Positions 1 through 34,110 of a DNA stretch of 34,110 nt are shown in pieces. Position 1 is the first letter of the stretch. The number at the start of each line of letters is the position of its first letter. Under the pieces are notes generated by a model. The model was given only the letters and a program-made list of their open reading frames with translations, did no database searches and was not told the origin of the DNA. This DNA is from a virus, in the IMG/VR virus record IMGVR_UViG_3300031281_000005, positions 1 through 34,110 of that record. One strand, 5' to 3'. The position numbers and the translations under genes are program-made.

Positions 1-169
1 ACTCAATCTTTTTCTTTAGTAACGGGAGAGTCTCTACATCCACAAGAATCTTGTTTGCCATATCATCCGGAAACCAAACTCCTGATTGCCCCTGGTACTC
101 TAAACGAACACTTTGCGCATACCCTAGACTACTCACCGTAAAGACGGTTAAAGCGATCAACAACCTCAT
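1..169 (-). CDS. Exported protein overlapping the spanin-like gene (partial, runs off left edge)
   Basis: This frame starts at an ATG at 169, inside the 3' end of the spanin-like gene in another reading frame (41-base overlap), and stays open to base 1, giving 56 visible residues. The N-terminus MRLLIALTVFTVSSLGYA is a textbook Sec signal peptide with an AxA-like site before QSV. The mature part begins QSVRLEYQGQSGVWFPDD and ends in a leucine/lysine-rich, probably helical stretch. There is no lipobox cysteine, so it is not a classical Rz1-type lipoprotein. Position, overlap and export suggest a periplasmic lysis partner, by analogy with the nested Rz/Rz1 gene pairs. The function is inferred. 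The C-terminus lies outside the window. Confidence 0.6.
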   Translation of the reverse strand, partial: MRLLIALTVFTVSSLGYAQSVRLEYQGQSGVWFPDDMANKILVDVETLPLLKKKIE

Positions 170-464
170 CAGTACTGAGCTCTTTGACTTCATTCCTCAC
201 CTTCTCTATCTCCGTATCAACTTTCGCAGACTCATCAGCGATTCGTTGCTGAGTCTTGTCGTGTTCCTTCACAACTTTGTCTGTACCTCTCCGAAGTTTT
301 TCAATACGGGTCTTCTCAACCTTCAGCGCATCCATCTTCTTTCCGAGATAGACTGCTTTGGCTTTATCCTTCTCGTAGGAGACAGCCAATATCGCAGCCA
401 GAACTGCAATGATACCTCCAAGAATCCATACCAAGTGTTCCTTAACCCACTTCAAAGCTTTCAT
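129..464 (-). CDS. Spanin-like membrane-anchored coiled-coil protein
   Basis: This 111-residue protein has one N-terminal membrane segment (about residues 11-30, ILGGIIAVLAAILAV) followed by a charged, heptad-like helical region to about residue 95. That topology matches an inner-membrane spanin (Rz type), which spans the periplasm at the end of infection. It overlaps the holin gene by four bases (ATGA), and the exported frame at 1-169 begins within its 3' end, as in many holin-spanin cassettes. No catalytic motif is visible. Sequence similarity to a named spanin family was not recognised, so the call rests on topology and position. A generic membrane-anchored coiled coil is the alternative. 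Confidence 0.6.
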   Translation of the reverse strand: MKALKWVKEHLVWILGGIIAVLAAILAVSYEKDKAKAVYLGKKMDALKVEKTRIEKLRRGTDKVVKEHDKTQQRIADESAKVDTEIEKVRNEVKELSTDEVVDRFNRLYGE

Positions 465-838
465 GACTTATTCACTTCCCCTATGAATATATCCACATCG
501 TACTTCTTTTTGACCCATTGTTTCACGATGTTAAATCCAACCATCGATATGCAAGCCATCGCGCAGAAATACAATATTTTCTTACCAGCCGTGTCGACAC
601 CCGGAGCAACTTCTCCTTGAGCGATGACTCCTACCACAACGCTCAACATGAGAAGAGCCAACGGGTACACCCGTCTGGTCCAGAAGACCCACCTATACTT
701 CGCAGCCATCGCCGCGGTTAGTAGGCGGGTTTTCAACACTTGCGCGACTACCGACAACACCAAAGCATACGCAATTCCCATCCAATGAGGCCAAACTTCA
801 TTTGACAAAAAACTCCACATTTCTTGAATCGTACTCAT
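461..838 (-). CDS. Putative holin, three membrane segments
   Basis: This 125-residue protein has three hydrophobic segments at about residues 18-36, 56-74 and 87-106, and a charged C-terminus (VKKKYDVDIFIGEVNKS). Size and three-span layout fit a class I holin, which makes the inner-membrane hole at the end of the lytic cycle. It is the first gene of the lysis cassette, begins 44 bases after the terminator stem that ends the tail genes, and has a strong AGGAGG site seven bases before ATG. The next gene overlaps its stop by four bases. No endolysin is in the window, so that gene probably lies further left. The holin call is based on size, topology and position rather than on a recognised family. 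Confidence 0.6.
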   Translation of the reverse strand: MSTIQEMWSFLSNEVWPHWMGIAYALVLSVVAQVLKTRLLTAAMAAKYRWVFWTRRVYPLALLMLSVVVGVIAQGEVAPGVDTAGKKILYFCAMACISMVGFNIVKQWVKKKYDVDIFIGEVNKS

Positions 839-871
839 AATGGTACCTCCTACTTAAAGTATACTGTGAGC

Positions 872-918
872 TTAAAAAATAGAAAAGCCTTTGCAGTTCC
901 CTACCGCAAAGGCTTTTC
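872..918 (-). terminator. Rho-independent terminator after the last tail gene
   Basis: Bases 882-894 and 906-918 form a perfect 13-bp inverted repeat (GAAAAGCCTTTGC) with an 11-base loop. Read on the minus strand it is followed at once by TATTTTTTAAG, a U-tract. It lies 26 bases after the stop of the 944-1936 gene and just before the holin, so it separates structural from lysis transcription. There is no T-tract on the plus-strand side, so it works in one direction. Confidence 0.85.
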
Positions 919-943
919 AATGACAGTCGCAGAATTGAGAATA

Positions 944-1936
944 CTACGCGTCGAGCTCAAACTCAAGCGTAATCGAACAGCCATCTGTGGCCGTGTTGCC
1001 GGTTACGACCTCAACACTCAATCCGAGCTTCGTAACAGCATCCCCCGATTGAAAATCCAATTCTGAATCATCTCCTTCGGTAGGACTGACGATGGTAGCC
1101 GTACCGTCTCCATTATCCGATACAGACGCCGTAGTATCGGCTTCAATAACCGTCTTCAACTCCGCAATCGTTACAGCTGCTATGTCTACCACGTCACCCG
1201 TGCCGGCAACCGCAGCTGCGAAGGTGAGTCCGGATGTCCCCGCTGAAATACTCACAGAACTTCCCGTACCTCGCATATCGGACTTAACACGAAGCTGGGT
1301 ACTCCCGTTATCCTCCGCAGAACCCCCAATGAGAGCCGAATTGATCTGATTAATGACACTCTGAAGAGACGTGGTAGAGCCGGAGAATGTTATTCTCTGA
1401 GCCGTACCGCCATCAATAGTGATGTCGATATATTTCCCATCTTGGTCTGCAACCGCGTATGTCGTGGTATCATCTTGATACCCAGCCGCCGCGTCAAACG
1501 TTGCCGTAGCCGCTCCAACGTTATCCACATCCAAGACCAAAGTATCCGCCGGCGCCAAGGTGAACGGTGCTGACCCTGTAACCTTGGATGCCGGTAGGTC
1601 TACGTTCCCTCCATCTGGATACACCGTGATCTTGCATCCGTTGCTGTCAATCCCTACAAGGGCTTCATACGGAATTCGGTCACTCAATCTTCGATTCCCT
1701 GAAGTCCCAGAAACTCCGTCAGACCCCTGAATCAAGATCTCGTCACTCTGACCCGGTACTGCGGCCTGAAACGCCTTGGCCGTATTGTTCCAATAATAAC
1801 TATCAGAAAGCCGCTGTACCCGCATATAGTAGGCCGTTGTACCGTCGACTTCTGCCTGCACCACACCCGGAGTCCCATCGTTTGTTCCGGCCTGTGATGC
1901 ACCCTTGAATACATCATAACCAATTTTCAACGTCAT
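944..1936 (-). CDS. Distal virion protein sharing a large domain with the tail sheath
   Basis: A 330-residue protein, last of the structural genes and followed by a terminator. Start is the ATG after AGAAGGAG. Residues 1-120 form an unrecognised N-terminal part. Residues about 124-312 align by eye with residues 125-318 of the tail sheath gene at 21155-23623. Shared motifs include DGK..(D/E)(V/I)(T/D)IDGG.AQ.I.FSG, then INSAL/INEQI, then KSD..GT.SSV..S.G.SGL, then GTG.V.D..AVT..E.K, and finally SELDF. The rich Gly/Thr/Ser/Asp content and lack of cysteines apart from two suit an all-beta, surface-exposed virion protein. Exact role (decoration, fibre or baseplate accessory) cannot be told from sequence. 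Confidence 0.6.
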   Translation of the reverse strand: MTLKIGYDVFKGASQAGTNDGTPGVVQAEVDGTTAYYMRVQRLSDSYYWNNTAKAFQAAVPGQSDEILIQGSDGVSGTSGNRRLSDRIPYEALVGIDSNGCKITVYPDGGNVDLPASKVTGSAPFTLAPADTLVLDVDNVGAATATFDAAAGYQDDTTTYAVADQDGKYIDITIDGGTAQRITFSGSTTSLQSVINQINSALIGGSAEDNGSTQLRVKSDMRGTGSSVSISAGTSGLTFAAAVAGTGDVVDIAAVTIAELKTVIEADTTASVSDNGDGTATIVSPTEGDDSELDFQSGDAVTKLGLSVEVVTGNTATDGCSITLEFELDA

Positions 1937-1948
1937 ATCTTTCTCCTT

Positions 1949-2473
1949 CTAGATGACATACGCCGCCGTCAAAGCGGCTGCTACGTGGGCGTTGTTCATC
2001 GCTTTGATGTCCGCCAACAGAGTTTCCAACGTTCCTAAAGTCGTCGCATTCGCTGCCGTGACCGTGTTGGTCGAATCATTGTTGAGATGAACTCCAGACT
2101 CGGTCAAATGAGTATTGAAATCAACTTTCAACTCAGTTGCCAACGTGTTGGCCGTGGTCAGATCCGTCGCGGCCGGAGCCTCGATTTCTTCTGCCGAAGC
2201 CACCGCATGCGCACCAGCTTGTCCCGTGGATGCCAAATGAGAAACGATTTTTCCTCGAAGGGAGTTTACCACTACAAGGCACTCCGCCAAGCCCGAAGGG
2301 TCCGAACGGCCCTCCAAAGCATTGTCGTCGATACCCTGATGGTACAACGTCGTTCCAGCTGCAAGGCTGATCGTGTCATTTCTCACATCCAACAAGTACT
2401 GATGAAGCTTCTTTGCAGCTACACCACTGGCCGCTACGGACAAAATGTCTCGTTTGCTCATATTACGGGCCAT
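1949..2473 (-). CDS. Hypothetical virion-associated protein
   Basis: A 174-residue protein with a strong AAGGAGG site before ATG. The first 30 residues are basic and helical (MARNMSKRDILSVAASGVAA). The middle and C-terminal parts are rich in Ala, Thr, Asn and Leu, with a repeated helical pattern (TLATELKVDFNTHLTESG, TLGTLETLLADIKAMNNAH) that suggests a coiled-coil or trimeric fibre segment. No signal peptide or membrane segment. It sits between the large DUF6519-like protein and the distal domain-sharing protein, 12 bases upstream of the latter, so a small tail-fibre or fibre-attachment role is plausible. No family was recognised. Confidence 0.5.
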   Translation of the reverse strand: MARNMSKRDILSVAASGVAAKKLHQYLLDVRNDTISLAAGTTLYHQGIDDNALEGRSDPSGLAECLVVVNSLRGKIVSHLASTGQAGAHAVASAEEIEAPAATDLTTANTLATELKVDFNTHLTESGVHLNNDSTNTVTAANATTLGTLETLLADIKAMNNAHVAAALTAAYVI

Positions 2474-2531
2474 ACTGCCTACCTCCTTACGCCCACATTA
2501 GCCTGGGGCACCGGCGTTGTCACCTAGATTA

Positions 2532-4424
2532 CTAGATGTCTGTAAGCCTTATATAACCATACCCGATATCCACAGGCTGCGTAACCTTATTCTGAATGAG
2601 GAAATTATCTGTACCACTAGGATACACATTAACTGTTCCGCTGTGGTCATACTGAGCATCAAAATATGCCCCGTTACCACTTATCATTTCAAAAATAGAC
2701 GCATTGTCTTCAGTCCGATAAAGAGCTACGTGTCGACCTTGAGTAAAATGCTCCATACGAACCATAAGAAACCCCATCTCCCGCGAAAAAACCTTCTCAT
2801 CAGAAACAGCGTAGTTCTCCATCTCACGTGTCATACTGAAATCATGTGCATGCACTCTAGATGGATCAACAGCCACACGATAGGACCAATCAGCTAGATA
2901 CCAAGGACTGGCCGAATATATATGGTACATGAAACGGAGACTCCCTTGTATGAACCGGACAAAGTAACTCGCAGCTGTCGGTGAGATTGAAACATATTGC
3001 CCTGTTGCCCTGTCATAAGTCGTATTCAGAAGCCACCAAATTTCATCTGGAGTATACAATATTTGGGCCTCCCACCCTGTTTCAGACGCAAAGAGCTTCA
3101 TCGCTCCTGAATCTGCATCTACATCTCCGATGATATGTGAATCATCACTCAGTTGAATGCATGCTCCTTCTTGAAGTCTTAGACGACTGTGGATATCGAC
3201 TGCATCTCCACCCTTAAAATTTGGGCCAGTCGAATAAAGATCGTTTAGGCAACTGAAGGTGGACTCATCCCCGTAAAATCCCATATCTTGTCCGACAGAC
3301 CCATACGGTGTCCATCGAATTCTCCCATAAGTATCTGCGTAAAAGGCTACAACTGGATTAACCCCGATATAAATATGCCCATCGTCCCCTATGTAGGCTC
3401 CCTTAACAAGTATTAATGCAGGCCCATACTGATAAATGCTCATTGTGTATGCAGTTACTTCTGCATCATCCTTGAACCCGAGATTTCGCCACAAAAGCTG
3501 TGGATAATCACTTAGGGTATCGGCACTTCCAGCTCCTGCCTTAATCACTGCATTGTTGGCTGTCTCACAATATCCAGACAGAATATCCGCCGAAGCAGTC
3601 CTCTCTATAAACCCAATCTTCATGTACCGAACTCCCAGTGAATAGGGGTTCGGAGTTGTGGGAGTAACTCCACCTTCTGCAACTCGAACAACTGACCGAA
3701 TCTTCGCCCTATGCGAGGGCTCAAGACCCAAAGCTAAATTGAGAAGGTTTGTATCCTCCTCTGAATTGATATCGTCAAACCATACCTGAAGATATACTTC
3801 ATCTACTCGAGGAGAAACCGGTGTCGTCAATGTAGGGGGTAACATTTTATACGTATCACCTACGGCTATAGACCCTGTTCCCCCTGAGAGTGTCAAAGTA
3901 GTTGCGTCAACTCGAGATGAAATTACAAAGATGTTTCCTACTTCGACTCCAGACGTCATTTTAATACGGCAACTTGAACCCCACATAGTGCCATCAACAT
4001 CCATAAACGACTCGAAAAAGGTGTTTTCATCTATAATTGTTCCACTACCAACACCTGTAACAGCTCCATCCATCAAATAGTTGTCATCGCTATCGTACCA
4101 AACATCTGAGGAAGGCTCAGCAATTCCATGCTCAGAAGGCACAACAACTCCCTCAACGCATGCCAATCCAGGAGTAAAATAAAAATTATTGCTAGACCCA
4201 TCCCCCCCAATAATAAACCCCGCAGTCTTACTAGACGGCCCAGGAGCTAAACGACAATTCCCCAACGTAGAAATATTCTGTCGTATGGTGGCCATTCTTA
4301 TAATGTCTTGCAGCTCATTCCAATCCGAGTCTAGAATCGGGACACCCTGCTGCATCACGACCTTGGCGTATGCCTTTATAAAATTGAATGTATCGTCGCT
4401 AATGTTTGGCGTATTACCTGGCAT
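2532..4424 (-). CDS. Large distal tail protein with DUF6519-like N-terminus
   Basis: A 630-residue protein with the start after AGGAGAAAATC. Residues 25-41 read QQGVPILDSDWNELQDI, which resembles the QQGR..LDADWNE signature at the N-terminus of DUF6519 proteins. That family is often found beside contractile injection and tail baseplate genes. Residues 60-240 are beta-rich, with Gly/Ser/Asp loops and a V.LQVWFDDI segment. The C-terminal half contains further aromatic and Asp-rich beta segments and no recognised enzyme motif. It lies in the distal tail region next to a 187-residue partner that also belongs to this neighbourhood. Likely a baseplate-peripheral or fibre protein. The DUF match is by eye and needs a profile search. 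Confidence 0.6.
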   Translation of the reverse strand: MPGNTPNISDDTFNFIKAYAKVVMQQGVPILDSDWNELQDIIRMATIRQNISTLGNCRLAPGPSSKTAGFIIGGDGSSNNFYFTPGLACVEGVVVPSEHGIAEPSSDVWYDSDDNYLMDGAVTGVGSGTIIDENTFFESFMDVDGTMWGSSCRIKMTSGVEVGNIFVISSRVDATTLTLSGGTGSIAVGDTYKMLPPTLTTPVSPRVDEVYLQVWFDDINSEEDTNLLNLALGLEPSHRAKIRSVVRVAEGGVTPTTPNPYSLGVRYMKIGFIERTASADILSGYCETANNAVIKAGAGSADTLSDYPQLLWRNLGFKDDAEVTAYTMSIYQYGPALILVKGAYIGDDGHIYIGVNPVVAFYADTYGRIRWTPYGSVGQDMGFYGDESTFSCLNDLYSTGPNFKGGDAVDIHSRLRLQEGACIQLSDDSHIIGDVDADSGAMKLFASETGWEAQILYTPDEIWWLLNTTYDRATGQYVSISPTAASYFVRFIQGSLRFMYHIYSASPWYLADWSYRVAVDPSRVHAHDFSMTREMENYAVSDEKVFSREMGFLMVRMEHFTQGRHVALYRTEDNASIFEMISGNGAYFDAQYDHSGTVNVYPSGTDNFLIQNKVTQPVDIGYGYIRLTDI

Positions 4425-4433
4425 GATTTTCTC

Positions 4434-4997
4434 CTATACTGGTACGACGAACTCTATTCGTACCTTACGCTGTATCTCAAATCCTGAGGTCTTGTCGATT
4501 CTATCATGGACAATCCAGTTGACAATTTCTCCGGAATCAAGTGCTGAAGTAGCGGTACCCCCAAACAATCCGAACTCTCTCATCGTTCCGTTTGCATCAT
4601 CATAACCAATATTAACGGTGACCTCCAACTTGTTTGTAGGATACCCTGTTGGGAGATTATCCGAATCTATGAAAACGATGTTTCCTTGTGGAATCTCTAA
4701 TCGACAATACTCATGGGTTAAGGTCACTTGGTCATAACCCTGTACGGGAGGCACTGAATCCCATCCAGGAAGACCCTCTCCTATGCCTAAAAAATTTATC
4801 CGACCGTATCCAGACTCAGCCCTGCACCAACACGCTAGAAGCTTCTTAAATACATTTTGAATCTGATTCCATCCCCACTCAAAGCTCCCCTCTGGAAGAA
4901 TTTTTCGGTCTCCGTTTCTATATGTTAAAACATCCTGCCAACGTCCGACTACAAAAGCTCTATCAAGATGCTCACCTCTATTATGTAACCTTCCCAT
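4434..4997 (-). CDS. Conserved-type distal tail protein, unknown fold
   Basis: A 187-residue protein, ATG preceded by AAGGAGACC. The sequence starts with a basic stretch (MGRLHNRGEHLDRAFVVGRW). Its C-terminal half is a beta-rich domain containing MREFGLFGG and a final RKVRIEFVVPV strand. The phrase REFGLFGG is common in tail proteins where a strand-loop follows a cofactor-free beta barrel, but I cannot name the family with confidence. It is sandwiched between the gpI-like gene and the DUF6519-like gene with only about 10 bases between neighbours, so it is probably assembled with them at the tail tip or baseplate rim. Confidence 0.5.
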   Translation of the reverse strand: MGRLHNRGEHLDRAFVVGRWQDVLTYRNGDRKILPEGSFEWGWNQIQNVFKKLLACWCRAESGYGRINFLGIGEGLPGWDSVPPVQGYDQVTLTHEYCRLEIPQGNIVFIDSDNLPTGYPTNKLEVTVNIGYDDANGTMREFGLFGGTATSALDSGEIVNWIVHDRIDKTSGFEIQRKVRIEFVVPV

Positions 4998-5008
4998 TAC
5001 TGGTCTCC

Positions 5009-6091
5009 TTATATGTCTTCATAATCATCTAAGATCTCCTCAGCCGGATACTCTTCTTCGGAAATAGGCACAAGCCGAACCTGATACACAACATAACTGG
5101 CTTTTCCCCATTCGATTAGGAATAAAACCCTATCCCACATATCCTGTGTAAATGGCCCGGATACACCTGGAATCTCGGTTAAATAAAACCCAAGCCCAGT
5201 GAACGACTGCCATCTTGAAACGTCGTTTGTGTATTTAAGCCTGTCGTTCGGTCCGTTAAGATCTTTTCTTATCTCTGGGTCGGATAAGTCCGGAGTTGTA
5301 CACTGAACAATATTGGACCACATAATATACTGCCATCCCCAAGCGGTAGTAAGCTCCCAGTCTGTGGCGGTCTCTACGAGCTGAGCATATCCGTACTCGG
5401 TTCCGATTCTCTTGTATGTGTCCACAGCCGCCGCAGAGTCTCTTCTTTTATGAATGCCTCCTGCATGTAACCATGTTGGCCATCCAATCTTACTATCCGC
5501 GATTAATATCAGATCCTCATGAACATCGTTTATAGAAAACAGAGTCTTAAGATACTCACAATCTGTTTTAATATCATCTGCAAGACTTCCGATTATACCT
5601 AAAAAATTATATAAGTCCTTTGATGTATCATGAGATCTCCAACCTCTAGGAAGACTCTGGTACATGCTGTCACCAAGTCCCCATCTAGAATATGGATATG
5701 CTGAATCCTGATTTGAAATACCGGAATACCAAACTCCATCCGTACCGAGCAGAAACAACTTATAGTAATAGTTCTCTCCTGAAATAAGGCCTTCATCAAC
5801 ATAGGTATAATCTACAGATCCAGGCTCTACTGTGTCAGCTACTATCTCTACATCCGTATCATCAAAACTTTGTGGCCATTCACTTCGCTTACGCAAAATT
5901 CTAAAATATCTCGACCATCCTGGGCTGTCGTCACTTGAGGGTGTAGTTAATGTGATCTTTATCTTATGGCCTTCCTCAGTAGCTACGACTTTAAAATTAA
6001 AATCTCCTACTAAAACTGTTTCTTGGGGAGATAATGACTCTACACTACCCCAAGAAGAAACCCCAAAATACTGTATTCCCCAACCAATCAT
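5009..6091 (-). CDS. gpI-like baseplate wedge protein with an N-terminal FN3 domain
   Basis: A 360-residue protein. The short tryptophan-rich N-terminus (MIGWGIQYFGVSSWGS) is followed at about residues 28-128 by a fibronectin type III-like domain: KIKITLTTP, a YFRILRKR strand, then YTYVDEGLISGENYYYKLFL. From about residue 140 the protein resembles phage P2 tail protein I: LPRGWR, LYNFLGIIGSLADDI, the INDVHEDLILIADSKIGWP segment, then HKRRDSAAAVDTYKRIGTEYG, which matches the family pattern of an (R)R..(v/a)..A...(Y/H)R.KGT. gpI is a baseplate wedge component placed between J and the fibres. The start overlaps the stop of a 30-residue ORF by four bases. The FN3 fusion is the unusual feature. 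Confidence 0.65.
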   Translation of the reverse strand: MIGWGIQYFGVSSWGSVESLSPQETVLVGDFNFKVVATEEGHKIKITLTTPSSDDSPGWSRYFRILRKRSEWPQSFDDTDVEIVADTVEPGSVDYTYVDEGLISGENYYYKLFLLGTDGVWYSGISNQDSAYPYSRWGLGDSMYQSLPRGWRSHDTSKDLYNFLGIIGSLADDIKTDCEYLKTLFSINDVHEDLILIADSKIGWPTWLHAGGIHKRRDSAAAVDTYKRIGTEYGYAQLVETATDWELTTAWGWQYIMWSNIVQCTTPDLSDPEIRKDLNGPNDRLKYTNDVSRWQSFTGLGFYLTEIPGVSGPFTQDMWDRVLFLIEWGKASYVVYQVRLVPISEEEYPAEEILDDYEDI

Positions 6092-6180
6092 TTTAGCCTC
6101 AAAAATGTGTGCCTATACTGGCAAACGCGTTCACGAAACTGTCTTCGATAAATGCCTTGCCTCTTGTTTTCCTTTTTCAT
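6088..6180 (-). CDS. 30-residue basic microprotein
   Basis: An ATG at 6180 opens a 30-codon frame (MKKENKRQGIYRRQFRERVC, then QYRHTFLRLK) that stops in an ATGA overlap with the gpI-like gene. It begins 11 bases after the stop of the propeller gene and has an AAAGGTG site six bases before ATG. It fills an otherwise empty 99-base gap and shows the same four-base coupling as neighbouring genes, which supports translation. It carries 11 Lys/Arg in 30 residues and no hydrophobic segment. It may be a true microprotein, or a leader frame that delivers ribosomes to the weakly preceded gpI-like start. Function unknown. Confidence 0.4.
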   Translation of the reverse strand: MKKENKRQGIYRRQFRERVCQYRHTFLRLK

Positions 6181-6190
6181 ACTTTCACCT

Positions 6191-7348
6191 TTAGAAGCTT
6201 GCGCCAATGATTGGGGCGTTGTAGAACGTAGATAGGTTAGTTATCCGGTAATACGTACCCCCCTCGTTGTTACGGGGGAAAGCATACATCTTGCCTGAAT
6301 AGTAGTCACCACACAAAATATAAGTGTAGCTACCTGTTATCGACTGTAGGTCTAAAACGCTTTCCGAGGGTTGAGTCGGATTGTTGAACGAGAAAACGCT
6401 GAACTGACCCGTGCCCGTTCGCAACGCGGTTGAGGCACCTGCATAATGGAAGTCCGAACGATACGCAAACCTCCAATCCGGGGGCGACCCCCCAACGCTA
6501 GTTATGGTTTCATCCAAAACATTGTATCTCATCAAACCGTAGTATGTAGATGAGGTATACCGGTCCCGGTTAAAAATGTAGATATGGTTCCCTATTGCGC
6601 GCAATCTTATCGCGAGATACCCCGATAGAGACCCCATGTCAGGTCCCACGTACGACCAATCCAAGGACACGGGATCTATCTTTATCAACCTCGCCACCGA
6701 AGGCGATGTGTAATCCACCGTGTACAAGCACCCGTCAGACCCGACGTCGCCGACACGGCACTGGAACCCCGACGGCAAGGGGCTCCCCACATTAACCACG
6801 CTACCTGTGGCCAAGTTGATACGAACTATGTTTAGGGTGGACTGATAGGGGGCTAGATATAAATATTGACCGTCAAGCATAAAAGTCTTGAAACAACCCA
6901 CCGCTGGCGCGAACGTATAATCCCACGTATCACTCGCGATGTTGTATTTAACCAAGTAGTTATGGACGAATGGAATGTAGTAGATACACCCATCATAGTA
7001 AACACAAGACTCGAACAGGTCTAAGTCTTCGGACGAAATTGGACTCCCGAACTCCTCCAAAACCATTGCAGGTGTGATGCGGTAGAAACGATTTGCCCGT
7101 CTCGGGGCTATATACGTTTTACCATCCGACCCAGTCGATGTAATAGTACCTAACAAAGCGTCGGTTGTGGACCCAGAGTAGGCCACAGACCCTAGTGTAG
7201 TTAGGGTCTCAGTCATCCAATCAAAAATAGTTATATCAGTGCTATACATGGGGAGGAGTAGGATTTTAGATACACCAATAACACGTGGATTCTCGAATGC
7301 GTGTCCTGGCTTGGAACCCAATGCGGTTATCTGAAAATTCTCATACAT
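6191..7348 (-). CDS. Beta-propeller-like tail protein, candidate receptor binder
   Basis: A 385-residue protein containing about six repeats of roughly 45-55 residues with the pattern (D)GK.Y..P....(l)YRI followed by a turn and an aromatic. Examples are DGKTYIAPRRANRFYRI, DGCIYYIPFVHNYLVKYNI, DGQYLYLAPYQSTLNIVRI, DGCLYTVDYTSPSVARLIKI, GNHIYIFNRDRYTSSTYYGL and SGKMYAFPRNNEGGTYYRI. The pattern is that of kelch- or WD-like beta-propeller blades. It lacks a signal peptide. The ribosome binding site is poor, unlike its neighbours. Its place between the fibre gene and the gpI-like gene fits a receptor-binding or fibre-tip protein. Sugar or protein ligand cannot be told from sequence. Confidence 0.6.
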   Translation of the reverse strand: MYENFQITALGSKPGHAFENPRVIGVSKILLLPMYSTDITIFDWMTETLTTLGSVAYSGSTTDALLGTITSTGSDGKTYIAPRRANRFYRITPAMVLEEFGSPISSEDLDLFESCVYYDGCIYYIPFVHNYLVKYNIASDTWDYTFAPAVGCFKTFMLDGQYLYLAPYQSTLNIVRINLATGSVVNVGSPLPSGFQCRVGDVGSDGCLYTVDYTSPSVARLIKIDPVSLDWSYVGPDMGSLSGYLAIRLRAIGNHIYIFNRDRYTSSTYYGLMRYNVLDETITSVGGSPPDWRFAYRSDFHYAGASTALRTGTGQFSVFSFNNPTQPSESVLDLQSITGSYTYILCGDYYSGKMYAFPRNNEGGTYYRITNLSTFYNAPIIGASF

Positions 7349-7354
7349 TGGTAT

Positions 7355-8335
7355 CTAACTGCTTAGAAGCTCTTGAAGAGGCGTACCAACAACTGCCCAC
7401 CTCAACCCTGTAAAATACACCCCGACAGCGGTTCTCCCGTCTAAATTTGTATTAAACATAAAACCCCCCAACGGTTCGTCAAGCGGGTACACCCCTTCAG
7501 TAACCCACGTAATTGACGTGGTTTCCACTGCTGACCCCTGCACAAATTCAATCATATAATTTCCAGGACCTTTCGGTGTGCCGAGTGTAAGCGTAATAGA
7601 AGCTTCATCATTTAAGTTTACCGTAGCCTTCTGATAGCTTGAAAAATCTACGGTCGCAGAGCCCCCGGAAGCGTTAATCGTAGGCCATTGATTAAAAGAG
7701 ACTGTTCGAGCTTTAATATGACCAGATGCCTCAACTGAAGCCAGTAGTGAATCTGAACTATTGATAAATTTCAATAAGTCTTCAGTCTGACCGGAAGCGC
7801 CTTTAAGGGACAATGCGGGGTCTCCCGGAGTACTATTGACTACTTGAACTCCATTTGAAAATGGCCTCGATCCAGTAGTCAATATATACTGTGTATGGTC
7901 ATCGCTCCCTAGACTGAAGTGAGCCTCGACTTTTCGCATAAAATCTTGGATAGCCGCATCCCATCCGACTTCACTATCAAACTCAACACGTTCTTGCGCA
8001 CTCGGTATTCTTATTTCAAGTCTTTCAGTGGTAAACCCTAAACCATTCGTTAACTCATAATCATTATTGACTAAGCACTTAACTATATAAGTTCCATAAA
8101 GCCCCGTGTCAGGAGTGAACTCCGCTACGGCACTAGCATAGTTTAAGATAACCGCCGTAGACCCTAAAGGCCTGGATACAAGTGTCCAGAAATATTGTGT
8201 GACACCCATAGTATCTGTCAACGACAGCTGAACCGTAGGCGATGAACTTTGAATAACTGTGTAAGGATGTATTACTGGGTCACCTGGGTCTCCTTGTGGA
8301 TGACCGATTACTTCAATATTTATTTTGGCAGCCAT
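7355..8335 (-). CDS. Tail fibre protein with Ig-like N-terminus
   Basis: A 326-residue protein, ATG preceded by AAGGAGCAGAG. Residues about 30-110 look like a PKD/Ig-type beta domain (YFWTLVSRPLGSTAVI, AEFTPDTGLYGTYIVKCLV). Residues 145-160 contain DDHTQYILTTGSRPFSNGV, close to the DHTQY(L)L..G.R..(t)GN motif found where phage fibres switch from an anchor to a shaft. The remainder is beta-rich and ends with a compact domain (MIEFVQG, ...YFTGLRWAVVG) of tip type. It lies between the BppU-like gene and the propeller gene. A fibre role is well supported; the receptor is unknown. Confidence 0.7.
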   Translation of the reverse strand: MAAKINIEVIGHPQGDPGDPVIHPYTVIQSSSPTVQLSLTDTMGVTQYFWTLVSRPLGSTAVILNYASAVAEFTPDTGLYGTYIVKCLVNNDYELTNGLGFTTERLEIRIPSAQERVEFDSEVGWDAAIQDFMRKVEAHFSLGSDDHTQYILTTGSRPFSNGVQVVNSTPGDPALSLKGASGQTEDLLKFINSSDSLLASVEASGHIKARTVSFNQWPTINASGGSATVDFSSYQKATVNLNDEASITLTLGTPKGPGNYMIEFVQGSAVETTSITWVTEGVYPLDEPLGGFMFNTNLDGRTAVGVYFTGLRWAVVGTPLQELLSS

Positions 8336-8344
8336 CTCTGCTCC

Positions 8345-8701
8345 TTATGCGTCGTTCACATCTGCGAAAATCGTAACCAGAATGTTTCCGTTTTCGGGCA
8401 ATGTCATGGTTTCACCATCACCATAATCCACATCAAACTCTGCTAAAAATTCCCCCTCCGTATCCACATCAGAAGCAGCCCATTGATACTCAAGACATCC
8501 CTCATCAGGATCCCCAACAATATTCGCCGAAGCATTAACTTTTTCGACTGGTACTTCAGCCTTCGTATACATAATAAAAGTCGCTCCAACAGCTCCGGTA
8601 AAATCAAATGCAACTCCTTCACTATTTTTAACATTTATACGAAAATACGGCCGCTGAGAATGCCTCTTTTTAGTGACTCTCAAAACTATTGGAGTAGTCA
8701 T
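8345..8701 (-). CDS. BppU-like N-domain small baseplate protein
   Basis: A 118-residue single-domain protein. The sequence PYFRINVKNSEGVAFDFTGA, then ATFIMYTKAEVPV, then GCLEYQWAASDVDTEGEFLA, then VDYGDGETMTLPENGNILVTI follows the pattern of the N-terminal domain of BppU/DUF2479 baseplate upper proteins (FDLTGA, a strand with V.Y.(l)...DT...G.Y.AEF and V..(D/G)G..(t)..P...). That domain anchors fibres or accessory proteins to the baseplate. The gene's AAGGAGG site lies inside the 3' end of the 58-residue ORF upstream. No shaft or lectin part is fused, so partner genes such as the fibre at 7355-8335 may provide it. Confidence 0.55.
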   Translation of the reverse strand: MTTPIVLRVTKKRHSQRPYFRINVKNSEGVAFDFTGAVGATFIMYTKAEVPVEKVNASANIVGDPDEGCLEYQWAASDVDTEGEFLAEFDVDYGDGETMTLPENGNILVTIFADVNDA

Positions 8702-8703
8702 AC

Positions 8704-8880
8704 CTAACCCTCCTTATCGCACATTAAGGATAACACTAATTCTACTTCGGGTGATACTATCAAGTCATCTTCAACCGTGCACACTAAAGCCCTATCTACA
8801 GTGACGTCCAGCTCATCTATAGTAACCACAATTTGCTCATGACTCAACACCAATGGACATTCCTCCCGCACACTTCCCAT
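8704..8880 (-). CDS. 58-residue acidic small protein
   Basis: The frame from ATG 8880 to TAG 8704 gives 58 residues: MGSVREECPLVLSHEQIVVT, then a strongly acidic stretch with DELDVTVD and VEDDLIVSPEVE, ending in LSLMCDKEG. It begins directly after the stop of the membrane coiled-coil gene (stop ends at 8881) and its final codons hold the ribosome binding site of the next gene. It fills a 179-base gap completely. Small, acidic and beta-like, with cysteines at both ends. Unknown family. The tight fit on both sides is the main support. Confidence 0.55.
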   Translation of the reverse strand: MGSVREECPLVLSHEQIVVTIDELDVTVDRALVCTVEDDLIVSPEVELVLSLMCDKEG

Positions 8881-9354
8881 CTAGTTGACTCTCGACATTT
8901 CTTCTTTTATAGCCTCACGAATTGTTCTAAGCGTTCTCGCTTCAGCGTACTTTCCAGGCTTTATTTCATCTATCTGAGACTCGATTCGTTTAACAGAAGC
9001 TTTCACCGTTTCTGTCTTTGAATCCGTATTGATTAAGTACGCTGCACCGGATATTACAGCCAACACAATTGCTAGAATTCCCCCAATTTTAAAGGTCTTC
9101 CACCGGTTTAAACTTCCCTCAATATTCTGAACACTCTTCTCAATTGAGGCCATACTGTTGGTCATAACTGCGATAGTAGCTGCCTGATGGCATTCATGCT
9201 TTCCGACAGACTCCTTAAGCTGTGGGATTTCAACACCGTAAACCTTCGAGTCTACTTTCCTATCAAGCTCCGCTTTCATGTTCTGTTCCAATCTTTCTAT
9301 TCTGGCATGTAATGCCTTAATATCTCTTCCCCTCGGTGGATCGCTTGTCGACAC
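8881..9354 (-). CDS. Membrane coiled-coil protein within the baseplate operon
   Basis: A 157-residue protein starting at GTG 9354 after GGAG. Residues 10-85 are a predicted coiled coil (IKALHARIERLEQNMKAEL, then QLKESVGKHECHQ). Residues about 88-108 are a clear membrane span (FKIGGILAIVLAVISGAAYL). Residues 113-155 form a second charged coiled coil. The layout is like XhlA-type proteins, which have an N-terminal coil plus one membrane segment and sit near holins, but here a second coil follows. It may anchor something to the membrane or take part in DNA entry or lysis. Family not recognised. Placement beside J and the BppU-like gene, away from the holin at 461-838, is unusual. Confidence 0.5.
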   Translation of the reverse strand: MSTSDPPRGRDIKALHARIERLEQNMKAELDRKVDSKVYGVEIPQLKESVGKHECHQAATIAVMTNSMASIEKSVQNIEGSLNRWKTFKIGGILAIVLAVISGAAYLINTDSKTETVKASVKRIESQIDEIKPGKYAEARTLRTIREAIKEEMSRVN

Positions 9355-9392
9355 TGCGCTTCTCCAATTCTTCTACCCCTAACTTAGTTCTA

Positions 9393-11159
9393 TTACTCAG
9401 ATACCTGAGGGGTTATAGGTATCTCAACTCCTTCTGGTAGCAAGCATATCTCGTCATAATCTGGATCAATATTTCCTACATAGGCTCCTGTGACAATCTC
9501 CCATTTTTCTCTAACCAACGGTGGTATTGACCCTCCATAAATTGTAAACGAAAACCCACCGTCATCTGTATAATAAACCGAATCTAACGTTCCAATATTA
9601 GTCTGAAGCCCAGAGTTTTCACCCTGAACTTCAAACGTACTCGACGTAATAAATGAGACGGTCCACCTATCTTTTAATGTCTCAGGTCCATATCCTGACA
9701 TATCAAAACTAATATCTGAATATTGTCCTGACAGCCGCCTCTCCAACGGTGTTCTTTGAAACCTTAAGACATTTAAATAATCAACGCCATAAGTACCCTC
9801 AATATTCTGCGTAAGCCCCGACACGGGACACTGAACACCTATTTTCTGTAGACTCGTGGAGAAAAAATCTGTAATCGTTTGCCTTACGGCTACAATACCG
9901 TCCTCTATTCTAATTGTTTTTATAAAATAGACTTCATAAGCTACATTTACTTCTATTGGTCTACATGGACGAATGTCTAAGATAACCGGAGTGGTACACA
10001 CTGTCAAAAGATGGCTTCCGACATTTCCTAATGTCCCAGTTCCCGTTTGAGTCCATTTGTCCCAGGATCCTGTCGGAATAGGATTTTCGCCAAATGCTGC
10101 CAAAGTTACAATTTCAGCTAAAGGATTTCTATCATCTCGTGAGGCACTCGCATCGGCAACACCTGACACTTTCTTCGCCTGAACTGCATAGTCATCATGT
10201 CTTACAGCTCTCTCCATAGAGATAAGACTTGCAGGAGCGTTTTCCTTCGCCTCGTCGATGGTCTCCTTTTCCTTACCTCCGGATGGCCGAAGGGGATTTG
10301 TAACAGAATCAATAAACTGATACTGCTGAGGAAATCTTGTCAACTTATTTGGCCCAACCTGGTTTCCTAAAACTCCACCTCCAACACGATAATTGAACTG
10401 AATATTTCCGACACCAGATTCTGGAATCTTCCCTTTTACCCCATCACCAAACTGAACTGTCGTTCGATCATTTTCATCCGTAAAAATTCTGTAAACCTTA
10501 TCGGCCGTAGATGACTCCAAAAAATTCGTGACTAATACCCACTCATCAGGAGGTCCTCCCTCTGTGACCAACACCTCTAGAGATGGAGAACCGTCCGGCC
10601 CTAACGCCATAGGCGACGCCTGAAGCTCAAATAGCTGCCCTGGAGCCCCTGTACTCGACTGTGGAGTATCCTCCCTTGACTCCCCGTGCACTGCTAGAAT
10701 TCCTGCGTAGGTCCCTGCTCCTGTTGACTCGAACTTAGCATAAATCTCGAAGGTAGCTTGGTTTGACCCATCAGAAGTATCAACTAAGATTTTCGATTTT
10801 GCCGGCAGTGTTCCAGCTGCATTTGTGACAATGGTCAGCTCTACTGAGGCAGCCTGTATCGGCCTCAATTCATATCCAATCCATCGACTATGCTCGATGA
10901 CCGAACGCCTTTCTACGCATGTCAACGGAAGAGCTTCGTTTGCACATCTATCCTGATAATAGGATAAATTATCCCCGATGAAAGAAAAGACTTCCGTGAG
11001 AGCTACACCAAGGTCAAGCTCAGACCTATCGGTCCAGTTTGGCATATACAGGTCCGCAAGACCATCCTCACCTAAAACGGCATTCCTGTAACTCTCAAAG
11101 TCTCTCGCCTCCAGATCTACATGTGCAACGTTTCCCGAGAGTAGTGTGACTGTTGGCAT
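9393..11159 (-). CDS. J: Baseplate J-like protein (TIGR02243-type)
   Basis: A 588-residue protein, start after AGGAGGAACT. Its N-terminus (RDFESYRNAVLGEDGLADLY, then PNWTDRSELDLGVALTEVF) and the YYQDR..NEA.L motif match the baseplate assembly family TIGR02243/J, in which LLELFA..(d)...Y.DR..NEA is typical. Later motifs are YRIFTDENDRTTVQFGDGVKG, the hallmark FGDG loop of J proteins, then NVLRFQRTPL. J forms the wedge of the contractile baseplate and bridges gp25 to gpI. The gene follows the gp25-like gene with an 8-base gap. A length above the P2 J (about 300 residues) matches the longer CIS-type versions. Confidence 0.85.
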   Translation of the reverse strand: MPTVTLLSGNVAHVDLEARDFESYRNAVLGEDGLADLYMPNWTDRSELDLGVALTEVFSFIGDNLSYYQDRCANEALPLTCVERRSVIEHSRWIGYELRPIQAASVELTIVTNAAGTLPAKSKILVDTSDGSNQATFEIYAKFESTGAGTYAGILAVHGESREDTPQSSTGAPGQLFELQASPMALGPDGSPSLEVLVTEGGPPDEWVLVTNFLESSTADKVYRIFTDENDRTTVQFGDGVKGKIPESGVGNIQFNYRVGGGVLGNQVGPNKLTRFPQQYQFIDSVTNPLRPSGGKEKETIDEAKENAPASLISMERAVRHDDYAVQAKKVSGVADASASRDDRNPLAEIVTLAAFGENPIPTGSWDKWTQTGTGTLGNVGSHLLTVCTTPVILDIRPCRPIEVNVAYEVYFIKTIRIEDGIVAVRQTITDFFSTSLQKIGVQCPVSGLTQNIEGTYGVDYLNVLRFQRTPLERRLSGQYSDISFDMSGYGPETLKDRWTVSFITSSTFEVQGENSGLQTNIGTLDSVYYTDDGGFSFTIYGGSIPPLVREKWEIVTGAYVGNIDPDYDEICLLPEGVEIPITPQVSE

Positions 11160-11167
11160 AGTTCCTC

Positions 11168-11539
11168 CTATGTAAGCTGTATCGAAGTGTTCTTCGGTTC
11201 TCCCGATAACGAAAATACATAGGAGATGTCCGCAAATACATGCTGCTCTCCATGAATTTCCTTCGAAACTACACTTACTGATAATCTTGTGGCCCGTTTT
11301 TCATAAGTGGTTATGGCCTCTACAACAAGACTTCTAATAAGCCCAACCATACCCGTGTTTCGCATAACAGCCATGTATCCTACTGTCCCAACATTCTTCA
11401 TTATCAAACGCTCATTAACAAAAGTAAGAACCAACGCATGAAGATTTGACGTGACCTTGTCGGCCTCACCCACCAAACCAATTCCTCCGGCAGGCTGAAC
11501 TCTGAACGGAAATTTTATTCCTTTTGGATAACCAGCCAT
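11168..11539 (-). CDS. W: gp25/W-like baseplate protein
   Basis: A 123-residue protein, ATG after CGGAGTAGAC. The pattern GIKFPFRVQPAGGIGLV, then NLHALVLTFVNERLIMKNVG and GMVGLIRSLVVEAITTYEKR is the GPW/gp25 layout (a start strand, the ..(i)..s(l).(lL)t..ger...(p)..G pattern, then helix and final strand). gp25/W is the small wedge protein that clamps the sheath to J. Its location directly before J and after the hub/spike genes fits the conserved hub-spike-25-J-I order. The usual family length is 110-140 residues, so it is complete. Confidence 0.8.
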   Translation of the reverse strand: MAGYPKGIKFPFRVQPAGGIGLVGEADKVTSNLHALVLTFVNERLIMKNVGTVGYMAVMRNTGMVGLIRSLVVEAITTYEKRATRLSVSVVSKEIHGEQHVFADISYVFSLSGEPKNTSIQLT

Positions 11540-11541
11540 GT

Positions 11542-12492
11542 CTACTCCGTTTCCAACCCCATCAATGTGAACAGCAAATCAGCAGGCTCTGATGTTCCAC
11601 CTGTAGCCAAGAATATCACACCTAGAGAGAACTGTGCATCTGGCAAATCCACGGGTCCTCCGGTAGAATTCACTAACTGCTGCTGAAGCCATGACTTATC
11701 CCCTTGCCCATAAATTGGAAGCATGTAAGCCCCCTCGAATCCCATGTTTTCCGTGAGCTTCTCAACCAACGATGTCACATCATTGGATATTGCTCTTAGC
11801 GCATCAGCTTTCATAGAAAGTTGGTCCGCGAACACTCCGTATAGAGAGGAAGCGTCTTGTGCTGCAGCCACACTATTTGAAAAGTTCAGGAATAAATCCG
11901 CGACTTTTCCAAGGTCTGGCATGAAGTCAATCATTCTCTTAGACTCCCAATCTGGAGCCCTTCCTACCCCGGAAATGACTACAAACGGATCACCAACATT
12001 CTTCCATGATGCAATCTGATCCAACGTTGGCCCCACTATGCCAAATAGCTTCAGCATGTTGTTGAACAGACTCTGAACGTCCTTGTAGTACTGGGATGTC
12101 GCAAGGAAGACTACTGCGCCTACATACGCGTTCTCATCAACCAAAATTGGACGCTCTTCGTCATACAAATCATCCAACGAATAGGCAACGTCCCGAAGCC
12201 ATCTAGAAGGTGTCGCCGGAATTTTAGCCGATAGTGGGGCATGCTTTAACATGTAAATCCCAGTCTGGGTGAACGCTTGAACCGTTGACAATATTAGATC
12301 CTGAAGAGCTTCCGTAACGGTAGCGAGTGGGTCTGAAAATCCGCTTACAAAATTCTTCGCTACATCGAGAATCGTAGCCGCAGTCTCAAGAACCGTTGCA
12401 AGCTGGTCCCCTACAGTCGAACATGCCGAAGCTAAATCGACAATCTCAGATGGAATCAAATCACTCGGGTTGAAGCTTTGCCATTCAGCCAT
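11542..12492 (-). CDS. Hypothetical baseplate-region protein
   Basis: A 316-residue protein. An upstream in-frame GTG at 12498 exists, but the ATG at 12492 has a better-spaced GAGGG. It is mostly helical and amphipathic, with long Ala/Leu/Val-rich segments (SACSTVGDQLATVLETAATIL, trimmed at 20 here as SACSTVGDQLATVLETAATI), a central YYKDVQSLFNNMLKLFGIVG and a beta-rich C-terminus ending in LLFTLMGLETE. No membrane segment is clear and no catalytic motif is visible. It overlaps the preceding gene by eight bases and lies before gp25, within the hub/spike block. The position suggests a structural baseplate component specific to this lineage. I do not recognise the family. Confidence 0.5.
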   Translation of the reverse strand: MAEWQSFNPSDLIPSEIVDLASACSTVGDQLATVLETAATILDVAKNFVSGFSDPLATVTEALQDLILSTVQAFTQTGIYMLKHAPLSAKIPATPSRWLRDVAYSLDDLYDEERPILVDENAYVGAVVFLATSQYYKDVQSLFNNMLKLFGIVGPTLDQIASWKNVGDPFVVISGVGRAPDWESKRMIDFMPDLGKVADLFLNFSNSVAAAQDASSLYGVFADQLSMKADALRAISNDVTSLVEKLTENMGFEGAYMLPIYGQGDKSWLQQQLVNSTGGPVDLPDAQFSLGVIFLATGGTSEPADLLFTLMGLETE

Positions 12493-12703
12493 TGCCACGC
12501 CCTCTTTCAGATCTATCTTTCATCACTACCCCAAGAGCTTTTATCTGCTTCGTGAGCTTTTTGATCTCCCACTCTGCAACCCAAACGATACCTTCCGCAA
12601 TCGCAACCGTCCTCTCAGCTAGGCTCCCAGCCTTTGCTCTCCGGCATCTCTCGACGACTTTTTCTGCTCTGTCCCAAAGGACTATTTCATTGCTTTGTTC
12701 CAT
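12485..12703 (-). CDS. Small basic helical baseplate-region protein
   Basis: A 72-residue protein. The frame extends to 12763, but the ATG at 12703 forms a TGATG junction with the stop of the previous gene and is taken as start. The sequence is helical and basic (EQSNEIVLWDRAEKVVERCRR, shortened here to EQSNEIVLWDRAEKVVERC; then EWEIKKLTKQIKALGVVMKD) and ends in an arginine/glycine tail. No known domain is apparent. It lies between the 174-residue unknown protein and the 316-residue unknown protein, and is translationally coupled to both. Possibly an assembly factor or small baseplate subunit. Confidence 0.5.
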   Translation of the reverse strand: MEQSNEIVLWDRAEKVVERCRRAKAGSLAERTVAIAEGIVWVAEWEIKKLTKQIKALGVVMKDRSERGRGNG

Positions 12704-13227
12704 CAAATTATCGGTATCGGTACCGGAGACGTAGCCGGCGGAATCAATACATTGCATATCCAACCATTTAAAAACTTTATAATCTCAGCCGCCACAAGAG
12801 GAGCTGTTGGCGTAGAAGCTCCTTCAGCAGCTCCCTGTGTGAAAATCGCGGTCAAAGCTGTCGTGAGCAGGCCCGGTGTAGCGGCTCCCCCTGGAAGTGG
12901 AGCTGTAGGCGGTACCGCCGATGGTGGAGCAACCAGAACAAAAGTTGTCTGAATGCACAAAGCCGTAAGCCCCGTCTCAAACGCCTGCGCTGCAATCGCC
13001 GGTGTGTGAGACGCCAATGGCTGCTCGATTACCGCAAAACCTGCGTATGACGACTGAGGTATGACATTAGTCTGATTTGCTGGCTGTGGATACCCTGTGA
13101 CCTCGCAATTTCCCCAGAAATCCTCGATTAGATCGGCGGTATCGTACACCGTTGTATTCGCATCCGCATTCGCCCAAAGATCTCCAAGGTCAGCCGTAAA
13201 CTGAGCCGCGTATGCCAGCATGCTCAT
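12703..13227 (-). CDS. Hypothetical Ala/Pro-rich baseplate protein after the spike gene
   Basis: A 174-residue protein starting in an ATGA overlap with the spike gene and ending in a TGATG overlap with the next. The first 50 residues are helical (MLAYAAQFTADLGDLWANAD), the centre is a Pro/Ala/Gly-rich linker (APPSAVPPTAPLPGGAATPG) and the C-terminus is hydrophobic and proline-rich (NVLIPPATSPVPIPII). There are three cysteines but no PAAR metal-binding pattern (PAAR proteins have a conical His/Cys Fe site), so I do not call it a spike tip. It is most likely a baseplate or spike-associated protein. No family recognised. Confidence 0.5.
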   Translation of the reverse strand: MSMLAYAAQFTADLGDLWANADANTTVYDTADLIEDFWGNCEVTGYPQPANQTNVIPQSSYAGFAVIEQPLASHTPAIAAQAFETGLTALCIQTTFVLVAPPSAVPPTAPLPGGAATPGLLTTALTAIFTQGAAEGASTPTAPLVAAEIIKFLNGWICNVLIPPATSPVPIPII

Positions 13228-14432
13228 GCCATCTTCCCCATTATCACCGTCGACAGAAATGAATCGATCTGAGCAACCAACGCTGCAGCCTCTAAAGGAA
13301 CCCCGCTCGGCCCGGTTCCTGTAGGATGCGTATGAGCCAACATCGTGACCAACCAGGATTTGAACAACGTGCCTAGAACCATTGGCTCCGTGGCCAGATC
13401 GCCCCCGAGCAAAATGTTGCCCGTAGGAGAGTTTCCCTTCAACAAGACTTCTGCCTTTATCGCGGCACCGGTTACGTCCGATGCCATAATGTGAACGTTG
13501 CCATTATACCCGTGCAACAGAACCGAATCCGCTGTCGGGATCCCCGTTGCATTCGATACCGAAATCTCTGCGTTCTCAAGTACAGTCATTTGGAGATTCT
13601 GCTGAATCATGAACGCCAACGCCCCGTTGAACATCATGCTTCCCTGGCCACCACACTGAACTGCCCATGAACCCGTTACAACTTGCGTCTTTGACTCCAA
13701 ACGCTGGCGCACAGCCCCGGCAGTCTGGTTCAACTCGCCGAAGGTCTGTGTCAACGGACCCCCATAGGTTTCAACCCTCTCAGCCTCAGCATTGAAGACG
13801 CTCGGCCCTTTGATAAGCCAATCCTGCTTCCCCGACACCTCGACACTATGGTTGGCTCCAATCTTTCTCCTAGATGAGCCGGCAACCACTTCCTGGTAGC
13901 TTCCATCGGCAGTGAACTCCAATCGAGTGTTCGTCAAGTGCGCAATCTGAAGACGCTCCTCGCCGGGAGTATCATCGAATTCTATGAAATTTCCACCTGA
14001 CCGATTTTGGAGGACTCTGACGTTCCCATATTGCCCGTTGAACTGCGTCGGTGGAACATTCCCCGATTCCCTGAAAACATAATCTGTCTCATCCGGTTCG
14101 CCGCGAGAATGCTTCGGAACCATGCTCTCATCATTCCGTATCCCCCAAGACCCATGTCTCCACAGAGGTCGACTCGTGTCACCTTCTTCAAACTCGATCC
14201 AAACGTAGTCGTTCTTCTCTGGAAGCTGAAGATCCCCCGTATTGACTCCTCCGCCCGATGCAGGAAGAGGAAACGCCCATCCGATGTCATCCTCACTCCC
14301 CATCACAGCCGGGACAATTGTCTTCACTCTGCCGAGCTTCTTTGGGTCCTCTATATCCACGACAGCGCCTCTGTACTTCCCAAAGTACCTCTTAGAATAC
14401 CGTCGCTTAAACTCTTCGTTGCTAAGCATCAT
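13224..14432 (-). CDS. V: gp5/gpV-like central spike protein
   Basis: A 402-residue protein with in-frame ATGs at 14432 and 14429. Residues about 18-100 form the gp5 OB-fold: YRGAVVDIEDPKKLGRVKTI, then GWAFPLPASGGG, LPEKNDYVWIEFEEGD and RPLWRHGSWG. The rest contains a shaft-like repeat region (EVVAGSSRRKIGANHSVEV, then segments with V.G....G and N.(I)..(T/S)G spacing) and a C-terminal domain (HTHPTGTGPSG), consistent with a beta-helical spike. The histidine-containing HTHPTG motif near the end is typical of spike C-termini. It forms the membrane-puncturing spike of the baseplate hub and follows the gpD-like hub gene with an 11-base overlap. Confidence 0.85.
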   Translation of the reverse strand: MMLSNEEFKRRYSKRYFGKYRGAVVDIEDPKKLGRVKTIVPAVMGSEDDIGWAFPLPASGGGVNTGDLQLPEKNDYVWIEFEEGDTSRPLWRHGSWGIRNDESMVPKHSRGEPDETDYVFRESGNVPPTQFNGQYGNVRVLQNRSGGNFIEFDDTPGEERLQIAHLTNTRLEFTADGSYQEVVAGSSRRKIGANHSVEVSGKQDWLIKGPSVFNAEAERVETYGGPLTQTFGELNQTAGAVRQRLESKTQVVTGSWAVQCGGQGSMMFNGALAFMIQQNLQMTVLENAEISVSNATGIPTADSVLLHGYNGNVHIMASDVTGAAIKAEVLLKGNSPTGNILLGGDLATEPMVLGTLFKSWLVTMLAHTHPTGTGPSGVPLEAAALVAQIDSFLSTVIMGKMA

Positions 14433-15915
14433 CTACCTTTTTTACAATCCCCACATTTGCAAGCTCGGGTTCAAATTGCTCCTCCTGAATGCCCGTTATC
14501 GGGATGACCCCTCTTCTGATACTCTTCTCCTGCTTGAGTATTCGCTTCAGAGCTGCCTTGCTTGTCCCGAGACGAGACCTCGAGACCTTCATGGAAGTAT
14601 TGAACGGCATCCCATCCCTCTGAAAAGAATGATTCACCTCTTTGATAAGATATTCCCCGGATAAAAACCCCCCGACTCCTGAAACGATAAGTGTCTCCCC
14701 GGGATGATATGACATCGAAGCTCTCGTCAACTTCAAGTCCGCCGTAACCAACTCTCGAATCTTCGCAAGCTTCCCTTTTCGACGCCTTTCGGCCTCAGGC
14801 ATGCTTCCAGGTGTTGCCAACGTCATATCTAAATGCTCAAGCACCCACACTTCATCATAGATAGACTGCTCCGCATCTGGATCGTCACATTTGTTCTTAT
14901 CAACATGCGTGGCCACATCTCTTTTCATTTGTTCTGTGAACCACTGATTCTCAGTCTTACCAAACGATTCTCTCGTAGTCTGGTATCCCGTATCTGAGGC
15001 CCAACTTATCAAGCGCTCTGTACTATCCACAGCCTCGTAATAAAACTTCCTGAACCCTTCCCCAACATTTTTCTCAAGAAGAGACCCAATACTCTCCTCG
15101 ATCAATACCGCTTCTTCTGCTTCTCCCTTATGCTCTGCAAACAGCTCCTGACGCTCCTCTTCTGTCATATCTCCGGCCAGAATCTTTGATATGAAATCCC
15201 CAACTCCCTTGGCTAGAAAATCTATATTCTCCGTCGGGCTATTCGGTGCCTTCTTTTTCCCCAACGACTGAAACTTAACCTCCGGACTAAACGAAGATAA
15301 CGAACAGTCATTTATGCGGTATGACAACACCCTCGGTTTCCCGAGCTTTTTCATCTGCCTGTCGGCGGGACGCTTGAAGATCAGATTTCCATTCGACACT
15401 CCCCATGAATAGCCATAACGATCCGCAAGAACTTGAAGCATCCCCGCATCCGTCATAGATACCTGATTCAGAGGAAAATCATCAGAAAACTCCAGCCCAT
15501 CAATAGAATCCACGTCGTACCCTAGACCATGTTCCTCCGCGATTTTCATAAGGATAGCTGATGCCTTCCCGATATGCTTTCGTCGCTTCTGCTTCTTATC
15601 GAGCTTGTGTGATAAGTCCTGGAAGTTGACCGTCAACGTTGGTTCTCCATTATCTGGGAAAGCCATCTTATAGGACTTCACCATGAATGGCCCAGCTGGA
15701 AGAGCCTCATCAGTCCATCCAGCGATGAAATGAAGTAATTGGCCCTTTTTGAAAATCCTCGTATCGAACAACTCTGCATTCGGATCCCTAAACGCAATTG
15801 TCCCTGAATCGGCTTTGTTCCGTCTGTGCTTGAAGGTCAGAGACATGATGCGCCGAGTCAATTCGTGAGACATCCCACGACCATTGACCCATAGAGCTAT
15901 TACAGATTCTTTCAT
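14422..15915 (-). CDS. D: gpD-like baseplate hub protein
   Basis: The frame is open to 16017, but the ATG at 15915 lies in an ATGA overlap with the LysM gene and gives a 497-residue protein beginning MKESVIALWVNGRGMSHELT, as expected. The first 100 residues follow the late-control D/VgrG domain pattern (FKHRRNKADSGTIAF, then GPFMVKSYKMAFPDNGEPTL). The segments DAGMLQVLADRYGYSWGVSN and GNLIFKRPADRQM are characteristic of the family. The acidic helical insert around residues 240-350 (MTEEERQELFAEHKGEAEEA) is longer than in P2 D. gpD forms the hub between tube and spike. It lies directly before the gp5-like spike. Confidence 0.8.
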   Translation of the reverse strand: MKESVIALWVNGRGMSHELTRRIMSLTFKHRRNKADSGTIAFRDPNAELFDTRIFKKGQLLHFIAGWTDEALPAGPFMVKSYKMAFPDNGEPTLTVNFQDLSHKLDKKQKRRKHIGKASAILMKIAEEHGLGYDVDSIDGLEFSDDFPLNQVSMTDAGMLQVLADRYGYSWGVSNGNLIFKRPADRQMKKLGKPRVLSYRINDCSLSSFSPEVKFQSLGKKKAPNSPTENIDFLAKGVGDFISKILAGDMTEEERQELFAEHKGEAEEAVLIEESIGSLLEKNVGEGFRKFYYEAVDSTERLISWASDTGYQTTRESFGKTENQWFTEQMKRDVATHVDKNKCDDPDAEQSIYDEVWVLEHLDMTLATPGSMPEAERRRKGKLAKIRELVTADLKLTRASMSYHPGETLIVSGVGGFLSGEYLIKEVNHSFQRDGMPFNTSMKVSRSRLGTSKAALKRILKQEKSIRRGVIPITGIQEEQFEPELANVGIVKKVDDA

Positions 15916-16208
15916 GACAACTGCGCCTGCACCTTCGATGGTAGAAGAATCTGATCTCCAGCCTGCAAGTCCAATGGCCAAAATACATGGGGATTCATGT
16001 CGGCCAAAATCCACCACTTTCGAGCGTTCCCAAACAACTTGTACGCAAGCGTCTCAAACGTCTCTCCAGCTTTAACGGTATACGCCTCTGTTTCTCCCTC
16101 TGGAACGACTGTAGTTGACCGAGGCCTAATCAACCCAACAGTGACTCCCGACGATACAGTATAATTTTTCGCTCCAATCGTCGTATACCGCGAGCTCACA
16201 AACAGCAT
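15912..16208 (-). CDS. LysM-containing tail protein (P2 X-like/CIS tube adaptor)
   Basis: A 98-residue protein with an AGGAGG site. Residues 43-90 are a LysM domain: YTVKAGETFETLAYKLFGNA, then RKWWILADMNPHVFWPLDLQ and AGDQILLP. In P2-type phages gpX and in injection systems a LysM protein lies just before the hub, and it is thought to connect the hub to the tube. Here it follows the CIS-tube-cap-like gene by a one-base overlap and precedes gpD by four bases. Whether it binds peptidoglycan or is purely structural is not shown by sequence. Confidence 0.85.
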   Translation of the reverse strand: MLFVSSRYTTIGAKNYTVSSGVTVGLIRPRSTTVVPEGETEAYTVKAGETFETLAYKLFGNARKWWILADMNPHVFWPLDLQAGDQILLPSKVQAQLS

Positions 16209-16759
16209 TAACCCCTCCTAGATACCATGACTTTTCTCGCCAGCTCTGAATTTCTTATTAGAATGCCTTGGATCTGAGCTATGTCCGTAAACGTAGTGCT
16301 CATCGCGAGGTCTACATACGCCCTCGTAGGATGCATCTTAGTATTTCGTCGAACTACCCTTGTGGTAACTGTATCCATTACAACCGTGAAAACGTCATTG
16401 CCGATTCCAAATCTCGCTTGCGGGGGCGCCGCGACCTGCCCGAGATCTGATGAAAATCTCTCGGGATCAGGCATCGTGAACATCTCAATCGCTGCAATGT
16501 CCGCCCTGACACCTTCCTTCGCTATGTCATAATTCTCCGTTGCATCTAAAAGGAGTTGTATTATGAATTTCTCAGATGAAATCCTATTAAAGATCGCTTC
16601 AGGAAGCGCGGTCCCCTGCGCAGAGGCCCATCCCCATTCGACCTCACGAGATTTTTCATCCTCGGATGGATTGAATTGAAACTCATATGTGGACTTCACT
16701 TCGCCATCTTGAATTTTCGCCAGATAGGCCCTGTTGGCCTTTCTTCCGGTGATAATCAT
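16208..16759 (-). CDS. CIS tube-cap/initiator-like protein
   Basis: A 183-residue protein, ATG after GGAGG. The phrase YEFQFNPSEDEKSREVEW at residues 25-42 matches the FQFNP(S/T)E...(R)..(e)W signature of the contractile injection system tube-protein N-terminal domain (Afp7/Pvc7-type), which is usually paired with LysM. The rest (FIIQLLLDATENYDIAKEGV, then FTMPDPERFSSD, and AYVDLAMSTTFTDIAQIQ) fits that family. It probably starts tube assembly on the hub. It overlaps the tape measure gene by four bases. The match is by eye to a known signature, so moderately strong. Confidence 0.7.
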   Translation of the reverse strand: MIITGRKANRAYLAKIQDGEVKSTYEFQFNPSEDEKSREVEWGWASAQGTALPEAIFNRISSEKFIIQLLLDATENYDIAKEGVRADIAAIEMFTMPDPERFSSDLGQVAAPPQARFGIGNDVFTVVMDTVTTRVVRRNTKMHPTRAYVDLAMSTTFTDIAQIQGILIRNSELARKVMVSRRG

Positions 16760-19590
16760 GCGAACTCTACCTCCGTTTCCTCATCCATCAGCTCACGAAT
16801 ACGCTCAATGACCTGTTGAGCTAAATTCTCAGCTTCCTCAGGAGTGGCTTGTGCCACGTGGAATTCCATCTTCTGGACTGTAATCTGTACTCCACCTCGT
16901 GTAGAAGTGACCGCAGTGTTGGATGTCACTCCACCATCTTCAGCCCTTGTTACATTCGGAACAGCATACAGCATGCTCTGTGTATCCGGAACGACTCCAT
17001 CAAGGGTTCTCGAGACTTTACTCTGGAGTTCTGGAGCTCCTGACTCTATTCCAGCACCAAACGCTCTTGTAAATCCAGCTCCAGAATCTGTAAGCGTCGA
17101 TAGAGGCCCAACTTTTGCGTCAGACCCAGGTAACCAATCACGAACTCGCTGAAGAGCTCCTGATAACCACTCTACAACGCTATTCCATGAATCTTTTAGG
17201 CCGCTCAAAAATGAAGAACCAAATCCCCTTCCTGATTCACCAATCTTAACTTTCATCCTTCCAAACAGCCCAATGACTCTATCCATAGCTCGTTTTAAAA
17301 CCCTTCCAACAACATCAAAGGGAGTTACAAAAGCCAAGATAATTGCCTCTTTTATAGATAAAGAACCTGTTAAGATCCCTCTAACCAATTCATAAAAAAA
17401 CCCTGCTATAGCTACCACTCCGGCAATAAGCTTTTCTACTGCGAATACTGCAACTTTATACAAAATCACCAATACATCGATAACAATTCCTACCAACTTA
17501 TAAAATCCATACAATACCGCTCCAATAACCGCCCCAACAATGAGAAGCTTTGCTGCCAAAAGCACAAGCGGAAGTGCCAACAACGCAACAGATGCTATAA
17601 GCGATGTCATAACCACTGAAGCAATCCATCCTAGAACAAAGCCTACCGTTCTCCATGCCTTGGCAACTGCATAAGCATCTTTCATTGGAGCCCATCCTTC
17701 AAACAAACTCCGAAAAGCATCAATCACCCATCCTATGGCGACACCAACCGGATACAGCGCCAAAGATATCGCCTTGAACCCTCCAACAAGGCCATCCACG
17801 AATCCGTCAAACACTGCCGCTATCCGATTTTTTATCCCAAGGATTACAGTTACAATCCCGTAAAGCCCCATTGCTTTCAATGTCTTTACTATCTGCTCCT
17901 TCCCGGATTCTCCAGACCACAACTCTGAAATGCCTTTTTTAATCCAATGAAATGTATTCATCAGCTTTTGAAATGCTTTAGCAACTACAGACGTTCCATG
18001 CCAAAGATGATCAAAAAGCTTCATAAGTCCCCATATCGCACCGAATACCGCTACTATTCCTAATCCAATCAATAGAACCGGCCATAGAGCTGCCTTAAGC
18101 GCTCCAAATCCTAGGGCCGCTATCCCTGCCAATCCTCCTACTGCAGCCAACGCTGGAGCTATAGTGGTAGTCCAGAATAGTATTCCTGAAAGACCGATAA
18201 GAATAAATCCTACAACTTTCGCGATAACCATAAATGCAGCAGCCGTAATCATCAGAGATTTTGCCAACAGTGGGTGTTTGTCGACAAACTCAAGAAATTT
18301 GCCCAAAGAATCCCTCCAGAGGTTCCCAAAAACTTTGAGATATGGAAGTACAGTCTTGCCCATGGCAATATTGATCGTATCCTTTGTTCCCTGAATGAAT
18401 ACCTCTAATCCGGCTTGAGTCTCCTCAAAAGCCTTTGCAGCATCCTTGGATGCTCCGGAAGACTTTTCAAGCGTTTTAACCAAATCTTCAAAGGCAGCTT
18501 TTCCTTCGAGACCCTTTCGTTTCATGTTTTTAAGCGCAGATATAAGGGGTCCTCCCCTCGCCCCGAACACTGTTGCAGCTGTAACCAGAAAGGACTTCTC
18601 ACTCTCGCCAGTTAAGCCCTTCGCAGAATCAACTAATTCCCCGAAGAATTTTGTCATATTCTTCACGTTGCCCTGCGCATCGAACATGGATACTCCGAGT
18701 TTCTGAAAAGCCCGAATTGTCTGAGGCATCTTTTCATCAACATACCCCGAGAACAACTGCTCCTCTGTAATCTTATTCTTGTTAAGATACCCCGATAGTC
18801 TCCTGTAATTCATTAAAAACTTATTGGCAAACATGTCCACAGTTTGGCCAGCCTGTGCCGCCTGCATGCCAGCATTTTTCATGACACCTACAAGCGCCCA
18901 CATTTCAGCTGAAGTCGCCCTTAATTTCGCTGGAGCATTCCGAAGAGAATTCAATGCTATAGGTAAATCTTGAAACTGCAAATTCGTTTCTCTCGTAGCA
19001 TTAGCGAAAACATCCATTATTTCCCTGGCAGAATCTCCAGTATGGACAAATTTTAATAACGCAGCCGCAGTTGCAGTTGCTCCAGTCTGAAGACCCAGAA
19101 GACCCGCTGACCCTGTAACAACATCTAATGTGGCTTCAAGGCTCGTCAAAGCCTGCTCTGTAGATAAACCGGCAGCTTTTAGCATTCTAATAGCTGATGC
19201 AGCTTCCTGTGGAGAAAACTGAGTCTCTAAACCTGTCCTCAAGGCTACCTGCTCAAGCCGATTCAACTCACTCTCAGTAGCTTTTGCTACAAATTGAAGC
19301 TGAGACATCTCAACCTGGAAACTTTTTGCCTGATTCACGGCAGGGGTAAGAGCTGAATCCAGAGCTTCTCCAGCCCCCATAGCCGCAGCCCCGAGCGCCC
19401 CGACACCAAGACTTGCATTCATGGCAGCGCTCATCGCATTTCCAGTATTCTTTACAGAACTCTGCGTCTTCCTTGCCTTGTTCTCTACTCGCTGGAGAGA
19501 ATCTTCCGCAACGGAAGCCCCCGTAACCATCCCCGTTGCATCAAGATGAAGCCGAATTCCCAAGAGCATCTGACTGCCTGCACTTGCCAT
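16756..19590 (-). CDS. Tape measure protein
   Basis: A 944-residue protein starting immediately after the stop of the frameshifted chaperone frame. The N-terminus has coiled-coil and Ala/Gly-rich helices. Residues 100-420 carry the TP901 tape-measure core (QVALRTGLETQFSPQEAASA, MDVFANATRETNLQFQDLP, and TAATVFGARGGPLISAL, where FGARG is the family hallmark). Hydrophobic segments at about 443-525 and 640-740 may be membrane-spanning helices that insert in the host during DNA delivery. The C-terminus has coiled-coil segments and an acidic tail. At the usual 1.5 angstrom per residue a tail of roughly 140 nm is expected. Confidence 0.95.
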   Translation of the reverse strand: MASAGSQMLLGIRLHLDATGMVTGASVAEDSLQRVENKARKTQSSVKNTGNAMSAAMNASLGVGALGAAAMGAGEALDSALTPAVNQAKSFQVEMSQLQFVAKATESELNRLEQVALRTGLETQFSPQEAASAIRMLKAAGLSTEQALTSLEATLDVVTGSAGLLGLQTGATATAAALLKFVHTGDSAREIMDVFANATRETNLQFQDLPIALNSLRNAPAKLRATSAEMWALVGVMKNAGMQAAQAGQTVDMFANKFLMNYRRLSGYLNKNKITEEQLFSGYVDEKMPQTIRAFQKLGVSMFDAQGNVKNMTKFFGELVDSAKGLTGESEKSFLVTAATVFGARGGPLISALKNMKRKGLEGKAAFEDLVKTLEKSSGASKDAAKAFEETQAGLEVFIQGTKDTINIAMGKTVLPYLKVFGNLWRDSLGKFLEFVDKHPLLAKSLMITAAAFMVIAKVVGFILIGLSGILFWTTTIAPALAAVGGLAGIAALGFGALKAALWPVLLIGLGIVAVFGAIWGLMKLFDHLWHGTSVVAKAFQKLMNTFHWIKKGISELWSGESGKEQIVKTLKAMGLYGIVTVILGIKNRIAAVFDGFVDGLVGGFKAISLALYPVGVAIGWVIDAFRSLFEGWAPMKDAYAVAKAWRTVGFVLGWIASVVMTSLIASVALLALPLVLLAAKLLIVGAVIGAVLYGFYKLVGIVIDVLVILYKVAVFAVEKLIAGVVAIAGFFYELVRGILTGSLSIKEAIILAFVTPFDVVGRVLKRAMDRVIGLFGRMKVKIGESGRGFGSSFLSGLKDSWNSVVEWLSGALQRVRDWLPGSDAKVGPLSTLTDSGAGFTRAFGAGIESGAPELQSKVSRTLDGVVPDTQSMLYAVPNVTRAEDGGVTSNTAVTSTRGGVQITVQKMEFHVAQATPEEAENLAQQVIERIRELMDEETEVEFA

Positions 19591-19824
19591 CTACTTCCCT
19601 GCTTCCTTTCGCCTATCCCGGTTAATCATTTCCACATACCGGTTTAGTCTTTCAATAGGTAGGCGGAGGATTTGGCTCTCAGTCCAGCCATACCTGTGTG
19701 CCAGGTAGTTCACGCACTCATAGAGCTGTTCTAAAGTCTTTTCGCACTCCTCCGCCGACCTTCGAAAAAAGAAATCAAATCCAATCGCAGCTCCATCTCC
19801 ATGCCACAATCGCACGTGATCCAC
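19591..19824 (-). CDS. Tail assembly chaperone T-part, reached by -1 frameshift
   Basis: This -1 frame is open across the chaperone's end. Its ATG at 19824 is probably not used. Ribosomes that slip on the T_TTT_TTC site at 19764-19770 continue in it with RRSAEECEKTLEQLYECVNY and stop at 19591, adding 57 residues to the 284 read before the slip for a fusion of 341. The T-part is a helical, charged, short domain, as in G-GT pairs, where it contacts the tape measure. The stop is one base from the tape measure start. Confidence 0.75.
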   Translation of the reverse strand: MDHVRLWHGDGAAIGFDFFFRRSAEECEKTLEQLYECVNYLAHRYGWTESQILRLPIERLNRYVEMINRDRRKEAGK

Positions 19825-20615
19825 TTACCTTGCTTGATGCCCGGAAGGCTCTCACTCAAGGAAAACATGAGCTCTTCCCTGTCTTGACGCTTTAATGCCT
19901 TGACCATGGAGGTATCTACCTTTCCATAGTCCCCGACACTGATAATGCACGAGGCTAGAAGACTGTCTGTAGCCTCGGCCTCATTCTCCATCTTCCCCAG
20001 AAGCTCTGACTCCTTTCCAAGTGGAAATCTCAAGCGCCCATTCTTGTGAAAGACAATCTCACCAGAGTCTGTTTTCTCCCTGAAACCCTTTTTCAGATGA
20101 AAATCAACCTGTGGAGGCTTGTCGTCAGGCCACGACTTGACTTCCAACTGGGAGAGGAAAACTCGCTCGTTGTGGACTTTCTTACAATGCCGACATCGGC
20201 CGACGAACGCAGACTCGTTCCGTCCGGACAGCATGAAAATCCGAGTAATCAAAAAGACCCGATCAATTTCCGTTAGGGCTCTAGCAAACTCCCGGTTAAA
20301 AAGCTTCTCCGAATTTTTCTTCGTCCTGAGGAGTCCAGGTACTTCTTGAACCGCACGACAAATCACCATCGACATGGCTTTCGCGCCATTGCCTCCGGAC
20401 TTATTGCTCGCGACCAAATGGTCATCAATACCGCAAAGCTCATCGATGACAACTGTCCGAAAAACCTGGCCATCTTTCCGTAAACCTACAGGAAGCTCGA
20501 CCGTATCATCGGGAGTAAAATCCGGAACGCCATCCTCCGAGTCTTTTTCCCAGTCATCAAAGCTTCCATCCGGATCTTCAATCTTCTCAAATTTATTTGG
20601 GGGGGTTTCAATCAT
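19731..20615 (-). CDS. Tail assembly chaperone G-part with CxxC zinc-like motif
   Basis: A 294-residue protein, start after AGGAGACACACT. The centre has a CRHC (Cys141, Cys144) and the end a CDCG (Cys268, Cys270), a four-cysteine set resembling a zinc ribbon. This resembles the T4 baseplate/gp26-like and tail-chaperone proteins with CPECG motifs found between the tube gene and the tape measure gene. In the zero frame it ends in FFEGRRRSAKRL, 10 codons past the slip site. The position between tube and tape measure is the classical place of G/GT chaperones. The frameshift site and overlap are visible in sequence; the chaperone function is inferred. Confidence 0.75.
   Translation of the reverse strand: MIETPPNKFEKIEDPDGSFDDWEKDSEDGVPDFTPDDTVELPVGLRKDGQVFRTVVIDELCGIDDHLVASNKSGGNGAKAMSMVICRAVQEVPGLLRTKKNSEKLFNREFARALTEIDRVFLITRIFMLSGRNESAFVGRCRHCKKVHNERVFLSQLEVKSWPDDKPPQVDFHLKKGFREKTDSGEIVFHKNGRLRFPLGKESELLGKMENEAEATDSLLASCIISVGDYGKVDTSMVKALKRQDREELMFSLSESLPGIKQGKWITCDCGMEMELRLDLISFFEGRRRSAKRL
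19764..19770 (-). promoter_or_regulatory. -1 programmed frameshift slippery site T_TTT_TTC
   Basis: On the minus strand the zero frame reads ATT TCT TTT TTC GAA. The last T of TCT plus TTT TTC form the X_XXY_YYZ heptamer T_TTT_TTC. After a -1 slip, both phenylalanine codons re-pair as TTT TTT and reading continues with CGA AGG TCG into the frame that ends at 19591. The overlapping frame would otherwise have no purpose. A downstream structure was not assessed. Confidence 0.8.
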
Positions 20616-20668
20616 AGTGTGTCTCCTATAGTGTCGATACCGTAGTTAAAGCTGTGTAATCTTAAAAC

Positions 20669-21121
20669 TTACAGACTTTCGCGCTTGATGCCTTCGTTGG
20701 CAAGAACCATACTCTCAATCTCCACATCATTGGCACTCGCATCGAGGTCTCCTGCGGTAAACTCTTTAGGCCATGCGCGGAAAATCGTCCACTTGACCTT
20801 CCGTTCTCCAGCCTTGTTCTTCAAATACACAACAACCTTCCTTCGGAAGTCATCGTCCCCCTGCTCACCATTTACTTGGTCGACATTGAAGATCGTGTCG
20901 CTCCAGTTCTGGAAGTCATCATCATCGGAGATCCCTCGTTCCATGGTGACGTCCCCAAAGGAAGTTTGACCTGGAAGCTTGTGGGGAGTCTCATTCTCTC
21001 CTCCCTCCCGATAGCTGATCTCCTCGGTTGTTCTCGACAACCCTGTAACCTTCGAGAAGCCTGCACGGACGAAACCGTCAATTTCGACCTCGAATTTAAA
21101 ATTTCTGTAGGGATCGGGCAT
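20669..21121 (-). CDS. Tail tube protein (gp19-like)
   Basis: A 150-residue protein. The frame could begin at GTG 21124, but ATG 21121 has the better spacing from AAAGGAGG. The N-terminus PDPYRNFKFEVEIDGFVRAG, then FSKVTGLSRTTEEISYREGG and KLPGQTSFGDVTMERGISDD follows the T4 gp19-like tube family almost exactly (the P.(f)R(f)..(f).V.(i)(d)G...GF..v.Gl....(e)....GG pattern and the LPG...F..(v)t.(e)RG). It forms the inner tube stacked below the sheath. The gene lies between sheath and chaperone, as expected. The family is shared by phages and contractile injection systems. Confidence 0.92.
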   Translation of the reverse strand: MPDPYRNFKFEVEIDGFVRAGFSKVTGLSRTTEEISYREGGENETPHKLPGQTSFGDVTMERGISDDDDFQNWSDTIFNVDQVNGEQGDDDFRRKVVVYLKNKAGERKVKWTIFRAWPKEFTAGDLDASANDVEIESMVLANEGIKRESL

Positions 21122-21154
21122 CACGCCCTCCTTTCTTTATCCTTGAACTGCCAA

Positions 21155-23623
21155 CTACTCGGCGACTTCCCAACCACTATCGTATTGAGTGAACGTCCAC
21201 ACCAAGAACTCGCCGGGTTTATTCGGGGCCAAACCGACCTCACCCTTCACCAGCCCGTTATCGATATCGGCCTGTGTCATCGTGCCCTTCGTAGTTCCAA
21301 CCTTCACGTAAAACGCCAGCTCCTTGATTGCCGTTGGGAAGGCCCCCTGCGGCATAAGGTCTGTGAGAAAATCGTCGACCCGATCTTCAAGCTTACTCCA
21401 CAACTTGAAGTTATTGTTCCTGTGAATAGCCCATCGAGTAGAATCCGCGATGGACTTCTCGACAAACTGAAAGAAACGTCTCACGTTGATATAAATGAAT
21501 CGCTTTGTAGGATTCGTGCTCAACGTTCGACATCCCCATACCGTAACGGGATTCGTTGATCCAAACTTACGAATCACATTTATCCCGGCTTCATTCATAG
21601 AACCCGTCTCGTCATCCCGATACTCGGTGGCTACGTCTAAAGCATAGTTAATCGTTCCATAGTCTCCCTCTCCCGCAGGAGCCTCCCAAGGACCCCCTGC
21701 ATTGCCTGGAAGAGAGTCTACTCGAGCCCGAATTCCCATGAGAGCCCCAAGACCCTGAATCTTTCTCTTTGGACTTGATCCAACACCGATCGGATCAAAC
21801 ACCTCAATTCCACCCGCGTACATCGCAGAACAATCTGAATCTACACCGATCACATTGTTCCTAAAACTGACCGAATCAGCACCAGACATTCCCTCTGTAA
21901 CGTACGTAAGATACTCGAAATAAATTCGAGACTTACAATACGCTGCCATCTGATGAATCAATAATGCAGTGTTTCGTCCTGGGGTACAGATCGGCATGAA
22001 ATCTTTGATGGTTCCCCAGGCATAGAACCCTGTGCCGCCGATGATTGACCCAATCCAATCAGTGTCATCCATACTTGCGGTTTCATCAGCTCCCCCCGTA
22101 AACGCAACCGATGCTGCCTCTGTCGCCGGGGTATCAGCTCCAATCCCTGGGGCAGCATCCTTATCCGTAGCCACCACATACTCAGAACCAATATTCTCAT
22201 CATTGATAATGGTTTCAACGTAGTTGTCAGCTACATCCAACATTGATAACCCAATCCAGCGCTCAACTTCCTGAGTCCCATCGTAAATGACTAAATTAAA
22301 CTCATTCGTCTGCATCGTAGAAGCCGCAGCCGTGTAGCCATAAGTAAAGGGAGTGCTCACCTCAATGTAAAACTTAACTGTCGACCCTGAAATATCAGTT
22401 CGCTTACTGGCTACAACCTTGTACTCGGTATGAGTTCCGTCACTTACTGTGACAACCGAATTCTCGTTAAGCCCCGCTAGAGATGGCACTTGCACTTCAC
22501 TATCCCCAACCGTTATATCTGCAGCCAGATCATTCCCTGCTCCCAAAGAGGCTTTAAAGGGGGCCACAATTGCTTGGCTCTTGAGATTATCCCCTGATAC
22601 CCCCGGAGACTTATTGCCGCGATATCCTGCTTCAACTTGAAGAGTATCATACGTGGCCCCAGAATCAGTACCGTTTATGGTTTCCACTGTGAATCCCAAC
22701 GTGACATTCGCATCGGTGAAATCTAGCTCAGAGGTTACTCCAGTAGTCAAAGACTGGATCGTGAACGATCCGTCAGAATTAACAATAGCCTCTGCTTGAG
22801 TAGTAAATGTACCGGTTGCATCACATATAGCTTTCATCTCGGTAGCCGTAACCGCAGACAAATCAGCCACATTTCCCGTTCCATCTTGATTTGTGGTGAC
22901 CCACGAAAGACCAGAATCTCCTCCGGAAACCGTAACGCTACTATCTGTCCCCAGCTTATCCGACTTAATTACAACCTGGTCAGCTGAGACATAAGCCGAA
23001 GCACCCCTAATTTGCTCATTTATCTGAGCAGCCATCAACAGTGCCGTATTCGTTAACCCAGAAAATTCTATGGTCTGAGCTGGTCCTCCATCAATATCTA
23101 CCTCAAGCGTTTTTCCATCGATATCTCCGATAGTATCTGCATTTGAACTGGTAATATACCCCGCGGTACCGGCTACCGTAGGCTCTAGGCCGGCTCCACT
23201 GTCTATAGCAACCGTGAACGCCAAGTCCCCACCAGACACGAAATCAAACGGCCCGACTGCGCTCTGCTTCGACGCTGCAGTTGCCGAAACCCCTAACGTA
23301 CGATGAGTACGCCCAGAAATTCCTACAACTGACGTCCTGTCATCAATATCAGGATAGTGCGCCTGTCGAACCGTTATCAATTCGAATCCACCCTCATCGA
23401 AGAAGCTTTTAGCTTCATACGCCGCATCGCCTCTGCTCGAGGCTTCATAGCCGCCAAAAATCTTTCTCCACGTCGCAAAATTCCTCGTTCTCACGGGAAT
23501 TCCGACTGGGCCTTTTTCGGTTACTGCCTGCATACCACCTCGCCCAGTCTGCGCAGCACGAACTGGACCTTCCGTGGTATTGACTTCTTCTACGTAGACA
23601 TCGGGTCTCGTATAATATGGCAT
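21155..23623 (-). CDS. Tail sheath protein with a large inserted domain
   Basis: An 822-residue protein, ATG after GAGGAGAAAAACG. The N-terminus (YTRPDVYVEEVNT, then GPVGIPVRTRNFATWRKIFG) and the C-terminus (SKLEDRVDDFLTDLMPQGA, then KGEVGLAPNKPGEFLVWTFT) are the diagnostic sheath ends that interlock neighbours. Residues about 125-318 are an insertion rich in Gly/Ser/Thr/Asp that is also found in the protein at 944-1936. A second beta-rich insertion covers about 330-520. The conserved contraction core resumes with the segment NVRRFFQFVEKSIADSTRWAIH, shortened here to NVRRFFQFVEKSIADSTRWA. At 822 residues it is much longer than the usual 380-480-residue P2 type. Confidence 0.93.
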   Translation of the reverse strand: MPYYTRPDVYVEEVNTTEGPVRAAQTGRGGMQAVTEKGPVGIPVRTRNFATWRKIFGGYEASSRGDAAYEAKSFFDEGGFELITVRQAHYPDIDDRTSVVGISGRTHRTLGVSATAASKQSAVGPFDFVSGGDLAFTVAIDSGAGLEPTVAGTAGYITSSNADTIGDIDGKTLEVDIDGGPAQTIEFSGLTNTALLMAAQINEQIRGASAYVSADQVVIKSDKLGTDSSVTVSGGDSGLSWVTTNQDGTGNVADLSAVTATEMKAICDATGTFTTQAEAIVNSDGSFTIQSLTTGVTSELDFTDANVTLGFTVETINGTDSGATYDTLQVEAGYRGNKSPGVSGDNLKSQAIVAPFKASLGAGNDLAADITVGDSEVQVPSLAGLNENSVVTVSDGTHTEYKVVASKRTDISGSTVKFYIEVSTPFTYGYTAAASTMQTNEFNLVIYDGTQEVERWIGLSMLDVADNYVETIINDENIGSEYVVATDKDAAPGIGADTPATEAASVAFTGGADETASMDDTDWIGSIIGGTGFYAWGTIKDFMPICTPGRNTALLIHQMAAYCKSRIYFEYLTYVTEGMSGADSVSFRNNVIGVDSDCSAMYAGGIEVFDPIGVGSSPKRKIQGLGALMGIRARVDSLPGNAGGPWEAPAGEGDYGTINYALDVATEYRDDETGSMNEAGINVIRKFGSTNPVTVWGCRTLSTNPTKRFIYINVRRFFQFVEKSIADSTRWAIHRNNNFKLWSKLEDRVDDFLTDLMPQGAFPTAIKELAFYVKVGTTKGTMTQADIDNGLVKGEVGLAPNKPGEFLVWTFTQYDSGWEVAE

Positions 23624-23686
23624 CGTTTTTCTCCTCAGCTTTTATCCTCCCCGGATTGACGATGCTTGGTGGGAGGTTTCGTTGCT

Positions 23687-24403
23687 CTATGGAAGTACTT
23701 CTTCCGTATCCTCTGTTACTCGAATTATAACATCGGTAACATTCTCTAAATCATCGACTTCACCAACAAGACCTCTTTCGTCCAAGGAGGCTATCTCCCT
23801 TGATTTTACATCCCAATGGACTTCGTTGACAACCTTCTCTCTTACTGTCTCATCGTATTCTACTTCTGTAAGGTAAACAAGAGCCTCAACCGTTATGCTT
23901 TTATGGTAAATGACCGTATCCACATCGTCATAATCATGAACAGACAAACTACCGTTTACCTTGAACAGCCATACATCTAGGTACTCGCCGTCGATATTGA
24001 GAACTCTTAGGTACCCCTTGTTCTTAGTCCGTCTTCGGAACATCTCGTGATAAAGAACCTGGTCTTCTGCAGCCATATCCTTATGCCAAGTGTCAATCGA
24101 ATATCTCATCACGATAGGATCTGAAGAATCCCTCATTATGCGCTCATTTGGGTCTACGGTTCCGTCAAGCCCAACTTCTTCCGGATACTCATCTGACGAC
24201 TCCTGTACTTCAGTGTCCTCGGATTCTCCTAGATACATTATCGACACCGATGGAAATACCCTTCCAGTCTCAATCTCAGTGCTTGGCTTCTCCAGGAAAA
24301 CCTCAACCTCCGTCAGCCCTCCGGCGACTGAAAGATAGAACCCCGAATACTTTGCAACCAGAGCATTCTCTAGAGCCTCCTGACTGACTGACAGACTCGT
24401 CAT
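23687..24403 (-). CDS. Candidate tail terminator protein
   Basis: A 238-residue acidic protein. It lies between the gp10-like gene and the sheath, the normal place of the tail terminator or neck component. The N-terminus is helical (SQEALENALVAKYSGFYLSV), then come beta segments (GRVFPSVSIMYLGES, then RYSIDTWHKDMAAEDQVLYH). The segment EMFRRRTKNKGYLRVLNIDG and the C-terminal part are mixed. The overall order (helix, then strand-rich segment with VIYHKSITVEALVYL) resembles tail terminators of siphophages and myophages, but no signature is decisive. The ribosome binding site is weak. Role is inferred from position. Confidence 0.5.
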   Translation of the reverse strand: MTSLSVSQEALENALVAKYSGFYLSVAGGLTEVEVFLEKPSTEIETGRVFPSVSIMYLGESEDTEVQESSDEYPEEVGLDGTVDPNERIMRDSSDPIVMRYSIDTWHKDMAAEDQVLYHEMFRRRTKNKGYLRVLNIDGEYLDVWLFKVNGSLSVHDYDDVDTVIYHKSITVEALVYLTEVEYDETVREKVVNEVHWDVKSREIASLDERGLVGEVDDLENVTDVIIRVTEDTEEVLP

Positions 24404-24405
24404 TA

Positions 24406-24882
24406 CTATCTAAGTCCCTCAAACATAATCGACCCAAAAGCCCTCAACAGACTCTTAGTGGGCCTCATATTCTCTACCTCTGCAAACACAGGTCTCCACA
24501 ATGGCCTGGCCCTCATCTTTGCGGTTCCATACTCCAAATAATCTGCAAGCTCCTGCATGCTCAACCCAGAATAGTGATCCCCTTCAGGGTAAACGTTCAG
24601 CTCAACTTCTCCGTTTTCCACCGTTACATCGTAGGTGATCGACTTCAGATAATCCCCTCTCTTTACATAAATCTTGTCGAATCCCTTCTTCTGAATCGAA
24701 GCACTGGAAAGAGGCGCCCAATCTAAATCCTGATTCCGTATGTGCGCCTTCAGCTTTCTGGTGATCACTCTACCAAGCGATTCCATTTGTTCTGCTGCCT
24801 TCCCAACAGCCTTATCTGAATCAATATTCTTCAGCGAAGCCCGAATCTTCATCCAATCACCATAGAACAATCTTGCTGTCAT
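24406..24882 (-). CDS. HK97 gp10/virion-morphogenesis-like tail completion protein
   Basis: A 158-residue protein. The C-terminal part contains YLEYGTAKMRARPLWRP, the (L/I)EYGT..(m)..(R/P)(P).(l/f)RP signature of HK97 gp10 and Mu gpG-like tail completion proteins. The N-terminal helix is charged (IDSDKAVGKAAEQMESLGRV). It joins neck to tail. The gene starts in an ATGA overlap with the head-closure gene and precedes the tail terminator candidate, matching the typical connector-closure-gp10-terminator-sheath order. Confidence 0.78.
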   Translation of the reverse strand: MTARLFYGDWMKIRASLKNIDSDKAVGKAAEQMESLGRVITRKLKAHIRNQDLDWAPLSSASIQKKGFDKIYVKRGDYLKSITYDVTVENGEVELNVYPEGDHYSGLSMQELADYLEYGTAKMRARPLWRPVFAEVENMRPTKSLLRAFGSIMFEGLR

Positions 24883-25301
24883 CGCACTCTATCTCCTTCC
24901 GCAGTGGACCCCAGAGCCACAACCAATGAAAATGTAGTGCCTACTTGCCCAGTCGGCTGTACTTTCTCAAGCTTATAGGTGTTCCCATTCCATGTAACTT
25001 TGTCCAAAGTCGTAATCCACTTCCCTTCAGGCAAGGCAGGAAATCGCCGAAGCATCTCTAGACGACTGAACATAAATGCAATCTCATACCGCTCACCGTC
25101 ACCGATGACCGTGACTTGTTCTTTCGTCGGATTGTGGATAGCCCTACCGACTACGGGCACCCCCGGGGAGAAGGTTGCCCGAGACTGCCCGAATCGATCT
25201 GGCGTACCTGCTGATGCAAACTTCAAAACGCTTATCGTTGAAGCCCGATATCTTCGTATGGCTCTATCTGTCGCCCTTTGCGCCTGCGCTTCAGTGACCA
25301 T
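24879..25301 (-). CDS. Head-closure/neck protein
   Basis: A 140-residue protein starting in a TGATG overlap with the FN3 adaptor gene. Beta-rich after a basic helix (ATDRAIRRYRASTISVLKF), with the segments VVGRAIHNPTKEQVTVIGDG, then TTLDKVTWNGNTYKLEKVQP and TGQVGTTFSLVVALG. These fit the SPP1 gp16/lambda FII-type closure fold: the small barrel with a WNG..Y.(i)..(v)....g pattern. It seals the capsid portal before the tail joins. Family assignment is by pattern and position. Confidence 0.6.
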   Translation of the reverse strand: MVTEAQAQRATDRAIRRYRASTISVLKFASAGTPDRFGQSRATFSPGVPVVGRAIHNPTKEQVTVIGDGERYEIAFMFSRLEMLRRFPALPEGKWITTLDKVTWNGNTYKLEKVQPTGQVGTTFSLVVALGSTAEGDRVR

Positions 25302-26071
25302 CAGACCACCTCGATCATCAAACTATTGCTTGGCGTCTTGATGCCGTTCGGATTCACAGTGTAAACTCGATAATAATACACACCGAGCCCCGGAGCCGTA
25401 TCCGTATACTCGACGGTATGGTTATCAGCTATCGCAGCGACTCGTTCCTCGTCATCAAATGTAACCGCCGTGGCTCTATACACCTCATATTGGAGAAACA
25501 GATCGCTAAATAGCTTTGTCCATGTGAGATTGACTGACTGGCCGGCAACTGTTGCTGAAACCGCCACAGCTGGAAGGCCCGGATCAAGCTTACGGCTCGC
25601 AAATCCTCCATTTTTCATCGACTTACGGTTGATCGTTTGAACCTCAACTCCAGCAACAAGAGACGACCCACCATCATTGCTCAACTCTTCGTCATATTCG
25701 GCCTGTAGATCCGTAGCTATACGAAGCCATCGGTCCGCAGTGTCTTCGGGGGAATCCGTAGACTGTGTTACAGCCAAATCCGGAACAGCGACTGAAGCAA
25801 TCGCATCCACCCCCTCATCATCACTATCCGAAATCTCAGCAGACTGCGCCCTCGTGTAGCACATCTCAATGGCGGCAAGCTTTATGAGTAGGAATTCCCT
25901 ACCGTAGGGAACATCTGAGGCTGCTAAATAAGTTTCACCATAATCGTGGCTGAGCTTACTAAGCGCAAACTTGACTGCCGACTCGTAATAGGACGAATCG
26001 AACTTTCGAGGCATCTCGTAATCCGAGACCTTCCTCCGTACTGAGTCAATGACTTGCTCAAGGGTTGCCAC
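25301..26071 (-). CDS. Head-tail adaptor with C-terminal FN3 domain
   Basis: A 256-residue protein beginning with GTG. Residues 1-135 are helical (LEQVIDSVRRKVSDYEMPRK, then FALSKLSHDYGETYLAASDV) as in the SPP1 gp15-type/adaptor family that sits under the portal. Residues about 165-256 form a fibronectin type III domain (VSATVAGQSVNLTWTKLFSD, then YEVYRATAVTF, VEYTDTAPGLGVYYYRVYTV and PSNSLMIEV). FN3 domains on virion proteins are exposed, weakly carbohydrate-binding modules. It lies between the 104-residue basic protein and the closure protein. The adaptor role follows from position and helical start. Confidence 0.65.
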   Translation of the reverse strand: MATLEQVIDSVRRKVSDYEMPRKFDSSYYESAVKFALSKLSHDYGETYLAASDVPYGREFLLIKLAAIEMCYTRAQSAEISDSDDEGVDAIASVAVPDLAVTQSTDSPEDTADRWLRIATDLQAEYDEELSNDGGSSLVAGVEVQTINRKSMKNGGFASRKLDPGLPAVAVSATVAGQSVNLTWTKLFSDLFLQYEVYRATAVTFDDEERVAAIADNHTVEYTDTAPGLGVYYYRVYTVNPNGIKTPSNSLMIEVV

Positions 26072-26075
26072 ATTA

Positions 26076-26390
26076 TTACCTTACGAGTTTCTGTAAACGA
26101 AGGTTCTCAATGACTTCCTTCCGTGCCTTAACCTCTTTACCAGCCTCAAGGACAATCCATCCGCATACGAATCTAACACAAGTCTTTAAAGCCACAGCAG
26201 TATGTACGACATCAGCACTTTGTACCGCATGCCTCACGTTCTTGGCTCTGTTAACCGAAACTGCAACTATAGGCTTGTGCTCTTTTGGAGTCTCTTTCGA
26301 AGTCTCTTGCTCCTCGGCAACAACCTCGGCAATCGGCACAGCTTTCTTGGCCTCATCCTTAGACTTGGTCTTTTTATTTGCCTTTGCCAT
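26076..26390 (-). CDS. Lysine-rich hypothetical protein after the capsid gene
   Basis: A 104-residue protein, ATG after AGGAAGTGGG. The N-terminus is lysine-rich (MAKANKKTKSKDEAKKAVPI) and followed by an acidic stretch (EEQETSKETPKEHKP). The middle (VRHAVQSADVVHTAVALKTC, then VRFVCGWIVLEAGKEVKARK) may form a small helical domain. No known family. It lies between capsid and adaptor genes, where head-decoration or connector accessories are common, so a head role is possible. Spacing to both neighbours is short. Confidence 0.5.
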   Translation of the reverse strand: MAKANKKTKSKDEAKKAVPIAEVVAEEQETSKETPKEHKPIVAVSVNRAKNVRHAVQSADVVHTAVALKTCVRFVCGWIVLEAGKEVKARKEVIENLRLQKLVR

Positions 26391-26431
26391 AACCCACTTC
26401 CTTTTTTATTGAAGTCTAAGCGTTCAACCCC

Positions 26432-27391
26432 CTAGACACTTTGCATCCGAACCACGAAGGTGTCTTCGAGAATCCCGGACCCCATGATGGAGTACCACGC
26501 CAGACCGTGCTTTCGTCCGTAGTCCTCAGATTCTTTCTGCCGAAGCTCTGCCGGCAAAGCTACGGCTTTTCCGTAGGCACTATCCGCAAGGAGAATCCCC
26601 TCGTAAACGCTGACCGGTGTCGCTCCCCCTGTGGCCGCATTGACAAAGGTTGCCTCATAACCAGGATTGACCGCAGAAACTGCCCCATTTCTACAATGGG
26701 TCGTACTGATGAAGATGACATCCTCCCATCGACCGATCTCGCCGTTGAACAACGCCCGGGTGTTGGCGTAATTGTTGGCTGCGATCCAGTCCGGGTCGCG
26801 CTTGAGGTAGGCGGCCTGGTGTGGCGTGACAAAGCATACGTAAAAATCGCCCATGAACTTCGGCGCGTTTGCCGTCTGTAGAATCTCGACACCTAGACGA
26901 ATCATCTCGACATCGAAATAGTCCGTTCCTCCGACTAATGCAGCCATGGTGGCCCTATTTCCAGCCCGGACGATCTGAGACCCAAGAGAAAGTGCATCTC
27001 TGAGCATGAGATCGTTAACAATCGCGAAGTCCCGACCAAGAAGAATGCCAGCCTCTGACATCTGATCATCCGCCGCGAGCTGAATCATCTTCTCGGTGAG
27101 ACCGATCGCGTTGCCCCACTCATCGACAGTGACCGCTCTCTGGCTGGCCGACATGGATTTCTCTTGAAGCGTTTCGTGCTCCTTGAGCTGCCCACCACGC
27201 TGGATGTTGTTGTAGCGGGTCATAGTGATCGTCTGACCTGGAGTAACCCCTAGCTCAGTCTTTTGAACTGCAAAATTCTCGAACTTCATGATGCCGAGAG
27301 CTTCGTGCATCATATCCATCGAAAAGACGTCCAAGATTGCCTGTGGCAGAGCTTTCACGTCTCCAGCCGTTTGTACACCGGTGTATGGCAT
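26432..27391 (-). CDS. Major capsid protein (N4 gp56-type HK97 fold)
   Basis: A 319-residue protein, ATG after AAGGAG. The N-terminal half has TPGQTITMTRYNNIQRGGQL, then MSASQRAVTVDEWGNAIGLT and EKMIQLAADDQM, which are typical of the N4 gp56-family capsid proteins (the ..G(k/q)(t)(i)...(r)y....(g).L.E pattern). The middle (YVCFVTPHQAAYLKRDPDW, then GEIGRWEDVIFISTTHC) has the P..(a).L..D..W and GE(i)G.W(e)(d)V.fi.t.(H) motifs. It forms the icosahedral shell and follows the scaffold gene directly, as usual. Length is in the family range. Confidence 0.88.
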   Translation of the reverse strand: MPYTGVQTAGDVKALPQAILDVFSMDMMHEALGIMKFENFAVQKTELGVTPGQTITMTRYNNIQRGGQLKEHETLQEKSMSASQRAVTVDEWGNAIGLTEKMIQLAADDQMSEAGILLGRDFAIVNDLMLRDALSLGSQIVRAGNRATMAALVGGTDYFDVEMIRLGVEILQTANAPKFMGDFYVCFVTPHQAAYLKRDPDWIAANNYANTRALFNGEIGRWEDVIFISTTHCRNGAVSAVNPGYEATFVNAATGGATPVSVYEGILLADSAYGKAVALPAELRQKESEDYGRKHGLAWYSIMGSGILEDTFVVRMQSV

Positions 27392-27418
27392 TGTTATTTC
27401 TCCTTAGCTTGCCGGAAT

Positions 27419-28243
27419 CTAAAGCCCGACTTTCTGCTTAGCCTCTTGGAGAATCTCTGCGCGTTTCTTGAGATATTCATCTCGAGGCAACTTCACAATC
27501 TTATCCCGAGCATTTAAGTCAGTGAGCAGATCGTTTCCATTACCTAATGATGCATTAGCCGATATCGGCTTTGGAAGTCCAGCTGCAGCTTGATCGGACA
27601 ACTCTTTCTTGGTCTTCTCCTCGGCATCTTTGGCAGCTTGCTCTATAAGAGCCTTTTCTCTATCAGCAGCCTTTTTCGCCGAAGCTTCAAGCTCCTCTAC
27701 GGTATCGCCGGACACCAGCTCGGGAAACTTTATCCCGTGCTTCTGAATTAGCAACTCCTTTTTCATCCGCAATTCCGTGTCGACAATCTGTTGTGCGGAA
27801 ATTTCTGCCAATTCTTCCATTCCTTTATGCAGCTTCTCTCTTTCTGCACGGAGGTCCTCCAGCTCCTTCGACAGGTCATCCTTATCAGACTTCTTGCCTT
27901 CTTGAAGCTTCTCCAATTTTTTCTGTGCTCTGGACAATTGCTCTTCGAGCTCTTTCATCTTGTCCAGCTGTGATTTCAACTGCGTTGAAGTCTCCTCCAA
28001 CTTACCCTGATGCTTCTTTTTCTCATCACCGCGAATCTTGGATAGAAGCTCGTTCACCTGTCCTTGGGTGTACAAAGTCTCTTCCCGTTTTCCGCTTCCC
28101 CTTCCGCTACCCGTGTCCTGTGAGCCGTTGTCCTGTGAATCACTCGAATCTGCCGAACCTGCCGAACCTGCCGAACCTGCTGCCGAAGCCCCAGTTTCAT
28201 CTTTCGAGTTAATGCCTTGTTGATTGCCATCACTATTTTCCAT
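27419..28243 (-). CDS. Capsid scaffolding protein
   Basis: A 274-residue protein, start after AGGAGAGATT. The N-terminal 55 residues are low-complexity (Ala-Gly-Ser and Gly-Ser-Asp repeats such as AGSAGSAGSADSS). Residues 60-150 are a long charged coiled coil (KLEETSTQLKSQLDKMKELE, then ELEDLRAEREKLHKGMEEL). The C-terminus is helical and basic (DEYLKKRAEILQEAKQKVGL). A disordered head, central coiled coil and basic tail, together with the place before the capsid gene, are the marks of a phage scaffold. No protease is visible in the window, so it may be removed without cleavage. Confidence 0.82.
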   Translation of the reverse strand: MENSDGNQQGINSKDETGASAAGSAGSAGSADSSDSQDNGSQDTGSGRGSGKREETLYTQGQVNELLSKIRGDEKKKHQGKLEETSTQLKSQLDKMKELEEQLSRAQKKLEKLQEGKKSDKDDLSKELEDLRAEREKLHKGMEELAEISAQQIVDTELRMKKELLIQKHGIKFPELVSGDTVEELEASAKKAADREKALIEQAAKDAEEKTKKELSDQAAAGLPKPISANASLGNGNDLLTDLNARDKIVKLPRDEYLKKRAEILQEAKQKVGL

Positions 28244-28282
28244 AATCTCTCCTATATCGAAACCGTGTCTAAACTAGCTACC

Positions 28283-28474
28283 CTATGAGTAGCGCTTGTC
28301 GTTGGCCTTGCGAACATTGCCATCGACTGTGTTAGAATTGGGGCCAACAACTGGGCCTCCAACTCGATTGGTCTTTCTTCCGCTCTTAGTAAACGGAAAC
28401 CGAACGGTGGAACCTCGAGACACATCCGTCTGACTTTGTTCACCACCAGTGACATTCCCTGCACTATTAGCCAT
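28283..28474 (-). CDS. 63-residue small protein before scaffold
   Basis: The start at 28474 is preceded by AAGGAGG with ideal spacing, so this frame is chosen over the overlapping frame at 28252-28464. The product is Gly/Ser/Asn/Thr-rich and basic (MANSAGNVTGGEQSQTDVSR, then GSTVRFPFTKSGRKTNRVGG). It probably has little structure. It opens the scaffold-capsid subcluster, 52 bases after a putative promoter. Small head-associated proteins occur here in some phages but I cannot name it. Confidence 0.5.
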   Translation of the reverse strand: MANSAGNVTGGEQSQTDVSRGSTVRFPFTKSGRKTNRVGGPVVGPNSNTVDGNVRKANDKRYS

Positions 28475-28555
28475 TTTGTACCTCCTTAGGCTTTCTTGTC
28501 TAGATTACCATCGGCTAAGTATACTACCAACAACTTGTTGATAGCTCATAAAATA

Positions 28556-28584
28556 ATTCTATATTCTGCCTGGACTGTTTTCAA
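28556..28584 (-). promoter_or_regulatory. Sigma70-type promoter candidate before scaffold/capsid genes
   Basis: On the minus strand TTGAAA (28579-28584) and TAGAAT (28556-28561) are separated by 17 bases, each with five of six consensus bases. It lies in the 129-base gap between the MuF-like gene and the 63-residue gene. A 6-bp dyad (CAACAA-C-TTGTTG at 28528-28540) sits about 15-20 bases downstream, where an operator could be. This could boost capsid and scaffold expression. Sequence-only evidence. Confidence 0.4.
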
Positions 28585-28603
28585 CTCCGAACTTCAAACG
28601 AAG

Positions 28604-29476
28604 TCAAACAACTGGCTCCATGTGGCATTTGCAATAAGGATGCGGATAGTCCGGCCACTCCGAAACCAGGTATAGTCCTTCAAGAACAACTGTTGACGTT
28701 GACGTCGACGTCGATCTACGTAAAGCAGCCCTCACCCCTTGGCCCACAGTAGAGGCCAACACCTCACAAATCTCAGAACCTTTCCATTTATGCTCGGGAC
28801 TCAATCGCCAATAAGCAAACTCGATGTCATGAGCTTCCAGAATTTTCTTTTCTGTTTCCTGCGAAATCCGAGCTTCCTCTGCAACCATCATTCTCGAGAC
28901 CTGTTTTGAAACACTCCCTCCGGATACCTGTGTCCGAACCCCGACTTTATTGTTCGTCAACCGAAGCGACATCTCTCGCCTAATAACTTCACTCGCATTT
29001 CCGTTTTGATAAGACTTTCGAATCGAAGCGACCATCTCACGCTCATGCCTCATCCGAATAGCTCTCAGTCGATCATGATAAGCTAAGCCACTCCCCTTCG
29101 GGAACTCCTCCCCAAGCATCTTAACAGCTTCCCTCTGCAAGAGCTGAAGCTCCTTGTTACCCAAAATAGGAACGCCAGAAGCACTCAAGAACTTTTTCTG
29201 GTATAACGCTGCTCTAGAAGCCGCCTTTTCCACGGCGGCCTGAATCTCTCTATCGGCCGCATCAAATGCCGCACGCATGTCCCTCCGGATGGCCCGTTCA
29301 AGCCTATCGGCCTGCGCCTTGTACATCCGGTCACCCTCTCCAGTGAATGAACCCGGCATCATCTTGCTTTGAATGCTTGAATTCAAGGCTTTAAACTGAC
29401 TTCGAAGTCTTCCCGACTCTCGAATCCAAGAACGAAAAAGAAGATCCTTTGCCTTTATGAGGCTGTCGGAAGGCAT
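28604..29476 (-). CDS. MuF-like minor head protein
   Basis: A 290-residue protein starting in a TGATG overlap with the portal stop. The N-terminal half is helical and charged. The C-terminal domain (about 195-290) shows the Mu F/SPP1 gp7 signature: FAYWRLSPEHKWKGSEICEV with W.(l)(s)..(h)......(C/D)..(l)a, and the end PHPYCKCHMEP with the HP.C.C zinc-like motif. It is injected or bound at the portal and needed for head assembly. A short Ser-Thr repeat (STSTSTST) separates two parts of the domain at about residues 255-262. The order terminase-portal-MuF is canonical. Confidence 0.85.
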   Translation of the reverse strand: MPSDSLIKAKDLLFRSWIRESGRLRSQFKALNSSIQSKMMPGSFTGEGDRMYKAQADRLERAIRRDMRAAFDAADREIQAAVEKAASRAALYQKKFLSASGVPILGNKELQLLQREAVKMLGEEFPKGSGLAYHDRLRAIRMRHEREMVASIRKSYQNGNASEVIRREMSLRLTNNKVGVRTQVSGGSVSKQVSRMMVAEEARISQETEKKILEAHDIEFAYWRLSPEHKWKGSEICEVLASTVGQGVRAALRRSTSTSTSTVVLEGLYLVSEWPDYPHPYCKCHMEPVV

Positions 29477-31062
29477 CAGTCCTCATCTTCCTCAGCTTTG
29501 GCCATTCCATCAGAAATCTTCTCTCCTCGAGTATCGCTCGATCCACCTCTCATCAGATTTCCATTTCCACTTCCGATCCCAGCTGAATATTCCTGGAGTA
29601 ATTTGTTCTCTCGGTCCTTATCTGCTTCGTTCAACACTTCATCAATCTGAGCCTCCGTGAGACCACGACCACGAAGAATAATTCGCCGAGCAGTGATTCC
29701 CAATTCATCTTCAAGCTTGTTCTTCTCCAGCTCTCGAACCTCATCCCTCGGCATCGGATCAATAAACTTAACCTCATTTCGATATCGATTATTTATTCCT
29801 GCCATATTCGCTCTAAACTCAGGACTTGCAATTTCGTTCATACGAAGAATCAATCGATTGATGCGCTGAATCCCTGCCCCATATACCAACGCCTTCATAT
29901 TCCTCTTCTGCATGACCGGCATGAACATAATCTGAAGAGCTGCGGCCGAAGTGTTGCTTATGGGAGGGGGCGTCCCCCAAAAGTGGTCTGGACAGCTCGA
30001 CAATTCCTGAAAAGCTTTCTTCAGGTACTCTAGATGCGCATTCGCCGCGGCCAAGTCTCCCTTCAACTCCAGGTTTTCGACTGATGCCTCGGCCGGAACT
30101 CCCCAGATTCGATTCGCACCACGTTCGAGCTGTTGAAGCTTGCAACCTTTTACGATGGTCTGCGGAGACCCATGGTAATCTATTATATCCGAGACATCCG
30201 TGAGTTTTTCGTTGAGCTCTGTGTTCAGGTCCGTGACATCGACCAGGTCTGAAATTCCGTAGTACTCTCCCGCGACCGGGTAGTTTGGAATGTGGACAAC
30301 TGGAATCTCCTGTAGAGGGTTCACCCTCTCACTTACTAGTTTGTTGTCCTTGTACTCATAAACCATCGCCGGCGTCACAATATTCCCGTTTTCGTCCTGA
30401 GTAGGGGAAGTCCACAATTCGGCCTTCATGACCAACGATACCCGAGTGTTCCCAAAATTCTTCTGAATAACCCGCCCTGGGTCTAATGCGGTTATGTTCG
30501 AGTCCACAAATGTCGGGATTACAATCAGCAACCGCTTGATTCTCTTCCGGTCGACTCCATGTGGGCCGCAAAATTCAGGGAAGCAAAAGTGGCTCGGTAT
30601 GATGTCAACTCGTGCATAGGGGTCCTCGAACAAATCCGTCCTATCCCAGCTCACCCGAGCAAATACATCTCCCGTGATACCCCCACCCTGGCCGCACTCA
30701 ACCATCCACAACTTCTTATTGTTTCTCTCCCACGTATCATCTAGGAGGATTTTGATGAAGTCCCGAGTCTTTTGCTCGTTCTCCTTCGTACTTGGATCGT
30801 CCGGAACGATCACATCAAAGCCCTTGCTGAATGCAAAATCGTTATGGCTATTCACGGCCTTTCTGCAATAGTTGACCGTGTACGCCGTCTCTCCTTCGTC
30901 CCGCTTATACGACCAGTGCTCCCCAAAATATGCCAACCAGTACCTTCGATAGGCATTGAGCCTTCGAGAATGATTCAGCCCCAACTCTTCGCTGAACAGC
31001 GTCTCAAATGAGTTTGCAATTCCAAATCGGATTTCAGCAGATGACACAGAATACCCTGACAT
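29476..31062 (-). CDS. Portal protein (SPP1 gp6-like)
   Basis: A 528-residue protein, ATG after GGAGGTTTAA. It has the SPP1 gp6-type layout: RYWLAYFGEHWSYKRDEGE, then YTVNYCRKAVNSHNDFAFSK near the N-terminus and PVVHIPNYPVAGEYYGISDL in the middle, the (p)v(v/i).(f/i).N......yG.SDL motif. Downstream come TELNEKLTDVSDIIDYHGSP and the LRMNEIASPEF segment near the end. The acidic Lys/Glu tail has a Gly/Ser linker. It forms the dodecameric ring for DNA passage and terminase docking. Twelve bases after the terminase stop. Confidence 0.9.
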   Translation of the reverse strand: MSGYSVSSAEIRFGIANSFETLFSEELGLNHSRRLNAYRRYWLAYFGEHWSYKRDEGETAYTVNYCRKAVNSHNDFAFSKGFDVIVPDDPSTKENEQKTRDFIKILLDDTWERNNKKLWMVECGQGGGITGDVFARVSWDRTDLFEDPYARVDIIPSHFCFPEFCGPHGVDRKRIKRLLIVIPTFVDSNITALDPGRVIQKNFGNTRVSLVMKAELWTSPTQDENGNIVTPAMVYEYKDNKLVSERVNPLQEIPVVHIPNYPVAGEYYGISDLVDVTDLNTELNEKLTDVSDIIDYHGSPQTIVKGCKLQQLERGANRIWGVPAEASVENLELKGDLAAANAHLEYLKKAFQELSSCPDHFWGTPPPISNTSAAALQIMFMPVMQKRNMKALVYGAGIQRINRLILRMNEIASPEFRANMAGINNRYRNEVKFIDPMPRDEVRELEKNKLEDELGITARRIILRGRGLTEAQIDEVLNEADKDRENKLLQEYSAGIGSGNGNLMRGGSSDTRGEKISDGMAKAEEDED

Positions 31063-31073
31063 TTAAACCTCCG

Positions 31074-32867
31074 TCAGTCCCACTTTGGGTTTGGCCGTCT
31101 GCCGTTCAACCCTAAGCTCTTTCGATACGACCGCAGTCTCCTCTTCATAGCTCCAACGGCTCCACTTATATCCCCTCCGGATGCGAGCCGCGCAACTCTT
31201 CCCATAAGCATGTTATCTGCCTCTTCAACTTCCATAGAGGAACCAATATTTACAAGCCAACACAACATCATTAGCGAATCACTATAGTCGTCTCGAGCTT
31301 CATCACTCGAAACATCCTTATGTACCACCATGGTATTACCTCGCCAGCTCTTTCTCAAGTCTGTCATTTGCAGATGAAAACTCTTCCACTTTTGCGTTCG
31401 CGCAGCTGCAGCCCCAGCTGGATAGGTCAACCTCTTACTATTGATCTCCTGAAGTAAAGCTTTGTATCCTTTATCCTTACTTGAAGCTGAAAAGATGAAT
31501 GGATGTACCATAATATCCTGTTCTCGGAGATCAGCCGCGATACGTGAGTATACAGGGTCACCCTTACCCGTTGCATCAATGATAACATCTGAAATTCTAT
31601 AATTCGCCAGAAATCCTAAAATCTCCGGATGCTGTGCCTCATGATTATCTCCCTGAAGCTCCAACCAATTCCAAACATGGATTGGAAACCGAGTGCCATC
31701 TGCATAGTCAATCGGCATATCCCAAAAAGGCCTTCCGACCGTAACCACTGTAGAATTCTCTTTTCCTACGTCGATAGCAGCCACAATCTTTGGTGTTGTT
31801 GAATCGTAGGTAATAAGATTCCTGGAACGACGGAACTTGATCTGCTTCTTTCTAGTTCGACTTCCCTTTGTAATGGCCAGAAAGTCATCTTCCCGAATAC
31901 CACATTCCTCGAACATGTCGGGATTGACGAACATCCCCCGCTCAAGAAGCCAGTGCAATCGATATTTCATTCGGAAATCATCCGACTCCTCACCAAGTCG
32001 CTCTTTTTCTTTTTCAACGTACTTCCGATACCGAGGATTGTTCCTTTGCGCCACGGTGTAATCGAACTCATAGTGCCGGCGTTTCTTCGATCTCGTGTTT
32101 CCCTTCACAACATCTGATCGCTTGTTTCGTCTACAAGCTTCGTAGAAATCTGACCGTTCTCTACTTGGAGTTCCGATTTTTATAAGACTTCCCGCGACAG
32201 CTGCAGCCATAGGATGAATTGACGACCGAAGAACGTTCCTGTCGATGTCCTGGGCCTCCTCACAAATTATAAGATGAAACGTCTCACCCTCGATTTTGGA
32301 CTGCGGAGCTGCTGTCCCACAGTGAACGAATGACCCATTTGGCAATCGAAGATTTTCGACCAAATTCTTCTTTGTCAAATCAATATCAATATCCGGGTCG
32401 AGCAAAGTACTCTTTGATTCTTGTGAATACATCCGAGACTTCATACGTCTGAACATGATGTTAGACTGATGATAATGGGGGGCATAAATCCCAACCCAAA
32501 ATCCCTTCGAAAATTTTGAAATCCTGTCGTCATGCTTCAGCTTCTCTGCAAGAACTGGAAGCATAATAAGAAGACCGCAAACACATACTGCTGTAGTCTC
32601 CGTCTTTCCGCTTTGACGACTGAATAGAGCCGTAATCTCATCAGCATCCTCGATGAGAATGGAATAAATAAGTCTCCACCCGAATTCAAGCTCGTAATCG
32701 TGAAGCGTTATGCCGCACATCGCCTGCGAAAAACTCAGGATTACATCCGCGAGTTTTTCCATCTGCTTATCGGTTAGTCCTTTTCGACTTACCGAAAAAG
32801 GCTTGGCGGCAGCCCGAGCATTGGCCAATTTTTCGGTATACATATCGGTTTCGTGTGTCGATTCCAT
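31074..32867 (-). CDS. terL: Terminase large subunit
   Basis: A 597-residue protein, ATG preceded by CGGAG. ATPase: Walker A SRQSGKT at residues 83-89 and Walker B HLIICEEAQD at 198-207 with catalytic Glu203/204. Nuclease: RNase H-like motifs AAIDVGKENSTVV (Asp366), DVIIDATGKGDP (Asp431), and DDYSDSLMML (Asp526-530). It packages DNA into the procapsid through the portal. It is the first recognised phage gene in transcription order. The small subunit usually found just upstream is not in the window, and upstream lies a G-rich gap. Length is in the normal range for large terminases (500-650). Confidence 0.95.
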   Translation of the reverse strand: MESTHETDMYTEKLANARAAAKPFSVSRKGLTDKQMEKLADVILSFSQAMCGITLHDYELEFGWRLIYSILIEDADEITALFSRQSGKTETTAVCVCGLLIMLPVLAEKLKHDDRISKFSKGFWVGIYAPHYHQSNIMFRRMKSRMYSQESKSTLLDPDIDIDLTKKNLVENLRLPNGSFVHCGTAAPQSKIEGETFHLIICEEAQDIDRNVLRSSIHPMAAAVAGSLIKIGTPSRERSDFYEACRRNKRSDVVKGNTRSKKRRHYEFDYTVAQRNNPRYRKYVEKEKERLGEESDDFRMKYRLHWLLERGMFVNPDMFEECGIREDDFLAITKGSRTRKKQIKFRRSRNLITYDSTTPKIVAAIDVGKENSTVVTVGRPFWDMPIDYADGTRFPIHVWNWLELQGDNHEAQHPEILGFLANYRISDVIIDATGKGDPVYSRIAADLREQDIMVHPFIFSASSKDKGYKALLQEINSKRLTYPAGAAAARTQKWKSFHLQMTDLRKSWRGNTMVVHKDVSSDEARDDYSDSLMMLCWLVNIGSSMEVEEADNMLMGRVARLASGGDISGAVGAMKRRLRSYRKSLGLNGRRPNPKWD

Positions 32868-33236
32868 GAATACTCCGTATTGTCATGAATATTGTGCCAT
32901 ATACAGAATGATTTTGAAACATTGATGAAATTATGGTGAGCGAACAGATTATATCCGTGTTCCTGACGAGCTTGACGCCCATCGGATGGAATTGAAAATC
33001 ACATAGGGGGGATAGGGGTCAAAAATTAGGGTCTATGGGGGGCTGTAGGTGATACGGCGCAACACAGGATAAAGGCAGGGAGGAAAAGGGATATAGGTCA
33101 AAACTATCGCCCATTGAATGTGGATTGAAAAAGTTAGGTGGATAGGTAGAAAGAATGGGGGGGGGTCTCAGGGGGCATTTGCCGGGTCAGTCATCAATTA
33201 CAATGAGGATGGAAACCGTTGTGGTACAAAATGCAC
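32868..33236 (+). other. G-rich intergenic region between terminase and Asp-repeat gene
   Basis: No coding frame with a good start was found in these 369 bases. The plus strand has G-runs at 33006-33011, 33015-33018, 33029-33031 and 33037-33042, four runs within 37 bases that fit a G-quadruplex pattern. A nine-G run at 33157-33165 and a five-G run at 33171-33175 follow. Two similar segments (ATAGGGGTCAAAAATTA near 33013 and ATATAGGTCAAAACTAT near 33092) are related. A perfect -10 box TATAAT on the minus strand lies at 32948-32953, without a good -35. It could hold a regulated late promoter or the cos/pac region. The functional role is unknown. Confidence 0.4.
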
Positions 33237-34109
33237 CTAATACGGAAGAGCCGCGTAGAAGTCTGCCTTTACGAAAACCTGAACGTTAAACCCCAAGTCG
33301 AGCTTACCTCCGACCTCCCCACCGGGTGCACAAGACATAGTTGAAAAGTCAAAAGTGCCCATCTCCTCATTGATATACTCTCGACTCACGCTCTTATATT
33401 CCTCGGAATCAACTTCAAGGTCGACGGATACTGTCCCCTCATCATGAGCACCATCTATCCAACTCCAAAGCTCAGTACCACTATAAATTTCGATATCAAG
33501 ATAGTACCCCTCGACATTGACAGAATCCAAACTGATAAACGTAATCCCCGAAGCAAGTTCGTAGTATGCCGATCCACGCCACACAACATCAAATGGCTCA
33601 ATGTCGATCACTCCAAGTTCAACTGTCCCGTATGCCCAAACATCGGCTTCCTGGCACCCTCCTTCAATACAATCCTCTGTACTCGAATCCTGACAATCTC
33701 CTCTCATGGAACACTCAACACATTCACCTTCGAAACACATGATCGGGCAATTCATGACTTCCACGAGATCTTTGCAACCGTCGTTGTCGACATCTAGACA
33801 GGCCATCATCTCGCCGCTCAAGCATTCGTTTCCCGCGCATTCGTCCGAACACCCCTTCGTGTCACCATCAGTATCGGTATCGGTATCGGTATCGGTATCG
33901 GCATCGACATCGGCATCAGTATCGACATCGGCATCAGTATCGACATCGGCATCGACATCGGCATCAGTATCGACATCGGCATCAGTATCGACATCGGCAT
34001 CGACATCGGCATCAGTATCGACATCGGCATCAGTATCGGTATCGGCATCGACATCGGCATCAGTATCGACATCGGTATCGGCATCGACATCGGCATCAGT
34101 ATCGACATC
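33237..34109 (-). CDS. Asp-repeat, cysteine-rich surface-type protein (5' end beyond right edge)
   Basis: The minus frame is open from 34109 to TAG at 33237 (290 residues seen, no start in window). First come 81 residues of alternating Asp and Val/Thr/Ala, then about 68 residues with 12 cysteines ([20 protein letters not shown], including the DVDNDGC loop that resembles a calcium-binding thrombospondin-3 type motif), then about 140 beta-rich residues ending [17 protein letters not shown] (DT/DA/DV)n linker next to CxxEC-rich modules is common in secreted lipoproteins of Myxococcota and Bradymonadota. It is either host flank or a phage-carried surface gene. A TTG at 33821 gives a shorter frame but is not a convincing start. 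Confidence 0.65.
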
Positions 34110-34110
34110 G
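33867..34110 (-). repeat. Hexanucleotide repeat encoding (Asp-X)n
   Basis: About 40 copies of a GAT-NNN hexamer run to the right edge. The second codon alternates between GTC, ACT, ACC and GCC, in larger blocks of 12 to 36 bases (for instance Asp-Val-Asp-Thr-Asp-Ala). Because the unit is six bases, copy-number changes keep the frame. In another frame the array spells Met-Pro-Met-Ser-Ile-Leu, which is only a shadow. Confidence 0.9.

Follow-up and report, generated by a model that had tools for sequence, protein, structure and literature searches.

Profile comparisons place a module of about 200 residues in many unrelated phage virion proteins, among them one in which the insertion site varies. 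We consider it probable that this is a promiscuous surface module, inserted in loops and resembling the Flagellin-IN and FliD D3 domains, which spreads among virion genes and is displayed for weak adhesion and/or stabilisation. In the window, that is, the whole stretch of 34,110 nucleotides of viral DNA analysed here (IMG/VR record IMGVR_UViG_3300031281_000005), the module is carried by P0001, the last gene before the lysis genes, and by the tail sheath gene P0002.

Module anatomy in P0001 and the tail sheath

P0001 (944..1936, minus strand) encodes 330 aa and P0002 (21155..23623, minus strand) 822 aa. We identify P0002 as the contractile tail sheath from its matches to PHROG 23 (E 3.5e-33) and to PDB sheath chains (9ezm, E 3e-38), in which the sheath core and C-terminal domain are found; its score against Pfam Phage_sheath_1C, 26.7 bits, is slightly below the cut-off of 26.9. 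The initial annotation had noticed a domain common to the two proteins, and this similarity is confirmed. BLASTP aligns residues 116-313 of P0001 with residues 117-318 of the sheath at 39% identity over 205 positions (52% positives, 97.8 bits, E 2e-26), and, compared with the window's own record, P0001 matches two places only, itself and the sheath (E 1.4e-25). P0001 124-312 and sheath 125-318 reach a local alignment score of 279, whereas 2000 shuffles have a mean of 55.8 (sd 9.6) and do not exceed 102; at z = 23, low-complexity composition is therefore no explanation of the similarity. The motifs quoted for the pair (DGK..(v/i)IDGG.AQ.I.FSG, KSD..GT.SSV and SELDF) are present as described. 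The coordinates given for sheath residues 125-318, 22670-23251, are exact, while P0001 residues 124-312 correspond to 1001-1567, so that the limit of 992 given for them lies 9 bases (3 residues) too far.

With limits taken from module-free relatives, the P0001 module covers residues about 111-312 (1001..1606, minus strand). It is preceded by an old part, residues 1-110 (1607..1936, minus strand), and followed by an old last strand, residues 313-330 (947..1000, minus strand). Within the module, an inner IN-like unit (about residues 152-247; 1196..1483, minus strand) is recognised by the halfA profile at 119.8 bits and by the A5 profile at 1193-1471 (E 1.9e-28). It separates the two pieces of an outer IN-like unit, a beta hairpin (1484..1567, minus strand) and a helix with strands (1001..1195, minus strand). 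The sheath module (about residues 114-322; 22658..23284, minus strand) lies between 'GGFELITVRQ' and 'EAGYRG..SPGV.G', and its inner unit (about residues 155-250; 22874..23161, minus strand) matches the halfA profile at 104.9 bits and the A5 profile at 22871-23158 (E 9.9e-24).

An AlphaFold2 model of the P0001 module, built with the old part outside it, has a pLDDT of about 98 over most of its length and gives the order strands, helix 191-201, strands, helix 257-267, strands. The sheath model is moderate (mean pLDDT 64.6), with its module elements in the same order. When the pieces of the outer unit are joined, hhalign matches it to the inner unit with probability 95 (E 3.5e-8, 78 columns, 28% identity). 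Unjoined, the first hairpin of the outer unit matches the inner hairpin at 3.3e-6, and the profile of its second piece matches the inner units of loci L003 and L053 at 7e-7 and 4e-7, respectively. Profiles and models together point to a module in which one beta-hairpin/helix/beta-hairpin unit is lodged in the hairpin-helix loop of another, homologous one. Open nesting is seen in L072 and L086, where model positions 1-40 are followed by a complete unit and then by positions 37-95 of the first, giving a split at ~37-40. In L052, a module appears to sit inside a module, the contig ending within it. The conserved positions of the module look structural (G, T, D and hydrophobic residues) and carry no catalytic signature.

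Empty sites and relationships among modules

In four related phages (G001, G004, G006 and G008), the P0001 orthologue is without the module. These proteins are about 122-130 residues long, are 42-49% identical to the first 110 residues of P0001, and end in a strand, 'GDTPSSAGVAMTLAFKP', that matches the last residues of P0001, 'GNTATDGCSITLEFELDA'; for alignment purposes only, the module was left out of the P0001 and cement sequences. In the three readable neighbourhoods (G004, G006 and G001), the module-free gene lies next to a relative of the window's holin-like membrane protein (461..838, minus strand), assigned by sequence comparison. In G004, G006 and G008, it is preceded by a repeat-type 'NAHR..VH' protein, like the upstream neighbour of P0001 in the window (174 aa; 1949..2473, minus strand). 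Since module-free orthologues thus occur in synteny, the module appears to have been inserted into a pre-existing small gene, and the earlier proposal that a sheath domain had become a separate distal protein does not hold. The simplest reading of these alignments is that P0001 is an old gene of ~128 aa that has taken up ~200 residues in the loop leading to its last strand. The insertion would most simply be placed in the window's lineage, because all four orthologues are empty and no other module-bearing P0001 was found among the related contigs, the rest of which are too short for the place or give no match. The sheath carries the module in 4/4 of the phages with a module-free P0001. The old part of P0001 has no match in PDB and no PHROG match under 0.24, and the GC of the insert gives no foreign mark (0.523 vs 0.517).

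Several minor features adjoin this locus. A weak candidate for an Rz-like spanin lies at 129..464 (minus strand; PHROG 6197, E 0.0013). G001 has two nearby module-free P0001 copies (L099; G001:59881-62040), their open reading frames being 132 and 153 codons long. The repeat protein just upstream of P0001 belongs to a family marked by 'DxTNxV..ANATDLATA..LANELKxDYNAHR', whose members in relatives are long, over 480 aa (L096 2-1459; L097 1004-2482).

The initial annotation ascribed the two copies in the window to domain duplication and shuffling, and of these the shuffling is borne out. The P0001 module is 51-64% identical to sheath modules of other phages (L014, L013, L012 and L005) and 54-57% identical to those of the capsid proteins L004 and L006, so that, on sequence identity, its nearest relatives (50-64%) lie in other phages, in sheaths and in capsid proteins. 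Duplication within the genome would mean that the P0001 module was copied from the module of its own sheath, whose copy then diverged fast. Both copies do lie in one genome, and a joint clade of P0001 with the sheath modules of its own lineage is not rejected (AU p 0.129). However, identity reaches 64% with the L014 sheath and 57-58% with L013 and L005, but 39% with the own sheath, and the free tree does not group P0001 with its own sheath, placing it instead in a weakly resolved region with sheath modules around it. We therefore regard a simple duplication from the own sheath as quite improbable, and it is not our preferred reading of the sequences. The same tree rejects a single clade of the cement modules (AU p 4e-5) and of the modules of the two gpD-like proteins (AU p 3e-9). 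The sheaths of L007 and L014 are 27% identical in the body and 51.5% in the module; with the module closer than the body, an exchange of modules between divergent sheaths is indicated. Among the sheaths of the window's lineage the reverse is found, the module being less conserved (44%) than the body (57%).

Containers and flagellar kin

By profile, we located the module in several sheath lineages (P0002-like; L007, L053 and L093; L047; L084), in a cement-like protein, in gpD-like decoration proteins and in P0001, and scans with the module and with the inner unit added further viral loci. Container families were defined by PHROG 23, 15814 and 17610 for sheaths, PHROG 673 (4e-10) for cement, and PF02924 (0.002-0.006) and PHROG 49 (2e-6) for decoration. 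The ~95-residue inner unit also occurs in sheaths of PHROG 205 (3e-13) and PHROG 165 (5e-110), and an IN-like unit is carried by a protein of PHROG 6 (baseplate wedge; 2e-23). A further protein has the inner unit N-terminal to a part that matches the head-tail adaptor PHROG 442 (2e-8), a match that probably places the unit in the connector as well. The module is thus no speciality of the sheath, as had been supposed; the accompanying suggestion to look in flagellar proteins proved fruitful.

The cement-like container has ~330 residues (L004, L006, L029-L036, L041-L044 and L085). Its PHROG 673 label, 'head scaffolding', conflicts with its position and annotation: the N-terminal part matches an Arthrobacter 'head fiber protein' and the KPP23 'virion protein' ORF086, and in L004 the gene next after the container encodes a major head protein (PHROG 1005, 3e-79). 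KPP23 ORF086 (133 aa), which immediately precedes the major capsid protein, belongs to the same container family but has no module, and is hence an empty site. The insert lies near the C-terminus, at about residue 94, in L029, L006, L004 and L085 and mid-protein, near residue 54, in L048; two different positions within a single family mean independent insertions. Decoration proteins of the lambda gpD type (PF02924; PHROG 49) are a container here, with Pfam matches below the cut-off, whereas known gpD proteins have no such insert. Those with inner or double units are L057 and L072 and, judged by eye, L037, L046, L049, L050, L065, L068, L070 and L086. In a PHROG 165 sheath (L075 3-1883) there are two inner units, one of them inside what looks like the native IN-like domain of the sheath.

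The reference collections hardly cover the module. A search of 50,697 GenBank phages with P0001, the full module and the inner unit gave no match at useful scores, NCBIfam has no family for it, and Pfam barely touches it. In PDB, P0001 found nothing meaningful, and the sole match of the A1 profile, TolB at 0.17, is not meaningful either. We also dismissed Pfam SusE matches (0.004 and 0.0002), which are below the cut-off, and PDB SAKe6 matches (6e-5 and 9e-5), which are sums of five weak repeats. The 'BppU-like' label given by eye to L054:3788-4519 was dropped, as comparison with Pfam and PHROG found no family.

The Pfam family nearest to the unit is PF07196 (Flagellin_IN), known from FliD and other flagellar hook proteins. 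One inner unit matches it at 2.4e-5, a baseplate protein (L054:2-883) exceeds its cut-off (24.1 vs 22.7 bits), and the L034 sheath falls just below it at 22.0 bits. Neither P0001 nor P0002 matches at E up to 1, nor does any of the 15 A1 members. For most members, the kinship is weak in score. The Pfam model covers 55 positions, whereas the units described here nest in one another and lie within virion proteins. A genome scan yielded 10 loci with the A5 profile and none with A2, A1 being too diverse for scanning. Among bacterial genomes, the unit was found in flagellin of Hyphomicrobiales (with Flagellin_N/C), in FlgE and FlgK of Planctomycetota, and in sheath-like proteins of Polyangia, Polyangiaceae, Terriglobia and Roseibium assemblies. 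One Hyphomicrobiales assembly has two adjacent flagellin genes (L106 6220-7377 and 7656-8813), both with the unit in their central region.

The only meaningful relative of solved structure is the XM1 sheath gp6 (PDB 7kh1), whose residues 124-184 match the inner-unit profile at E 5e-4. The insertion domain of this sheath is described by its authors as similar to FliD D3, unique to XM1 and perhaps host-derived (PMC10457771). It is likewise an insert in a sheath, likened here by sequence profile alone; the module of the present study differs in being a nested double unit common to many virion proteins of many phages. In the mostly open-access part of the literature, we found no described module of this kind beyond XM1.

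Proposed spread and function

Recombination between phage structural genes would be the means by which the module spreads; its two ends would fold close together, so that it could drop into an exposed loop and leave the host protein undisturbed. Most containers sit on the outside of a polymer, which favours an accessory surface domain, and it is from the identities of the containers that we read surface exposure. Display would be in high copy outside the sheath and capsid, and in one or few copies at the distal tail through P0001. By analogy with what has been proposed for phage Ig-like domains, the most likely function is that of an exposed, high-copy accessory domain for weak, general adhesion to the host or to extracellular polymers and/or for stabilisation of the surface lattice. 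The decoration module on the tail surface proposed in the initial annotation accordingly stays the best functional reading, with the same conditional standing; for its idea that the two copies dock onto each other, we found nothing in support. The head-tail adaptor-like container, which has no obvious site of display, counts against a surface module.

Ig-like domains are the textbook promiscuous surface domain of phages, and the present module would be a second one beside them, with a different predicted fold. Ig-like domains occur on surface proteins of unrelated phages and are proposed to bind surface carbohydrates weakly (Fraser et al. 2006, as cited in PMC9230969 and PMC10684548). The likeness is in the mode of spread only: instead of an Ig beta-sandwich, we predict self-nesting hairpin-helix-hairpin units with two helices, and the module has no significant match to the Pfam Ig families (Ig, FN3, BIG). 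A survey of sheaths describes extra domains placed away from the tube and suggests adhesion or stability as their role (PMC9230969).

Two other accounts of the module have to be weighed against a displayed accessory domain. The modules might act mainly as cement, touching neighbouring subunits and stabilising sheath rings and capsid. Inserts are frequent in cement, gpD-like decoration and sheath proteins, and a stabilising effect on the sheath disk has been proposed for extra sheath domains (PMC9230969). However, the units in P0001, the baseplate-type protein, flagellin, FlgE and FlgK have no common neighbour, and the different sites within one cement family would need different contacts, so that we hold this account to be somewhat unlikely. 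A serious rival, although in our judgement an unlikely one, is that the module is a neutral or selfish passenger, tolerated in exposed loops and spread by recombination without benefit to the phage. Its many containers and several sites, its nesting into itself, the P0001 insertion seen in one lineage only and the lack of a catalytic signature all fit a passenger. Against this, many divergent phages keep the module intact and in frame and, in the sheath, at the same site, and ~200 residues are costly in proteins of many copies, where a useless insert is expected to be lost. We favour the displayed accessory domain. A further-reaching version of it, possible if somewhat doubtful, is that a so far unnamed self-nesting module common to virions and flagella moves between structural genes, lays copies inside copies, and gives head, tail and tip the same adhesive surface.

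The module is found in proteins of the head, the tail and probably the connector, nests in itself, and would have an ancestry in common with flagellar inserts. With the empty sites, and with a container that was entered at two different places, one can follow step by step how a domain is acquired, and a clean test of the accessory-domain role becomes possible.

Three further features of the window were recorded. A small tail protein (8345-8701) gives a BppU N-terminal-like match of 23.0 bits, the cut-off being 23.1. Beyond the terminase, 33237-33821 encodes a cysteine-rich, motif-bearing protein that is unlike a virion gene and might be a host-derived or cargo gene. At the contig end (33866-34110) lies a tandem array with a 48-base unit in 4.8 copies (92% matches) and an 18-base unit in 13 copies, which reads through on the minus strand as a PM(S/P)I(L/P)M repeat.
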